A stretch of DNA of 64,000 nucleotides from Sanguibacter hominis ATCC BAA-789 (lineage in GTDB: Bacteria; Actinomycetota; Actinomycetes; Actinomycetales; Cellulomonadaceae): positions 496,001 through 560,000 of the forward strand of contig NZ_JAAXOW010000001.1 in NCBI RefSeq assembly GCF_012396185.1, given 5' to 3'. The number at the start of each line of letters is the position of its first letter. Position 1 is the first letter of the stretch. Positions 1 to 64,000 of the stretch are shown here, in pieces. The position numbers and the translations under genes are program-made. A model generated the notes under the pieces. The model made no database searches. It was not told where the DNA came from and saw only the letters and a list, made by a program, of their open reading frames with translations.

Positions 1-3000
1 GAAGTTCCAGCCCTCGCCGTACAGGTAGATCGACTTTCCGTCGACACCGTCGCGTGACAGCGTCAGCTCGTCGAGCGCCTCCCGGACGGCGAGCATGTTC
101 GCCTTCGAGTGGTGCCCCATGAGGTCGAAGCGGAAGCCGTCGATCCGGTACTGCTTCGCCCACGTGACGACGGAGTCGACCATGAGCTTCTGCGCCACCA
201 GGTTCTCCGTCGCGACGTTCGAGCAGCACGTCGAGGTCTCGACGCCGCCGGTCGCGCTGAGCCGCTGGTAGTAGCCGGGCACGACCCGGTCCAGGACGGA
301 CTTGGGGTCCTGGCCGCTCGCCGCCGTGTGGTTGTACACGACGTCCTGGACGACCTGCAGACCGTTCTTGTGCAGCGCGCCGACCATCGTGCGGTACTCG
401 GCGACGCGGGCGCCGCCGTCCTGGTTGCCCGCCGAGGCGTACGACCCCTCGGGGGCCGTGTAGTGCATCGGGTCGTAGCCCCAGTTGAAGCCGTCCGCGT
501 CCTTGATCGCGGCGACCGCCGCCTGCTGCTCCTCGCCGTCGGGCGCGAAGCCGGACAGGTCACCGGTCGTGGCCTGCTTGCTGCGGTCCTCCTCGATCGT
601 CGCGATGTCGAAGCTCGGCAGCAGGTGCACGGTGTTCAGGCCCGCCGCAGCGAGCTTGCGCAGGTGCTTGACGCCGTCGCCCTCCCCCGCGAACGCGAGG
701 TAGGTGCCGCGCTCGGCCTCGGGAACGCTCGGGTCCGAGATCGAGAAGTCGCGGATGTGCAGCTCGTAGATGCTGCGGTCCACGTCCCGGGCGATCGTCG
801 GCGCCTTCGTCGTCGCCCACTGCGTCGGCCGGTGGGCCGGGTCAGCGAGGTCGACGAGCACGGAGTGCGTCGAGTTGAGGGTCAGGCCCACCGAGTACGG
901 GTCGGTGACGACGTTGTGCTCGACCTTGCCGGTCGAGGGCACATACACCTCGATGTCGTACTTGTAGGGCTTGTCCTTCCAGGACGCGTCACCCGCGGTG
1001 ACCCACGAGCCGTCCGCCTGGCGCACCGCGGGGACCTCGGTCGGGTCGGACGCGATGTCGCCGTCCGTCCAGACGAGCGTCGTCACGGAGCGTGCGGTCG
1101 GCGCCCATACCGCGAGGGTCGGGACGTCCCCGGCCCACGTGGCGCCGAGGTCACGGTCGACGACCGCGGCGAACACGTCGTCGAGCACCGGGGCGATCTG
1201 GACGCCCGTCGCGTACTCGACGACCGCGCCCGAGCGCTGGACCAGGAAGAGCTGCCCCGTCAGGTACTCCTCGAGCTCCTCACGCGTGAGGGACTCGGGC
1301 AGCTCGAGCGCCACGTAGGCCGCCAGGTGCGGGTACTTCGCGCGCAGCTCCGGCGCGAGGCCGCTGGCGTCCTGCGTGAGGTCGACCGAGAGAGCGTCGG
1401 CCGGGACGGTGACCTTCTCCTTCGTCGCGGACAGGCCACCCTCGGGAGCGGAGTACAGCGTCCACGTGCGCGACGCCGACTCTCCGGGCACAGCGCCGAC
1501 CGGCAGCGCGACGGTACGGGAGTCCAGCCACACGGCCCGCGAGCCCTCGCCCGCGACGGTGGTGTCAGCCATCGCCGTGAACTCCTTCGTCTCCATGTTG
1601 AGGGTGAAGACCATCTTCGCGTAGTCGGTCGGGACGGAGAACCCGACGTTGGAGCCGGGGTAGGCCTCCGCCCACGCCTTGTCGAGCGCGGCCTTCGCCT
1701 CGTAGGTGCCCTTCTTCAGGCGGTTGGTCTCGTACGTGTAGACGACGCCGTCACGGCCCCAGTCCTGCAGCCACGAACCGAGGCACGCGGGCGCCCAGGA
1801 CGCCGCGCAGCCGAGCTGCGGCTGGATCGTGCCCGCGATCGTCGCGAAGCGGCTCTCGCTGCCCGGGTAGATCGCGGTGACGAAGTGCGACTCGTCGTCG
1901 TAGACGAACGTGACGTCCGTCTCGGCGTCGAGGCTGAGCGGGATGTTGGCGCCACCGTTGTCACGGTCGCGGCCGTAGTTCTCGTCCCACGCGTGACCGA
2001 TGACGGCCTTGTACTCGTAGTCGCCCGCAGGCAGGGTGAACGTCGCCGAGTAGTTCGCGCCGACGCGCTCCGTGAGCTCGGCCTCGACGCACGTGGCGTC
2101 CCAGTCGGCCGCACAACCCATCTCCGAGTTGAGGCTTCCTGCGATCGAGACGACGGCGTCGCGCAGGGGTTCCGGGCCCTCGCTCGGCGCCTCGCCCGTC
2201 TCGACGGACAGGACGCCCGTCGTCAGGTCGAGCGTGGCGATGGCGGCGGGTGCCGCCTCGGTGATCTCGAAGGAGACGTTGCCGCCGTCCTCCGCGCCGT
2301 AGGACGTGTCCCAGGACAGGCCGTCGACGGCCTTGACTGCGTACGTACCAGGCTCGAGGCCGGTGAGGACCGCGCGGTACGTGCCGTCGGCACGCAGCTT
2401 CAGCTGGTTGTCGAGGCACGTCTCCTTCCAGTCGGCCCCGCACTTCGTCTGCGACGAGAAGCTGCCGACGAGCGAGAGCACGGGGCCCTCGGCGGTGTTG
2501 GCGCCGAGCTTGGTGATCGGGTCGAAGTAGAACGTGATCGGCCCGCCCGCGTGGGTGTAGGCGTAGTTCTCGCCGCCCGCCAGCGTGCCGTTGGAGTCGT
2601 AGTCGCGCCCCCACTCGGTGCCGAACGCGAACTTGTAGGAGTACGAGCCCGCCGCGATGTCGAACGTGCCCGCGTACGAGTCGTTGGCGCGCTGGGTCAG
2701 CGCCGTGCTCGCGCAGCCCGGGGTCCAGTCGGCGCAGCCGCCGATCTCGGTGCCGTGGCTGCCGGGGATCGTCAGGCGGTTGTCGACGTCGCTGCCAGCC
2801 GCGTAGCCGGCGCCGTGGTCGTTGCCGACGACGGCGACGGTCGACGTCTGCGACAGGTTGCCTGCGGCGTCGCGCACGACGGCGCGCACCTGGAGCAGGT
2901 CGCCGTCGGCGTAGCCGTGCGCCGCCGCGTCGAAGAACACGCGGGGCGTCGTCGTGTCGTCGGTGCCGAGGAGCTTCCAGTCCTCGGCGCCCACGCCCCG

Positions 3001-5250
3001 GACGTAGACCGACGTCTCGGCGTAGCGCTCGGTGCCGAGGTCGACCGAGATGTCCGCGAGCGGGCGCAGGCCGCCCGTCGGTGCGACGGTCGTGAGCTGC
3101 GGTGCGATCGCCTCCGCGTCAGCGACGAGAGGGGACCCCGCCTTGAGCACGACGGCGGACAGCGCCGGGACCTCGACCGTCACGGCGCCGTCGGCACCCG
3201 ACGTGACGTCGTCGTCCGTGCCGTACAGGCCGGTGAAGGTCGCGCCCGGGGTGAGCGCCGTGAACGTGGCCGAGGCGGCCGTCGTCGCGTTGTTGACCGC
3301 GACGACGTACTCGACCATGTCATCGGCAGACGTGTCGACGCGCGAGAACGCGTAGATGCCGGCGCCCGAGTCGGCGTGCTGCTCGATCTGGGCACCGGAG
3401 GACAGCGCCGGGTGGGCGCTGCGGAGGGCAGCGAGCCGGGCGATGTGCTTGTAGAGCGCGGCGTCGGTGTCGAACCGGTCGACCGCGCCTGCGGTCTCAC
3501 CGTCGAGCAGCTTCTGCGACGTGAACTCGTCGACCTGCGACGCGAAGAGCGACTGGCGGGCGTTCTTGTCCTTGCCGTCACCCGCCGCGCCCGCGAAGCC
3601 CTGCTCGTCGCCGTAGTAGACGACCGGCTGGCCGCGCGTGAGGTACATGAGCGAGTGCGCGAGCTGCGAGCGCTGCTGCGCGGCGTCCTTGTCCTTGACG
3701 AAGTAGCCGATGCGGCCCATGTCGTGGTTGCCGAGGAACGTCGGCAGGGAGTGCGCGTTCTTCGTCGCGGTCGTGTAGTAGTCGTCGCCCTCGAAGAGCG
3801 TCGTCAGGTTGGAGGCCTTGCCCCCCTGCGCCCACACGGCCGCGGCGTCCTGGAACGTGAAGTCGAGGACGGCGTCCATGTCGGAGTTGCGCAGGTACGG
3901 CGACAGCTTGACCGGGTCGGCGTCGTAGACCTCGCCGAACATGAAGAAGTCCGGGTTCGTCGCGGCGGTGGCGTCCTTGATCGCCGTCGTCCACTGCTCC
4001 CAGAAGGAGAAGTCGACGTGCTTGGCGGTGTCGATGCGGAAGCCGTCGATGCCGGACGTCGCCCAGTGCTCGTAGATGTCGATGAACCCGTCGACCACGT
4101 CCTGCTTCTTCGTGTCGAGGTCGTCGAGGCCGTCGAAGTCGCCGAGGATGGCCGACTCGCCCTGCCACGTGGAGTTGCCACGGTTGTTGTACATCGACGT
4201 GTCGTTGAGCCACGCGGGGACCTTGATGTCCTCGAGGCCGACGGGGATCACCGGGGTGTAGGCCGGGACCGGGTTGCCCGCCGCGTCCTTCGTCGGGCGG
4301 TACGTGTACTCGCCCTCCTCATAGCTGATGATGTCCGCGGTGTGGTTGACGATGATGTCGAAGTACACCTTGATGTCGCGTGCGTGCGCCTCGTCGATCA
4401 GCGCGTCGAGCTCGGCGTTCGTGCCGAGGTGCGGGTCGATCTGCGTGAAGTCGGTGATCCAGTAGCCGTGGTAGCCGGCGGACTGGTCGGCGCCGGTGCC
4501 CTGGACGGCGCGGTTCTTGAACGACGGGGTCAGCCAGATCGCGGTCGAGCCGAGGCCCTCGATGTAGTCGAGGTTGGCGCGCAGACCGGCGATGTCACCG
4601 CCGTGGTAGTAAGCCTTGTCGGTCGGGTCGAAGCCCGAGACGCTGCGGTCGTTCTCCTCGCCCTCGGGGACGAGCCCGCCCGTGTCGTTGCTCGGGTCGC
4701 CGTTGGCGAAGCGGTCCGTGAGGACGAAGTAGAACTGCTCGTCCGAGCCCGGCTGGCGCACGGGCGCCGGCGCGTCGGCCTCGGTGGCCGGCTCGACCGT
4801 GTCGTCGACCGGTGTCACGGTGGTCTTGCCGGTCGCGGTGTCGAACGTGAAGCGGAGCTCGGCGTCTCCCCCGAGGCCGAGGTCGATGTTGGGTGCACCA
4901 GCGGCGCTCGATCCGTTGGCGCCCCAGGCGGGTGCCTCCCAGCTGTCGCCGTCGAGGACCTTGAAGGCGTACCGGCCCGCGGCGAGCGGAGCGGTCAGCG
5001 CGTAGACGGACGTGTCGCCGACCTGCGCGAGGAGGCCGCCCTCACACTCGGGCAGCCAGTCGTCAGCGCAGCCGAGCTGCGTCTGGAAGCTTCCGACGAG
5101 CCGGTAGGCGGGCGGGTCGGCTGCGACTGCGGTGCTCGGCACCGCCGCGACGCCGGTGGCCGCGAGGGCCGCCGTCGTGAACGCCGCGGCGGTGCCGCGG
5201 AGCCTTCGCCCGGACGGCCAGCCCGCCCGGGCGTGTGTTGCGTGAACCAT
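1..5250 (-). CDS. Secreted amylopullulanase (two GH13 halves, five X25-like modules), 3' end cut by window
   Basis: Exported enzyme predicted to cleave both alpha-1,4 and alpha-1,6 links of starch or pullulan. The 1750 codons visible start with a signal peptide (cleavage near residue 44, after AVA). An X25-like starch-binding module follows (about 45-130). The first GH13 catalytic domain (about 195-560) has the nucleophile in GFRIDTAKHVDF (near 405), the acid/base in FMFGEVYD (near 440) and GNHDMGR (near 505). Four more X25-like modules, each with paired Cys, begin near 827, 924, 1034 and 1137. The pullulanase half has YNHT (near 1635), GFRFDLMGHH (near 1705) and YGEGWNF at the window edge. 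An AGGGG Shine-Dalgarno lies 7-8 bases before the ATG. The promoter carries a MalR-type operator. The fold assignments are confident; dual specificity is inferred from the two catalytic halves. Confidence 0.93.
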   Translation of the reverse strand, partial: MVHATHARAGWPSGRRLRGTAAAFTTAALAATGVAAVPSTAVAADPPAYRLVGSFQTQLGCADDWLPECEGGLLAQVGDTSVYALTAPLAAGRYAFKVLDGDSWEAPAWGANGSSAAGAPNIDLGLGGDAELRFTFDTATGKTTVTPVDDTVEPATEADAPAPVRQPGSDEQFYFVLTDRFANGDPSNDTGGLVPEGEENDRSVSGFDPTDKAYYHGGDIAGLRANLDYIEGLGSTAIWLTPSFKNRAVQGTGADQSAGYHGYWITDFTQIDPHLGTNAELDALIDEAHARDIKVYFDIIVNHTADIISYEEGEYTYRPTKDAAGNPVPAYTPVIPVGLEDIKVPAWLNDTSMYNNRGNSTWQGESAILGDFDGLDDLDTKKQDVVDGFIDIYEHWATSGIDGFRIDTAKHVDFSFWEQWTTAIKDATAATNPDFFMFGEVYDADPVKLSPYLRNSDMDAVLDFTFQDAAAVWAQGGKASNLTTLFEGDDYYTTATKNAHSLPTFLGNHDMGRIGYFVKDKDAAQQRSQLAHSLMYLTRGQPVVYYGDEQGFAGAAGDGKDKNARQSLFASQVDEFTSQKLLDGETAGAVDRFDTDAALYKHIARLAALRSAHPALSSGAQIEQHADSGAGIYAFSRVDTSADDMVEYVVAVNNATTAASATFTALTPGATFTGLYGTDDDVTSGADGAVTVEVPALSAVVLKAGSPLVADAEAIAPQLTTVAPTGGLRPLADISVDLGTERYAETSVYVRGVGAEDWKLLGTDDTTTPRVFFDAAAHGYADGDLLQVRAVVRDAAGNLSQTSTVAVVGNDHGAGYAAGSDVDNRLTIPGSHGTEIGGCADWTPGCASTALTQRANDSYAGTFDIAAGSYSYKFAFGTEWGRDYDSNGTLAGGENYAYTHAGGPITFYFDPITKLGANTAEGPVLSLVGSFSSQTKCGADWKETCLDNQLKLRADGTYRAVLTGLEPGTYAVKAVDGLSWDTSYGAEDGGNVSFEITEAAPAAIATLDLTTGVLSVETGEAPSEGPEPLRDAVVSIAGSLNSEMGCAADWDATCVEAELTERVGANYSATFTLPAGDYEYKAVIGHAWDENYGRDRDNGGANIPLSLDAETDVTFVYDDESHFVTAIYPGSESRFATIAGTIQPQLGCAASWAPACLGSWLQDWGRDGVVYTYETNRLKKGTYEAKAALDKAWAEAYPGSNVGFSVPTDYAKMVFTLNMETKEFTAMADTTVAGEGSRAVWLDSRTVALPVGAVPGESASRTWTLYSAPEGGLSATKEKVTVPADALSVDLTQDASGLAPELRAKYPHLAAYVALELPESLTREELEEYLTGQLFLVQRSGAVVEYATGVQIAPVLDDVFAAVVDRDLGATWAGDVPTLAVWAPTARSVTTLVWTDGDIASDPTEVPAVRQADGSWVTAGDASWKDKPYKYDIEVYVPSTGKVEHNVVTDPYSVGLTLNSTHSVLVDLADPAHRPTQWATTKAPTIARDVDRSIYELHIRDFSISDPSVPEAERGTYLAFAGEGDGVKHLRKLAAAGLNTVHLLPSFDIATIEEDRSKQATTGDLSGFAPDGEEQQAAVAAIKDADGFNWGYDPMHYTAPEGSYASAGNQDGGARVAEYRTMVGALHKNGLQVVQDVVYNHTAASGQDPKSVLDRVVPGYYQRLSATGGVETSTCCSNVATENLVAQKLMVDSVVTWAKQYRIDGFRFDLMGHHSKANMLAVREALDELTLSRDGVDGKSIYLYGEGWNF

Positions 5251-5306
5251 GGATGGACCCCTTTGTCAGTGCGGACCACGACGTCCGCACGCAGCATGTG
5301 GGGGCG

Positions 5307-5336
5307 AGGCTAACCGTTGCAGCAACTTGCAGCAAG
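5307..5336 (-). promoter_or_regulatory. Amylopullulanase promoter overlapped by MalR/LacI-type operator
   Basis: On the minus strand a -35 TTGCTG (5335-5330) and a -10 TAGCCT (5312-5307) are separated by exactly 17 bases. Two perfect 11-bp palindromes, CTTGCAGCAAG (5326-5336) and GTTGCAGCAAC (5316-5326), share one base and cover the -35 and spacer. A further GTTGCAG half-site lies at 5350. CTTGCAG repeats are the known MalR operator of Streptomyces amylase and maltose genes, so maltose-relieved repression is a good inference. Confidence 0.7.
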
Positions 5337-5465
5337 CGCTCGAACTCGCGTTGCAGGGTAGGACGAATCGGACGCCAGGAACGGCATGATCCCGTCATGA
5401 CCAGGCCGGATTCTTGCAACGTCCGACGACGCACCCGCAGGCCGCAAACCGCCCATCCCGGACAT

Positions 5466-5502
5466 GACGAGACCCCGGCCCTTCCGGGTCCGGGGTCTCG
5501 TC
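5466..5502 (-). terminator. Rho-independent-type terminator of mdh
   Basis: Perfect 13-bp inverted repeat GACGAGACCCCGG / CCGGGGTCTCGTC with an 11-base loop, 15 bases past the mdh stop. As with the other hairpins in this G+C-rich window, there is no clear U-tract. Confidence 0.75.
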
Positions 5503-5516
5503 AGCGCACCGCGAGG

Positions 5517-6509
<993 letters not shown>

Positions 6510-6579
6510 TCAACTCCCTCGTCGTCGTGCCGCACGCGACCCGCCGATCAGGCGGGACGCCTTGTCCCATCATGCCAAC

Positions 6580-6611
6580 AGCGGCCTGCCCGGGAATCCG
6601 GACAGGCCGCT
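6580..6611 (-). terminator. Terminator hairpin of icd
   Basis: Inverted repeat AGCGGCCTG / CAGGCCGCT closes a 14-base loop. It sits 17 bases downstream of the icd stop and before the mdh leader. Confidence 0.7.
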
Positions 6612-6627
6612 GCTGATCAGGTTCCGC

Positions 6628-7848
6628 TCAGGCCGCGAGACGGGCCGAGAGGTTCTCGTCGAGCGCTGCGAGGAACTCCTCCGTCGTCAGCCACTCCTGC
6701 TCCGGACCGATGAGGAGCGCGAGGTCCTTGGTCATCTTGCCGGACTCGACCGTCGTGATGACGACGTCCTCGAGGGTCTCCGCGAACGTGACGACCTCGG
6801 GGGTGGCGTCGAGCTTGCCTCGGTGCATGAGGCCGCGCGTCCACGCGAAGATCGACGCGATCGGGTTCGTCGACGTCGGCTTGCCCTGCTGGTGCTGGCG
6901 GTAGTGCCGGGTCACCGTGCCGTGCGCCGCCTCGGCCTCGACGGTCTTGCCGTCGGGCGTCATGAGGACCGACGTCATCAGGCCGAGCGAGCCGAAGCCC
7001 TGCGCGACCGTGTCCGACTGGACGTCGCCGTCGTAGTTCTTGCAAGCCCAGACGTAGCCGCCCTCCCACTTCATGGCCGAGGCGACCATGTCGTCGATCA
7101 GGCGGTGCTCGTAGGTGAGGCCGGCAGCGTCGAACTGCTCCTTGAACTCCGCGTCGAAGACCTCCTGGAACAGGTCCTTGAACTGACCGTCGTAGGCCTT
7201 GAGGATCGTGTTCTTCGTCGAGAGGTAGACCGGGTAGCTGCGCTGCAGGCCATACGCGAAGGACGCGCGGGCGAAGTCCTTGATGGACTCGTTGAAGTTG
7301 TACATGCCCATCGCGACACCGCCCTCCTCGGGGAACGTCACGACCGTCTGCTTGATCTCCTCGGAGCCGTCGGCAGGCGTGTACGTCAGCGTCAGCGTGC
7401 CCGCGCCGGGGACCTTGAAGTTGGTCGCCTTGTACTGGTCGCCGTGAGCGTGACGCCCGATGATGATCGGCTTGTTCCAGCCCGGGACCAGGCGCGGGAT
7501 GTTCGAGATGATGATCGGCTCGCGGAAGACGACGCCACCGAGGATGTTGCGGATCGTGCCGTTGGGCGAGACCCACATCTTCTTGAGGCCGAACTCCTCG
7601 ACGCGCGCCTCGTCAGGCGTGATCGTCGCGCACTTGACGCCGACGTTGTACTGCTTGATCGCGTTGGCGGCGTCGATCGTCACCTGGTCGTCGGTCGCGT
7701 CGCGGTTCTCGATCGACAGGTCGTAGTACTTGAGGTCGATGTCGAGGTACGGGTGGATGAGGCGGTCTTTGATGAACTGCCAGATGATGCGCGTCATCTC
7801 GTCGCCGTCGAGCTCGACTACCGGGTTGACGACCTTGATCTTGCCCAT
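6628..7848 (-). CDS. icd: NADP-dependent isocitrate dehydrogenase (homodimeric, eukaryote-like subfamily)
   Basis: Oxidatively decarboxylates isocitrate to 2-oxoglutarate, producing NADPH in the TCA cycle. The N-terminus [20 protein letters not shown], the [12 protein letters not shown] loop, and the [16 protein letters not shown] region with its metal-binding aspartates place it in the roughly 405-residue dimeric subfamily rather than the E. coli type or the monomeric actinobacterial type. I chose the ATG at 7848 over the in-frame GTG at 7854. A GGAG lies 10 bases before the ATG but only 4 before the GTG, and family members begin at this Met. A 14-bp palindrome 57 bases upstream recurs before sucC. 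Confidence 0.96.
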
Positions 7849-7904
7849 GCGCACGGATCTCCTGTGTGTCTGCGGGGGGTTTCCTCGGCCGAGCCTATCC
7901 GATT

Positions 7905-7918
7905 TCTTGACGTCAAGA
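7905..7918 (-). promoter_or_regulatory. Palindromic candidate operator upstream of icd
   Basis: Perfect palindrome TCTTGACGTCAAGA, 57 bases before the icd start. It matches the sucC-upstream palindrome TCTCGACATCGAGA with the consensus TCTYGACRTCRAGA. A shared TCA-cycle transcription factor is inferred; I cannot name it from sequence. Confidence 0.55.
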
Positions 7919-8040
7919 TAGTTCGTGCGGCGTGGACCAGCGCACGTCCTGGTGCCACACTCAGGCAGTGCTCAGCCCATGGTGAGAGCATCCAGCGACC
8001 CACCGGACGCCCCAGACGGGGCCCCACAGACAGGACACGC

Positions 8041-8994
8041 ATGTCGACGACAGCGCCCGAGACCGACCTCGGCCTCACGAACGACCTCCCGGACACGCCG
8101 GGCCTCCTCTCCCGGATGGGCGCCGAGGTCTTCGCCACCTTCGTGCTCGTGCTGCTCGTGGGCGGCGCCGCGGTCTACTCCTCGATCAACGTCATCGGCA
8201 CGGGCACGCTCGGCGTCGCCCTCGTGGCCGCGGCCGCCGTCGCCGCAGCAGGGTCCGCCGTGTCGCGCGTGTCCGGCGGGCACCTCAACCCGGCCGTGAC
8301 GCTCGGCCTCGCCGTCGCCGGCCGCTTCTCCTGGCGCGACGTGCTCCCCTACTGGCTCGCGCAGCTCGTCGGCGGCGCCCTCGGCGGCCTCACGATCTTC
8401 CTCGCGACCCCGCAGTCGTTCGGGACGGCGCTCCAGCTCGAGACGCAGCGCGACGTCGTCTCGATCGCCGCGAACGGCTTCGGTGCGCACTCCCCCGTCG
8501 GGCGCATCTCCGAGGGTGCGATCGACGTGTCCCTGCAGAACGCGCTCATCGTCCAGGCGATCGCGGCGGCCGTCCTCGTCGGCGTCTACCTCGGTGTCAC
8601 CGGCCGCCGGTCGTGGGCAGCGAACCCCCTCGTGCTCGTCGGTCTCGTCTTCGGTGGCCTGATGGTCGTGACGATCCCGCTCACCAACGGCGGCATCAAC
8701 CCCGCGTCCTCGTTCGGCATCGCGATCTTCTCGACGTCGTGGGCGCTGTCGCAGCTCTGGCTGTTCGCGGTCGCGCCGCTCGTCGGAGCGGTCGTCGCCG
8801 GTGCCTGCTACCGGCTCGTCGTGACCGAGGTGCCCCCGGCGCTCCTCGACCCCTCCGGCGAGGAGGACGCAGCGGTCGCCGCCGACGCGGGCATGCTGGT
8901 CGACGCCGAGCCCGACGTCGAGCCCGGGGCCACGACCGACGTCACGACCGACGCCGAGGCAACGGACGAGGAGCCCACGGCTCCGCGCGACTGA
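8041..8994 (+). CDS. MIP-family channel (aquaporin/glycerol facilitator-like) with atypical second NPA loop
   Basis: Six-helix membrane channel, 317 residues. Both half-helix motifs are present: HLNPAV at about 81-86 and GINPAS at about 218-223. The conserved arginine that normally follows the second NPA and forms the selectivity filter is replaced by serine (NPASSFG). Substrate specificity therefore cannot be assumed to be water or glycerol. Helix 1 is near residues 28-50. The last 55 residues form an acidic, Thr/Asp/Glu-rich cytoplasmic tail unusual for the family. The ATG at 8041 is the first Met in frame with family-like sequence. The gene stands alone, divergent from icd and convergent with the DUF3017 gene, with a shared hairpin between. 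Confidence 0.88.
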   Translation: MSTTAPETDLGLTNDLPDTPGLLSRMGAEVFATFVLVLLVGGAAVYSSINVIGTGTLGVALVAAAAVAAAGSAVSRVSGGHLNPAVTLGLAVAGRFSWRDVLPYWLAQLVGGALGGLTIFLATPQSFGTALQLETQRDVVSIAANGFGAHSPVGRISEGAIDVSLQNALIVQAIAAAVLVGVYLGVTGRRSWAANPLVLVGLVFGGLMVVTIPLTNGGINPASSFGIAIFSTSWALSQLWLFAVAPLVGAVVAGACYRLVVTEVPPALLDPSGEEDAAVAADAGMLVDAEPDVEPGATTDVTTDAEATDEEPTAPRD

Positions 8995-9017
8995 CGCACC
9001 AGCACCACGCCTCACAG

Positions 9018-9053
9018 CGACGGCCGCCACCCCGTACGGGGCGGCGGCCGTCG
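9018..9053. terminator. Bidirectional terminator between channel gene and DUF3017 gene
   Basis: A 16-bp stem with one A-C mismatch and a GTAC loop lies between two convergent stop codons, so it can serve both genes. Confidence 0.7.
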
Positions 9054-9070
9054 TCGTCCCAAGGCTGCGG

Positions 9071-9412
9071 CTAGATCTGCGGTGCGGTCACGGCGATCAC
9101 GGTGATCGCGGCGCACAACGTCCAGAACAGACCCACGTCGAAGATCCGCGAGCGGATCGCCAGCCCCGCGACCGGCTCCGACGCCACGAGCCGCACGCCA
9201 CCGCACACGGCGAGCTGCGCGGCAAGCACGAGCGCGGCGATCCGGGAGCCGACCACGAACGCGAGCACGCACACGACGACGATCATCGCGATGTTCGCCC
9301 AGATCCACAGATTGCGACGCGGGGCGATCGCCCGCGAGGCCGCAGCGACGTCGTCGACCGGGACGCGTCCGGCGTCGACCTCGGGGTCGTCGCCCGCGCT
9401 CGTCTGCTCCAC
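9071..9412 (-). CDS. DUF3017 family membrane protein
   Basis: Small membrane protein of unknown function, 113 residues from this start. A polar N-terminal stretch precedes three hydrophobic helices: WIWANIAMIVVVCVLAFVV, then AALVLAAQLAVCGGVRL, then a C-terminal helix ending in IAVTAPQI. DUF3017 proteins are actinobacterial and often lie near mdh or folD. I chose the GTG at 9412 because a perfect GAGGAG lies six bases upstream. A GTG at 9463 is also in frame and would add 17 residues, but would leave only 17 bases to the divergent reductase start. No enzymatic motif is seen. Confidence 0.82.
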   Translation of the reverse strand: MEQTSAGDDPEVDAGRVPVDDVAAASRAIAPRRNLWIWANIAMIVVVCVLAFVVGSRIAALVLAAQLAVCGGVRLVASEPVAGLAIRSRIFDVGLFWTLCAAITVIAVTAPQI

Positions 9413-9480
9413 GACGGCCTCCTCGTGCGTCTCGTGCGGGCCGTCCGGCCCAGGTCCGCCCACGAGACTACCGTTGTCCC

Positions 9481-10821
9481 GTGATCGAGCCCGCACCCAC
9501 CAGCGCCCGCGTCCCTCGTTCTGTCGTCGTCGTCGGGGCGGGCCTCGCCGGGGCACGCACGGCCTCACGACTGCGGGACCTCGGCTTCGCGGGCCGCCTC
9601 ACGGTCGTCGGCGACGAACCGCTCGCGCCGTACGACCGGCCACCGCTCTCGAAGCACCTCCTCGACCGTCCGCAGCCGACGTGGCTCGCCGACGACCTCG
9701 GCATCCGGCTCTCCGAGCTCGCGGACGAGGTCCTCCTGGGCGTCGCCGCCGTCGGGATCGACGCCGTGGCGCACGCCGAGCACCCCACCTACCGCGTCGC
9801 CATCCGCGCCGCGGACGGCACGCCCCGCACGCTCGAGGCCGACGCCGTCGTCCTCGCGTGCGGCTCACGGCCCGTCCGTCCGGCGGGCTGGGAGCACGCG
9901 CTCGTGCTGCACACCGCCGACGACGCCGACCGGCTGCGCGCCCGACTCGCCGAGGCGTCCGCCGCAGGCGGCCGACGGCACGTCGTGTGCGTCGGCGCAG
10001 GATGGATCGGTGCGGAGCTGGCCGGGGTCCTCACGGACGCGGGCATCGACGTCACCGTCGTCGAGGCGGCGCCCGTGCCGCTCGCCGCAGCGCTCGGCGA
10101 GCACGCGGGCCGGCTCACGCTCCCCTGGTACGACGAGCGTCCCGGGCTGCGCCTCGTCACGGGTGCGAGGGTCGACGCTGTGCGGCCGGGCGGGGTGGAC
10201 CTCGGCGACGGCACGACGATCTCGGCGGAAGTCGTCGTCGCGGCCGTCGGGGCCCGTCCCGCGACGGCGTGGCTCGACGGCACCCTCGCCGGGCTCGTGG
10301 AGCTCGGCCCGCGCGGCGCGGTCGTCGTCGACGAGCAGCACCGACCGATCGACGCGACCGGTCAGCCCGTGGCAGGGCTCGAGGGCGTGCGCGTCGTCGG
10401 GGACGCGGCGCTGCGCCGCTCCCCACGGCACGGCTGGGTCGCGGGCGGGCACTGGGACGCCGCGCTCACCGGACCCGAGACCGCGGTGCGCTCGCTCCTC
10501 GGGTGCCTCGACGGGCCCACGCCCGACCCGGCGCCGTACGTGTTCTCGACGCAGCTCGGCCACGAGCTGTCGATGTTCGGGGTGCCGGGCGCGGACGACG
10601 ACGTCGTCGTGCGCGGCGGTGACGAACGCCCCGGCGGGACCGGCGGCTGGACCGCCCTCTGGTTCGCACCCGAGGACGGCCGCCCAGGACGCACGCTCAC
10701 GGCAGCGCTCGCCGTCGACCGGCCGCGCGACGTCGCTGCCGCCCGCCGCCTGTTCGCCGGAGCCGAGCTGCCGCGGCTCGACCCGGCCGTCGCCGCCGAC
10801 CCCGACTCACGGCTGCGGTAG
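9481..10821 (+). CDS. FAD-dependent oxidoreductase (ferredoxin/rubredoxin reductase family)
   Basis: Predicted FAD/NAD(P)H flavoprotein that would pass electrons to a ferredoxin-type partner. The first Rossmann fold VVVGAGLAGARTASRLR (from about 17) binds FAD, followed by the family motif YDRPPLSKHLL. The second, VCVGAGWIGAELAGVL (near 175), binds NAD(P)H. The third FAD motif, GVRVVGDAA, is near 300. The C-terminal domain (about 350-446) is the reductase dimer/ferredoxin-binding fold. The start is GTG. No ferredoxin or oxygenase gene is adjacent, so the partner and pathway are unknown. Its end overlaps the convergent MFS gene by 15 bases. Confidence 0.88.
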   Translation: MIEPAPTSARVPRSVVVVGAGLAGARTASRLRDLGFAGRLTVVGDEPLAPYDRPPLSKHLLDRPQPTWLADDLGIRLSELADEVLLGVAAVGIDAVAHAEHPTYRVAIRAADGTPRTLEADAVVLACGSRPVRPAGWEHALVLHTADDADRLRARLAEASAAGGRRHVVCVGAGWIGAELAGVLTDAGIDVTVVEAAPVPLAAALGEHAGRLTLPWYDERPGLRLVTGARVDAVRPGGVDLGDGTTISAEVVVAAVGARPATAWLDGTLAGLVELGPRGAVVVDEQHRPIDATGQPVAGLEGVRVVGDAALRRSPRHGWVAGGHWDAALTGPETAVRSLLGCLDGPTPDPAPYVFSTQLGHELSMFGVPGADDDVVVRGGDERPGGTGGWTALWFAPEDGRPGRTLTAALAVDRPRDVAAARRLFAGAELPRLDPAVAADPDSRLR

Positions 10822-12126
10822 CGCCGCCCGCTCCCGCACGAGGAACAGCGGCGCCGCGAGCGCGAGCACGACCCCACCGACGACCATCGCAGCCCCCGTC
10901 GACGCGCCCGTCGCGACGGCGCCCAGCACGACGAGGCCGAGCGACGCGGAAGGCTGGCCGACCATCGAGGCGAGCGACAGGACCGTCGCCCGGTGCTCGT
11001 TGTCCACCTGCTCGTGCAGCAGGGTCTCGTAGAGGACGCCCGACGACTCGTGCACCGCGTACGTGAGCAGGTAGGCGGCGACGAGCCCGACGACACCGCC
11101 GACGAGCCCCATCCCGACGACGGTCGCGCCCTGCACGAGGCGCAGGACGAGCGAGACGGTACGGATGCTGCCGAGCCGCAGGAGCGGCGCGACGAGCGCG
11201 GCGCCGAGCGCCGCGACCCCCCACCCGGCCGCGGTGACGGGACCGAGGAGGGCTGCCGCGGCGTCGGGCCCGCCGACAAGCTCGGCTGCGCGCACCGGCA
11301 TGAGCGACTCGAACGCGACCATGCCGAACCCCCAGAAGAGCTCGACGGCGACGAGCGCGGCGAGCACGCGCGAGCGCCGCAGCAGGAGCACGCCTGCGCG
11401 GATCGTGCGCGGCGTGCCCAGGACTGAGCTGACGAACGCGCCACGCTCGCGCGGCCGGTCCTCCCGCACGAGCAGGGCCGCGGCCACGAGCTGACCGACC
11501 GTCGTGCCGATCGCGACGTACACGACCAGGTCGAGCGCGCCCGCAGCCCCGGTGGGCGCCCACGCGACGACGCCACCCGCCACGAGCGCGCCGGCCGCGA
11601 TGCCTGCGCCGCAGACGACGCCCGCGCCCGAGAGGCCGCGCGCGACGGTCGCGGACCTGGTCTCGGCGTCGTTCTCCGCGGACGCCGGGCTCGCGTGAAC
11701 CGCGTCGACGAACCACGCGTTGAGGGGGCCGGAGTCGAGGGCGCGGAACACGCCCATGACGCCGAACGCGACCGCGAACGCGAGGGGCGTCTGCGCGACG
11801 GCGACGAGTCCGAGCGCGACGATCGCGAAGACCGCGGACGCGAGGATCACGGGACGACGGCCGAGCGCGTCCGCGAGGCCGCCCGTCGGCAGCTCGAGGA
11901 GGAGCACGACGATCCCCTGCGTCGCGAGCGCCGCGCCGAGCTGGGCGACGGTGAGGCCGCGCTGCAGCGGCAGCAGCATCATGACGGGCAGGAGCAGGCC
12001 GACGGGGAGCCATCTCAGGCCGGCGAGCACCCAGAAGCGGTTGCGGACCTGCGTGAGCGTCAGCGGCGGGCGCAGCCGCGCGGGGCGTGCGGCGGGCGCA
12101 GGGTCTGCGGTGGGGCCGGCGCTCAT
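10807..12126 (-). CDS. MFS transporter (drug/metabolite exporter-like)
   Basis: Twelve-helix major facilitator, 439 residues, probable proton-coupled exporter. Loop 2-3 has the MFS signature GGLADALGRRPV (near 75-90), and VFRALDSGPLNAWFVD lies at the end of the N-terminal half. The ATG overlaps the stop of the upstream ArsR-type regulator (ATGA), so the two are translationally coupled. The regulator most likely controls this pump in response to its substrate. The in-frame extension upstream of this Met lies inside the regulator gene and is low-complexity Arg/Pro, so it was discarded. The substrate cannot be told from sequence. Confidence 0.9.
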   Translation of the reverse strand: MSAGPTADPAPAARPARLRPPLTLTQVRNRFWVLAGLRWLPVGLLLPVMMLLPLQRGLTVAQLGAALATQGIVVLLLELPTGGLADALGRRPVILASAVFAIVALGLVAVAQTPLAFAVAFGVMGVFRALDSGPLNAWFVDAVHASPASAENDAETRSATVARGLSGAGVVCGAGIAAGALVAGGVVAWAPTGAAGALDLVVYVAIGTTVGQLVAAALLVREDRPRERGAFVSSVLGTPRTIRAGVLLLRRSRVLAALVAVELFWGFGMVAFESLMPVRAAELVGGPDAAAALLGPVTAAGWGVAALGAALVAPLLRLGSIRTVSLVLRLVQGATVVGMGLVGGVVGLVAAYLLTYAVHESSGVLYETLLHEQVDNEHRATVLSLASMVGQPSASLGLVVLGAVATGASTGAAMVVGGVVLALAAPLFLVRERAALPQP

Positions 12127-12665
12127 GTCGTGGCCGGGAGGGCGAGGAGGTGCACGGAGATGGGCAGCTCGCCCTCGCGGCCGCTGTACCGCAGGACGAC
12201 CTCGCGGAGCTCGGCGAGCATCGCCTGGGCGTCGCCGCGGTCGAGGTGCACGAGGTAGTCGGAGTGCTCGTAGGCAGGGTCGGCGGGGTCGGTCGTCTCG
12301 ATCCTCGCGGCGATCCCTCGGCGCAGGTGCTCGGCCTGGCGGGCGGCGAGCTGGGTGTGCGCCTCGCGCCCACCCTCCCCCGACCACAGCTCGGGAGGCA
12401 GCTCGGTCTGCTGGTGGGCCGCTCGCCAGCGGCGTTCGCGCCGCGACGTCGGTTGCGCGTCGTCGCCCTCGTTGTCGACGACGTAGCCGTAGCGCTCGAG
12501 CTGGCGCAGGTGGTACGACGTCGACCCGCTCGACTCGCCGAGCGCGCGGGCGAGCTCCGAGGCGGTCGCGGGGCCGTCGAGGCGCAGCGCACCGAGGATG
12601 CGCATGCGCAGGGGGTGCGTGACGGCGCGCAGCATGTCGAGATCAGTGACGACCTTGGTTCTCAT
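12123..12665 (-). CDS. ArsR-type winged-helix transcriptional regulator
   Basis: DNA-binding repressor candidate of 180 residues. The winged helix runs from about 8 to 80, with DMLRAVTHPLRMRILGAL starting the fold and ASELARALGESSGSTSYHLR as the helix-turn-helix. No ArsR-type metal-binding Cys pair is visible, so a small-molecule effector is more likely than metal. The C-terminal half is alpha/beta with no recognised domain. I chose the ATG at 12665. A -10 TATGCT ends six bases before it, which suggests a leaderless transcript, and the ORF upstream of it is not protein-like. Tandem palindromes overlapping the -35 suggest autoregulation. Confidence 0.9.
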   Translation of the reverse strand: MRTKVVTDLDMLRAVTHPLRMRILGALRLDGPATASELARALGESSGSTSYHLRQLERYGYVVDNEGDDAQPTSRRERRWRAAHQQTELPPELWSGEGGREAHTQLAARQAEHLRRGIAARIETTDPADPAYEHSDYLVHLDRGDAQAMLAELREVVLRYSGREGELPISVHLLALPATT

Positions 12666-12671
12666 GCCGCC

Positions 12672-12711
12672 AGCATAGAGCGCAAAGGCGTCTTTGCAAA
12701 GAGTTCTTTGC
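12672..12711 (-). promoter_or_regulatory. ArsR/MFS promoter with two overlapping operator palindromes
   Basis: GCAAAGAACTCTTTGC (12711-12696) and GCAAAGACGCCTTTGC (12697-12682) overlap by two bases on the minus strand. The -10 TATGCT (12677-12672) lies just downstream, and a -35 TTGCAA falls inside the palindromes with a 16-base spacer. The start codon follows six bases after the -10, so the transcript is probably leaderless. The operator covering the promoter fits negative autoregulation. Confidence 0.7.
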
Positions 12712-12763
12712 GGTTCGGTCGTGGTCGAGCCCCTCCCTCCGGACACGATCGGGAGACGGTGAA

Positions 12764-12789
12764 GGCCCGGCCGCCGCAGCAGCCGGGCC
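12764..12789 (-). terminator. Terminator hairpin of purH
   Basis: GGCCCGGC / GCCGGGCC with a 10-base loop lies 43 bases past the purH stop. Confidence 0.55.
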
Positions 12790-12832
12790 CTCGCCCGGTC
12801 CTCAGTACGCCCCGGCGTCGGTGCGCCCGGCG

Positions 12833-14476
12833 TCAGTGCGCGAAGTGGCGCGTCCCCGTGAAGTACATCGTCACGCCCGCAGCCTGCGCCGCCGCGACCG
12901 ACTCGTCGTCACGCACCGAGCCGCCCGGCTGCACGACCGCGCGCACACCCGCGTCGAGCAGGACCTGCAGGCCGTCCGAGAACGGGAAGAACGCGTCCGA
13001 CGCCGCGACCGCGCCACGCGCCCGCTCCGCGTCCCCCGAGTTCGCCCGCTCGACCGCGAGCCGACACGAGTCGACCCGGTTGACCTGCCCCATCCCGACC
13101 CCGACGGACGCGCCGCCGTCAGCCAGGAGGATCGCGTTCGACTTCACCGCGCGCACCGCCCGCCACGCGAACGCCAGGTCGGCGAGCGTCGCCTCGTCGG
13201 CCGCCTCTCCCGCCGCGAGCGTCCACGTCGTCGGGTCGTCACCGTCCGCGTCGACCCGGTCGACCGCCTGCACGAGCAGGCCACCCGAGATCGGGCGCGT
13301 CTCGACCGCCGCCGTCGGCGGGTTGTCGACCATGAGCAGACGCACGTTCTTCTTCGCACGCAGGATGTCGAGCGCCTCCGGCTCGTAACCCGGCGCCACG
13401 ACGACCTCCGTGAAGATCTCCGCGATCTGACGGGCAGCCTGGACCGACACCACGTCGTTGAGCGCGATCACGCCGCCGAACGCCGACAGCGGGTCGCACG
13501 CGTGCGCACGGGCGTGGGCGTCCGCGATGTCCGCGCCGACCGCGATGCCGCACGGGTTGGCGTGCTTGATGATCGCCGCCGTCGGCTGCTCACCGTGGTC
13601 GTGCGCCGCACGCCACGCAGCGTCCGCGTCGACGTAGTTGTTGTAGCTCATCGCCTTGCCGTGCAGCTGCGTCGCCTGCGCGAGGCCCGCGTCACCCGAG
13701 CCGACCGTGTAGAGCGCGGCGCGCTGGTGCGGGTTCTCGCCGTAGCGCAGCACGTCGGCCCGCTCGTACGTCGCACCGATCCACGCGGGGAAGCCCGTCG
13801 CGACGACCTCGCCGTCGAGCGCGACGTCGTCCGTCGGCGACACCACCGAACCCATCCACGACGCGACCGCGACGTCGTAGCTCGCCGTGTGCACGAAGGC
13901 CTGCGCCGCGAGCGCCTTGCGCTGCGCATACGTGAAGCCGCCGCCCGTGACAGCCTCGACGACCGCGTCGTACGCGACCGGGTCGACGACGACGGCGACC
14001 GACGGGTGGTTCTTCGCCGCCGCACGCACCATCGACGGCCCGCCGATGTCGATCTGCTCGACGCACTCGTCCGGCGTCGCACCCGACGCGACGGTCTCCG
14101 TGAACGGGTAGAGGTTCACCACGACGAGCTCGAACGGAGCGATCTCGAGCTCCGCGAGCTGCGCGAGGTGGTCGGCCTTACGGGTGTCCGCGAGGATGCC
14201 CGCGTGCACGCGCGGGTGCAGCGTCTTGACGCGACCCTCGAGGCACTCGGGGAAGCCGGTGAGCGCCTCGACGGGCGTCACCGGCACGCCCGCTGCCGCG
14301 ATCGTCGACGCCGTCGAACCGGTCGAGACGATCTCGACGCCCTCGGCGTGCAGGGCCTGGGCGAGCGGGACGAGGCCCGTCTTGTCGTAGACCGAGACGA
14401 GCGCGCGGCGCACGGGGCGCCGAGCGTCGTCGGCCAGGGGCGTCACGGCCTGGTCAGAGGTGTGCGAGGAGAACAT
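12833..14476 (-). CDS. purH: Bifunctional AICAR formyltransferase / IMP cyclohydrolase
   Basis: Catalyses the last two steps of IMP synthesis: formylation of AICAR with 10-formyl-THF, then ring closure. It has 547 residues. The MGS-like IMP cyclohydrolase domain is N-terminal (VSVYDKTGL near 30, STGST near 60). The AICAR transformylase domain is C-terminal with the catalytic KHANPCG motif (near 310). I chose the ATG at 14476, with AGGAG six bases upstream. An in-frame extension to 14578 runs through the riboswitch and is not protein. The leader holds a ZTP riboswitch, so translation should rise when ZTP signals folate shortage. purN lies upstream on the same strand. Confidence 0.97.
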
Positions 14477-14481
14477 GCTGG

Positions 14482-14597
14482 CTCCTGAGGTTGCGTTCGG
14501 ATACGTGTCCGACAGGGCGCCCAGGCGGGCGGCGCCCTCGGCAGGGAACCTCAGCCGCTTCCCGGTGGTTGAGCCCACCTTCGCCAGTCACGACCAG
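14482..14597 (-). promoter_or_regulatory. ZTP riboswitch (pfl motif) with anti-Shine-Dalgarno element, purH leader
   Basis: Read on the minus strand, the leader contains the conserved pfl-motif blocks in order: TCGTGACTGGCGAA (about 14594-14581), GGTGGG and CCACCGGGAAGCGGC (to about 14555), and CCGCCTGGGCG (about 14528-14518). These match the published ZTP/ZMP aptamer, which commonly precedes purH. The linker carries CTGAGGTT (14554-14547), which is perfectly complementary to AACCTCAG (14492-14485), overlapping the purH Shine-Dalgarno AGGAG. Ligand binding would plausibly free the ribosome site. The aptamer identity is strong; the switching mechanism is my inference. Confidence 0.88.
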
Positions 14598-14699
14598 GGA
14601 CCAGTCTAGCGGCCCCGTCGCACCCTCCGCAGGGTCGGAGGCCGCCGCCGGCAGAGCCGAGCCCAGCCGTCTGCAGTGTCAGCCGCAGCCCGCGCTTCG

Positions 14700-15371
14700 T
14701 CAGGCCCAGCCGCGACCGACGACGGCGCGGCCCGCCTCGACCCGCAGCCCGCCGCGCGCGAGCCTGCCCACCTGCGCCACGAGCATCTCCCGCTCCGCGA
14801 CCTTGATGCGCTCGTGCAGGGACTCCTCGTCGTCGTCGTCGAGGACCTCGACGACCGTCTGGGCGATGATCGGGCCCGTGTCCACGCCTGCGTCGACCAC
14901 GTGGAAGGTCGCACCCGTGACGCGCACCCCGTACGCGAGCGCGTCGCGCACGCCGTGCGCACCAGGGAACGACGGGAGGAGCGCCGGGTGCGTGTTGACG
15001 GTCCGCCCCCCGAACTCGGTGAGGAACGCGGCCCCCAGGATGCGCATGAACCCCGCCGAGACCACGAGGTCCGGCGAGAAGACGCTCACGCTGCGCGCGA
15101 GCGCGCGGTCCCACGCGGCGCGGTCCTCGAAGTCGGCAGGCGCGACGACCGCCGTCGGGACACCCGCAGCACGAGCGATCTCGAGCCCGCCAGCAGCAGC
15201 CTTGTCCGACACGACTCCCACGACACGAGCGCCGTACGCGTCGTCGTCGTGCGCCGCGAGCAGCGCCGCGAGGTTGGAGCCCGCCCCCGACACGAGGACG
15301 ACGACGCGGGTCACGTCGGTTCGCCCTGCAGCACTCGGGTGGGACATGATCGGAGCGGAGTCATCAGCCAC
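14700..15371 (-). CDS. purN: Phosphoribosylglycinamide formyltransferase (GAR transformylase)
   Basis: Transfers formyl from 10-formyl-THF to GAR in de novo purine synthesis. The phosphate-binding loop VLVSGAGSNLAALL (near 25-38), the catalytic Asn/His in NTHPALLPSFPGAHG and the Asp in VDAGVDTGPI are all present. The start is uncertain. The GTG at 15371 has a -10-like TAGGGT seven bases upstream, consistent with leaderless initiation. An ATG at 15347 and a GTG at the conserved TRVVVLV would give shorter, more family-like N-termini. The gene precedes purH on the same strand, with 223 bases between holding the riboswitch. Confidence 0.95.
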   Translation of the reverse strand: MADDSAPIMSHPSAAGRTDVTRVVVLVSGAGSNLAALLAAHDDDAYGARVVGVVSDKAAAGGLEIARAAGVPTAVVAPADFEDRAAWDRALARSVSVFSPDLVVSAGFMRILGAAFLTEFGGRTVNTHPALLPSFPGAHGVRDALAYGVRVTGATFHVVDAGVDTGPIIAQTVVEVLDDDDEESLHERIKVAEREMLVAQVGRLARGGLRVEAGRAVVGRGWA

Positions 15372-15429
15372 GGGACCGACCCTAGCGCCACCCGGCGCCG
15401 TGCCCGCGCGTCAGAACGGAGCCCCCTCG

Positions 15430-15903
15430 GTGTCGCAGCGCCTCACCCACCGCCCGCCGACGGAGCCCGGCCGCAAGCCCGCACGCCCCGCCCCTGAGCC
15501 CGAGCAGGTCGCCCTCGCGGCGCGCCGCTCCATGCAGCTCGGGGTCGCGATGGTCTTCACCATGCTCCCGACGTTCGCGAGCTTCCCGGCGCGCATGCTG
15601 ACGATCCCGTTCGGGATCGTCACGGTCGTCGTCGGCGTCCGCGCGATCGTCGCCGCCGTGCGCGCCCGCTCGGGCGGCCTGCTCCTGCCGGCCGTGTCTG
15701 CGGGGACGGTCCTCGCAGCGGTGTTCACCCTCTCCGTCGCGTCGACTCTGCTCGTGTGGGACATCCAGGACCGGGACGCTCGCTGCCGAGCCGAGGCGAT
15801 CACGGTGCAGGCTCGCATCGCGTGCCAGGACCGGCTGAACGCAGACCTCGAGTCGTGGCGCGACGGCCTGCTCGAGCGCGCCCGAGGCGGGTCCGCGGAC
15901 TAG
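15430..15903 (+). CDS. Small membrane protein of unknown function
   Basis: A 157-residue protein. A Pro/Arg-rich N-terminal segment precedes two or three hydrophobic helices (about 38-75 and 83-108), then a hydrophilic tail with two Cys and several Arg. I chose the GTG at 15430, with GGAG eight bases upstream; a GTG at 15400 is also in frame. It is the only plus-strand gene in the sucC-purH block, divergent from purN by 58 bases. Its stop codon overlaps that of perM (the bases CTAG serve both strands). I do not recognise the family. Confidence 0.7.
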   Translation: MSQRLTHRPPTEPGRKPARPAPEPEQVALAARRSMQLGVAMVFTMLPTFASFPARMLTIPFGIVTVVVGVRAIVAAVRARSGGLLLPAVSAGTVLAAVFTLSVASTLLVWDIQDRDARCRAEAITVQARIACQDRLNADLESWRDGLLERARGGSAD

Positions 15904-17474
15904 TCGGCGCTCGACGCGGCGGTCGAGGCGGTCGTCGCCGTCCTCCCGGTCGCGGCCGTGGCGCCGGTCGCCGCCGTGGACCCTGTGGTCCCGGTGGTCG
16001 CCGTGCGCGACGTCGCGGAACTCGCGCCTGTCGCTGCCGTACGGCCTGTCGCCGCCGTGCGGCCCGTCGTCGCCGTGCGGCCCGTCGACGCCGTGCGTCC
16101 CGTCCCGGCGGTCCGACCGGTCGGCGTCGTGCGCACCGACCGCGCTGTCCTGGGTGAGCGGGTGGCGACGTCGGGCGTAGCGTCGTCTGGCGTAGCGTCG
16201 TACTCCGGCTCGGGCACGCGGCGCCAGCGGTCGCGGGTCACGAGGCTCCCCAGCCAGGCGCGCGTCGACTCGTGCCACAGTCCGAGCCACAGTGCCACGC
16301 CGAGGAACGTCTCGGCGGTCACGGCACCCGCGACGGCCCACCGGTCGGCGCCGACCTCCTGCATGCGGCCCGGGCCGACGGCCCCGCCCGCGACGGACGC
16401 GAGCGCACCGACGACGAGGCCCGCGCACAGCGCGGTCGTCACGGCCGCGACGGCTGCCTGCGGCCACGACATGCCGGGCAGACGGCGGCGCACGAGCACT
16501 CCCGCGACCATGCCGAACAGCACGACGAGCAGCGGAACCAGGGACCAGGCGGGGTGCACGTCGGACGTGCTGGGCAGCGCGCCGAGCAGAGGCACGACGG
16601 GCATGGGGCCGGCCTCTGCGGCGGTCGGGCCGAAGTGGCTGCCCGTGCCGACCACGAAGCCCGGGCCCGCGATCCAAGCCGTGCCCCACGCGACGAGGTT
16701 GCCCACGTACGTCGCCTGCGCGGCCGCGAGGACGACCGCGTCGAAGCCCGTGACGCCGAGCGCCGTGACGACGTCCATCGAACGGGAGCGTCCGAGGAAC
16801 ATCCACAGCAGGGCGAGGAAGGACGCCGCGACCACGAGGAGCCCGGTCACGACGAGCCCGCCGCGCACCCCCACCCTGAGCGCGGCGGGGAGCCGGTCGG
16901 TGAGCGGCCGCAGCACGCCCGCTGCGCGCAACCCGTCCGGGTGCACCACAGACGCGGCGCCGAGCGCGACGCCGGAGACGAGCACGCCCCCGAGGACCGC
17001 CATGCCGGCCTGTGGCAGGCCTGCGTGCCCGGACACGAGCATCACGAACAGGACGATCGCGGTGTACGTCCCCACACCGGCGCCCCACGCCGCGAGCCCG
17101 GGGTGAGCGGTACGTCGTGCGGAGCCGTAGCAGAGCAGCCCAGCGAGCAGGGACAGGCCGAGCGGGACGAGCGAGACGTCCGTCCCGCCGACGACGAGCG
17201 GGACACCGTGCGCGAGGAGCCACAGGCCGGCTCCCGTGGAGGCTGAGGTCGTCCACTCGACGCCCTGGTTCGTCGGCTCGCCCGAGGAGAGCACGAAGAC
17301 GATGACGGCGGGCAGGACGAGCAGCGCGAGCGACGCGATGGCCGCCTGCACGGCAGCGAGCACCCCGGTGACCCAGGGTGCTGTCTCAGAGGTGCGGGGC
17401 TCGTGCGCTGCGCCGTCCTCGATGACGCGGCGGCGCCGGCCCAGGACGGCGAGCGCGCCTGTCGGTGCGCTCAC
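15900..17474 (-). CDS. perM: PerM/DUF6350 family polytopic membrane protein with repetitive C-terminal tail
   Basis: Integral membrane protein with roughly ten helices in the first 430 residues. DUF6350 corresponds to mycobacterial PerM (Rv0955), linked to cell division under stress. The sucC-sucD-perM-purN-purH order is the same as in Mycobacterium, which supports orthology. The C-terminal 80 residues are low-complexity repeats, mainly six-residue TGRTAA/TGRTAT units plus a DATPD duplication, absent from the mycobacterial protein as I know it. I chose the GTG at 17474, where family-like sequence begins; an ATG at 17519 would add 15 residues. The function here is inferred from synteny. Confidence 0.82.
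   Translation of the reverse strand: MSAPTGALAVLGRRRRVIEDGAAHEPRTSETAPWVTGVLAAVQAAIASLALLVLPAVIVFVLSSGEPTNQGVEWTTSASTGAGLWLLAHGVPLVVGGTDVSLVPLGLSLLAGLLCYGSARRTAHPGLAAWGAGVGTYTAIVLFVMLVSGHAGLPQAGMAVLGGVLVSGVALGAASVVHPDGLRAAGVLRPLTDRLPAALRVGVRGGLVVTGLLVVAASFLALLWMFLGRSRSMDVVTALGVTGFDAVVLAAAQATYVGNLVAWGTAWIAGPGFVVGTGSHFGPTAAEAGPMPVVPLLGALPSTSDVHPAWSLVPLLVVLFGMVAGVLVRRRLPGMSWPQAAVAAVTTALCAGLVVGALASVAGGAVGPGRMQEVGADRWAVAGAVTAETFLGVALWLGLWHESTRAWLGSLVTRDRWRRVPEPEYDATPDDATPDVATRSPRTARSVRTTPTGRTAGTGRTASTGRTATTGRTAATGRTAATGASSATSRTATTGTTGSTAATGATAATGRTATTASTAASSAD
15903..16205 (-). repeat. Degenerate in-frame tandem repeats in the perM 3' end
   Basis: Approximately 18-bp units encode T-G-R-T-A-(A/T/S) between about 15960 and 16130. 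A near-perfect 15-bp duplication encoding DATPD follows at about 16175-16205. All repeats stay in frame and encode a basic, Thr-rich tail. Confidence 0.7.
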
Positions 17475-17562
17475 CCGCCCATCGTCGCCCACGCGTCCGA
17501 CATGGCGACGACCCGACACGCACCACCACGGGTCTCACACACACCGCGCCGGAACACAGACG

Positions 17563-17603
17563 CGACAGCGCCCGCCGGGACGTGGTCCGGGCGGGCGCTG
17601 TCG
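17563..17603 (-). terminator. Terminator of the sucCD operon
   Basis: Perfect 14-bp inverted repeat CGACAGCGCCCGCC / GGCGGGCGCTGTCG with a 13-base loop, 15 bases past the sucD stop. Confidence 0.8.
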
Positions 17604-17617
17604 TGCTTCTGCTCAGC

Positions 17618-18508
17618 TCAGGCGGAGAGGATCTCCCGCATGATCGCGGCAGTCTCGGACGGCGTCTTGCCGACGCGGACACCCGCGGCCTCGAGGGCCT
17701 CCTTCTTCGCCTGCGCGGTGCCGGACGAGCCGGACACGATCGCGCCTGCGTGGCCCATCGTCTTGCCCTCGGGGGCGGTGAAGCCCGCGACGTAGCCGAC
17801 GACCGGCTTGGTGACGTGCTCCGCGATGTACGCGGCCGCGCGCTCCTCGGCGTCGCCGCCGATCTCGCCGATCATGACGATCGCCGCGGTGTCCGGGTCC
17901 TGCTCGAACGCCTCGAGCGCGTCGATGTGCGTGGTGCCGATGATCGGGTCGCCGCCGATGCCGATCGCCGTCGAGAACCCGAAGTCACGCAGCTCGTACA
18001 TCATCTGGTAGGTCAGCGTGCCCGACTTCGACACGAGGCCGACCTTGCCCGGGCCCGTGATGTCTGCCGGGATGATGCCGACGTTCGACAGCCCGGGGCT
18101 GATGAGCCCGGGGCAGTTCGGACCGATGAGGCGGACACCCTTGGCCTGCGCGTGCGCGAAGAACTCCGCGGTGTCCGCGACGGGGATGCCCTCGGTGATG
18201 ATGACGACGAGCGGCATGCCCGCGTCGATCGCCTCGATGACAGCAGCCTTGGTGTGCGCCGGCGGGACGAAGATGACCGACACGTCTGCGCCGGTCTTCT
18301 CGATGGCCTCGGCGACCGTCCCGAACACGGGGACGTCGACGGAGGCGTCACCCTTCGGGAACGTCACGGACGTACCCGCCTTGCGCGGGTTCACGCCCCC
18401 GACGATGTTCGTGCCCGAGGCGAGCATGCGCGTCGTGTGCTTCTGCCCCTCGGAGCCGGTCATGCCCTGGACGACGACCTTGGAGGCGTCGGTGATGAAG
18501 ATTGCCAT
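17618..18508 (-). CDS. sucD: Succinyl-CoA synthetase (ADP-forming) alpha subunit
   Basis: Alpha subunit of the TCA enzyme that interconverts succinyl-CoA and succinate with nucleotide phosphorylation. It has 296 residues. The CoA-binding domain is N-terminal with [11 protein letters not shown] (near 11-21). The phosphorylated active-site His is in [10 protein letters not shown] (near 247). Family length is normal. The ATG at 18508 is the conserved MAIFI start; the longer upstream ORF is a frame artefact. It follows sucC by 32 bases and shares its promoter. Confidence 0.97.
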
Positions 18509-18540
18509 GTCTCGTTCGCTTCTCTCTTGTCCGGGCCGGC

Positions 18541-19719
18541 TCAGGCGTTGGCCAGCTCGGCGGCCTTGTCGGCCGCGCCGTCCATGGTGTCGGCCAGGGT
18601 CACGAGCGGGTGGTTTGCCGCCTCGAGGATGCGACGACCCTCGGCGACGTTGTTCCCGTCGAGACGCACGACGAGCGGCTTGGTCGCGTGGTCCCCGAGG
18701 ATCTCGAGCGCCTTGACGATGCCGTTCGCGACCTCGTCGCACGCGGTGATGCCACCGAAGACGTTCACGAACACGGACTTGACCTGCTCGTCACCGAGGA
18801 TGACGTCGAGGCCGTTCGCCATGACCTCGGCGGACGCGCCGCCGCCGATGTCGAGGAAGTTCGCCGGCTTCACGCCGCCGTGCTTCTCCCCGGCGTACGC
18901 GACGACGTCGAGCGTGCTCATGACGAGGCCCGCACCGTTGCCGATGATGCCGACCTGGCCGTCGAGCTTCACGTAGTTGAGGTTCGCGGCCTTGGCCTTC
19001 GCCTCGAGCGGGTCGGTCGCGGCGGCGTCCTCGAGCTCGGCGTGGTCAGCGTGACGGAAGGCCGCGTTCTCGTCGAGCGAGACCTTGCCGTCGAGGGCGA
19101 CGATGTCGCCCGACTCGGTCAGGACGAGCGGGTTGACCTCGACGAGGGTCGCGTCCTCGCCCTTGTAGACGTCCCACAGCTTGATGATGACGTCGGCGAC
19201 CTTCGCCGCGATCGAGGCGTCGAAGCCGGCGGCCGCGACGATCTCGTCAGCCTTGGCCTGGTCGATGCCGACCTGCGGGTCGACGGGCACCTTTGCGAGC
19301 GCCTCGGGGCGCTCGACGGCGAGCTGCTCGATCTCCATGCCGCCCTCGACCGAGCACATGGCCAGGTAGGAGCGGTTGGCGCGGTCGAGCAGGACGGAGA
19401 AGTAGAACTCCTGGGCGATGCTCGCGCCCTCGGCGATCATCACGGTGCGCACGACGTGGCCCTTGATGTCGAGCCCGAGGATCTCCTCGGCGCGCTGCTG
19501 CGCCTCGTCGGCGGACTTCGCGAGCTTGACGCCGCCGGCCTTGCCGCGGCCGCCGGTCTTGACCTGCGCCTTGACGACGACGACGGGCGAGTTCCCGCGA
19601 GCGATCAGATCCTCAGCACCGCGGCGGGCCTCTTCGGGGGTCGTGGCGACCACGCCACCGAGCACGGGCACGCCGTGCTTCTCGAAGATGTCGCGCGCCT
19701 GGTATTCAAACAGGTCCAC
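18541..19719 (-). CDS. sucC: Succinyl-CoA synthetase beta subunit
   Basis: Beta subunit carrying the ATP-grasp fold (about 1-235), with the nucleotide-binding [16 protein letters not shown] segment near 50-65. The C-terminal CoA-ligase domain contains [15 protein letters not shown] (near 265-280). It has 392 residues, the usual length. The start is GTG, the family-conserved position (MDLFEYQ), with AAGGA upstream. It is the first gene of a sucCD operon. An 18-bp palindrome lies 31 bases upstream, with its core shared with the icd leader. Confidence 0.97.
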
Positions 19720-19749
19720 CCTGCGTGTCCTTCCATCGGCCGGCTCGGA

Positions 19750-19767
19750 TGTCTCGACATCGAGACA
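19750..19767 (-). promoter_or_regulatory. 18-bp palindromic candidate operator upstream of sucCD
   Basis: TGTCTCGACATCGAGACA is a perfect palindrome 31 bases before the sucC start. Its 14-bp core (19752-19765) differs from the icd palindrome at only four symmetric positions (two complementary pairs). Confidence 0.58.
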
Positions 19768-19849
19768 CCTCCGCCTAGCGTAGACCGGAACGAGATGTCA
19801 CGGGACCTCGGCCCTGTGTAGCCCACCTCACACCTGCCCGGTCGTGGTG

Positions 19850-20488
19850 TCAGTCGTTCTGCCCTGTCCCGTCGTCGCAGGGTTCGGTCGTCTCGCCGCA
19901 CATCAGCATCCCGACCGGGACCTCGAGAAAGTACGCACGTCCGTCGACCACGTACCGGATCCGCACGCCCAGCCAGCCCCCACCTGCGGGCCCTTGGGCC
20001 TCGAGGCCGACGACGACGTGCTGGAGCGGGCGGTCGTCACCGCATTGGAACGTGAACTGGCCCTCCGAGATCGGTGCCAGAACGGCGTCAGGCGGGATGT
20101 GGGCGGGGTACCCGTCTGCCGAGATGAACGGGTCCTCCGACGCCCCCACCGTGTGGATCATCGCGGGGAGGTTGCGCACGTCGCCGATACGTTCGACGGG
20201 CTCGACCGCGATGATCCGGGCGCTCTCCCCGTACGCGAGGCAGACGAAGACCCCGAAGCTCTTCGAGGCCTCCGTCGGTGTCCGCGTCAGTGTCGAGGTC
20301 GACCACGAACCTCCCGAGATGGAAGCATCCGCCGAGGTCCCGTGCCGGAGCGGTTGCTCCGCCTCGACGAGCGTGGGCCAGCGGGCGTCGACGTCATCGC
20401 CCCGGGCGCACCCGCCTGACCACGGTACGAGGACGATGACGGCCGCGGCAGCCGCGGCCGAGCTGAGCAGGCGACGACGCGACGGCAT
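19850..20488 (-). CDS. Putative secreted lipoprotein, unknown function
   Basis: A 212-residue exported protein. The twin-Arg-containing basic N-terminus MPSRRRLLSS is followed by an Ala/Val-rich helix and a probable lipobox SGGC (Cys near 27), so the mature protein is likely membrane-anchored outside the cell. The mature part is mostly beta by pattern, with four further Cys, including a C-terminal CGETTEPC pair that could form a disulfide. No domain is recognised. It lies alone between sucC and the SGNH hydrolase. Confidence 0.75.
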   Translation of the reverse strand: MPSRRRLLSSAAAAAAVIVLVPWSGGCARGDDVDARWPTLVEAEQPLRHGTSADASISGGSWSTSTLTRTPTEASKSFGVFVCLAYGESARIIAVEPVERIGDVRNLPAMIHTVGASEDPFISADGYPAHIPPDAVLAPISEGQFTFQCGDDRPLQHVVVGLEAQGPAGGGWLGVRIRYVVDGRAYFLEVPVGMLMCGETTEPCDDGTGQND

Positions 20489-20644
20489 GACACCCCTCCC
20501 CCTGGGCGGCCCTCAGGACCGCGATGGCACGACCGTGTCACGAGCGAGTATCGAGATCAATGGTCACGGCGGCAGCCTCGTTGGGCATCGCCCAGGTCTG
20601 GCCGAGTCTGGACGACAGCGCGCTCGCCGTCGAGATCGACGCCC

Positions 20645-21808
20645 TCAGCCGAGCGGACCCTCCGCGAAGGCGGCGCGGGCGAAGCGCTCGCCGACGAAAC
20701 GGTGCGTGTCGGCGTCGGGGTGGAGGTTGTCGCGCAGCGGGTGCGCGGCCTCGTCCTCGGCGCCGTACAGCTCGAGGCCGTCGAGCAGGTGCAGGTTGGG
20801 GTCGGTGCGGCGTCGCTCGGCGACGATGCGGGCGGTCTCGGCGCGGATCGTCTCGAGGGTGAGCCGCCCGGCGGGGACCTCGGCGGGATCGCCGGTCGCA
20901 CGGAAGCCGAGCCGTCCCTCCGCGAGGGCTTCAGGGTCGAACGCGCCGGGGCCGGGCGTCGTCTCGTGGATCGCGCAGTGCAGCGGCGTGACGACGAGCA
21001 GCGGGGTCGTGGGGTGGCCGTCGCGGACCGTGTCGATGAACCCGTGGAGGCCTGCGCGGAACGCGCGCATCCGCATGACGTCGGCGTTGACGATGTTGAT
21101 GCCGAGCGAGAACGAGATGACGTCAGCCGGGAGGTCGCGCATCGTGCGCGCGACGAACGGGTCGAGCAGGGCGGCGCCCCCGAACCCGAGGTTCGTCAGC
21201 TCGAGCCCTGCGAGGCGCGCCGCGACCGCAGGCCAGGTTCCCGTCGGCCGGGCGGCGTTGGAGCCCTGACTGATCGAGCTGCCGTGGTGCAGCCAGGTCC
21301 GCCGCTGCTCCGCGACCGGCTCGACAGGAGCGTTCGCGCGGACCTCGACGATCTCGAGCGTCTCGTTGTGCGGAAGCCACACCTCGACGTCCTTGACCAC
21401 GGGGGCGAGGCCGGTGAACGACGCCGTGAAGTCCTCCCCTGGGATGAACGTCGGCTGGCCGGTCACCATGTCGAGCTCGGTCGTGCTGCCGCCGGACGAC
21501 CGCTTGCGGGCGACCACCTCGCCGTCGACGACGAGGTCGACGCTCCCGTCGGGACGCGCGGGCGCGCCCGCGTAGGTCACGCGGGTCCGGTGCGCCACGA
21601 GCTCGACGGACGTCGCGGCGGTGCGCAGGACGACGCGGACGCCAGCTCCTTGCGCCTCGACCATCGCCAGCTGCGGGTCGGCCGCCTGCTCGACTGCCCA
21701 TGCGGGCAGACGGTGCAGGGCCACGCCCCGCTCGGTCGGCTCGAGGCGCAGTGCGCCGCGGACATGCTCGAGGTCCAGCGGGACGGTGTGCCAGGTCGTG
21801 TCAGTCAT
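20645..21808 (-). CDS. SGNH/GDSL-type hydrolase with N-terminal jelly-roll-like domain
   Basis: Predicted esterase, 387 residues. The N-terminal beta-rich domain (about 1-165) resembles the carbohydrate-binding half of CE2-type esterases. The SGNH half has block I HHGSSISQG (near 173, nucleophile Ser), block II NLGFGG (Gly), block III LGINI (Asn) and block V DNLHPDADTH (Asp/His). There is no signal peptide, so a cytosolic deacylase acting on an acylated sugar or small ester is the best guess. The start is the ATG of MTDTTWHTV. The four SGNH blocks make the fold assignment firm; the substrate is unknown. Confidence 0.85.
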   Translation of the reverse strand: MTDTTWHTVPLDLEHVRGALRLEPTERGVALHRLPAWAVEQAADPQLAMVEAQGAGVRVVLRTAATSVELVAHRTRVTYAGAPARPDGSVDLVVDGEVVARKRSSGGSTTELDMVTGQPTFIPGEDFTASFTGLAPVVKDVEVWLPHNETLEIVEVRANAPVEPVAEQRRTWLHHGSSISQGSNAARPTGTWPAVAARLAGLELTNLGFGGAALLDPFVARTMRDLPADVISFSLGINIVNADVMRMRAFRAGLHGFIDTVRDGHPTTPLLVVTPLHCAIHETTPGPGAFDPEALAEGRLGFRATGDPAEVPAGRLTLETIRAETARIVAERRRTDPNLHLLDGLELYGAEDEAAHPLRDNLHPDADTHRFVGERFARAAFAEGPLG

Positions 21809-21838
21809 CAGGTCCCTGTCTCGGTGAGCGGAGTAGCG

Positions 21839-21885
21839 ACGGATCGCCCGGAACCACCGGGCGGGTGTGCATCTGGGCGATCCGT
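21839..21885 (-). terminator. Terminator-like nested hairpin after pcrA
   Basis: ACGGATCGCCC / GGGCGATCCGT encloses 25 bases that contain a smaller CCGG-loop-CCGG hairpin, 17 bases past the pcrA stop. Confidence 0.55.
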
Positions 21886-21901
21886 GCGTCTGGTCGTCGT
21901 G

Positions 21902-24439
21902 CTAGAGCTTCGTGACCGGCGAGTAGCGGAGCAGCAGGCGCTTGACGCCGTCGACGCCGAAGTCGACCTTGGCGACCGCGTTGCGGCCGGCCCCCTCGAC
22001 GAGGACGACCGTGCCGAGGCCGTACGAGTCGTGGGTGACCCGGTCCCCGATCGCGAGGTCCGGGACGTCCCCCTCGGGCCGTGCGTTGCCCGAGCCGAAC
22101 GACGGCGACGGCGGGTCCTCACGCCGGGTCCGCACCGGACCTGAGCGCGCACCGCTGCCACCCGCAGAGCCGTAGCCGCCTGACCCGTACCCGCCCGAGC
22201 CGTACGAGCCCGACCCGCCCGACGAACCGCCGTAGAGCGATCGCCCACCGCCGTAGCCGCCCCGGAGGGTCGACATGCTCGACTCCCGCCGACGCCAGTC
22301 CATGAGGTTCTCAGGGATCTCGTCGAGGAACCGGCTCGCGGGGAACTCGTTCGCCTGGCCCCACGCCGACCGGACGGCGGACCGCGTCAGGTAGAGACGC
22401 TCGCGCGCGCGGGTGATCCCCACGTAGGCGAGGCGCCTCTCCTCGGACAGCTCGCTCTCGTCGTGCAGCGAGCGCATGTGCGGGAACGTGCCGTCCTCGA
22501 GGCCCGTGAGGAACACGACCGGGAACTCGAGACCCTTCGCCGTATGCAGGGTCATGAGCGTGACCATGCCCTGCTCGACGACGGGCCGGCCGTCGCCGTC
22601 GCCCGCCGCGTCGTCGGCGGACGGGATCTGGTCCGAGTCGGCGACGAGCGAGACACGCTCGAGGAAGTCGGCGAGGTCGCCCTCGGGGTCGAGCTGCGAG
22701 AACTCCGTCGCGACGGCGTGCAGCTCGGCGAGGTTCTCGACACGCGTCGCGTCCTGCGGGTCCTCGCTGCCACGCAGCTCGGCGAGGTAGCCCGTACGGT
22801 CGAGGGCGGCCGCGAGCACGTCAGCCGGCTTGGCGCCGGAGTCCGCGAGCGCGCGCAGCTCGGCCATGAGCTCCGCGAACGCGCGCAGCGGGTTGAGCGT
22901 GCGGTTCGTCAGACCAGGGATCTCGTCCGCGCGCTCGAGTGCTGCGCCGAAGGACACACGCTCGCGCGCAGCGAAGCCCGCGACCGCGGCCTCGGCGCGG
23001 TCACCGAGCCCACGCTTGGGGACGTTGAGGATGCGACGCACGTTGACGTCGTCGTCCGGGTTGGCAATCGCCCGCAGGTACGCGACCGCGTCCTTGATCT
23101 CCCGGCGCTCGTAGAAGCGCGTGCCACCGACCACCTTGTACGGCAGGCCGACACGGATGAGCACCTCCTCGAGCGCCCGGGACTGCGCGTTCGTCCGGTA
23201 GAAGATCGCGACGTCGCCCGGACGGACGCTGTCCGAGTCGTGGAGCCGGTCGATCTCCTCCGCGACGAAACGCGCCTCGTCGTGCTCGTTGTCCGCGGTC
23301 CAGCCGACGATCTTTGCGCCGTCGCCCGAGTCCGTCCAGAGCTTCTTCGGGCGGCGGTCCTCGTTGCGGGCGATCACGGCGTTCGCCGCCGACAGGATCG
23401 TCTGCGTCGAGCGGTAGTTCTGCTCGAGGAGGATCGTGCGCGCGTCCGGATAGTCGGCCTCGAACTCGAGGATGTTGCGGATCGTCGCGCCGCGGAAGGC
23501 GTAGATCGACTGGTCCGAGTCGCCGACGACGGTCAGCTCGCCCGGCGGCAGCGCGTGCGGTGCCTCGGCCGTCGGCCCTGTGCCCGTGAGCTCGCGGACG
23601 AGCATGTACTGGGCGTGGTTCGTGTCCTGGTACTCGTCGACGAGGATGTGCCGGAACCGGCGGCGGTAGTGCTCCGCGACGGCGGGGAACGCCTGCAGCA
23701 GGTGCACGGTCGTCATGATGATGTCGTCGAAGTCCAGGGCGTGCGCCGCGCGCAGCCGCGCCTGGTAGCGCGTGTACGCGCTCGACAGCACCGAGTCGAA
23801 GCTCGCGCCGCCCTGCGCATCCTCGGTACCGCCGACCTTCTTCGCGTAGTCCTCCGGGTCGACGAGCTCGTTCTTGAGGTCCGAGACCTTGTTGAGCAGG
23901 ACGCGCGGCGGGAACTTCTTCGGGTCGAGGTCGAGCTCGCGCGCGACGAGCGTCATGAGCCGCTGCGAGTCCGCGGCGTCGTAGATCGAGAAGCTCGACC
24001 GCAGGCCTGCGTGCTCATGCTCGCGGCGCAGGATGCGCACGCACGCCGAGTGGAACGTCGAGACCCACATGCGCTGCGCCTGCGGGCCGACGAGCGCCTC
24101 GACACGCTCGCGCATCTCGGCGGCGGCCTTGTTCGTGAACGTGATCGCGAGGATCTGGCTCGGGTATGCCCGGCCGGTCGCGAGGAGGTAGGCGATCCGG
24201 TGCGTGAGCACGCGCGTCTTCCCCGAGCCGGCACCCGCGACGATGAGCAGCGGCGAGCCTGCGTGCTCGACCGCGGCACGCTGCTCCGGGTTGAGCCCCG
24301 TGAGGAGGGCCTCGGCGTCGGCGCCCGGTGCGTCCTCCGGCTCCGTGTCCTCGAAGGTGCGCGGCGCGACCGTCGGCAGGCGTGCCTCGCCGAGCTGGCC
24401 GAATCCGGGCAGGGACAAGGAGTCGAAGAGAGATGTCAT
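21902..24439 (-). CDS. pcrA: ATP-dependent DNA helicase PcrA (UvrD/Rep superfamily 1)
   Basis: 3'-5' SF1A helicase for repair and for removing RecA or stalled replisomes. It has 845 residues. Walker A GAGSGKT lies at 69-75 after the Q-motif LNPEQRAAVEH. Walker B is VDEYQDTNHAQY (near 270), motif III is GDSDQSIYAFRGA, and motif V/VI is TLHTAKGLEF...YVGITRARERLYL. Near 740-790 a Gly/Ser/Tyr-rich linker (GSGGYGSGGYGS type) precedes a C-terminal Tudor-like domain (IGDRVTHDSYGLGTVV) that in PcrA binds RNA polymerase. The glycine linker is longer than usual. It is monocistronic by position. Confidence 0.97.
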   Translation of the reverse strand: MTSLFDSLSLPGFGQLGEARLPTVAPRTFEDTEPEDAPGADAEALLTGLNPEQRAAVEHAGSPLLIVAGAGSGKTRVLTHRIAYLLATGRAYPSQILAITFTNKAAAEMRERVEALVGPQAQRMWVSTFHSACVRILRREHEHAGLRSSFSIYDAADSQRLMTLVARELDLDPKKFPPRVLLNKVSDLKNELVDPEDYAKKVGGTEDAQGGASFDSVLSSAYTRYQARLRAAHALDFDDIIMTTVHLLQAFPAVAEHYRRRFRHILVDEYQDTNHAQYMLVRELTGTGPTAEAPHALPPGELTVVGDSDQSIYAFRGATIRNILEFEADYPDARTILLEQNYRSTQTILSAANAVIARNEDRRPKKLWTDSGDGAKIVGWTADNEHDEARFVAEEIDRLHDSDSVRPGDVAIFYRTNAQSRALEEVLIRVGLPYKVVGGTRFYERREIKDAVAYLRAIANPDDDVNVRRILNVPKRGLGDRAEAAVAGFAARERVSFGAALERADEIPGLTNRTLNPLRAFAELMAELRALADSGAKPADVLAAALDRTGYLAELRGSEDPQDATRVENLAELHAVATEFSQLDPEGDLADFLERVSLVADSDQIPSADDAAGDGDGRPVVEQGMVTLMTLHTAKGLEFPVVFLTGLEDGTFPHMRSLHDESELSEERRLAYVGITRARERLYLTRSAVRSAWGQANEFPASRFLDEIPENLMDWRRRESSMSTLRGGYGGGRSLYGGSSGGSGSYGSGGYGSGGYGSAGGSGARSGPVRTRREDPPSPSFGSGNARPEGDVPDLAIGDRVTHDSYGLGTVVLVEGAGRNAVAKVDFGVDGVKRLLLRYSPVTKL

Positions 24440-24567
24440 AGCCCGTCAAGGGTACGTCGAGCCGCTGACACCGTGGAGGTGGCCCCGACGCGCGGGCCGC
24501 CACACGCTGGCACATAATGTCGACGCCGACCACCGTCGGACCCGACCCCACCCTGGAGAAGAAGTCG

Positions 24568-25002
24568 ATGCAGGCCACGACGCCGGAACGACCGAGCACG
24601 ATCCGCACCGTCCTCGCGCTCGTCGCCGGTGCGCTCACATGGGTCCCGATGTACTTCGTGGCCGTCGCGGTGATCAGCGCGACGGTCGGGGACGACCTGT
24701 CGAGGCTCGGTGGCGCCCTGCTCCTGGCGGGCATCGCCGCACCGCTCGTCTCGGCGACGGTGACGGTGCTCGTCCTCCCGCCGTCGACCCGGCGCCGCCT
24801 CCTGCCGGCGACCGTCCTCGGCACCGTGCCCTCGGCGCTCGTCATGACCGGCGTCGCGTGGAGCACCAACGTGGAAGCGAGCGGCCGCGGGTTCGACGTC
24901 GGGAGCGGGCTCGGTCGGAGCCTCGCGTTCGTCGTCGTGATCGCAGCGGTGACCGCGCTCGTCGTCGCGTGGCTCAGCCGACGCTCCTCGCGCAGCGCCT
25001 GA
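24568..25002 (+). CDS. DUF6069-like four-helix membrane protein
   Basis: A 144-residue integral membrane protein with four hydrophobic helices (roughly 12-40, 50-72, 82-100 and 118-137). It resembles the DUF6069 group of actinobacterial membrane proteins, function unknown. I chose the ATG at 24568 because GGAG lies nine bases upstream; an ATG at 24517 without a ribosome site is also in frame. It is divergent from pcrA and convergent with the lipoprotein gene 25012-25662, with only nine bases between the stops. Confidence 0.75.
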   Translation: MQATTPERPSTIRTVLALVAGALTWVPMYFVAVAVISATVGDDLSRLGGALLLAGIAAPLVSATVTVLVLPPSTRRRLLPATVLGTVPSALVMTGVAWSTNVEASGRGFDVGSGLGRSLAFVVVIAAVTALVVAWLSRRSSRSA

Positions 25003-25011
25003 CCGGCGCGG

Positions 25012-25662
25012 TCAGGAGCGCGTGACGGGCACCTCGGTCACGGTGGGGAAGCCCGGTACGTCGACGGAGACCGTCGTGGTCGCTGGATCGAGCGGCGGCA
25101 GCGTCGCGTACACCGTGACCCAGTCACCGTCGAGCGTCTTGGGCGAGGCCGAGCACAGGCAGAACGTGCCGTCAGGCGGCGTCTTCCCTTCGGCAAGACC
25201 GAGGTAGGGCAGCAGCACCGTCTGCGCGGCCGGGTCGGTGACCGACAGGTCACGGACGTCCATGGTCAGCGGGGACCACTCGTTGAACGCGTCGAGCGGA
25301 ACCGTCTCCTCGGCTCCGGACGTCGTGCGCAGCGTGACAACGAGCCGGGTGCTCGACTCCCCTGCCTCGACCGCGACGACACCGGCCTGCGCGTCGAAGG
25401 TTCCGTCGCCGGTGTCGGGGATCTCGCCCTCGACGACCTTCATCGGCTCCGTCTCGCCGACCTGCTCCCCCGCCATCGCCTCGACGTCGGCGACGGTCGG
25501 GCCCTCGAGCTCGGTAGCCGTGGCCCCGGGAGTGGGCGTGCTCACCGAGCCAGATGCCGTGGGTTCGGGCGCGTCGTCGCCCGTGCAGCCCGCGACGAGA
25601 AGTGCCGCGGCGAGGAGGCAGAGCGCTCCGCGCGCCCTCTGGGCGCTTCTCGGCGTGGTCAT
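25012..25662 (-). CDS. Putative lipoprotein sharing a domain with the adjacent OmpA-like protein
   Basis: A 216-residue exported protein. A signal peptide ends in the lipobox LVAGC (Cys near 25), followed by a Thr/Pro/Ser linker and a beta-rich domain (about 75-216). The end of that domain (TVYATLPPLDPATTTVSV, near 181) closely resembles the middle of the upstream OmpA-like protein (VVYAMLPELPASTTTVDV, near 140), so the two share an unnamed module. The start codon overlaps the upstream stop by one base (TGATG), implying coupled translation. No known function. A Cys-rich CLCS sits near 171. Confidence 0.82.
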   Translation of the reverse strand: MTTPRSAQRARGALCLLAAALLVAGCTGDDAPEPTASGSVSTPTPGATATELEGPTVADVEAMAGEQVGETEPMKVVEGEIPDTGDGTFDAQAGVVAVEAGESSTRLVVTLRTTSGAEETVPLDAFNEWSPLTMDVRDLSVTDPAAQTVLLPYLGLAEGKTPPDGTFCLCSASPKTLDGDWVTVYATLPPLDPATTTVSVDVPGFPTVTEVPVTRS

Positions 25663-26702
25663 CACTTCGCCACCTCGTAGTCGACGGTCACGCGCCGGTT
25701 CTTCGCCTTGCCCGCGTCCGTCCCGTTCGAGGCGACGGGCTCCGACTGACCGCGCCCCGCGACCGTGATCGTGACGCCCGGCACGGTCGTCGTGATGAGG
25801 TCCGCGACCGTCTGGGCGCGGCGCTCCGACAGCTCCTCGTTGCCGATCCGCTCGTCCGGGACCGAGTCTGTATGACCCGTGACCTTGACCGTGGTCGCGC
25901 CGCGCTCCGCGATCGTCTTGCCGAGCGCCTCGACCTTGGCCTTGCCCTTGGCTGACAGCGTCCACTCGCCCGACGCGAAGAAGAAGTCGGCGGCGAGGTT
26001 GACCGAGACCTCCTCGGTCGTCTCCTCGGTCGTCGTCGCCTCCTCGGTGTCCGCGACGCGCGACATGAGCGCGAACGTCGACCGTCCAGGGTCCGCGGAC
26101 GCCACGACGTCGGCGGGAGGAAGGGCCGGCCATCCCTCGCCGAGCGGGACGAGATCGCTGTCCACCGCGGGTTCCAGCGCGCCGTCCTCGACCGGGACGT
26201 TCGTGACGCTCACGCCCCACTCGAGCTGGACGTCCACCGTCGTCGTCGAGGCGGGCAGCTCGGGGAGCATCGCGTACACGACGACGAGACGGCCCGGGTC
26301 TGCCGTCAGCTTCGTCGTGTCGGACACGAGACCGCCAGATCCCTCGACGATCAGCGGACGGTACGCCGTCAGCCCGACAGGGTCCGTCACCGTCACGGCC
26401 GCCGCCTGGCCGATCTTGAAAGGGTGCGTGCCTGGCTGGAACGCGAGGTTCGTGCGCAGCTGCGCGCCCGACGCCGTCGCTGTTCCCACCGAGTAGTACA
26501 CCGCCGTCGCACCAGGGACCCGCCGCACGGCGTGCACGGCACCGACGACCCGGACGCCCGACGCCTTGCCGAAGTGCGGATAGGTGAAGGTCCCAGCGAC
26601 CGGAATCTCGGGTGCCGCGGGAGCCCCCTCGCCGGCTGCCTGGGTCGCGCCGAGGGTGAGGCCGACCAGGACGGTCGCTGCCACGAGCCATGTGCGTCTC
26701 AC
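25662..26702 (-). CDS. Secreted OmpA-family protein
   Basis: A 346-residue exported protein. The signal peptide is MRRTWLVAATVLVGLTLGA, with cleavage near 26. A novel beta-rich domain spans about 35-200, followed by a Thr/Glu linker (TEEATTTEETTEE) and a C-terminal OmpA-like peptidoglycan-binding domain (about 235-346) with VTGHTDSV, NEELSERRA and the terminal NRRVTVDYE. It probably tethers to the cell wall. I chose the GTG at 26702 because it starts a clean signal peptide; an ATG at 26750 is also in frame. It is coupled to the lipoprotein gene that shares its middle domain. Confidence 0.87.
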   Translation of the reverse strand: MRRTWLVAATVLVGLTLGATQAAGEGAPAAPEIPVAGTFTYPHFGKASGVRVVGAVHAVRRVPGATAVYYSVGTATASGAQLRTNLAFQPGTHPFKIGQAAAVTVTDPVGLTAYRPLIVEGSGGLVSDTTKLTADPGRLVVVYAMLPELPASTTTVDVQLEWGVSVTNVPVEDGALEPAVDSDLVPLGEGWPALPPADVVASADPGRSTFALMSRVADTEEATTTEETTEEVSVNLAADFFFASGEWTLSAKGKAKVEALGKTIAERGATTVKVTGHTDSVPDERIGNEELSERRAQTVADLITTTVPGVTITVAGRGQSEPVASNGTDAGKAKNRRVTVDYEVAK

Positions 26703-26798
26703 GAAAGAATGCCCCCTGAGGACTGGTCGGACGGCCAGGTCGGGGACCATCGTCCACCGGCGTGAGAGGTGCGGCAACCGCGGGCTCGATGCTGCGCC

Positions 26799-27281
26799 TC
26801 AGGTCAGCAGCACGCCGACGACCCAGGCGCCCGCGGCGACGAGCGCACCCGCGAGCTCGACGAGGATCGTGATGCCCGTCGCGTGCAGCGCGACGCGCGT
26901 CGCAGCCCACGCGGCCTGAGCGTCCTTGCGGCGGGCGAGCTCGGCGAGGAACACTCCGAGAGGGAACCCGAGCAGCAACCCGACGACAGGGACCACGAAG
27001 AACCCGACGATGCCGACGACGGCGCCCCACACGAGCGTCGAGCCGGGGACGTCCGCCTTGCGCAGGTGCTTCCCGGCGAGGACGTACTTGCCGACGGCCG
27101 CGAGCGCGACGGCCGCGACGCCCACGGCGAAGGCGGTCCACGCGACCCAGCCGCCCGTGAGGATCGCCCAGACGACCACGGCGCCGAGCACGATGAGCGA
27201 GCCCGGCAGGACCTGGACGACGACACCGACGAGCCCGAGCAGCACGACCAGCCCGACGAGCACCTCTCCCCACGCATCCAC
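26799..27281 (-). CDS. DUF456 family membrane protein
   Basis: A 160-residue polytopic membrane protein. Glycine-rich hydrophobic helices surround the family-typical LPGSLIVLGAVVVWA (near 25-40), and a later glycine-rich segment reads GLLLGFPLGVFLAEL. DUF456 proteins are widespread and functionally unassigned. The start is ATG. It stands between the OmpA-like gene and a small membrane protein gene, all on the minus strand; the 112 bases before it hold the terminator of the next gene. Confidence 0.87.
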   Translation of the reverse strand: MDAWGEVLVGLVVLLGLVGVVVQVLPGSLIVLGAVVVWAILTGGWVAWTAFAVGVAAVALAAVGKYVLAGKHLRKADVPGSTLVWGAVVGIVGFFVVPVVGLLLGFPLGVFLAELARRKDAQAAWAATRVALHATGITILVELAGALVAAGAWVVGVLLT

Positions 27282-27339
27282 GGGACCACACTAGGTGCGG
27301 GTACGGGGCCGCGCCCGTGTCGGAGCCGTGCCCGGACGC

Positions 27340-27378
27340 ACGAGACCCGGAGCACCGTCGTGGCGCTCCGGGTCTCGT
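27340..27378 (-). terminator. Terminator of the 27394-27750 gene
   Basis: Perfect 14-bp inverted repeat ACGAGACCCGGAGC / GCTCCGGGTCTCGT with an 11-base loop, 15 bases past the stop. Its arms resemble those of the mdh terminator. Confidence 0.75.
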
Positions 27379-27393
27379 CGGTGCTGTGCGGCG

Positions 27394-27750
27394 TCAGGCC
27401 GTGTGGGTGTTGCCCCAGCCGATCGCGAGCGAGACGTTGAGGACGACGAGGGCGAGGATGCCGCCGATGTAGCCCTTCGTGACGCGCTCGGGCTTCTTCT
27501 CACCCAGCACGGTCATGACCGTGATGACGATCGTGACGAGCAGCTTGATGCCGATCTTCACCTGGTTGACGGAGCCGTCGTTCATCTCTTTGAGGCCGAC
27601 CATGAGGACGCCGGTCACGAGCGCGGTGAGCGCGGCGTGGAGCGCCCCCTTGGCGATCTTCGCGTCCTTGAGGTTCGCGACGAGCGAGCCCAGGATGAAG
27701 GCCCACGAGAGGAGGTGGAGCACGAGCATGACCTTGTAGACGATGTCCAT
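27394..27750 (-). CDS. Small four-helix membrane protein, unknown function
   Basis: A 118-residue membrane protein with helices at about 5-25, 36-52, 66-85 and 93-112. A short polar loop contains KEMNDGSVNQVKIGIK. The His/Trp near the N-terminus (LHLLSWAFILGS) and the regular helix spacing resemble small heme or quinone-site membrane proteins, but no confident family can be named. It has its own strong terminator and an ATG start and appears monocistronic. Confidence 0.78.
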   Translation of the reverse strand: MDIVYKVMLVLHLLSWAFILGSLVANLKDAKIAKGALHAALTALVTGVLMVGLKEMNDGSVNQVKIGIKLLVTIVITVMTVLGEKKPERVTKGYIGGILALVVLNVSLAIGWGNTHTA

Positions 27751-27805
27751 GGGCTCATCCTAGGAGAGGAACCGACGCGGTGTCAGTAAAACGTGATGAC
27801 CTTCG

Positions 27806-28498
27806 TCACAGGAGCTTTCGTGCGGCCGCCCACCGCGTCAGCTCGTGCCGGGACGACAGCTGCAGCTTGCGCAGCACCGCCGACACGTGCGTCTCGACGG
27901 TCTTGATCGAGATGAACAGCTCGCTCGCGACCTCCTTGTACGAGTAGCCGCGCGCGATCAGCCGCATGACCTCCTGCTCGCGGGCCGAGAGCCGGTCCAG
28001 CTCGTCGTCGTGCACAGCGACGTCCGCCGCAGCCGTCCCGAACGAGTCCAGCACGAAGCCCGCGAGGCGCGGCGAGAACACCGCGTCGCCCGACGCGACC
28101 CGCACGACGGCGTCCGACAGCTCCGGCCCCGAGATCGCCTTGGTCACGTACCCGCGAGCGCCCGCCCGGATGACCGCCACGACGTCCTGCGCCGCGTCAG
28201 AGACCGACAGCGCGAGGAACCGCGTCACCGAGCGGACGTCCTCGCAGCGCGCGAGCACCTCGGCACCGCCGCCACCCTGCCCGCCCGGCAGGTGCACGTC
28301 CAGCAGCACGACCGACGGCCGCAGCCGCGAGACGAGCTCGACGGCCTCGTCGACGTCCGACGCCTCCCCGACGACGCGCACGCGTCCGTCGAGGCTCGCC
28401 CGGACACCAGCCCGGAACATCAAGTGGTCGTCCACCAGCACGACGTCGACCGGGAGACCCTCCCCGTCCCGCACCTGCGCCGACACCTGATCGTTCAT
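27806..28498 (-). CDS. NarL/LuxR-family response regulator (LiaR-like)
   Basis: A 230-residue regulator. The receiver domain (about 16-140) has the acidic pair in VVLVDDHLMFRAGVRASL and the phospho-acceptor Asp in VVLLDVHLPGG, followed by a switch region with ALSVSD and the Lys in GYVTKAI. The C-terminal LuxR helix-turn-helix is LSAREQEVMRLIARGYSYKE onward, ending KTVETHVSAVLRKL. It lies 133 bases downstream of the PspC-kinase gene on the same strand and is its likely partner. I chose the ATG at 28498, the first Met next to the receiver fold. Candidate binding sites are the CAGGGTC repeats upstream of the kinase. Confidence 0.93.
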   Translation of the reverse strand: MNDQVSAQVRDGEGLPVDVVLVDDHLMFRAGVRASLDGRVRVVGEASDVDEAVELVSRLRPSVVLLDVHLPGGQGGGGAEVLARCEDVRSVTRFLALSVSDAAQDVVAVIRAGARGYVTKAISGPELSDAVVRVASGDAVFSPRLAGFVLDSFGTAAADVAVHDDELDRLSAREQEVMRLIARGYSYKEVASELFISIKTVETHVSAVLRKLQLSSRHELTRWAAARKLL

Positions 28499-28631
28499 CG
28501 CCCGCTCTTCCCGTACAGCCACCCGCGCGCCGATCGGCGCACCGGGACCACCGTACCGGGACACAGGGAGGCAGTGGAGGGCATTGCGACTGGTCAGGCG
28601 GCCAGGCCGCCGCAGGGCGCGTCGCGGCCGG

Positions 28632-29957
28632 TCAGCCCTCCGCGCTGCCCGGCGTCGGCGCGCCGACCGGGTCGTCGCGATGGATCGGCACGCTCAGGTG
28701 CACCTCGGTGCCCCGCTCCGGGCGGCACGTGATCGTCGCCTCCCCGCCACGACGCCGCACCCGGCCGAAGATCGACTCGCGCACCCCGAAGCGGTCCGAA
28801 GGGACCTGGTCGAGGTCGAAGCCCTCGCCACGGTCCCGCACGAACACCTCCGCGCGGTCGTCACGCACCTCGAGGTACAACGACACGGGGGGGCGGCCGT
28901 GCGCGACCGCGTTGACGAGCGCCTCGCGCGTAGCCTGCAAGAGCGCCGTCGTCGCCGCCGTCGGCACCCCGTCGCCGACGACGACCGTGTCGATCACCGC
29001 CGACGACGCCGTCTCCTCGTCGTCACCCCGACGGCCGTCCTCGACCTCCGCGACGAGCGCGCGCAGCTGCGCCGCGATCGACGTCCCCTCAGGCGGACGG
29101 TCCGCGTACAGCCACTCGCGCAGCTCACGCTCCTGCGCACGCGCGAGACGCGCGACGTGCTCCGGCCGGTCCGCCGAGCGGCGGATGAGGGCGAGCGTCT
29201 GCAGCACGGAGTCGTGCAGGTGCGCCGCGATGTCCGCACGCTCCGACTCGCGTGCACGTGCCTCCTGCTCCGACCGCAGCTGCCGCACCAGCCGCACCCA
29301 CCAGGGCGCGAGCACGAGCGCGAGGCCCGCGATCACCGCGACTGCCGCGACCGCCGCGTCGACCACGACCACCCACGGCCGGCCGCCACCGACGAAGAGC
29401 AGGACGCCGACGAGGACGAGCAGCAGCCCGCCCGCGAGCTGGAGCAGCCCGTTCGGCGACCGCCCGCCCGCACGCGACAGCCAACGGCCGCGCTCGACCG
29501 AGTCGAGCTGCCCCCACGCGAGCGCGGCGCCCGCCACGACGATCATCGTCGGCAGCACCCACTTCACGTCGACGTGATGACCCGTGCGGTCGGCGACGAG
29601 GAGGACCGCACCCGTGAGCAGCAGGGCACCGACCGCGACGTCCTTGACCGGGATCGACCGGAACCGCTCCTGGAGGGAACGGCTGAGCCGCTGCGCCGAG
29701 ACCGGCTGCGCGCTGCGCGCCGCCTCGGCCGGGTCCCCCTCGGGGACGAACAACCACAGGAAGAGGTAGAGCGCAGGGCCGGTCCCGCCGACGAGGGTCA
29801 ACGCGACGAAACCCAGACGGACGAGCCGCACGTCGAGCGTGAGATGGGCCGCGAGACCTGAGGCGACACCGCCCACCCATCGGCCACGGCGCGGCCGCCG
29901 CAACGGCAGCCCGCCGGTGCGGGCCGCCGGTCCGACGCGGGGCGGAGGTGCGTTCAT
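28632..29957 (-). CDS. Sensor histidine kinase with N-terminal PspC domain (LiaS-like)
   Basis: A 441-residue membrane kinase. A PspC domain (about 20-80, GRWVGGVASGLAAHLTLDVR) precedes four to five further helices to about 235. The HisKA_3 dimerisation region follows, with the phospho-acceptor His in AAHLHDSVLQTLALIRR (near 255). The HATPase ends with ATREALVNAVAHG (N-box) and RDRGEGFDLD. PspC fusion to a kinase is typical of actinobacterial envelope-stress systems of the LiaS type. It is divergent from a second PspC gene, with heptamer repeats between. The signal is presumably membrane stress. Confidence 0.93.
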   Translation of the reverse strand: MNAPPPRVGPAARTGGLPLRRPRRGRWVGGVASGLAAHLTLDVRLVRLGFVALTLVGGTGPALYLFLWLFVPEGDPAEAARSAQPVSAQRLSRSLQERFRSIPVKDVAVGALLLTGAVLLVADRTGHHVDVKWVLPTMIVVAGAALAWGQLDSVERGRWLSRAGGRSPNGLLQLAGGLLLVLVGVLLFVGGGRPWVVVVDAAVAAVAVIAGLALVLAPWWVRLVRQLRSEQEARARESERADIAAHLHDSVLQTLALIRRSADRPEHVARLARAQERELREWLYADRPPEGTSIAAQLRALVAEVEDGRRGDDEETASSAVIDTVVVGDGVPTAATTALLQATREALVNAVAHGRPPVSLYLEVRDDRAEVFVRDRGEGFDLDQVPSDRFGVRESIFGRVRRRGGEATITCRPERGTEVHLSVPIHRDDPVGAPTPGSAEG

Positions 29958-29992
29958 GGGACTGATCCTCGCACCGCAGCCGCGCTCTCCGG

Positions 29993-30040
29993 GACCCTGA
30001 GGCCGCAGGACCAGGGTCTCGGGGAGCAGAAGTCAGGGTC
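29993..30040. promoter_or_regulatory. CAGGGTC repeats in the divergent PspC promoter region
   Basis: GACCCTG (29993-29999) is inverted relative to CAGGGTC at 30012-30018. A second CAGGGTC lies at 30034-30040, exactly 22 bp (about two helical turns) after the first, and a partial CAGGGAG follows at about 30045. The region separates the kinase gene from the PspC operon, so these are candidate sites for the response regulator. Confidence 0.5.
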
Positions 30041-30095
30041 GGTTCAGGGAGACACCCGATGGTCCCGCCCGCACCGCCGGCGGCAGGCTGGAGCC

Positions 30096-31634
30096 ATGGA
30101 CACGACCAGCACCCCTCCCAGCCAGCCGGACCCGTCCGGCGCGGGCCCGGCCTGGCAGCCGGGGTCCCAGCAGCCGCCATACGGCTACACCGGCCAGACG
30201 CCGAACCCCGGCGCCGTGCCGCCCCCCGGGGGCGCACCCCGCACCCCGTCCAGCCCGTCGCTCGACGGCTTCTTCGACTCGATCCGCCGCTACGGCATCG
30301 TGCGGACGGACGAGCGGTGGGTCGCGGGCGTCTGCGGCGGGATCGCGCGGCGCTGGAACGTCGACGTCGCGCTCGTGCGCGGCCTCGCCGTCGTCTCCCT
30401 CCTCCTCGCCGGCGCCGGGCTCGTCCTGTACGGCGCCGCGTGGCTGCTCCTCCCCGAGGAGGCGGACGGCCGCTCACACCTGCAGGAGCTGTTCCGCGGC
30501 AACTTCGACATCGCCGTGGTCGGCGGCTTCCTCGCCGTCGTCATGGGCCTGTCGTGGGACAACCCGTGGCGCTGGTTCACGCCGTGGGGCGGCCCGATCG
30601 AGGGCCTCGCCTGGGCCGTGCTCGTCGGCATCGTGATCGTCGCGACGATCAGCGCGGTCTCCGGACGCCAGAACGGCCCCAAGCCGGGACCGGGCCCCGT
30701 GCCCCCGCCTGGCCAGGCCCCGTTCTCCGGCCCGACGCCGCAGCCTGGCCCGTACGCCGCAGCACCCTCGCAGGCGGGCCCCACCGCGCACGCGACGCCC
30801 CAGCAGGGGCCGTACACGACGCCGCCTCCCGCGGGCGCGTGGGCAGGCAGCCCTGCGCCCGCTCCGTCCCCGTCGACCGGGTCGTCGCAGTGGGACGAGC
30901 TGAACTCGTTCGTCGGCAGCAACCTCGGCGGCACCCCGCCGAGGCCCGCACCAGCGCCGAAGCCCCGCGGTCCCGTCGTCAAGGGCGCGGGTCCGGTCAC
31001 GGTCAGCATCGTCGTCGGCGTCTCAGCGATCGTCGCGGCCGTCCTCCTCGCGCTCTCGCGGACCGGCGACTTCACGGGCCCCGTGCTGCTGACGTCGCTC
31101 GGTGTCCTCATCGGGCTCAGCGGGCTCGCGACCATGATCTCCGGCATCCGCGGACGCTCGACGGGCGCGCTCGGCGGGATCGCAATCCTCGCGATCCTCG
31201 CCGCCGGCCCGACAGCCGCGTGGCACTCGCTCGACCTCAACATCTCCGAGGCGCAGGGAGTCGTCATGGGCGACGAGAACTACTCGCCGACGTCGGTCGC
31301 GACCGCCGAGAAGGGCTTCGCGATGGGCCTCGGCAACTGGGTCCTCGACCTCACCGAGGTTCCCCTCACCCCGGGCACGACAGTCACGGTGCCCGCGACG
31401 TTCGCCGCAGGCGAGCTCACGATCCTGGTTCCGGAGGGCTCCGCGTGGACGGCCGGAGTCCGGCTCAACGCGGGCTCGGTGAAGGTGGTCGCGGGCGACG
31501 ACCTGCACGGGTCCGACGGCGTGAGCGGCTCCGAGCGCCGCTACACCTCCAGCGCCGTCGAGGACGGCGCCACCCCGACGCTGGACCTGTCCGTCTCCGG
31601 GCTGGCCGGCCAGATCAGGATCGAGGAATCATGA
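30096..31634 (+). CDS. PspC-domain membrane protein with Pro-rich linkers and C-terminal LiaF/DUF-like domain
   Basis: A 512-residue membrane protein. A Pro/Gly-rich N-terminus (1-55) precedes a PspC domain (about 70-120, DERWVAGVCGGIARRWNVDV), a further helix pair, and a long Pro/Gln/Ala linker (about 190-300). Four helices follow (about 305-370), and a beta-rich C-terminal domain (about 385-512) resembles the LiaF-like/toast-rack fold. PspC and LiaF-like parts together suggest the sensing or inhibitory component of the adjacent two-component pair. Start ATG; its stop overlaps the next start (ATGA). Confidence 0.85.
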   Translation: MDTTSTPPSQPDPSGAGPAWQPGSQQPPYGYTGQTPNPGAVPPPGGAPRTPSSPSLDGFFDSIRRYGIVRTDERWVAGVCGGIARRWNVDVALVRGLAVVSLLLAGAGLVLYGAAWLLLPEEADGRSHLQELFRGNFDIAVVGGFLAVVMGLSWDNPWRWFTPWGGPIEGLAWAVLVGIVIVATISAVSGRQNGPKPGPGPVPPPGQAPFSGPTPQPGPYAAAPSQAGPTAHATPQQGPYTTPPPAGAWAGSPAPAPSPSTGSSQWDELNSFVGSNLGGTPPRPAPAPKPRGPVVKGAGPVTVSIVVGVSAIVAAVLLALSRTGDFTGPVLLTSLGVLIGLSGLATMISGIRGRSTGALGGIAILAILAAGPTAAWHSLDLNISEAQGVVMGDENYSPTSVATAEKGFAMGLGNWVLDLTEVPLTPGTTVTVPATFAAGELTILVPEGSAWTAGVRLNAGSVKVVAGDDLHGSDGVSGSERRYTSSAVEDGATPTLDLSVSGLAGQIRIEES

Positions 31635-32299
31635 GCACCGACGACACGACGCAGCCCCTGCCCACGACGCCGGGCACCTACGCCACGCGCCCCCTGCCCG
31701 CCGCCGACGCCGCCAAGGCCAAGGAGGGTGCAGACGGGTACGAGCAGGCACCGACGACCGAGGTCCTCCCCACCACGGACGCCGGCGACCTCGGCGAGCC
31801 AGCGGTCACCGCCGTGGACGACCACTCCGTCGATGCCGACGCCGCAGCCCAGGAGGACGACGCGACCCAGGACGACGACGACGCGGCCCCGGTGACCGAG
31901 GCCGCGAGCACCACCGAAGCGAGCCCCGCAGGCTCGGGCACGCCGGGCAGAGACGCCAGCGGCACCCCCGCCGGGTACGCCGCGAGCACCCCGGGCGGGT
32001 ACACGACGGGCGGGTACACGACAGGCGGGTACCCGACGGGCGGCTACGCCCCCGGCTCCCCGACCGGCGCCTGGACGCCCTCCTCCCCCGCGCCGCGCGA
32101 GCCGCGCCCGGTCTCGACCGCGGTACGCACGTCGACGATCGTCTGGGGTGCGATCCTCGTGGTCGCCGCGATCGTCGTCCTCGCGACGGCCGCCGGGATG
32201 AGCCTCGACCTCGAGCTCGTCGGGATCTTCGTCCTCGGCGGTGCGGGCCTCGCCCTCCTCGTCGGGACGGTCGCGACGCAGGCGCGCCGCCAACGCTGA
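31631..32299 (+). CDS. Membrane protein with long disordered repetitive N-terminus
   Basis: A 222-residue protein. About 155 residues of Thr/Ala/Asp/Glu-rich sequence include an acidic run (QEDDATQDDDDAA) and a GGYTTGGYTTGGYPTGGY repeat. Two C-terminal helices follow (about 168-190 and 195-213) with a basic end. It is translationally coupled to the PspC gene upstream (ATGA), so it is probably part of the same envelope-stress unit. No domain is recognised beyond the paired helices common in such operons. Confidence 0.78.
   Translation: MSTDDTTQPLPTTPGTYATRPLPAADAAKAKEGADGYEQAPTTEVLPTTDAGDLGEPAVTAVDDHSVDADAAAQEDDATQDDDDAAPVTEAASTTEASPAGSGTPGRDASGTPAGYAASTPGGYTTGGYTTGGYPTGGYAPGSPTGAWTPSSPAPREPRPVSTAVRTSTIVWGAILVVAAIVVLATAAGMSLDLELVGIFVLGGAGLALLVGTVATQARRQR
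31993..32052 (+). repeat. Four 15-bp in-frame tandem repeats encoding GGYTT-type units
   Basis: Units close to GGGCGGGTACACGAC repeat four times and encode G-G-Y-(T/P/A)-(T/P). Because the unit is a multiple of three, copy-number change would keep the frame. Confidence 0.75.
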
Positions 32300-32315
32300 G
32301 GCGCCCGGCAGACGC

Positions 32316-33995
32316 TCAGCGGGACTCGGCCAGGGCCGCGCGCACGCGCGCGGTCGCCTGGCCGTCCCAGCCCTCGGGCTGGACGATCGCGGCCCACAGG
32401 TCGACGGCGTCCAGCCCGTAGGCGTGCCCGTGCCCGTCGGGGACGTCGAGCGAGAACACCATGTCGAGCGAGACCTGCCAGAACGTCACGACCGGGAACC
32501 AGCGCACGCCCGGGTCGACGTCGGGCCCCGACGGCTCATGGAGCCAGTCGGGGCGCTTCAGCAGCAGATCGGTCGACCACCACGTGACGGGGTCGCTCGC
32601 GTGCTGCCAGAACACGATCCGATGGTCGCCCCAGGGCGCGCCGTCGAGCTGAAGGTCCTCGGGTGAGGCTGCGAACCTGATCGCCGCGCCGCCGTCGACC
32701 ACGGGCAGTCGCTCGAGGGACCCGGCGTCACGGTTCGCGGTGATCGTCGCCCACGGTTCGGCGAACCCGGGTGTGCCGACGAGCAGCGCTCCGTCGACGC
32801 CGGTGACGAGCGCCTCCGCGTCGGGGAAGGCCGCCTGGCTGCCGTACGACCCGAGGCTCTCGCCGAACACGACGAGCCGCGGTCGCTGCGCCTCAGGGAT
32901 CGACGCGAGGCGGACCTGGACCGCCTCGAGGAGCGCCTGCCCTGCGGCGCGCGGGGTGTCGCGGTCGACGACGAACGCGACCGGGCTCGGCAGGTAGGAG
33001 TACTGCATCGCGGCGATCGCGCTGTCGCCGCTCGTCACGTGCTCGAGCGCGGACGCGATGGTCTCGTTGACCCAGCCGGTTCCCGTCGTCGTCGCGACGG
33101 CGAGCGTGCCTCGTCCGAACGCGCCCGTGCGGTCGAGCTCGGCGACGACGTGGGCGGCGACGTCGTGCACGTCGCCTTCTGGCCCGGCCGCGTCGCGGCC
33201 CGCGTAGACGCGGATCGGTTCGAGCGCCGCGCGCCGGGTGACCGCCGCGAGCGCCTCGGCGTCGCTGCCGCCTGCGACGAAGCGCCGTCCTTCGCTGCCG
33301 AGCGTCTCCCACCGCTCAGGGGACTCGGGAGACCCGGAGCGCAGCGGGCTCGTCGGTCGGACGACGCCTTGCGGAGTGTCCCGGTCGGCGACCTGGGCCG
33401 CCCGCTCGGCGGTAGCGACGAGGCCGCGCCGGACGGTCGCGTCGGCTGCGAGCACGACGAGGACGACGACGAGCATGACCCCGATGAGCCGCGCGACCGG
33501 CGCGGGCAGGAACCGGTCGAGGCGCAGGATGATCCGTTGGCAGAGCGCGCGGATACCGCGTGCGACGAACAGGATCGTGGCGGCGATCAGGAGCGCGAGC
33601 GGCAGCACCGCGAGGTACGTCCCGTACGGTGCGCTGGTCCTGCCGACGAGCTCGCGGACGATCTTCTGCCAGTACGTCCCCATGACGAGCGCGAGCGGGA
33701 CGACGACGGCGCTCGTCCACCCGAGCACACGCCACCCGAGACGCCGGGTGCGCACGGAGAACCGAGGGCTCACGCCGCAGCCCCGCACCACCCACACGAC
33801 GAGGCACCCCAAGCCGTACCCGATCACCGAGCTGAGCCCCGTCGCGACCGCCTGGAGGTACCAGGCGCGTGGGAGCAGCGACGGCGTCATCGACGCCGCG
33901 AAGAACGTGAGCGCGAAGGCGAGCGCGACGGGGTGCAACCTCTCGGCGTGCCCGTAGGCCCAGCCGATGACGGCGGTGCGTGCACGTGCGGGCAT
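32316..33995 (-). CDS. Membrane-anchored alpha/beta-hydrolase (Abhydrolase_9 family)
   Basis: A 559-residue protein. The N-terminal membrane half has about five helices (20-195), and a C-terminal alpha/beta-hydrolase domain follows (about 240-550). The nucleophile elbow is VVFGESLGSYG (near 368), a GxSxG motif. The late histidine is probably in the VPDGHGHAYG segment near 525. This matches the paired Abhydrolase_9_N plus Abhydrolase_9 architecture found in actinobacteria, whose substrates are not established. The ATG start and family length look complete. It is convergent with the PspC operon, with 16 bases between stops. Confidence 0.87.
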   Translation of the reverse strand: MPARARTAVIGWAYGHAERLHPVALAFALTFFAASMTPSLLPRAWYLQAVATGLSSVIGYGLGCLVVWVVRGCGVSPRFSVRTRRLGWRVLGWTSAVVVPLALVMGTYWQKIVRELVGRTSAPYGTYLAVLPLALLIAATILFVARGIRALCQRIILRLDRFLPAPVARLIGVMLVVVLVVLAADATVRRGLVATAERAAQVADRDTPQGVVRPTSPLRSGSPESPERWETLGSEGRRFVAGGSDAEALAAVTRRAALEPIRVYAGRDAAGPEGDVHDVAAHVVAELDRTGAFGRGTLAVATTTGTGWVNETIASALEHVTSGDSAIAAMQYSYLPSPVAFVVDRDTPRAAGQALLEAVQVRLASIPEAQRPRLVVFGESLGSYGSQAAFPDAEALVTGVDGALLVGTPGFAEPWATITANRDAGSLERLPVVDGGAAIRFAASPEDLQLDGAPWGDHRIVFWQHASDPVTWWSTDLLLKRPDWLHEPSGPDVDPGVRWFPVVTFWQVSLDMVFSLDVPDGHGHAYGLDAVDLWAAIVQPEGWDGQATARVRAALAESR

Positions 33996-34065
33996 CTCCC
34001 GATGCTAGCGAGTGGCTCGCGCGGCACCCGGGGCGGCCGTGGAGATCTCTGGCTGCGGACGCAGC

Positions 34066-34096
34066 GAAGGGCCGCACCGTCGTGGTGCGGCCCTTC
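34066..34096 (-). terminator. Terminator of the 34119-34727 gene
   Basis: Perfect 13-bp stem GAAGGGCCGCACC / GGTGCGGCCCTTC with a five-base loop, 22 bases past the stop. Confidence 0.8.
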
Positions 34097-34118
34097 GTCA
34101 GGGGTGGTGCAGGGTGCG

Positions 34119-34727
34119 TCAGACCGTGTCGACGCGGGTCGCGGCGACCGGGGCGGCGGCGAGGCGCTGGAACGCGAAGCCGATGACCAGGAACATCACG
34201 CCGAGGCCCATGACCAGCGCGGAGACGCCGTAGGCAATGACCGAGCTGAAGAGCGAGGCGCGGAGGAAGGAGCCGTTCATGACCGTGTTGCGCTGGCCCT
34301 GGGCGGCGGCAGCCTGCTCGGTGTTGGAGATGACCTCGGGAGCGGCGGCGAGCTCGTTGAGCTTCGCGATGTCCATCTTGTCGACCGCTGCGGCGATCTC
34401 CTCGGAAGCGGTCGCGTCAGCGGCCTTCGCGGCGTCCTTGAACTCGGTGACCTTCGCACCGAGCTGGGCGTACGTGAGGCCGTCCGATGCCTTGAGCGCG
34501 TGCTTGTTGATGACCTCGGCCTGGGCGTAGGCGGTGAACGGGCCGCCGACCTTCTTGCCGGCGAGCATGTCGGCGTCGGCGGAGATCGTGATCTCCTCGG
34601 CCTTGAGCTGGCTGGTGATCATGCCCCAGACAGCGCCACCGGCGATGATCAGGACAGCACCGGCGATGAACGAGATGATCGCGACGATCGCGACCGGCTT
34701 GCTGGACTTGGCGACTGCAGCAGTCAT
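34119..34727 (-). CDS. Two-TM protein of unknown function (often mislabelled LigA)
   Basis: A 202-residue protein with one helix near the N-terminus (about 12-37) and one near the C-terminus (about 160-187). Between them is a mostly helical, Ala/Lys/Glu-rich extracytoplasmic segment containing EEITISADADMLAGKKVGGP. Actinobacterial homologues of this layout are commonly annotated as aromatic ring-opening dioxygenase LigA, but no dioxygenase metal ligands or fold are visible. The codons are Lys/Ile-richer than its neighbours, suggesting strong expression. It has a strong terminator and a clear ATG preceded by GAGGGGAAA. Confidence 0.82.
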   Translation of the reverse strand: MTAAVAKSSKPVAIVAIISFIAGAVLIIAGGAVWGMITSQLKAEEITISADADMLAGKKVGGPFTAYAQAEVINKHALKASDGLTYAQLGAKVTEFKDAAKAADATASEEIAAAVDKMDIAKLNELAAAPEVISNTEQAAAAQGQRNTVMNGSFLRASLFSSVIAYGVSALVMGLGVMFLVIGFAFQRLAAAPVAATRVDTV

Positions 34728-34915
34728 GGTGTTTCCCCTCGTGGGCCGTCCCCCTTCTCGAGGGCCGGACTGTTTTCCGATGCCTCAAAACTAGAACGCC
34801 TCGCGGTCCCGCCAGGGGGACCAAGGGCTCAATTTTCACGGCTCTTCCAGACGAGTCTGGCAGCAAGGGCCCTTGGATCAAGACCAAGGTCCCGGCTCGG
34901 CGCGTCGAGGGCAGG

Positions 34916-34953
34916 ACGAAGGGCCCGCCCCCTTGCGGGGGCGAGCCCTTCGT
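34916..34953 (-). terminator. Terminator of guaA
   Basis: ACGAAGGGC / GCCCTTCGT with an internal CGCCCCC / GGGGGCG continuation forms a near-perfect long hairpin, 23 bases past the guaA stop. Confidence 0.8.
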
Positions 34954-34976
34954 CATGCCACGACGTCAGATCGTGG

Positions 34977-36554
<1,578 letters not shown>

Positions 36555-36596
36555 CCGACAAGGATAGTGGGCGCCCCCACGGCCGGTCGCGGCGTC

Positions 36597-37007
36597 TCAG
36601 GGCGCCTGCGTCACACCCGGGGCTGCGTCGCTGCCGCCGCCCGCCGCGGCGCGCTCCGCGCCGTCGAGCAGCGCCGTCGCCTCCGCGTGGACCTTCTTCT
36701 CGACGACGAACGACATGACGGGCACGACCCCCGCGAGCACCATCGTCACGAGGCGGCCGAACGACCACCGCATCTTCGACCACAGGTCGACGACCGTGAC
36801 GAGGTACACGACGTAGATCCAGCCGTGCGCGAACGGGATCCACCTGAGGTACCGCATGACCGAGTCGGGCGCGTGGAACGCGTACTTCAGCAGCAGCTCG
36901 ACGCACAGCACGAGCAGGAAGGTGCCCGTCACGAGCGCGAGCACGCGGTACCGGGACACCGCCCCGCGGGCGCGGGCGATCCTCGTGGGCAGGTCGATCG
37001 CGGTCAC
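36597..37007 (-). CDS. DUF3817 family membrane protein
   Basis: A 136-residue membrane protein with three helices. It includes the family core RYRVLALVTGTFLLVLCVELLLKY (here cited only for position, about 19-42) and IPFAHGWIYVVYLVTVVDL (near 58-76). A charged tail ends the protein. DUF3817 is common next to guaA in actinobacteria; its function is unknown. I chose the GTG at 37007 because GGAGGAG lies five bases upstream; the longer ORF start at 37094 has no ribosome site. It is divergent from the ABC exporter genes. Confidence 0.88.
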   Translation of the reverse strand: MTAIDLPTRIARARGAVSRYRVLALVTGTFLLVLCVELLLKYAFHAPDSVMRYLRWIPFAHGWIYVVYLVTVVDLWSKMRWSFGRLVTMVLAGVVPVMSFVVEKKVHAEATALLDGAERAAAGGGSDAAPGVTQAP

Positions 37008-37085
37008 TCGTGCTCCTCCAGGCTCGGTGCGGGCCGTGCGGAAAACATGTTCGTGGATGTCAGGCCCACCGCCCATGCTAGAGGG

Positions 37086-38861
37086 GTGCGACACCTTCCC
37101 CTCCCCCGGCTCGGAACCCCCGACACCCGTTCCCCGGCGCGCTTCCTGTGGTGGCAGGCGCGCCAGCAGAAGGGCGTGCTCGCGCTCGCCCTCCTCATGG
37201 GCGTGCTCACGTTCGGGGCGCAGACGGTCATGCCGTACGTGGTCGGGGCCGCGCTCGACTCAGGCCTGGAGTCGGGGCTCGACGCGGAGCTCGCCCGCTG
37301 GGTGCTGATCCTGCTCGCTGCCGCCGTCGTGCAGGTCGTGACGGCTGCGCTCGGCCACCGCGCCGACGTCGTCAACTGGATGCGCGCCGCGTTCGCGTCG
37401 GCGGAGCTCGTGAGCGACCGCGTGACGGTCGCGGGCCACACGATCAGCGAGGAGCTGCCGACGGGCGAGGTCGTCACGACCGTCGCGAACGACGCGCTGC
37501 GCCTCGGCGAGGTCTACGCGAGCGCCGCACGCCTCGTGGGTTCGGTCGTCGCGTACGTGGTCGTCGTCGCGGTCATGGTCCCGATGTCGCTCGAGCTCGG
37601 GCTCGTCGTCGCGCTCGGCCTGCCGGTCGTCGCGGCCGTGCTCGCGCTCCTCGTCAAGCCGCTGCAGGCCCGCCAGGCGACGCAGCGCGAGACGCAGGGC
37701 CGGCTGACGACGCTCGGCTCGGACACCGTCTCGGGCCTGCGCATCCTGCGCGGCATCGGTGGCGAGAAGGTCTTCGCCGACCGCTACCGCGCGCAGTCCC
37801 AGAAGGTCCGCCGGGCGGGAGAGCACGTCGCCGTCACGCAGTCGTGGCTCGACGCCCTCCAGGTGCTGCTCCCCGGGCTCATGGTCGCGCTCGTGCTGTG
37901 GCTCGGCGCCCGTCAGGCGGTCGCGGGGACGATCACGCCCGGCGAGCTCGTGACGTTCTACGGTTACGCGGCGTTCCTCACGTGGCCGTTGCAGAACATC
38001 ACCGAGTGCATCCAGTTCCTCACGCGCGCCGTGATCGCGTCGCGCAAGATCATCCGCGTCCTGTCGACCCAGCCCGCGACGGGCACGACGCCCGTGCGCG
38101 CGGCGATGCCCGCGCCGGGTGCCGAGCTCGTCGACGAGACGAGCGGCGTGACCGTCACCCACGGGCGCGTGACCGCCCTCGTGTGCGCGGACCCGGACGA
38201 GTCGGCGGCCGTCGCGACACGCATGGCGCGGCTCGACGACGACGCGGAGGCAAGCACGCCCGTGCGCCTCGGCGGGGTGCTCCTGCGTGACCTCGACAAA
38301 GCCGGGCTGCGGTGTCGGGTCGTGCTGAGCGAGGCGACACCGCACCTCTTCTCCGGGACGCTGCGCACCGAGCTCGACGTGCGCGGCACGGCGTCCGACA
38401 GCGACATCCTCGCCGCGCTGCACGTCGCGGACGCGCAGGACGTCCTCGACTCCACGCCGGGCGGGCTCGACGGAGAGCTCGCCGAGAAGGGCCGCACCCT
38501 CTCGGGCGGTCAGCGCCAGCGCGTCTCGCTCGCCCGCGCGCTCCTCACGGACGCCGACGTGCTGCTCCTCGTCGAGCCGACGAGCGCCGTCGACGCCCAC
38601 ACCGAGGCGCGCATCGCCGAGCGGCTCGCCGCTGCACGGCGGGGCCGCTCGACGCTCGTCGTCACGGCGAGCCCCCTCGTCCTCGAGCACGCCGACGAGG
38701 TGCTCTTGCTGCGCGACGGCGTCGTGCGCGCCCGAGGCACGCACCACGAGCTCCTCGCCGCGACCACCGAGGCCGGGCACCACTACCGGACGATCGTCGG
38801 GCGCTCGCTCGACGAGGACGACGACCGCGCCGACGAGCGCAGGACGGAGGTCGCACGATGA
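37086..38861 (+). CDS. ABC exporter half-transporter with degenerate ATPase domain (subunit 1)
   Basis: Six-helix membrane domain (about 20-310) plus an ATPase domain; 591 residues. The ATPase is partly dead. The Walker A position reads ALVCADPDESAAVA (near 365) with no GxxGxGKS. Walker B is VLLLVEPTSAVD (near 495) with the Mg-binding Asp replaced by Val. The H-loop His is replaced by Ser (VVTASPL, near 527). The signature LSGGQRQR (near 472) is intact. It therefore supplies the signature to the ATP site of subunit 2. I chose the GTG at 37086, preceded by a -10-like CATGCT at six bases (leaderless pattern); an ATG at 37047 is also in frame. It is coupled to subunit 2 by ATGA. Confidence 0.88.
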   Translation: MRHLPLPRLGTPDTRSPARFLWWQARQQKGVLALALLMGVLTFGAQTVMPYVVGAALDSGLESGLDAELARWVLILLAAAVVQVVTAALGHRADVVNWMRAAFASAELVSDRVTVAGHTISEELPTGEVVTTVANDALRLGEVYASAARLVGSVVAYVVVVAVMVPMSLELGLVVALGLPVVAAVLALLVKPLQARQATQRETQGRLTTLGSDTVSGLRILRGIGGEKVFADRYRAQSQKVRRAGEHVAVTQSWLDALQVLLPGLMVALVLWLGARQAVAGTITPGELVTFYGYAAFLTWPLQNITECIQFLTRAVIASRKIIRVLSTQPATGTTPVRAAMPAPGAELVDETSGVTVTHGRVTALVCADPDESAAVATRMARLDDDAEASTPVRLGGVLLRDLDKAGLRCRVVLSEATPHLFSGTLRTELDVRGTASDSDILAALHVADAQDVLDSTPGGLDGELAEKGRTLSGGQRQRVSLARALLTDADVLLLVEPTSAVDAHTEARIAERLAAARRGRSTLVVTASPLVLEHADEVLLLRDGVVRARGTHHELLAATTEAGHHYRTIVGRSLDEDDDRADERRTEVAR

Positions 38862-40612
38862 GCGCGACGAAGCTCCCTGTCGCCGACAGCGCGACCGTGC
38901 GCCGGCGGACGGCCGCGCTGCTGCGCAAGCACTCCCGCACGCTCGCGGGAGTCACCGGCCTGCACACCCTCGCGGCGCTCGCCGGGCTTGTCGGGCCGCT
39001 CCTCGTCGGGCGTCTCGTCGACGACCTGTCCGGCGGCACGACGGTCGCGCACGTCGACCGCACGGCGCTCGTGCTCGTCGCCGCGGTCGTCGCCCAGGCC
39101 GTCCTCGTGCGGTACGCGCAGCGCAACGCGCGGATCTACGGCGAGTCGCTGTTCGCCGAGCTGCGCGAGGACTTCGTCGACACCGTCACCGGGCTGCCCC
39201 TGTCGACCGTCGAGAGCGCCGGCACCGGCGACCTCGTCGGCCGCACGACGAACGATGTCGACCGCATCCAGTACGCCGCCCGCTTCGGGGTGCCGCGCGT
39301 GCTCGTCGCCGTCGTGACGATCGTGTTCACGCTCGCCGCGTCGTTCGTCCTCGCGCCGCAGGTCGCAGTGATCATGCTCGCGCCGGTGCCGCTCGTCGTG
39401 CCCGTCGTGCGGTGGTACCTGAAGCGTGCGACGCCGGGCTACCAGCGCGAGTCCGCCTCCTACGCGCGCCTCAACGGGACGATCACCGAGACGGTCGAGG
39501 GCGCACGCACGGTCGACGCGCTCGACCTCGGTGCGTCGCGTCGCGCCCGCGTGCGCGACGACCTGAGCGAGGCCTTCCAGGCTGAGCGGTTCACGCTCTA
39601 CCTGCGCACCGTGCTGACGCCCGGCATGGACTCCGCATTCATGCTCGCGCCGATCCTCACCCTCGTGTGGGGCGCGTTCCTCGTCTCCCAGGGCTGGGCG
39701 ACGATCGGTGCGGTCACCGCGATCGTCCTGTACGGGCGCCAGATGGTCGGGCCCGTGTGGGAGCTCGTGTTCTGGTTGGACGAGATGCAGGTCGCCGCGA
39801 CGTCGCTCGCGCGCCTGTTCGGTGTCGACCTCGTCGACGACGACCGCACCGCGTCGGGCGAGGTGCCGACGGCGGAGGACGTGCGGGCACGCGCCGTGCG
39901 CTACGCGTACCGCGAGGGCCACGACGTGCTCCACGGGATCGACCTCGACCTGGCCCCGGGCGAGCGCCTCGCGGTCGTCGGGCCGTCGGGAGCGGGCAAG
40001 TCGACGCTCGGACGCATGCTCGCCGGCATCCACCCGCCCACGGGCGGCTCGGTCTCGGTCGGTGGCGTCCCGCTCGTCGAGCTCCCGCTCGAGGACCTGC
40101 GCGGGCACGTCGCGCTCGTGACGCAGGAGCACCACGTGTTCGTCGGGACGGTCGCGGACAACCTGCGGCTCGCTGCCGCGGACGCGTCCGAGGAGGACCT
40201 GCTCGCGGCTCTCGACGCGGTCGCCGCCCGCGGGTGGGTCGAGGAACTGCCCGAAGGCCTCGACACCGCGGTGGGCTCGGGTGGCCACGCGCTCACGCCC
40301 GCGCAGGCGCAGCAGGTCGCGCTCGCACGTCTCGTGCTGCTCGACCCGCACACGCTCGTCCTCGACGAGGCGACGTCGCTCCTCGACCCGCGCGCCGCAC
40401 GGGACCTCGAGCGGTCGCTCAACGCTGTGCTCGAGGGCCGCACCGTCGTCGCGATCGCGCACCGCCTGCACACGGCGCACGACGCCGACCGCGTCGCCGT
40501 CGTCGACGGGGGGCGCATCACGGAGATCGGTCCGCACGCCGAGCTCGTCGCAGCTGGCGGCGACTACGCGACGCTGTGGCACTCCTGGCAGTCGGACTCC
40601 CCGACCAGGTGA
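38858..40612 (+). CDS. ABC exporter half-transporter with competent ATPase domain (subunit 2)
   Basis: A 584-residue partner of the preceding gene. The six-helix domain (about 20-315) is followed by an ATPase with intact Walker A GPSGAGKST (near 374), Walker B LVLDEATS (near 501) with catalytic Glu, and the switch His in VAIAHRL (near 531). Its own signature is degenerate: LTPAQAQQVALARL replaces LSGGQ. The heterodimer thus has one complete site, built from subunit 2 Walker A/B/His and subunit 1 LSGGQ, and one site lacking every key element. Its ATG overlaps the subunit 1 stop. The substrate is unknown. Confidence 0.9.
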   Translation: MSATKLPVADSATVRRRTAALLRKHSRTLAGVTGLHTLAALAGLVGPLLVGRLVDDLSGGTTVAHVDRTALVLVAAVVAQAVLVRYAQRNARIYGESLFAELREDFVDTVTGLPLSTVESAGTGDLVGRTTNDVDRIQYAARFGVPRVLVAVVTIVFTLAASFVLAPQVAVIMLAPVPLVVPVVRWYLKRATPGYQRESASYARLNGTITETVEGARTVDALDLGASRRARVRDDLSEAFQAERFTLYLRTVLTPGMDSAFMLAPILTLVWGAFLVSQGWATIGAVTAIVLYGRQMVGPVWELVFWLDEMQVAATSLARLFGVDLVDDDRTASGEVPTAEDVRARAVRYAYREGHDVLHGIDLDLAPGERLAVVGPSGAGKSTLGRMLAGIHPPTGGSVSVGGVPLVELPLEDLRGHVALVTQEHHVFVGTVADNLRLAAADASEEDLLAALDAVAARGWVEELPEGLDTAVGSGGHALTPAQAQQVALARLVLLDPHTLVLDEATSLLDPRAARDLERSLNAVLEGRTVVAIAHRLHTAHDADRVAVVDGGRITEIGPHAELVAAGGDYATLWHSWQSDSPTR

Positions 40613-40624
40613 GACCGGCCGCGG

Positions 40625-40656
40625 GCGGGCCTGGTGCTCTCGAGCGTCAGGCCCGC
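40625..40656. terminator. Bidirectional terminator overlapping the SURF1 stop codon
   Basis: GCGGGCCTG / CAGGCCCGC hairpin between convergent genes; its right arm includes the last codons of the SURF1 gene. Confidence 0.6.
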
Positions 40657-41630
40657 TCGTCGTCCCGCGCCGGCGAGGCGTCCCCGCTCGTGGGCGCGGG
40701 CTCGGGCTCGGCGCGCGGCTGGAGCGCCTCCCAGCCCGTGAACGCGTCGTCGTCACGCTCGGCTCGGGACTCGTCGCGCACGGCCTGCAGCCACAGGCCG
40801 ACCGCGAACAGGCCGAAGATCCACCACTGCACCGCGTAGAACAGGTTCTGCAGGTTGAGGCCGCCGTCAGAGCCCTCGAGGCGCGGACGGTCGAGGAGTG
40901 CGAGGCTCTCCGCCCCCGGGTCCGCAGGATCGCTCGCCGACTGCACGAGGTACCCCGAGTACACGGGGCCGCCCCACACGTTCGCGAGGTGGCCCGAGCT
41001 GATCGAGTCGGTGATCCCCTCGCCGACCATGCCCGTGCCGACCGACTCGGACGTCTGCAGGTACCCGGTCACCGTCACGGTCCCGGGCGCGGGCGCGACC
41101 GCGTCTCCCGGCGACGCGACCCAGCCGCGCACGACGGGCAGGACGGGCGGGCCCGAGAGGTCCGCCCACGTCGCTCCGCCGGCGCCGTCGTCCGACACCC
41201 GGAGCGGAGAGAGCACGAGGTAGCCCGTGAGGCCGGCGTGGGCGCGGCCCTCGACGAGGAGCTGGCCGTCCTCGAAGGTTCCCGTCACGCTCACGGTCTT
41301 GCCGACGAGCGCACCGCTCATCCCGACCTGCGGCGCGAGGACGTCCCCGATGGGCACGGGGCCTGCGGAGGTGAGCTCGTCGATGCGGTGCTGCTCGGCC
41401 TGCGCGCCGCGCTCCTGCGCGCGCTCGAGCTGCCAGCGACCGAGCGCGCCGCACCCGACGGCCACGACGACCACGACGACGAGCAGGACGAGCATCCGGG
41501 GGCTCAGCGCCGTCCGGACGAGATCTGCGGGTGAGAACCTCCCGCCCGGGGCCGTCGTGACCGACGTCTCACCGTGATCGTCCGCGGGCCCCTGGGACGC
41601 GTGTTCTCCGCAGGATTCCGCGCTGCTCAT
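40647..41630 (-). CDS. SURF1 family protein (cytochrome oxidase biogenesis)
   Basis: A 327-residue protein with the SURF1 layout: a TM helix near 45-63, a large extracytoplasmic beta domain containing [12 protein letters not shown] just after the helix, and a second TM helix near 268-287 ([16 protein letters not shown]). SURF1 aids heme a insertion or assembly of cytochrome c oxidase. The acidic/Pro-rich C-terminal tail is not part of the family core. The start is taken as the ATG at 41630; a downstream start near the TM helix is possible. It is convergent with the ABC operon. Confidence 0.9.
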
Positions 41631-41777
41631 GCCCTCACGGTACCGGATGACCTAGGTCCCGATCCCGGCACGTGGGACTTCTGGGAACCCGCGGGTAACG
41701 GGCACCGCTGTCACAATCAGGGAGGATTGAGAAAGTCAGGAGTCCGCCAAGTTGTGCACCCGCCCCGGAGGCAGCAG

Positions 41778-44294
41778 ATGAGCGTTCCCGTCGTTTCAGA
41801 CCCCACGACCACGACAGCGGCCCAGACCGCCGACCCGCAGCGCTGGCGCCGCGGCCCCGGCGCACCGGTCGCACCCGAGACCCTCGCACGCGTCGACGCG
41901 TGGTGGCGGGCCGCGAACTACCTGTCCGTCGGGCAGATCTACCTGCTCGCCAACCCTCTCCTGCGCACGCCGCTGACGCGTGACGACGTCAAGCCGCGTC
42001 TCCTCGGCCACTGGGGCACGACGCCCGGGCTGAACTTCCTGTACGCCCACCTCAACCGGGTCATCCAGGAGCGCGCGCTCTCCACGATGTACATCACGGG
42101 CCCCGGCCACGGCGGTCCCGGCCTCGTCGCGAACACCTACCTCGAGGGCACGTACACCGAGACGTACCCCGACATCACGCAGGACGACGAGGGCCTGCGC
42201 CGCCTCGTGCGGCAGTTCTCGTTCCCCGGCGGCATCCCCTCCCACGTCGCACCGGAGACCCCCGGCTCGATCCACGAGGGCGGCGAGCTCGGGTACTCCC
42301 TGTCGCACGCGTACGGGGCAGCCTTCGACAACCCCGACCTGCTCGTCGCCGCCGTCGTCGGTGACGGCGAGGCCGAGACGGGCCCGCTCGCGACGAGCTG
42401 GCACTCCAACAAGTTCGTCAACCCGGCGAAGGACGGCGTCGTCCTGCCGATCCTCCACCTCAACGGCTACAAGATCGCCAACCCGACCGTCCTCGCGCGC
42501 ATCAGCGAGGACGAGCTGCGCGCGCTCATGGTCGGCTACGGCCACGAGCCGCACTTCTTCACCGGCGGGTTCGACGACGAGTCCCCCGAGTCGCTCCACG
42601 GCCGGTTCGCCGCCCTCCTCGACGAGGTGCTCGACGAGATCGCCGACATCAAGGCGCGCGCCGCCACGGGCGACGAGTCGCGGCCGCGCTGGCCGATGAT
42701 CGTCCTGCGCACCCCCAAGGGCTGGACGTGCCCGCCCGAGATCGACGGCAAGCGCACCGAGGACTCGTGGCGCGCCCACCAGGTGCCGCTCGCGAGCGCG
42801 CGGGACACCCCCGAGCACCTCGAGACGCTCGAGCAGTGGCTGCGCTCCTACCGCGCCGACGAGCTGTTCGACGAGACCGGCCGCCTGCGCCCCGAGGTCG
42901 CCGCGCTCGCCCCGGAGGGCGAGCTGCGCATGAGCGCCAACCCGCACGCCAACGGCGGGCTGCTCATGAAGGACCTGCGCCTGCCCGACTTCCGGGACTT
43001 CGCCGTCGAGGTGTCGGAGCCCGGCGACTCGCTCAGCGAGGCGACGCGCGTGCTGGGCGACTACCTGACCGAGGTCGTGCGGCTCAACCCGACGAACTTC
43101 CGGATCTTCGGTCCCGACGAGACGGCGTCGAACCGGCTGCAGTCGGTCTATGCCGCGACGTCGAAGGTGTGGAACGCCGACTACCTGCCCACGGACATGG
43201 GCGAGCACCTGGAGCGCGCGGGCCGCGTCGTCGAGATGCTCTCCGAGCACCAGTGCCAGGGCTGGCTCGAGGGCTACCTGCTGACGGGCCGCCACGGCCT
43301 GTTCAACTGCTACGAGGCGTTCATCCACATCATCGACTCGATGTTCAACCAGCACGCCAAGTGGCTCAAGGTCACGCGTGAGATCCCGTGGCGCAGGCCC
43401 ATCCCGAGCCTCAACTACCTGCTGTCGAGCCACGTGTGGCGTCAGGACCACAACGGCTTCTCGCACCAGGACCCGGGGTTCATCGACCACGTCGTCAACA
43501 AGAAGGCGGAGGTCGTCCGCGTCTACCTGCCGTTCGACGCGAACACGCTCCTGTCGACGTACGACCACTGCCTGCGCAGCCGCGACTACGTCAACGTCGT
43601 CGTCGCAGGGAAGCAGCCCGCGCCGAACCTGCTGTCGATGGACGACGCCGTCGCGCACACGACGCGCGGCATCGGCATCTTCGACTGGGCGGGCACCGAG
43701 GTGCCCGGCACCGACCCCGACGTCGTGCTCGGGTGCGCGGGCGACGTGCCGACACTCGAGGTGCTCGCCGCGGCAGACCTGCTGCGCCAGCACATCCCCG
43801 AGCTCAAGGTGCGCGTCGTCAACGTCGTCGACCTCATGCGGCTGCAGGACGCGACCGAGCACCCCCACGGCCTGACGGACCGCGACTTCGACAACCTGTT
43901 CACCACGGACAGACCCGTCGTCTTCGCGTACCACGGCTACCCGTGGCTCATCCACCGCCTCACCTACCGCCGTGCCGGCCACGCCAACATCCACGTGCGC
44001 GGGTACAAGGAGGAGGGCACCACCACGACACCGTTCGACATGGTCATGCTCAACGACCTCGACCGGTTCCACCTCGTGATCGACGTGATCGATCGCGTGC
44101 CAAGCCTGGGCTCGAAGTACGCGAGCCTTCGCCAGCACATGCAGGACGAGCGCCTCAGGGCGCGCGAGTACACGCGGAGCCACGGGGAGGACCTCCCCGA
44201 GATCCGTGACTGGGTATGGCCCGACGCCGGTAACACCGGTGCGGGCACCGACGGTCAGAAGGCGACCGTCGCTACTGGAGGCGATAACGAGTGA
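41778..44294 (+). CDS. xfp: Xylulose-5-phosphate/fructose-6-phosphate phosphoketolase
   Basis: Thiamine-diphosphate enzyme that splits xylulose-5-P or fructose-6-P with phosphate to acetyl-phosphate plus glyceraldehyde-3-P or erythrose-4-P. It has 838 residues, a usual length. The family motifs [20 protein letters not shown] (near 98), [14 protein letters not shown] and the ThDP/Mg motif [12 protein letters not shown] (near 193) are present, as is the C-terminal [14 protein letters not shown] chose the ATG at 41778 because GGAGG lies seven bases upstream; the ORF upstream is not protein-like. It is the first gene of an operon with pta and ackA, so acetyl-phosphate flows directly to acetyl-CoA or ATP. 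Confidence 0.96.
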
Positions 44295-46375
44295 CAACGA
44301 CGGGTCGGAACATCTACATCACCTCGGCGGAGGGCGAGACCGGCAAGTCGACGGTCGCGCTCGGCATCGTCGACCTGCTCACGCGACGCGTGCAGAGGGT
44401 CGGAGTGTTCCGGCCCGTCGCCCGCTCGACCCAGCAGCGTGACCACGTGCTCGAGCTGCTGCTCGCGCACGACGGCGTCGACCTCGACTACGAGCAGTGC
44501 GTCGGCGTGACGTACGACGACGTGCACGCCGACCCGGAGGCCGCGCTGTCGACGATCGTCACGCGCTACCACCAGGTCGAGGCGCGCTCCGACGTCGTCG
44601 TCATCGTCGGCACCGACTACACCGACGTCGCCGGTCCCACCGAGCTCGGGTACAACGCGCGCATCGCGGCGAACCTCGGTGCGCCCGTCCTGCTCGTCGC
44701 TAACGGCAACCGTCGCACGCCCGAGTCGGTGCGTCAGAGCGTCGACGTCGCGATCGCCGAGCTCACGGGCCATCACGCGCACGTCGTCGGTGTCCTCGCG
44801 AACCGCTGCAACCCCGCACAGGTCACCGCCGTGCGCAGCCAGCTCGCGACGCCCGAGCGGCCCGCGTGGGCCATGCCCGAGGACCCGTACCTCACCGCAC
44901 CGACCGTGCGTCAGCTCACCGAGGCGGTCGACGGCACCCTCATCGCGGGCGACGAGGAGCTCATGGGCCGCGAGGTCCTCGACGTCCTCGTCGGCGCCAT
45001 GTCGATCGAGCACCTGCTCGACAGGATCACCGACGGCTCCGTCGTCATCACCCCCGGCGACCGCTCGGACATCCTGCTCGGCCTGCTCACCGCGCACGCG
45101 GCCAACGGCTTCCCGAGCCTCGCCGGCGTCATCCTCAACGGCGGGTTCACGCCGCCGCCCGTCGTCACCCGGCTCGTCGAGGGCCTCGACGCCCGCCTGC
45201 CGATCATCACGACCGACCAGGGCACGTTCCGCTCCGCGTCGATCGCGTCGCAGACGCGCGGCCTCGTCACGGCGAGCACCCAGCGCAAGATCGACACCGC
45301 ACTCGCGCTGTTCGAGCAGCACGTGGACGGCGACGAGCTGCTCGACATGCTCGCGGTCGCCCGCACCGAGGTCGTCACGCCGCTCATGTTCGAGTACGAG
45401 CTGCTTAGCCGGGCCCGCGCGGACCGCAAGCACATCGTCCTGCCCGAGGGCAACGACGACCGCATCCTGCGGGCCGCGTCCACGCTGCTCCAGCGGCAGG
45501 TGGCCGACCTGACGATCCTCGGCGACGAGCGCGACATCCTCGCGCGCGCCGCGGGCCTGGGCCTCGACCTGTCGGGCGCCCAGATCCTCGACCCGTCCGA
45601 GGGTGAGCTCTTCGAGCGGTTCGCCGAGGAGTACACGAAGCTGCGCGCCCACAAGGGCATGACGGTCGAGCGTGCCCGCGAGATCGTCCGCTCGGTCTCC
45701 TACTTCGGCACGATGATGGTCCAGCTCGGCCTCGCCGACGGCATGGTCTCGGGTGCCGCGCACACGACCGCGCACACGATCAAGCCGTCGTTCGAGATCA
45801 TCAAGACCGTCCCCGACGTCTCGGTCGTGTCGTCGGTGTTCCTGATGTGCCTCGAGGACCGCGTCCTCGTCTACGGCGACTGCGCCGTGAACCCCGACCC
45901 GACCGCCGAGCAGCTCGCGGACATCGCGATCTCCTCGGCTGCCACGGCCGCACAGTTCGGCGTGGAGCCGCGCATCGCGATGCTGTCCTACTCGACGGGC
46001 GAGTCCGGCACGGGCGCCGACGTCGACAAGGTGCGCACCGCGACCGCGATCGTCCGCGAGCGCCGCCCCGACCTCTCGGTCGAGGGTCCGATCCAGTACG
46101 ACGCCGCGGTCGACGCGTCGGTCGCGAAGACGAAGCTACCCGACTCGGCGGTCGCCGGCCGGGCCAACGTGTTCATCTTCCCGGACCTCAACACGGGCAA
46201 CAACACCTACAAGGCCGTGCAGCGCTCGGCCGGCGCGATCGCCGTCGGCCCCGTCCTGCAGGGCCTGCGCAAGCCCGTCAACGACCTCTCCCGCGGTGCC
46301 CTCGTCCAGGACATCGTCAACACCGTGGCCATCACGGCGATCCAGGCCCAGGGCCAGTCGCCGGCCGGCGCCTGA
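44291..46375 (+). CDS. pta: Phosphate acetyltransferase
   Basis: Interconverts acetyl-phosphate and acetyl-CoA. It is the long three-domain form (694 residues). An N-terminal P-loop domain has AEGETGKST (13-21), followed by a DRTGG domain (about 220-330). The catalytic PTA_PTB domain (about 370-690) has [16 protein letters not shown] and [16 protein letters not shown]. The start GTG overlaps the xfp stop (GTGA), so translation is coupled. The N-terminal domain suggests allosteric control as in E. coli Pta. Confidence 0.97.
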
Positions 46376-46395
46376 GAACAAGGAGCAACAACCGC

Positions 46396-47604
46396 ATGAA
46401 CCCGATCACCGCGCCGAACGGCACCGTTCTCGTCATCAACGCCGGATCGTCGTCGATCAAGTACCAGCTCGTCGACCCGGTCGGTGGTGAGGCGATCGCC
46501 TCGGGCATCGTCGAGCGCATCGGCCAGGACGTCGGCATCGTCACGCACAAGTACGCGGGCTCGGAGGCGCGCCTCGACCAGCCGGTGGCGGACCACTCGG
46601 TGGGTCTGCGGCTCGTCCTCGACCTGTTCGCGAAGCACGGACCGGACCTGGACGCGGCGCACATCGTCGCCGTCGGGCACCGTGTGGTGCAGGGCGGGGC
46701 CGTGTTCTCCGGGCCTGTCGTCGTGACGGACGAGGTCGTCGAGCAGATCCGCGCGCTCGTGCCGCTCGCTCCCCTGCACAACCCCGGCCACGTCGCCGGG
46801 CTCGAGGTCGCGCGCGAGCTGCTGCCCGACGTCCCGCACGTCGTCGTCTTCGACACGGCGTTCTTCCAGACGCTCCCGAAGGCTGCGTACACGTACGCGA
46901 TCCCGCCGGCGGTCGCGGAGGCCAACCAGATCCGTCGCTACGGCTTCCACGGGACGTCGCACGAGTTCGTGTCGAAGGCTGCCGCCGAGTTCGTCGGGCG
47001 TCCGCTCGAGGACCTGCGTCAGATCGTGCTGCACCTCGGCAACGGCGCGTCCGTCTCGGCGGTCCGCGGCGGCCGTGCGGTGGACACGTCGATGGGCCTG
47101 ACCCCGCTCGAGGGTCTCGTCATGGGTACGCGCTCCGGTGACATCGACCCGGCGGTGATCTTCCACCTGCACCGCGAGGGCAAGATGAGCATCGACGAGA
47201 TCGACACGCTCCTCAACAAGCAGTCGGGCATGCTCGGCCTGACGGGCGAGAGCGACTTCCGGGCGATCCACGACCTGGTCGCGGAGGGTGACGCGTCGGC
47301 TGTCCTCGGTCTCGAGGTGTACGCGCACCGTCTGAAGAAGTACGTCGGTGCGTACCTCGCGGTGCTCGGGGGCGCGGACGTCATCACGTTCACGGCTGGG
47401 ATCGGCGAGAACGACGACGTGGTGCGCTGGCAGGCGCTCGCCGGGCTCGAGGAGCTGGGCATCGAGCTCGACGCGGACCTCAACGCGGGCCGGATCAAGC
47501 AGCCGAAGGTCATCTCGACGCCGTCGTCGCGTGTCACGGTCCTCGTCGTGCCGACGAACGAGGAGCTGGCGATCGCGCGTCAGGCGGTCGAGCTCGCGGG
47601 CTGA
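46396..47604 (+). CDS. ackA: Acetate kinase
   Basis: Transfers phosphate from acetyl-phosphate to ADP. It has 402 residues, normal length. The ASKHA signatures VLVINAGSSSIKYQL (near 11-25), HLGNGASVSAV (near 214) and FTAGIGEND (near 333) are present, and the Arg of VAVGHRVVQGG is in place. I chose the ATG at 46396, with AGGAG upstream in the 20-base gap after pta; the longer ORF reading back into pta is an artefact. It is the last gene of the xfp-pta-ackA operon and is followed by a hairpin. Confidence 0.97.
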   Translation: MNPITAPNGTVLVINAGSSSIKYQLVDPVGGEAIASGIVERIGQDVGIVTHKYAGSEARLDQPVADHSVGLRLVLDLFAKHGPDLDAAHIVAVGHRVVQGGAVFSGPVVVTDEVVEQIRALVPLAPLHNPGHVAGLEVARELLPDVPHVVVFDTAFFQTLPKAAYTYAIPPAVAEANQIRRYGFHGTSHEFVSKAAAEFVGRPLEDLRQIVLHLGNGASVSAVRGGRAVDTSMGLTPLEGLVMGTRSGDIDPAVIFHLHREGKMSIDEIDTLLNKQSGMLGLTGESDFRAIHDLVAEGDASAVLGLEVYAHRLKKYVGAYLAVLGGADVITFTAGIGENDDVVRWQALAGLEELGIELDADLNAGRIKQPKVISTPSSRVTVLVVPTNEELAIARQAVELAG

Positions 47605-47613
47605 CGAGCGAGA

Positions 47614-47643
47614 GACGGCCGGGCCGCGACCGGCCCGGCCGTC
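47614..47643 (+). terminator. Terminator of the xfp-pta-ackA operon
   Basis: GACGGCCGGGCCG / CGGCCCGGCCGTC, a perfect 13-bp stem with a four-base loop, nine bases past the ackA stop. Confidence 0.8.
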
Positions 47644-47684
47644 CGCTCACGCAGGCTCCCCGCGCGAGGTAGGGGTCTGCACGT

Positions 47685-47731
47685 GAGACAGGGGCCTGTA
47701 CGTCACGACGTGACGTGCAGGCCCCTGTCTC
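47685..47731 (-). terminator. Strong terminator of ptsI
   Basis: A 21-bp stem with one G-U-type mismatch (arms at 47685-47705 and 47711-47731) and a five-base loop, 31 bases past the ptsI stop on the minus strand. Confidence 0.8.
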
Positions 47732-47762
47732 GTTGCTCGGGCGGGCGGCTCAGCCCGGCGGC

Positions 47763-49451
47763 TCAGCCGAGGGCGAGCGCGGCCACCACCTCGGCGTCCA
47801 TCGCCGCGACCGCGGCCTCGCGCGCCGTGGTCGCGTCCGCGGCGCCGAGCGCCGCGTCGGCGACGGCGCGCGCCTGCTCGCGCGTGTGCGCCGCGAGCGC
47901 GAAGCGCACCGCCGGGACCGCGGTCGCGGACATCGACAGGCTCGTGACGCCGAGGCCCGCGAGGACGACAGCCATGGCCGGGTCGGCTGCGGACTCGCCG
48001 CACACGCCCGCGGGTTTGCCCGCCTCCCCCGCTGCGGCGGCCGTCGCCGCGACGAGGTCGAGGACAGCCGGCTGCCAGCGGTCGATGAGGTCGCCGAGCG
48101 CGCCGCACAGGCGGTCGGTAGCCATCGTGTACTGCGCGAGGTCGTTCGTCCCCATGGACACGAAGTCGACCTCGGCGAGGATCGCGCGGGCGCGCAGCGC
48201 TGCCGCAGGGACCTCGACCATGACGCCGACCGTCGTCAACCCGTGGGACCGGGCGGCAGCGGCGAAGTCGCGTGCCTCGGCTGGCGTCGAGACCATCGGC
48301 GCCATGACCCACGGCTCCACGCCCGTCTCGCGCGCGGCGTCCGCGAGGGCGGCGAGCTGCGTGTCGAGGAGGTGCGGGACGGTCCGCACGAGGCGGTAGC
48401 CGCGCACGCCGAGGGCGGGGTTCTCCTCCTCGGCCTGGTCGGCGAACGCGAGAGGCTTGTCGGCGCCTGCGTCGAGGGTCCGTACGACGACCTTGCGACC
48501 GCCCAGGGCGCGCAGGACGCGCGCGTACTCGCGGGCCTGCTCCTCGCGCGTGGGGGCAGTCGTCCGGTCGAGGAACATCACCTCGGTGCGGAACAGGCCG
48601 ACACCCTCGACGGCCGCCGGGGCGACCCTCTCGGCGTCGTCGGGGCTGCCGATGTTCGCCAGGAGGGCGACCGGCGTGCCGTCGGCGAGAGCGCCGGCAG
48701 AGGTGTCCTCGGCGAGCCGCGCGGCGAGCTCGGCGCGACGCGCGAAGACCGCTGCGACGTCGTCCGACGGGTCGGTCTCGACGGTCCCGGCGAGCGCGTC
48801 CACCGCGACCGTCGTGCCCTCAGCGAGGTCGAGCGCCCCGGCGACGCGGACGACGCACGGGATGCCGAGCTGGCCCGCGATGATCGCGGTGTGGCTCGTG
48901 GTGCCACCGAGCTCGGTCACGATGGCCCGCACGAGGCGCAGGTCGAGCGCAGCGGTGTCGGCGGGGGCGAGGTCCTCGGCGACGATGACGGCCGGCCCGG
49001 TCAGGGAGGGCACCCCGGGCTGGGGCAGCCCGAGGATCTGGGCCGCGACCCGGTCGCGGACCGACCGCAGGTCGGTCACCCGCTCGGCGAGCAGGCCGCC
49101 CGCCGAGGTGAACATGTCGACGAACGTCCCCACGGCGGCGTCGAGCGCCGCGACCGGCGCGGCACCGTCGGCGACGCCGGCGAGGGTCTTCTTGCGCAGG
49201 GCGCGGTCGGTCGCCATCTGTGCGGTCGCCCGCAGCACGGAGGCCGCCGGCTCGACGGCGCCGTCAGCCTGGGCCCGCAGGCGGCCCGCGACCACGTCGA
49301 AGGCGTCGACGACCGCGGCCTCGGCTGCCTCGCGGTCTGCGGGGGCGCTCTCGGAGATCCCGGCCGCCGGCGGTCGCGCGACGTGCACGACAGGGCCGAT
49401 GGCCGCGCCGCGGCCGACGCCGGCCCCGGTGAGGATGCGGTCGTCGGTCAT
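47763..49451 (-). CDS. ptsI: Phosphoenolpyruvate-protein phosphotransferase (PTS enzyme I)
   Basis: First PTS phosphotransfer from PEP to HPr, cytosolic. It has 562 residues. The N-terminal phosphohistidine domain has the active His in TELGGTTSHTAIIAGQLGIP (near 187). The C-terminal PEP-binding barrel has VGLFRTEVMFLDR, the GVRGYRLVR motif and the catalytic Cys in AGVCGESAADP near 500. I chose the ATG at 49451, one base after the ptsH stop, so the two are coupled. It completes a PTS locus with fruK, IIA, IIBC and HPr. Confidence 0.96.
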   Translation of the reverse strand: MTDDRILTGAGVGRGAAIGPVVHVARPPAAGISESAPADREAAEAAVVDAFDVVAGRLRAQADGAVEPAASVLRATAQMATDRALRKKTLAGVADGAAPVAALDAAVGTFVDMFTSAGGLLAERVTDLRSVRDRVAAQILGLPQPGVPSLTGPAVIVAEDLAPADTAALDLRLVRAIVTELGGTTSHTAIIAGQLGIPCVVRVAGALDLAEGTTVAVDALAGTVETDPSDDVAAVFARRAELAARLAEDTSAGALADGTPVALLANIGSPDDAERVAPAAVEGVGLFRTEVMFLDRTTAPTREEQAREYARVLRALGGRKVVVRTLDAGADKPLAFADQAEEENPALGVRGYRLVRTVPHLLDTQLAALADAARETGVEPWVMAPMVSTPAEARDFAAAARSHGLTTVGVMVEVPAAALRARAILAEVDFVSMGTNDLAQYTMATDRLCGALGDLIDRWQPAVLDLVAATAAAAGEAGKPAGVCGESAADPAMAVVLAGLGVTSLSMSATAVPAVRFALAAHTREQARAVADAALGAADATTAREAAVAAMDAEVVAALALG

Positions 49452-49452
49452 G

Positions 49453-49725
49453 TCAGTCGTCCTCGTCGAGGTCGCGCTCGAGGAGCGCGACGAGCTGGTC
49501 GAGCACCTCGTCGGCCTGGGGGCCCTCGGCCTCGAGCGTGACCTCGTCGCCGTGCGGCACACCGAGGGACATGACGAGCAGGATGCTCGCGGCGTCGACC
49601 GGCTCCTCGGAGCCGTGGGCGATCGTCACGTCGACGCCGGAGTCGGCGACGGCCTGCGTGAAGATCGAGGCGGGGCGGGCGTGCAGTCCCGAGCGGGACG
49701 CGACGGCGACGGTACGGCTGGGCAT
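49453..49725 (-). CDS. ptsH: Phosphocarrier protein HPr
   Basis: A 90-residue HPr. The phosphorylated His15 lies in SGLHARPAS. The regulatory-Ser region is present as Ser47 in DAASILLVMSLGV, although actinobacteria generally lack HPr kinase and none is visible here. The ATG is preceded by GGAG. It follows a hairpin downstream of fruA and precedes ptsI by one base, so ptsHI could be transcribed by read-through or from its own promoter in the 141-base gap. Confidence 0.95.
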   Translation of the reverse strand: MPSRTVAVASRSGLHARPASIFTQAVADSGVDVTIAHGSEEPVDAASILLVMSLGVPHGDEVTLEAEGPQADEVLDQLVALLERDLDEDD

Positions 49726-49827
49726 CTGGAGCTCCTGGGGGTGCGGGCAGGTGATGCTGCCCTGGGTGGTGGGTCTGTGCGAGCGCCGCGACGGTGGCGG
49801 CGCTGCTCCGGCCGGGCGGCCGGCGAG

Positions 49828-49860
49828 GGCGCGTGCCGGGCGTGGGGCCCGGCACGCGCC
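49828..49860 (-). terminator. Hairpin between fruA and ptsH (terminator or attenuator)
   Basis: Perfect 14-bp stem GGCGCGTGCCGGGC / GCCCGGCACGCGCC with a five-base loop, six bases past the fruA stop. It probably lowers ptsHI expression relative to fru genes. Confidence 0.7.
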
Positions 49861-49866
49861 GGTGGG

Positions 49867-51372
49867 TCAGGCGGCGGCCAGCTCGTCGGCGGTGCGCTCC
49901 GCCTCGACGACCGTGTTGTGACCGATCTTCTTGAGCGCGATCACGACGACCGCCGAGACGACCGCGCCGATGACGACGGCGGCGAGGAACCCGAACGGGT
50001 TGCCGATGAGCGGCAGGACCCAGATCCCTCCGTGGGGCGCCTGCAGCGACGCGTCGAACGCCATGATGAGCGCGCCGGTCGCAGCCGAGCCGATCATCGA
50101 GGCGGGAAGCACCCGGAACGGGTCGACGGCGGCGAACGGGATGGCTCCCTCGGAGATGAAGGACGCGCCGAGCAGCCAGGCGGCCTTGCCGTTCTCCTGC
50201 TCCGCGTGCGTGAACATCTTCTTCGCGAGGACGGTCGAGGCGAGCGCCATGGCGAGCGGTGCGACCATGCCGGCAGCCATGACGGCAGCCATGACGCGGT
50301 ACTCGGTCGCGCCTGCGGTGAGCCCCACCGTCGAGAGCCCGGTGACGCCGAACGTGTACGCGACCTTGTTGACCGGACCGCCCAGGTCGAAGCCCATCAT
50401 CAGTCCGATGATGGCGCCCAGGAGGATCAGGTTGGCGCCCGTCAGGCCGTTGAGCCAGCTCGTGAGCCCGTCCATGAGCGCGGCGAGGGGGCGGCCGAGC
50501 ACGACGAGCATGAGGAGGCCCGTCACGAAGGTCGACAGCAGCGGGATCACGACGACAGGCATGATGCCGCGCATCCCCTTCGGGACCTTCCACCGGCTGA
50601 TCCACAGCGCGAGGAAGCCACCGATGAAACCGGCGACGAGGCCACCGAGGAACCCGGCGCCCACGGTCACGGCGATCGAGCCGCCGACGAACCCGGGGAC
50701 GAGCCCAGGACGGTCAGCGATCGCGTAGGCGATGAACCCTGCGAGCACGGGGACGAGGAACCCGAAGGCCGCACCGCCCGCCGCGTTGAGGAGGACCGCC
50801 CAGTCCTTGAGGTCGAACGCGTCGAAGCCCGAGATGATCTCCTTGACGGGCACCTTGGTCACCTCGACGGCACCGTTCTGGTCCCAGGCGACGCCAGCCA
50901 GCATGAACGCGAGGGCGATGAGGATTCCGCCTGCGGCGACGAACGGGATCATGTAGGAGATGCCGGTCATGAGCCACTGGCGCACGCGTGTGCCGACGCT
51001 CGCGTCCTTGTCGACCTTGGTGGTCGGTGCGGCGGGAGCGTTCGCGGCAGGTGCCGCGACGGGGCCCGCCTCGACGGCAGCGATCGCCTGGGCGAGGACG
51101 CCGGGCGCGTCGTGCACAGCCTTCTTGACGCCGACGTCGACGGTGGGCTTGCCCGCGAAGCGGTCGCGGTCCTTGACCTCGAGGTCGGCGGCGAAGATGA
51201 CGCCGTCGGCTGCGGCGATGACGGCGGGGTCGAGCGGGGAGCTGCCCGCCGAGCCCTGGGTCTCGACCTGGACGTCGTGGCCGGCCGCCTTGCCGGCCTG
51301 CTCGAGCGCCTCGGCGGCCATGTAGGTGTGGGCGATGCCCGTGGGGCAGGAGGTGACGGCGACGAACTTCAC
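49867..51372 (-). CDS. fruA: Fructose PTS enzyme IIBC
   Basis: Membrane permease and phosphotransferase for fructose, producing fructose-1-P. It has 501 residues. The IIB domain (1-100) has the phospho-Cys in VTSCPTGIAHTYMAAEAL (Cys9). An Ala/Pro linker (about 103-120) leads to the IIC membrane domain (about 128-485), with MMGFDLGGPVNKVAY and FISEGAIPFAAVDPFRVLP, typical of the Fru family. The ATG overlaps the IIA stop (ATGA). IIA is a separate gene rather than fused. Confidence 0.96.
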   Translation of the reverse strand: MKFVAVTSCPTGIAHTYMAAEALEQAGKAAGHDVQVETQGSAGSSPLDPAVIAAADGVIFAADLEVKDRDRFAGKPTVDVGVKKAVHDAPGVLAQAIAAVEAGPVAAPAANAPAAPTTKVDKDASVGTRVRQWLMTGISYMIPFVAAGGILIALAFMLAGVAWDQNGAVEVTKVPVKEIISGFDAFDLKDWAVLLNAAGGAAFGFLVPVLAGFIAYAIADRPGLVPGFVGGSIAVTVGAGFLGGLVAGFIGGFLALWISRWKVPKGMRGIMPVVVIPLLSTFVTGLLMLVVLGRPLAALMDGLTSWLNGLTGANLILLGAIIGLMMGFDLGGPVNKVAYTFGVTGLSTVGLTAGATEYRVMAAVMAAGMVAPLAMALASTVLAKKMFTHAEQENGKAAWLLGASFISEGAIPFAAVDPFRVLPASMIGSAATGALIMAFDASLQAPHGGIWVLPLIGNPFGFLAAVVIGAVVSAVVVIALKKIGHNTVVEAERTADELAAA

Positions 51373-51824
51373 GAGGCCACGACCTCTCGGGTGACGATCT
51401 CGGCGACGGTCTCGGCGTCGGGCGCGGCGCGCAGCGAGTCGCGGAACGACTCGTGCACGAGGCGGCGCGCGAGGGACGCGAGGATCTTGAGATGGTCCGC
51501 GTCGCCCTCGGCGGGCGCGGCGATGAGGAACACGAGCGTGGCCGGGCCGTCGGGAGCGCCGAAGTCGACACCGGCGGGCACGCGGCCGACGGCGAGGGAC
51601 GGGGCGACGACGTGCGCCGAGCGCGCGTGCGGCAGGCCGATGCCGCCGGGCATGCCGGTGGCCATCTTGGCCTCGCGCTCCTGGACGTCGGCGAGGAAGC
51701 CCTCGGCGGACGTCACGCGTCCCTCGGCGACGAGGAGGTCGATGAGGGCTCGGGTGACCTGTGCGCGGTCGGTCCCGGGCAGGTCGAGGGCGACGAGCCC
51801 TGGGGTGATGAGGTTGGTGCTCAC
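51369..51824 (-). CDS. fruB: Fructose PTS enzyme IIA
   Basis: A 151-residue soluble IIA of the mannitol/fructose type. The phosphorylated His lies in GIGLPHARSAHV (near 66). It accepts phosphate from HPr and passes it to the IIB Cys. The start is GTG, one base after the fruK stop, and its stop overlaps the fruA start, so fruK-fruB-fruA are tightly coupled. The symbol fruB is used for the stand-alone IIA; some annotations reserve that name for IIA-HPr fusions, which this is not. Confidence 0.93.
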   Translation of the reverse strand: MSTNLITPGLVALDLPGTDRAQVTRALIDLLVAEGRVTSAEGFLADVQEREAKMATGMPGGIGLPHARSAHVVAPSLAVGRVPAGVDFGAPDGPATLVFLIAAPAEGDADHLKILASLARRLVHESFRDSLRAAPDAETVAEIVTREVVAS

Positions 51825-51825
51825 G

Positions 51826-52845
51826 TCACAGCTCCTTCAGTGCGATGCGGCGGGGCGGGTCGGTCAGGGTGCGCACCTCGTCGAGGTGCAGGTCGTTCGG
51901 GGTGGGGACGGCAGATCCGGGGAGCAGCACGGCCGCGCGTCCCCACGCGGCCGCATGCTGGAGCGCGAGCAGCGGGGAACCGACGCCGTGGCGTCCGTCC
52001 CCCTCCTGCGTCGCGACGGAGAGGTAGCCGGCGAGGGTGCAGTCCCCTGCGCCGACGGTCGATCGTGGGACGAGGGCGTCGCCGCCGGCCCACCAGGTGC
52101 GGACGTCGCCGGGTGCGGCGTCGGCGTGGTCGCGGCGGACGAGCAGGAGCCCGTGGGCGCCGAGCGAGACGAGCACGGAGCGGGTGCCCCGGTCGATGAC
52201 CTGGGTCGCGGCGTCGACGACGTCGCCGACCGTGACGAGCTCGCGTCCGGTGAGCTCGGCGAGCTCCTCGTCGTTGGGCTTGATGAGATCGAGCCCGCCG
52301 GTCTCGACGGCGCGGGCGAGCGGAGCGCCGGAGGTGTCGAGGACGAGGCGGGCGCCGAGCCCGGTGCACACCTCGGCGACGTGCCCGTAGAAGTCGTCGC
52401 CGAGACCTGCGGGCAGGCTGCCCGCCCCGACGACGACGGGCGAGTGCCCGGCGGCGGTCGCCTGGGCGACCTCGTCGCGCAGGGCGTCGAGCAGCTCGCT
52501 CACGTCGTGGCTGCTGAGCGTGTCGCCGGGGGCGTTGATCTTGGTCGTGGTGCCTGCGGCGTCGACGAGGGTGACGTTGGAGCGGGTGTCGATGTCGACG
52601 GGGACGGGGTGGGCCGGGACGTGGCTGGCGGCGAGCTCGGCGATCATCTGCGCGCCGTCGGGGCCGCCTGCGGGGAAGATCGCGACGCTCGCGGTGCCGG
52701 CGGCGGTCAGCGCGCGGGTGACGTTGAGGCCCTTACCGCCTGCGTCGACGCGGGTGGCGTGCGCGCGGTTGATGCCGCCGAGGTGGATGGTCTCGGCGGC
52801 GTAGGTGCGGTCGAGGCTGGGGTTGGGGGTGAGGGTGATGATCAT
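51826..52845 (-). CDS. fruK: 1-phosphofructokinase
   Basis: PfkB-family kinase that converts fructose-1-P from the PTS to fructose-1,6-bisphosphate. It has 339 residues. The N-terminal TLNPSLDRT and GGKGLNVTRAL (near 37) bind sugar phosphate. The C-terminal STVGAGDCTLAGYL (near 262-275) holds the catalytic Asp and anion hole. Genetic linkage to fruBA favours 1-phosphofructokinase over other PfkB kinases. Its ATG overlaps the fruR stop (ATGA). Confidence 0.95.
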   Translation of the reverse strand: MIITLTPNPSLDRTYAAETIHLGGINRAHATRVDAGGKGLNVTRALTAAGTASVAIFPAGGPDGAQMIAELAASHVPAHPVPVDIDTRSNVTLVDAAGTTTKINAPGDTLSSHDVSELLDALRDEVAQATAAGHSPVVVGAGSLPAGLGDDFYGHVAEVCTGLGARLVLDTSGAPLARAVETGGLDLIKPNDEELAELTGRELVTVGDVVDAATQVIDRGTRSVLVSLGAHGLLLVRRDHADAAPGDVRTWWAGGDALVPRSTVGAGDCTLAGYLSVATQEGDGRHGVGSPLLALQHAAAWGRAAVLLPGSAVPTPNDLHLDEVRTLTDPPRRIALKEL

Positions 52846-53612
52846 GCGAGCTCCACGGTGAGGCCGGCGTCGGTGAGCTCGGCCCGCAGGTCTGGGTCGA
52901 GGGCGTCGTCGGTGAGGAGGAGGTCGACGTCGTCGAGGTCGACGACCTTGGCGAAGTCGGAGCGGCCGACCTTGGAGTGGTCGGCGAGGACGACGACGCG
53001 GCGCGCGGCGCGGACGAACGCCCGCTTGATGCTCGCCTCGGCGAGGTCGGGCGTGGTGACGCCGCGGTCGGGGGTGATGCCGTTGGCGCCGAGGAAGAGG
53101 ATGTCGGCGTGGAGCTCGCTGAGGACGCGCTCTGCCCAGGGGCCGACGCTCGCGAGCGTGCGGCCGCGCATGAGGCCGCCGACGAGGTGGAGGGTGATGT
53201 TCGGCCGGGCGGAGAGGACGGTGGCGATCGGGAGGCCGTTGGTCACGACGGTGAGCTCGCGGTCGCTCGGGAGGAGCTCGGCGAGGCGGACGGTCGTGGT
53301 GCCGGCGTCGAGGAGGATCGTCGCCTGCTCGGGGAGCTCGGCGAGCTGGCGGACGGCGGCTCTCGCGATCCGCTTCTTCTCTGCGGCGTTGCGGCTCTCC
53401 TTGTCGGCGATCCCGGGCTCGATGCCGAGCGTCTCGATCGCGACCGCGCCACCGTGGACGCGGCGCAGCAGGCCCTGCCGCTCGAGGACGGACAGGTCGC
53501 GCCGGATCGTCTCGGGTGTGACGGCGAGGGCGGTGGCCAGTGCTGTGACCTCGACGCGTCCTGCGGTGCGGGACTCGGCGAGGATCGCGCGGTGGCGCTC
53601 GGGTGCGTACAC
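52842..53612 (-). CDS. fruR: DeoR/GlpR-family regulator of the fructose operon
   Basis: A 256-residue repressor. The N-terminal DeoR helix-turn-helix (APERHRAILAESRTAGRVEV, then TPETIRRDLSVLERQGLLRR) precedes a C-terminal sugar-phosphate-sensing domain with ILLDAGTTTVRLAELLP (near 97). Its position as first gene of the fru operon implies autoregulation, with fructose-1-P as the likely effector (inference). The start is the GTG at 53612, with GGAG five bases upstream. A good promoter lies 50-80 bases before it. Confidence 0.93.
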   Translation of the reverse strand: MYAPERHRAILAESRTAGRVEVTALATALAVTPETIRRDLSVLERQGLLRRVHGGAVAIETLGIEPGIADKESRNAAEKKRIARAAVRQLAELPEQATILLDAGTTTVRLAELLPSDRELTVVTNGLPIATVLSARPNITLHLVGGLMRGRTLASVGPWAERVLSELHADILFLGANGITPDRGVTTPDLAEASIKRAFVRAARRVVVLADHSKVGRSDFAKVVDLDDVDLLLTDDALDPDLRAELTDAGLTVELA

Positions 53613-53644
53613 ATCAACTCCGTCGTTGCCTCGACACCCCCATT

Positions 53645-53691
53645 CGGATGTCTGTATGTACTTGTATATGCCCGATCATGTCCGGATGCAA
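53645..53691 (-). promoter_or_regulatory. Promoter of the fru-pts operon with candidate operator
   Basis: On the minus strand a -35 TTGCAT (53691-53686) and a -10 TATACA (53668-53663) are separated by 17 bases. CATCCG recurs at 53688-53683 and 53650-53645, and again near 53755-53750, and an unusually A/T-rich ACATACAGACATCC segment follows the -10. These repeats are the likely FruR targets. Confidence 0.55.
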
Positions 53692-53778
53692 GGGCCTGAG
53701 TGGCCCCGATCACGTCCTCGCAGGTCGTCGACGTGACGAACGGGCGAGCCGGATGTCCGACCTTGTCCGTCCAGACAT

Positions 53779-53818
53779 GACAAGACGCCCACGCTCGGGA
53801 GAGTGCGGGCGTCTCGTC
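53779..53818 (-). terminator. Terminator of the S1 protease gene
   Basis: A 17-bp stem, arms 53779-53795 and 53802-53818, with a few mismatches and a six-base loop, 11 bases past the stop. Confidence 0.7.
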
Positions 53819-53828
53819 GTCGCTCCCG

Positions 53829-55043
53829 TCAGCCGGTGACTGCGGTGAGACCCATCGAGCTGAGCGCGCTGCGAGAGCTCGTGAACCAGTTCCGCGCGAC
53901 CCCGTCGCGCACGTTCGTGCCTGAGTGGATCCCGTAGGCGCTGGTGCCGTAGAACCACGGCCCGCCGCTGTCGCCGTTCCTCGAGCCGGTCGTCCCCTCC
54001 GTCATCGCGAGGCCACAGACCGTGTAGGAGAGGTTCGGATACTTGGTGCAGGCGGACACGTACTTCACGTCGTTGCAGCCGGTTCCCGTCCCTGACGCTG
54101 CACCGAAGCGGCAGACTCGTGTGCCGGTCTTGAGCACGGGGTGCGAGGAGACGCTCCGGAAGCGGCCCCAGTCGTAGCGGAACTGCGCGTTCCCGCTGAT
54201 CCTCGAGCGGTGCCACTGCACATCTCCTTCCGAGTTGTCGGTGACGATGCTCGCGCTGTAGAGACTGTCCCCGCTCGTGACGCTCAGGTCCTGAGGGCAG
54301 TGCTTCGCGGTGAGCACGCCCATGACCGAGCCGGACCGCGCCGTGAAGGCGGTCGTGCATCGCAGCGTGGTGGTGCCGGGCGTCATGAGGGCCTGGCCGC
54401 CGGTCAGCGCCTCGTCGGTGTTCTCGAGCGTCCGGTCGACGGCGACCGTGACCGCGCCCTCTGCCTGGTCGCTGACCGGGGCCGGGGCCGCCTCCTCGTA
54501 CGCCTCGACGGCTGCGGTCTCGACGGGGACCTCGGCGCGCCGCTCGTTGATCGCGACCTCGACGTCCCCGGTCTCGGGCGTGACGAGCGTCGTGAGCTCG
54601 CCGTCGTCCGGGAGCACCTCGGCGACGGCATCGGCTACGGCCTGGTTGACCTCGGCCGCGTCTGCCTCGGAGAGGGTCGCGTCTCCGCGTGCCGTGATCC
54701 GCGGGTGGTCCGCGAGCACGACCGCGACCTCGTCGGGCACCTCGCCGACGAACGCGATGTACGCGTTCCCGTCCTCGGTGTATCCGGCCGCGGAGTACGT
54801 GTCGGCGTACTTCTCGATCAGCGGGTCGAGGACCGCGTCGACCTCGCGTTGAAACTCGAGGCGACTCTCGAGGACGCCGGGGTCGACACCCGACTCCTCG
54901 GCGTCTCTGGCGATGTCGACCGCAAGGGCCTTCGCCACGGGATCGCCTTCACCCGCTCGAGCGACGTTGACGCCGCCCCAGGTCCACAGCGCCATCGCTG
55001 CTGCGAGAAGACAGGTACTCCACTTGCGCGATTTTCCAGTCAC
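53829..55043 (-). CDS. Secreted chymotrypsin-like serine protease (S1 family) with propeptide
   Basis: A 404-residue exported protease. The signal peptide is in the first 30 residues. An acidic, helical propeptide (about 31-215) resembles the alpha-lytic-protease pro-region in size. The S1 domain (about 222-404) has the catalytic His in LTAKHC (His248, disulfide-ready Cys249 with Cys229), a candidate Asp in SEGDVQWHR (near 274) and the Ser in RNGDSGGPW (Ser359). More Cys pairs follow. I chose the GTG at 55043, where a basic signal-peptide N-terminus begins; the extension to 55130 lacks one. It has no C-terminal binding domain. It appears monocistronic. Confidence 0.9.
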   Translation of the reverse strand: MTGKSRKWSTCLLAAAMALWTWGGVNVARAGEGDPVAKALAVDIARDAEESGVDPGVLESRLEFQREVDAVLDPLIEKYADTYSAAGYTEDGNAYIAFVGEVPDEVAVVLADHPRITARGDATLSEADAAEVNQAVADAVAEVLPDDGELTTLVTPETGDVEVAINERRAEVPVETAAVEAYEEAAPAPVSDQAEGAVTVAVDRTLENTDEALTGGQALMTPGTTTLRCTTAFTARSGSVMGVLTAKHCPQDLSVTSGDSLYSASIVTDNSEGDVQWHRSRISGNAQFRYDWGRFRSVSSHPVLKTGTRVCRFGAASGTGTGCNDVKYVSACTKYPNLSYTVCGLAMTEGTTGSRNGDSGGPWFYGTSAYGIHSGTNVRDGVARNWFTSSRSALSSMGLTAVTG

Positions 55044-55158
55044 GTGTGCCCCCACGACCACGTCGGACGGGGACCGACCTGAAGCGCTCCCCTTGTCTGC
55101 GACGCTAGCCGCTCGATGTGACGGGGGCAACAGTCGTACCCCGGTGACCCCCGCTCGC

Positions 55159-56787
55159 TCAGGGCAGGCGCAGCGCCTTCAGAGCTCGCAGCCCGGAGGT
55201 CAAGACCTCCTGCCCCTTGCCGCCCGGCAGCGCGAACAGCTCGTCGAGCGACGCGCCGTGACGCACAAGCCGCTGTCCCACGACGGTCTGCGCCTCGGTC
55301 ATCTGCTCGATGCTCTCGCGACCGTGCCGACGGCCGACCCCGGACGACCCGAATCCGCCCATGGGCGCACCGACCGACCCCCACGCTGCTGCGTAGCCGT
55401 CGTTGATGCCGACCGATCCTGAGCGGACCTGCGCGGCGAGCTCGCGGCCGCGCCGCAGGCTCGACGTCCAGATGGACGCGTTGAGGCCGTACTCGGTCGC
55501 GTTCATGACGCGGATCGCCTCGGCGTCGTCGCGGACGCGTTGGACGGCCACGACGGGCCCGAACGTCTCCTCGGTCGCGCACAGGGCATCGGCCGGGACG
55601 TCCGTGAGGACGGTCGGCTCGTAGAAGAGCTGCCCGAGGTCGGTGCGGTGCACGCCGCCGACGAGGACGCGGGCGCCGCGCGCGATCGCGTCGTCGACGT
55701 GCTCGGAGATGCGCTCGAGCTGGGCCTCGTTGGTGAGCGAGCCCATGTCGTGCGTGTAGTCGAGGCCTGGACCGACGCGCAGCTCGCGCACGCCCTCGAC
55801 GAAGCGTGCGAGGAACTCGTCGGCGACGGCCTCGTGGACGAGGAGCCGCTCGATCGACATGCAGAGCTGGCCGGTGTTCGCGAAGCATGCGCGCACCGCA
55901 CCGGCGACCGCCGACTCGAGGTGGGCATCCGCCGCGACGTAGAGGGGGTTCTTGCCGCCGAGCTCGAGGGTCATCCCGATCAGGCGGCCGGCGGCCTGCT
56001 GAGCGACCTTGCGGCCGGTCGCGGTCGAGCCGGTGAACACGAGGTGGTCGACCTGGTCGATGAGCGCCTCGCCGATGTCACGGCCACCCGTGACGACCTG
56101 CAGGACGCCCTCGGGAAGGCCTGCTCGCGCGAGCGCGTCCGCGGCCCACAGGGCCGTGAGCGACGCCTGCTCGTCGGGCCGCAGCACGACGGCGTTGCCC
56201 GCGAGCAGCGCGGGCAGCGCGTCGGCGAGAGCGAGCGTGAGCGGGTAGTTCCAGGGCGAGATCACGCCGACGACGCCGACCGGGCGGCGGTGCACGGTCG
56301 CGGCCGTCAGGACGGGCAGCATGCCGGCGACCCGGCGGGGACGCAGGTAGCGCGGCCCCTGGACGCCGTAGTGCCGGCAGACCTGCGCGACGTCGGCGAC
56401 CTCCTCGAACGCGCTCGCGCGCGCCTTGCCGTTCTCGAGCTGGATGAGGTCGAGCACGGTCGACTGCTCCGCGAGGACGATGTCGTGGAGAGCGAGGAGC
56501 ACGCGTGCCCGCTCGGTCGCGCTGCGCCGCGCCCACTCCCCCTGCGCCTCGCGCGCACGCCCAACCGCGGTCGAGACATCCTCCAGGGTCGAGCGTGGGA
56601 CGCTCGCGATCGGCGCGCCCGTCTGCGGTGAGTGCACGAGGCGGCTCCCGCCGCCCGGCGACGCGACGACGCGCGCCACGAGGTGCGCGACGTCGCTGGG
56701 CTCGAGGAGCAGGGTCGCGGTCGGCTCGTCCACGTCGACGAGGCCGGAGGCGTCAGGGCCGCCGGGCGCCGTGTTCTCGTTGGTCAT
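55159..56787 (-). CDS. Aldehyde dehydrogenase, succinate-semialdehyde dehydrogenase type
   Basis: NAD(P)-dependent aldehyde oxidation, 542 residues. The cofactor loop VFTGSTATGRKVAQQAA (near 248), the general base Glu in LELGGKNP and the catalytic Cys in NTGQLCMSIER (near 309) are in place. The overall sequence is nearest the actinobacterial succinate-semialdehyde dehydrogenase group (GabD2-like), which would feed succinate to the TCA cycle, but no GABA or 2-oxoglutarate decarboxylase gene is adjacent. I chose the ATG at 56787; the longer ORF upstream crosses the GNAT gene and is an artefact. Confidence 0.92.
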   Translation of the reverse strand: MTNENTAPGGPDASGLVDVDEPTATLLLEPSDVAHLVARVVASPGGGSRLVHSPQTGAPIASVPRSTLEDVSTAVGRAREAQGEWARRSATERARVLLALHDIVLAEQSTVLDLIQLENGKARASAFEEVADVAQVCRHYGVQGPRYLRPRRVAGMLPVLTAATVHRRPVGVVGVISPWNYPLTLALADALPALLAGNAVVLRPDEQASLTALWAADALARAGLPEGVLQVVTGGRDIGEALIDQVDHLVFTGSTATGRKVAQQAAGRLIGMTLELGGKNPLYVAADAHLESAVAGAVRACFANTGQLCMSIERLLVHEAVADEFLARFVEGVRELRVGPGLDYTHDMGSLTNEAQLERISEHVDDAIARGARVLVGGVHRTDLGQLFYEPTVLTDVPADALCATEETFGPVVAVQRVRDDAEAIRVMNATEYGLNASIWTSSLRRGRELAAQVRSGSVGINDGYAAAWGSVGAPMGGFGSSGVGRRHGRESIEQMTEAQTVVGQRLVRHGASLDELFALPGGKGQEVLTSGLRALKALRLP

Positions 56788-56840
56788 GGGTTCACGGTAC
56801 GCGGCGTCCCTGACAGTCGGCCGCAGCCAGGGCGGGACGG

Positions 56841-57278
56841 CTAGAAGCCGCCTGGCGCGGACGTGAACCGGCGCCCGAGCACGACCGTCTCCTGGTCGTC
56901 GTACCCGAGGCGCTCGTAGAACCCGAGGACGGCGTCGTTCGTGCGGCGGACCATGAGCTGCACCTTGACCGCGCCCGCCGCCGCGAGCCACGCCTCGGCG
57001 GCGACCACGAGGGCGCGGCCGTGTCCCGAGCCCTGCGCGCCCGGCGCGACGCCCAGGTAGTAGAGCCAGCCGCGGTGGCCGTCGTACCCGGCCATGACGG
57101 CGCCGACGACCGCGCCGCCGTCGCGCGCGACGAGGACCGTCGACGTCTCGCCCATGACCGCGTCCTGGAAGTCCCGGACCGGGTCGTTCCACGGTCGCGT
57201 GAGCTCGCAGTCGCGCCACAGCGCCACCACGGCGTCGACGTCGGTCAGCTCGGCAGGCTCGATCGTCACGGTGCTCAT
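56841..57278 (-). CDS. GNAT-family N-acetyltransferase (YpeA-like)
   Basis: A 145-residue acetyltransferase. Motif A is YYLGVAPGAQGSGHGRALV (near 73-91), with the acetyl-CoA loop QGSGHG in place of the usual QxxGxG/A. Motif B is near VQLMVRRTNDAVLGFYERLGY. The N-terminus EPAELTDVDAVVALWRDCEL is typical of the YpeA group. The substrate is unknown (protein or small amine). Start ATG. The guaB3 terminator precedes it, so it is probably transcribed on its own. Confidence 0.88.
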   Translation of the reverse strand: MSTVTIEPAELTDVDAVVALWRDCELTRPWNDPVRDFQDAVMGETSTVLVARDGGAVVGAVMAGYDGHRGWLYYLGVAPGAQGSGHGRALVVAAEAWLAAAGAVKVQLMVRRTNDAVLGFYERLGYDDQETVVLGRRFTSAPGGF

Positions 57279-57296
57279 GATCTCCTCGGGGGACGG

Positions 57297-57331
57297 CGAA
57301 GGCCGCGAGCGCTCAGCGGTCGCGGCCTTCG
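57297..57331 (-). terminator. Terminator of guaB3
   Basis: Perfect 12-bp stem CGAAGGCCGCGA / TCGCGGCCTTCG with an 11-base loop, 10 bases past the stop. Confidence 0.8.
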
Positions 57332-57341
57332 GCGGACGGTG

Positions 57342-58466
57342 TCAGCGGGGCTGGTAGGGCGAGACGACGACCTCGACGCGCTGCAGCTCCTTGAGGTCGC
57401 TGTAGCCGGTCGTGGCCATCGCGCGGCGCAGGGCGCCGACGAGGTTGAGCGTCCCGTCGGACTGGCGGCCCGGGCCGAACATGATCTCCTCGAGCGAGCC
57501 GCACGTGCCGACCTGGACACGCTCGCCGCGCGGGAGCTGCGGGTGGTGAGCCTCGGGGCCCCAGTGCCAGCCCTGGCCGGGCGCCTCGTCGGCGCGCGCC
57601 AGAGCGGCCCCGACCATGACGGCGTCGGCGCCGCACGCGACGGCCTTGACGAGGTCGCCGGAGCGGCCGATGCCGCCGTCGGCGATGACGTGGACGTACC
57701 GGCCGCCCGACTCGTCGAGGTAGTCGCGACGTGCCGCGGCGACGTCGGCCACCGCGCTCGCCATCGGGGCGTGGATGCCGAGCGTCGTGCGCGTCGTGTG
57801 GGCGGCGCCGCCGCCGAAGCCGACGAGGACGCCGGCCGCGCCCGTGCGCATGAGGTGCAGCGCTGCGGTGTACGTCGAGGCGCCACCGACGATCACGGGG
57901 ACGTCGAGCTCGTAGATGAACCGCTTGAGGTTGAGCGGCTCAGCGTTGGAGGAGACGTGCTCCGCCGAGACGGTCGTGCCGCGGATGACGAACAGGTCGA
58001 CGCCCGCGCCGACGACGTCCGCGTAGAACTCCTGCGTGCGCTGTGGCGACAGGGCGCCGGCGACGGTCACGCCCGCGGCGCGCACCTCCTGGAGGCGCGC
58101 CTTGATCAGCTCGGCCTTGATGGGCTCGGAGTAGATCTCCTGCATGCGGTGCGTCGCGTCCTCGGGGGCGAGGCGCGCGATCTCGTCGAGGAGAGGCTGC
58201 GGGTCCTCGAAGCGGGTCCACAGGCCCTCGAGGTCGAGGACGCCGAGGCCGCCGAGCTTGCCGAGGGCGATCGCGGTCGCGGGGCTCATGACGGAGTCCA
58301 TCGGGGCGGCGATGATCGGCGTCTCGAAGTGGTAGGCGTCGATCTGCCAGGACACCGACACGTCCTGCGGGTCGCGCGTGCGCCGGGAGGGCACGATCGC
58401 GATGTCGTCGAAGGAAAATGCGCGGCGTCCGCGCTTGCCGCGGCCGATCTCGATCTCGTTGCTCAC
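57342..58466 (-). CDS. guaB3: GuaB3-family IMP dehydrogenase-related protein
   Basis: A 374-residue TIM-barrel protein of the IMPDH/GMP reductase superfamily without CBS domains. The conserved FDDIAIVPSRRT start, PIIAAPMDSVMSP and VIADGGIGRSGDLVKAVACG phosphate-binding segments are present. The catalytic loop that reads SICTTR in IMPDH and GMP reductase reads AAHTTRTT here (near 235), so the nucleophilic Cys is replaced by His. This matches mycobacterial GuaB3, whose reaction is not settled. I chose the GTG at 58466, where the family begins. Confidence 0.9.
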   Translation of the reverse strand: MSNEIEIGRGKRGRRAFSFDDIAIVPSRRTRDPQDVSVSWQIDAYHFETPIIAAPMDSVMSPATAIALGKLGGLGVLDLEGLWTRFEDPQPLLDEIARLAPEDATHRMQEIYSEPIKAELIKARLQEVRAAGVTVAGALSPQRTQEFYADVVGAGVDLFVIRGTTVSAEHVSSNAEPLNLKRFIYELDVPVIVGGASTYTAALHLMRTGAAGVLVGFGGGAAHTTRTTLGIHAPMASAVADVAAARRDYLDESGGRYVHVIADGGIGRSGDLVKAVACGADAVMVGAALARADEAPGQGWHWGPEAHHPQLPRGERVQVGTCGSLEEIMFGPGRQSDGTLNLVGALRRAMATTGYSDLKELQRVEVVVSPYQPR

Positions 58467-58521
58467 AGGCCCAAGGCTACCGCGCCGGCGGCCTCCTGCC
58501 TGAGCCTGAGGGCCGGACGCG

Positions 58522-58559
58522 CCGGTCCCCGGCACCGCGAGGGCGGTACCGGGGACCGG
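58522..58559 (-). terminator. Terminator of aceB (aceAB operon)
   Basis: A 17-bp stem with one mismatch (arms 58522-58538 and 58543-58559) and a four-base loop, 16 bases past the aceB stop. Confidence 0.8.
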
Positions 58560-58575
58560 TGGTCGGGTCGGGACG

Positions 58576-60213
58576 TCAGGCGAGGTAGCGGCTGTACGCC
58601 CCGATCGTGAGGAACGTCGGGAAGTCCTCGCCGAGGGCGACGTCGCGGAACACCTGCGCGGCGTCGTCGAACCTGTTGCCCGGGGTGCGGGGCAGGTCCT
58701 CGACGACCTGGGTGACGAGCGCGTCGACGCGCTCGGCGGTGATGGGCGAGCCGCCCGTCGTGCGGGTGCCGTTGTGGATCCACTGCCACACCTGGGAGCG
58801 GGAGATCTCGGCGGTCGCGGCGTCTTCCATGAGGTGGTCGATCGCCGCGGCGCCGACGCCGCGCAGCCAGGACTCGATGTAGCGGATCGCGACGGACACG
58901 TTCGCGCGCAGGCCTTCGGGCGTGACGCCCGAGCCGGACGCCGACGCGACGTCGAGCAGGTCCTTCGCGGTGACGTGGACGTCCTCGCGCAGGCGGTCGC
59001 GCTGGTCGTCGCGGTCGCCGAGGATCGCCTCGAACTCCTCCCGCGCGAACGGGATGAGGTCGGGGTGCGCGACCCACGTGCCGTCGAAGCCGTCCGTGGC
59101 CTCGCGCCGCTTGTCCGCGCGGACCTGCGTCTCCGCCCGGGCGGTGACGTCGGGGCGGCGACGGTCCGGGATGAAGGCGCTCATGCCGCCGATGGCCTGC
59201 GCGCCGCGCTGGTGGCACGTCGAGACGAGCAGCTCGGTGTACGCCCGCATGAACGGGACGGTCATCGAGACCGTGCCGCGGTCCGGCAGGACGAAGAACG
59301 GTCCGCGGCAGCGGAAGTTCTTGATCATCGAGAACAGGTAGTCCCACCGGCCGGCGTTGAGACCGGCGCAGTGCTCGCGCAGCTCGTACAGGATCTCGTC
59401 CATCTCGAACGCCGCGGGCAGCGTCTCGATGAGGACGGTCGCCCGGACGGTGCCGCGCGGGATGCCGAGCGTCTCCTGGGCGTGGATGAAGATGTCGTTC
59501 CACAGCCGGGCCTCGCGGCGCCCCTCGAGCTTCGGCAGGTAGAAGTACGGTCCGCGACCACGGGCGATGAGCTCGGCCGCGTTGTGGAAGAAGTACAGGC
59601 CGAAGTCGACGAGCGTCCCCGAGGCGGGCGTCTGCGTGCCGGCCCGGTCCTCGAACCGCATGTTCTTCTCGATGAGGTGCCAGCCGCGCGGACGCATGAC
59701 GATCGTCGGCAGGTCGGTCAGCTCGGAGCTGCGCATCGTGTAGCTCTTGCCCTCGGGCGAGGTGTAGCTGAGCGTCCCGCGGATGCCCGCGTGCAGGGAC
59801 GCCTGCCCGCCGACGACGTTCTCCCACGTGGGGCTGAGCGCGTCCTCGTGGTCGGCGAGCCACACGTTCGCCGAGGAGTTGAGGGCGTTGATCGCCATCT
59901 TCGGGTCGGTCGGACCGGTGATCTCGACGTGCCGGCGCTCGAGGCCGGGGCCGGGGCCGGCGACGCGCCAGGTGCGGTCCTCGCGGACGTGCCGCGTCTC
60001 GGGGAGGAAGTCGGGGTCGACGCCGTCCTCGATGAGGGCGCGAGCACGCTGGCGGGCCTGGAGGATCTCGTGGCGGCGGGCCGCGAAGAGCTCGTGGAGG
60101 GAGGCGACGAACTCGAGCGCCTCGGGGGTGAGGATCTGCGCGGCTCCGGGGACGTCCGGGCCGGCGACGATCATGCGGGCGGTCGTGGGCGGGGCGGGGG
60201 CGATGGTGCTCAT
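58576..60213 (-). CDS. aceB: Malate synthase A
   Basis: Condenses glyoxylate with acetyl-CoA to malate, second step of the glyoxylate shunt. It has 545 residues, the AceB (isoform A) length rather than the roughly 720-residue GlcB. Family motifs include MAINALNSSANVWLADHEDA, RPRGWHLIEKNM, ATVLIETLPAAFEMDEILYE and GRWDYLFSMIKNF. The ATG lies 25 bases after the aceA stop, so aceA and aceB form one operon. A terminator follows. Confidence 0.97.
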   Translation of the reverse strand: MSTIAPAPPTTARMIVAGPDVPGAAQILTPEALEFVASLHELFAARRHEILQARQRARALIEDGVDPDFLPETRHVREDRTWRVAGPGPGLERRHVEITGPTDPKMAINALNSSANVWLADHEDALSPTWENVVGGQASLHAGIRGTLSYTSPEGKSYTMRSSELTDLPTIVMRPRGWHLIEKNMRFEDRAGTQTPASGTLVDFGLYFFHNAAELIARGRGPYFYLPKLEGRREARLWNDIFIHAQETLGIPRGTVRATVLIETLPAAFEMDEILYELREHCAGLNAGRWDYLFSMIKNFRCRGPFFVLPDRGTVSMTVPFMRAYTELLVSTCHQRGAQAIGGMSAFIPDRRRPDVTARAETQVRADKRREATDGFDGTWVAHPDLIPFAREEFEAILGDRDDQRDRLREDVHVTAKDLLDVASASGSGVTPEGLRANVSVAIRYIESWLRGVGAAAIDHLMEDAATAEISRSQVWQWIHNGTRTTGGSPITAERVDALVTQVVEDLPRTPGNRFDDAAQVFRDVALGEDFPTFLTIGAYSRYLA

Positions 60214-60238
60214 GGTCGTGCTCCTTCGGGCCTGCAGG

Positions 60239-61645
60239 TCAGAACTGGGCGGTCTCGGTGGAACCGTGGAGCGCGAGGGTGGCGCTCGTGGGGTTCAGTG
60301 CCGTGGCGACGCGGTCGAAGTAGCCGGTGCCGACCTCCCGCTGGTGGCGGGTGGCGGTGTAGCCGTCGGTCTCGGAGGCGAACTCGGCCTCCTGGAGCTC
60401 GACGTAGGCGCTCATGCCGCGGTCGCGGTAGCCGCTGGCGAGCTCGAACATGGAGTGGTTGAGGGCGTGGAACCCGGCGAGGGTGATGAACTGGAACTTG
60501 TAGCCGAGGTCCGCGAGCTCCCGCTGGAAGCGGGCGATCTGGTCGTCGTCGAGGTGCTTCTTCCAGTTGAACGACGGCGAGCAGTTGTAGGCGAGCATCT
60601 TGCCCGGGAACTGGGCGTGGATGGCCTCGGCGAACGCGCGGGCGAGCTCGATGTCGGGCTCGCCGGTCTCGACCCAGATGAGGTCGGCGTAGGGCGCGTA
60701 GGCGAGGCCGCGGTTGATGACGGCCTGGAGGCCGGGCTCGGTGCGGTAGAACCCCTCGGTGGTGCGCTCGCCGGTGAGCAGGTCCTGGTCGCGGGGGTCG
60801 ATGTCGCTCGTGATGAGGTCGGCGGCGAGCGCGTCAGTGCGGGCGATGATGATGGTCGGCGCGCCTGCGACGTCGGCTGCGAGGCGGGCCGAGGACAGGG
60901 TGCGCACGTGCTGGGCGGTGGGGATGAGGACCTTGCCGCCGAGGTGGCCGCACTTCTTCTCGGACGCGAGCTGGTCCTCCCAGTGCACGCCTGCTGCGCC
61001 CGAGGTGATCATCGAGTGCATGAGCTCGTAGGCGTTGAGGGCGCCTCCGAAGCCGGCCTCGGCGTCGGCGACGATCGGGGCGAGCCACTCGCGGCTCGGG
61101 GAGCCCTTCTCGGCGGTCTCGATCTGGTCGGCGCGCATGAGCGCGTTGTTGATGCGGCGGACGACGGCGGGGACGGAGTTCGCGGGGTAGAGCGACTGGT
61201 CCGGGTACGTCTGCCCCGAGAGGTTGGCGTCGGCGGCGACCTGCCAGCCGGAGAGGTAGATCGCCTCGAGGCCGGCGCGGACCTGCTGGACGGCCTGGTT
61301 GCCGGTCAGCGCGCCGAGCGCGGGCACGTGGGTGCGGGTGTGCAGGAGGTCCCACAGGCGCTGCGCGCCGCGGCGGGCGAGGGTCGGGTCCTCGCGGACG
61401 GAGCCGCGCAGGGCGATGACGTCCTCGGCGGTGTAGTCGCGGCGGATGCCGGCCCAGCGGGGGTCGGTCGCCCACTCGTGGGCGAGCTGCTCGGCGGTCT
61501 GGGTCTGCGTGCCGGGGAGGGTGCCAGCGGCCGTCGACGTCGCGACGTCGGTCCGGCGCGCGCCGGCCTCGGTGCGCAGATCTTCCGTCCCCTGCTGCGA
61601 GATGGGGGTGGTGGTCTCGTCGATGGTGCTGGTGGTGGTGCTCAC
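60239..61645 (-). CDS. aceA: Isocitrate lyase
   Basis: Cleaves isocitrate to glyoxylate and succinate. It has 468 residues. The catalytic signature KKCGH (Cys near 232) and the PNSVPAVV-like, [12 protein letters not shown] and [11 protein letters not shown] segments match mycobacterial Icl1 closely. The first 45 residues are a Thr/Ala-rich extension absent from Icl1 (428 residues). The GTG at 61645 is supported by AGGAGG five bases upstream and there is no better internal start. The ORF running further upstream reads antisense to ramB and was dropped. It is divergent from ramB. Confidence 0.96.
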
Positions 61646-61735
61646 GGTGTCCTCCTGGGCGGGTCGGTTGCGTCGTTGCTTCCGTGGTTCCACCGTCCTT
61701 CGTCGCGCAAGCCCCCGGGAACCCCCGTCTGCGAA

Positions 61736-61753
61736 GAAGTTCCCGGAAACTTC
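61736..61753. promoter_or_regulatory. Palindromic candidate operator between aceA and ramB
   Basis: GAAGTTCCCGGAAACTTC has perfect six-base arms (GAAGTT/AACTTC) around six bases. It lies 37 bases before ramB and 91 before aceA, so one site could control both divergent transcripts. Confidence 0.5.
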
Positions 61754-61789
61754 TGTTGTCAGGAAGTGAGGCGGGTGGGAGGCTGAATC

Positions 61790-63286
61790 ATGGCAACGAC
61801 GCCCCTCTCCGCAGCCCCTGCAGCACTGTCGACCGATTCCCCCGCGACGCCCCCGGAGACCGCTGACGCGCTGACCATCGGCCGCCGCATCCGGCACCTG
61901 CGCCGCGAGCGCGGCCTCACCCTCGACCATCTCGCTGCGGCGCTCGACCGTGCGCCGTCGCAGGTGTCGATGATCGAGACGGGCAAGCGTGAGCCGCGGT
62001 TCGCGCAGCTCGAGACGATCGCGCAGGCGCTCGGGGTCGATGTCGCGTCGCTCCTCGAGCCGGGCGCGCCGACGCGTCGCGCGGAGCTCGAGATCGAGCT
62101 CGAGCGCCTGCAGCGCGGGCCTGCGCTCGCGGCGGTCGGCGCCGCGCCGGTGCGGGTGGGGCCGTCGCTGCCGATGGACGCGCTCGAGGCGATCGTCGCG
62201 CTGCACCGGGAGATCGCGCGTCTGCACTCGGAGCGGGCGGCGACGCCGGAGGAGGCGCGCCGCGCGAACGCGGAGCTGCGCGCGATGATGCGCGCGCAGG
62301 ACAACCACTTCCCGGAGCTGGAGCGCCGTGCGCGTGAGCTGCTCGACGGCGTCGGGCACGTGCGTGGGCCGTTGTCCGCGCGAGTCGCGGCGGAGCTGGC
62401 GGGGCACCTTGGTTTCACGTTGCACTACGTGAACGACCTGCCGCACTCGACGCGGTCGCTGATCGACACGCGGCACATGCGCGTGTACCTGCCGACGCGG
62501 TCGTCGGACCCGCGGTCGGTGCTGCTGCAGGCGTTGTCGTCGCACGTGCTGGGGCACACGGAGCCGCGCTCGTATGCGGAGTTCCTGCGGCAGCGGGTGG
62601 AGGCGAACTACCTGTCGGCGGCGCTGCTGGTGCCGGAGGCGGACGCGGTGCGTCAGCTGCGGGAGGCGAAGGACGCGCACTCGATCTCGGTCGACGACCT
62701 GCGTGACGCGTTCGGCGTCTCGCACGAGACGGCGGCGCACCGCTTCACGAACCTCGCGACGGTACACCTGGGGATACCGGTGCACTTCATGAAGGTCCAC
62801 GAGAGCGGGATCGTGCACAAGGCGTACGAGAACGACGGCGTGCGGTTCCCGTCGGACGCGCTGGGTGCGATCGAGGGGCAGCCGGTGTGCCGGTTCTGGA
62901 CGGCGCGCACGGTGTTCGAGGTCTCGGACCGGCTGTCGCCGTTCTCGCAGTACACGGACACGCCTGCGGGGACGTTCTGGTGCACGTCGCGCACGCAGGA
63001 GTCGCACGACGGCGAGTTCTCGGTGAGCGTGGGCGTCCCGTTCTCGCTGGTGAAGTGGTTCCGGGGCCGGGACACGACGTCGCGTACGGAGTCGCGCTGC
63101 CCGGACCCGTCGTGCTGCCGGCGGCCGTCCGGGGAGCTCGCTCAGCACTGGGAGGGGCACGTGTGGCCGTCGGCGCGGCCGCACGCGTCGACGCTCGCGA
63201 CGCTGCCGGTGGGCGCGTTCCCGGGGGTGGACCAGACGGAGGTCCTCGAGTTCCTCGAGCGGCACGCGCCGCATGGCGCAGAGTAG
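61790..63286 (+). CDS. ramB: RamB-like XRE-family regulator of acetate/glyoxylate genes
   Basis: A 498-residue regulator. The XRE helix-turn-helix (about 28-85) includes [20 protein letters not shown] and [15 protein letters not shown]. The central domain (about 190-320) resembles IrrE/ImmA metallopeptidases, but the HExxH position reads SHVLGH, so it is probably a sensor, not a protease. The C-terminal domain has Cys in [11 protein letters not shown] and resembles DUF2083. RamB controls aceA, aceB and pta-ack in Corynebacterium. Divergence from aceA supports the same role. Start ATG. Confidence 0.9.
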
Positions 63287-63422
63287 GGGCCGTCACCGTG
63301 TGCGGCGCTCCTGGCTGAGAAGCCTCCGGGGTGTCGTTCACCGGTCATGTCAGTCGCTGCTGGCAGGCTCGTCCCCAAGGACGAACCACACCGGCTACGA
63401 AACTGACGAGGACGGGCGAACC

Positions 63423-64000
63423 ATGACCGAGATGCTCCCTACCGAGGCCCTCTTTCCTGCTCCGGCGGCTGCGGGCTCCCTGCACATGTCGTGGGCCGAG
63501 GGCCCGCTCCTGGGCTTCGACACGGAGACGACGGGCGTGAGCACGTCGACGGACCGCATCGTGACGGCGGCGCTCGTGCACCGTCACCCGCTGCTCGGCA
63601 CGAGCGTGGAGACGTGGCTGATCGACCCGGGTGTCGAGATCCCGGAGGGCGCTGCGGCGATCCACGGCATCACGACGGAGCATGCCCGTGAGCACGGGCA
63701 GCAGCCTGCGGTGGCGCTCGAGGAGATCGCGAGGCAGATCGCTCAGGCGCTCGGCGAGGGGACGCCGCTCGTGGCGTTCAACGCGACGTTCGACCTGTGC
63801 ATCCTCGATGCTGAGCTGCGCCGCCACGGCTTGCGCACGCTCGCGGAGCGGCTCGGTGCGGAGCCTGTCGGCGTGATCGACCCGCTGGTCCTCGATCGTG
63901 CGGTGGACCGGTTCCGCAAGGGCAAGCGCAAGCTGATCGACCTGTGCGCCGTGTACGGCGTGAACGAGGCGGGTGACCTGCACACGGCGGACGTGGACGT
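63423..64000 (+). CDS. DEDDh 3'-5' exonuclease (DnaQ-like), 3' end cut by window
   Basis: The first 192 residues of an exonuclease. Exo I is LLGFDTETTGVS (near 29-40, Asp/Glu metal ligands). Exo II is AFNATFDLCILDAEL (near 119-133). The Exo III His/Asp is probably HTADVDV at the window edge. The layout matches stand-alone DnaQ-like proofreading or RNase T-type exonucleases of actinobacteria. The ATG at 63423 has only a weak ribosome site. The 136 bases upstream show no clear promoter boxes. The role (repair, RNA turnover or proofreading) cannot be settled. Confidence 0.9.
   Translation, partial: MTEMLPTEALFPAPAAAGSLHMSWAEGPLLGFDTETTGVSTSTDRIVTAALVHRHPLLGTSVETWLIDPGVEIPEGAAAIHGITTEHAREHGQQPAVALEEIARQIAQALGEGTPLVAFNATFDLCILDAELRRHGLRTLAERLGAEPVGVIDPLVLDRAVDRFRKGKRKLIDLCAVYGVNEAGDLHTADVD

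Follow-up and report, generated by a model that had tools for sequence, protein, structure and literature searches.

The Tad machine of Caulobacter includes CpaD, an outer-membrane lipoprotein with an OmpA-like fold whose proposed role is the anchoring of the secretin on peptidoglycan (PMC13170226). Tad loci have also been described in actinobacteria, among them tadZABC-flp-tadEF of Mycobacterium tuberculosis (PMC9531140) and the locus of Micrococcus luteus (PMC4322843); no anchor module of the OmpA or lipoprotein kind is described in either full text, and a search confined to the open literature found no account of such a module for the Tad loci of actinobacteria. The Tad literature cited here does not explain how a Tad pilus gets through a thick Gram-positive wall without a secretin. 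Each of the three elements involved, OmpA-type anchors, Tad loci and Ig-like lipoproteins, is already known.

The window analysed here, a stretch of 64,000 nucleotides from Sanguibacter hominis ATCC BAA-789, carries on its minus strand two overlapping genes for exported proteins, as the preliminary description had stated. We refer to the module common to the OmpA protein and the lipoprotein as DOM, and the features of the pair are as follows:

25662..26702, minus strand: OmpA-family exported protein of 346 aa, with a GTG start at 26702 and the stop at 25664-25662
26622..26702, minus strand: signal peptide region, roughly residues 1-27 of the OmpA protein, with RR, a hydrophobic run and AxA, from sequence reading only
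26052..26612, minus strand: DOM-N, the N copy of the shared module, with the linker after it, residues 31-217, from profile comparisons
26229..26282, minus strand: end motif VVYAMLPELPASTTTVDV of the OmpA protein, from the translation
25695..25982, minus strand: OmpA domain (PF00691), residues 241-336, with D279 and R295 kept, from Pfam and alignment
25660..25664, minus strand: TGATG stop/start overlap of the pair, from the nucleotide sequence
25012..25662, minus strand: lipoprotein of 216 aa, with ATG at 25662 and a predicted lipid-modified Cys26 in an LVAGC lipobox
25015..25500, minus strand: DOM-C, the C copy of the shared module, residues 55-216, with a CLCS (Cys-x-Cys-Ser) motif, from profile comparisons and the model
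25063..25116, minus strand: end motif TVYATLPPLDPATTTVSV of the lipoprotein, from the translation

Within TGATG, the stop of the OmpA gene and the start of the lipoprotein gene have one base in common. Nine relatives have a four-base overlap (ATGA or GTGA), and start and stop overlap in 10/10 pairs read at base level. Given the four-base overlap in so many relatives, translational coupling of the two genes is likely, and likely old. The lipobox occupies residues 22-26 of the lipoprotein, and its cysteine is invariant in 10 relatives (the lipobox was judged by eye). PF00691 matches the OmpA protein with 57.5 bits against a cut-off of 27.2 (E 1.7e-15, positions 1-98 of 98), and for the lipoprotein neither Pfam nor NCBIfam gives a family above its cut-off.

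The proposal that both proteins contain a common domain had been drawn from their near-identical end texts and a VTDP motif upstream, which are present in both. The domain itself is clear by several routes. BLASTP aligns the two window proteins directly (E = 4e-6, 39% over 75 aa), and hhalign matches the two family alignments, built from 11 OmpA-side and 10 lipoprotein relatives, at 97% and E 5e-11 across 112 columns; for the modules alone the result is 97% and E 1.3e-10. This profile-profile comparison had been named beforehand as a possible refutation, and it detected the similarity. Cross-detection also exceeds chance, since the OmpA-side profile scores 22.8 bits on the lipoprotein module against a maximum of 14.6 among 1,000 shuffles; conversely, the lipoprotein profile gives the OmpA module 20.7 bits, with a maximum of 10.9 among 1,000 shuffles. 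When the OmpA-side profile was run blind against 394 genomes of the class, it matched the lipoprotein gene of the window genome (E 2.4e-4). The end motif does belong to the region of similarity, as had been described, but the true extent is about 112 residues (about 56-173 of the OmpA protein and 95-215 of the lipoprotein) and not the end motif alone. Judged from these profiles, DOM-N and DOM-C are homologous. The OmpA partner at locus L078 has the CLCS motif that is typical of the lipoprotein side, and CxCS is missing from several DOM copies. For the module, too, Pfam and NCBIfam gave nothing above cut-off (one relative has a weak DUF5067 match), a PDB sequence search with it yielded no family, its profile matches lying mostly in the lipobox region, and a search of viral contigs found no relatives. 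Signal-peptide matches swamped a search of the class with the full lipoprotein alignment, and its tally was set aside.

The duplication is old. In a tree of 66 DOM copies (139 columns, with long branches and a weak deep order), the 10 C copies (97/88) and 11 N copies (99/80) of the window's type form separate starred groups, each covering three families, and the picture is broadly similar in family f35. Because N and C copies separate in this way, the duplication is older than those lineages and the copies have not been homogenised; on this tree, at least three families diverged after it. The suggested origin of the pair by domain duplication is thereby supported and can be placed early.

Models of the two modules were made from two-sequence alignments (the window and L003 only). 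That of the lipoprotein module reached a pLDDT of 59.5, with core strands at 70-84; that of the OmpA-side module reached 41, and a fold search with so poor a model gave noise and was set aside. Strand order is similar in the two models, both of low confidence. With the low-confidence lipoprotein model, the best Foldseek match was MPT63 (1lmi; probability 0.97, E 0.03), and VIA-align placed 3fbq, YxkC, 4les, YcdA, MPT63 and YjhA at the top with Z of 8.1-6.7, a range that is possibly background. Several of these top matches are, as we take them, DUF4352-type secreted Ig-like domains. These matches hint consistently, short of proof, that DOM is a beta-sandwich and probably Ig-like, and sequence profiles (Pfam, NCBIfam) gave no match above cut-off between it and MPT63/DUF4352-like families.

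Searches with the lipoprotein and with the OmpA protein were run separately in 99 relatives, and both reached adjoining genes in G000, G003, G005, G020, G021 (two copies), G028, G046, G058 and G064. In G091 the lipoprotein gene is present and overlapping, though missed by the similarity search; in G098 the OmpA gene lies at a contig edge; and in G020 the lipoprotein gene (L072:5077-5445) is truncated by stop codons, its OmpA partner being intact. Among wider kin the pair is adjacent and in the same order wherever the first gene is off the contig end. The expectation that the two genes would co-occur was borne out by this neighbourhood survey, in which they are neighbours almost without exception.

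A further 28 loci were fetched across the class Actinomycetes by DOM profiles, giving 38 usable loci that are not phylogenetically independent of one another. DOM is tied to an OmpA domain in 36/38, and since the class loci were chosen by DOM and not by OmpA, this linkage is a finding that the selection did not build in. The most frequent arrangement is the two-gene DOM-OmpA|DOM of the window (20/38), followed by DOM|OmpA (10/38), in which the lipoprotein gene precedes one for an OmpA protein with no DOM detected; the four Streptomyces-like loci L153-L155 and L167 are of this kind. DOM-OmpA-DOM occurs as one chain in 4/38, and DOM-DOM-OmpA and DOM|OmpA-DOM in 1/38 each. The fusion of the modules to a single OmpA domain in one chain is a feature that the preliminary description missed; the DOM-OmpA-DOM layout is constant whether one chain or two carry it. 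Only two of the 38 loci (L165 and L166) have no OmpA, and there DOM forms the outward-facing end of Ser/Thr kinases.

Two of the relatives deserve separate mention. In the membrane Ser/Thr kinases, DOM is the external C-terminal domain and has the CxCS motif (L165:3432-6414, with two in tandem; L166:3608-5053). Locus L073 has three OmpA-domain proteins within 9 kb beside a Flp-like pilin (584-2176, 5811-7495 and 7561-9141), a set made up of the pair and two single-chain DOM-OmpA-DOM-like lipoproteins of about 530 aa.

The gene neighbours common to the loci are Tad/Flp genes, namely TadB, TadC, TadA, Flp-like pilins and TadE/G-like genes, a linkage of the relatives that is new and was missed at the outset. 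Pfam identifies example neighbours as T2SSF (TadB, TadC), DUF5936 (TadC), T2SSE (TadA) and PF13400 (TadE/G-like, L142); the short pilins, which have no Pfam match, were identified from a prepilin-like sequence. Gene order in L074, L076 and L078 is tadB-tadC-kinase-regulator-flp-tadE/G-like-[OmpA, lipoprotein], so that a NarL-type regulator and a HisKA_3 kinase also lie inside Tad operons. With TadA/B/C profiles and a pilin pattern applied to about 11 kb fetched per locus (about 5.5 kb each way), at least one Tad/Flp gene was found in 19/38 loci against 0/18 arbitrary regions of the same genomes (Fisher p 1.4e-4, with kinship ignored and one control short); in the remaining half of the 38 loci, no Tad gene lies at this distance.

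The reverse test, in which Tad loci were picked by DUF5936 TadC without regard to OmpA and the best locus was taken from each genome that scored clearly above the DUF5936 cut-off, is stronger than the neighbourhood count. The module lies beside the Tad genes in 7/7 DUF5936-type loci (L076, L078, L214, L215, L216, L217 and L219), although the DOM matches of L215 are weak (E 3.5e-5 and 0.0025). Since L076 and L078 were known through the pair and L219 overlaps the known L151, four of the seven loci are fully independent. A single-chain DOM-OmpA-DOM of about 450-530 aa is found in 5/7, and the others have the split pair. In L218, L220 and L221, three Tad loci of a different type whose DUF5936 scores are borderline, the module is absent.

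The window's own copy stands alone. No Tad gene lies within 5.5 kb of it, and a DUF5936-type TadC was not found in six genomes of the window's genus, Flavimobilis. The window genome does have Tad-like loci of other types (C1:647-666 kb, C1:283-300 kb and C4:150-168 kb; L193, L194 and L195) and a second, PilB/C-like pilus-type system (C2:498-502 kb), and no OmpA domain was found in any of these. Around the pair lie what we take to be a DUF456-like gene, a 118-aa gene, a two-component system and pcrA. The pair is present in only 3/6 members of the genus; in the three Flavimobilis genomes that have it, it is intact, with 56-80% identity on the OmpA side and the start/stop overlap kept. The order of the DUF456-like gene (window 26799-27281; L071:7509-7991) and the pair is swapped in F. 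rhizosphaerae, the match with 58% identity, which implies that the two genes of the pair moved together. A NarL-type regulator and a PspC-type histidine kinase (window 27806-29957) are conserved beside the pair in Flavimobilis. They were considered as a link to Tad and rejected, because the PspC-type kinase is unlike the Tad-operon kinase and the similarity is generic.

OmpA domains bind diaminopimelate, and D279 and R295, which we take to be the pocket residues for it (by the role of their counterparts in A. baumannii OmpA), are invariant in 11 relatives, while the pocket motif D...LSxxRA is kept in 42/43 copies. The only other OmpA domain in the window genome is that of MotB. MurE of this genome (L169, G000:C1:58752-60170) reads DDPH in place of the DNPR motif, presumably the mark of diaminopimelate-adding enzymes, and this suggests a wall without diaminopimelate in the window's species. 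It is a puzzle that the OmpA-type domains of the pair and MotB are kept, pocket residues included, despite the DDPH of MurE. Flavimobilis is Gram-stain-positive, in agreement with the monoderm-type lineage claimed earlier; accounts of its wall are inconsistent ('meso-A2pm' and 'A4alpha'), and L-lysine is given for the family (PMC6113628). One may speculate that a D-amino acid of the interpeptide bridge could stand in for the D-centre of diaminopimelate.

We assign a probability of roughly 0.58 to the reading that the pair is a two-chain membrane-to-wall anchor, originally part of a Tad pilus, with a stand-alone tether function or some other role in Flavimobilis. The OmpA domain would grip peptidoglycan, the lipoprotein would be held by its lipid in the cytoplasmic membrane, and the two DOM copies would probably bind each other or one common partner, thus joining membrane to wall. 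The main argument for joint action is that DOM copies flank OmpA on either side, in one chain or in two; direct DOM-DOM contact cannot be general, since the OmpA protein of the DOM|OmpA type has no detected DOM. The ancestral setting would be one type of actinobacterial Tad/Flp locus, where the anchor, like CpaD, may have held the pilus base or guided the filament through the thick wall. In Flavimobilis, where it is found alone and no DUF5936-type TadC was detected, the pair may have been kept as a stand-alone tether or may serve another envelope machine. Several points count against the anchor reading: the position of the window pair outside a Tad locus, the failure to find a DUF5936-type TadC in its genus, the half of the related loci with no Tad gene nearby, the DOM|OmpA type, and the DDPH of MurE set beside an OmpA domain of a diaminopimelate-binding family. 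A more far-reaching version, tentative and in our estimate somewhat short of even odds, is that DOM-OmpA-DOM is a defining, hitherto unnamed part of one Tad type of monoderm actinobacteria, that it replaces the secretin and CpaD collar of diderms as a wall anchor, has been repeatedly split and fused, and became a free-standing tether in Flavimobilis.

The occurrence of the pair outside Tad loci, in the window's genus and in several other lineages, would also follow if it were a general envelope tether, a housekeeping link between membrane and wall that some pili happen to need. Such a role is compatible with the module in the extracellular parts of Ser/Thr kinases, which indicates that DOM is not pilus-specific, and yet half of the loci are parts of Tad operons, every tested Tad locus of one type has the module, and OmpA domains are otherwise rare in the window genome; we regard it as doubtful, though as the strongest of the competing explanations. 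The same kinases, in which the module is the external domain in another family, together with the regulator and HisKA_3 kinase found both by the window pair and inside Tad operons, would fit an envelope sensor whose modules read the state of the wall or, through CxCS, the redox state and signal to the two-component system next door. This we consider improbable, given that such gene pairs are widespread, that the window kinase differs in type from that of the Tad operons, that neither window protein spans the membrane, and that the motif is missing from several copies.

If instead the pair were a decaying remnant of a Tad locus lost from the window's genus and had no current function, its patchy presence there, the failure to find the DUF5936-type TadC in any of the six genomes and the lipoprotein gene broken by stops in G020 would be accounted for. 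The intact genes of the three Flavimobilis genomes, with their OmpA-side identity and their overlap kept, and the joint displacement of the two genes with respect to the DUF456 gene, speak against this, and we consider decay the least probable of these readings. On balance the membrane-to-wall anchor is preferred, in line with the pair proposed in the preliminary description. A conserved, predicted wall-binding module in one Tad type makes the question of wall passage testable, and the module is also present in loci apparently from genetically tractable Streptomyces. Beyond pili, DOM is a recurring domain, not covered by Pfam and NCBIfam, that is common to predicted wall anchors and membrane kinases.

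Among known proteins, YiaD, YfiB, PA0833 and the C-terminal domain of OmpA have the same PF00691 domain, whose pocket Asp and Arg are kept in the pair; unlike these, the pair has no beta-barrel and has an N-terminal DOM and a lipoprotein partner. The MPT63/DUF4352-type Ig-like domains (1lmi, YxkC, YcdA, YjhA), likewise secreted or lipid-anchored beta-sandwiches, are the best fold matches to DOM with a low-confidence model, and have no significant sequence match to it. ArfA/OmpATb (Rv0899) of M. tuberculosis is also an actinobacterial protein with an OmpA domain, and its N-terminal domain is BON; membership of the pair in an ArfA-like family was rejected, as the Pfam scan of the pair gave no BON match, and on the ArfA/OmpATb side of the comparison there is no lipoprotein partner of the pair's type. 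The Tad loci of M. tuberculosis and Micrococcus luteus consist of the same machine genes as those that flank relatives of the pair. By analogy of role, the only level at which the two were compared, CpaD is the nearest functional precedent, as it too combines an OmpA-like part, predicted in the pair to bind peptidoglycan, with a lipid anchor and is encoded in a Tad locus, as are many relatives of the pair. CpaD belongs to a diderm, sits in the outer membrane and is bound to the secretin, whereas the pair belongs to a monoderm, involves no secretin, and usually has its OmpA part and its lipid anchor on separate chains, which a duplicated module would link. To our knowledge monoderms have no secretin, and a wall anchor at the base of the pilus would be the monoderm counterpart of secretin anchoring.
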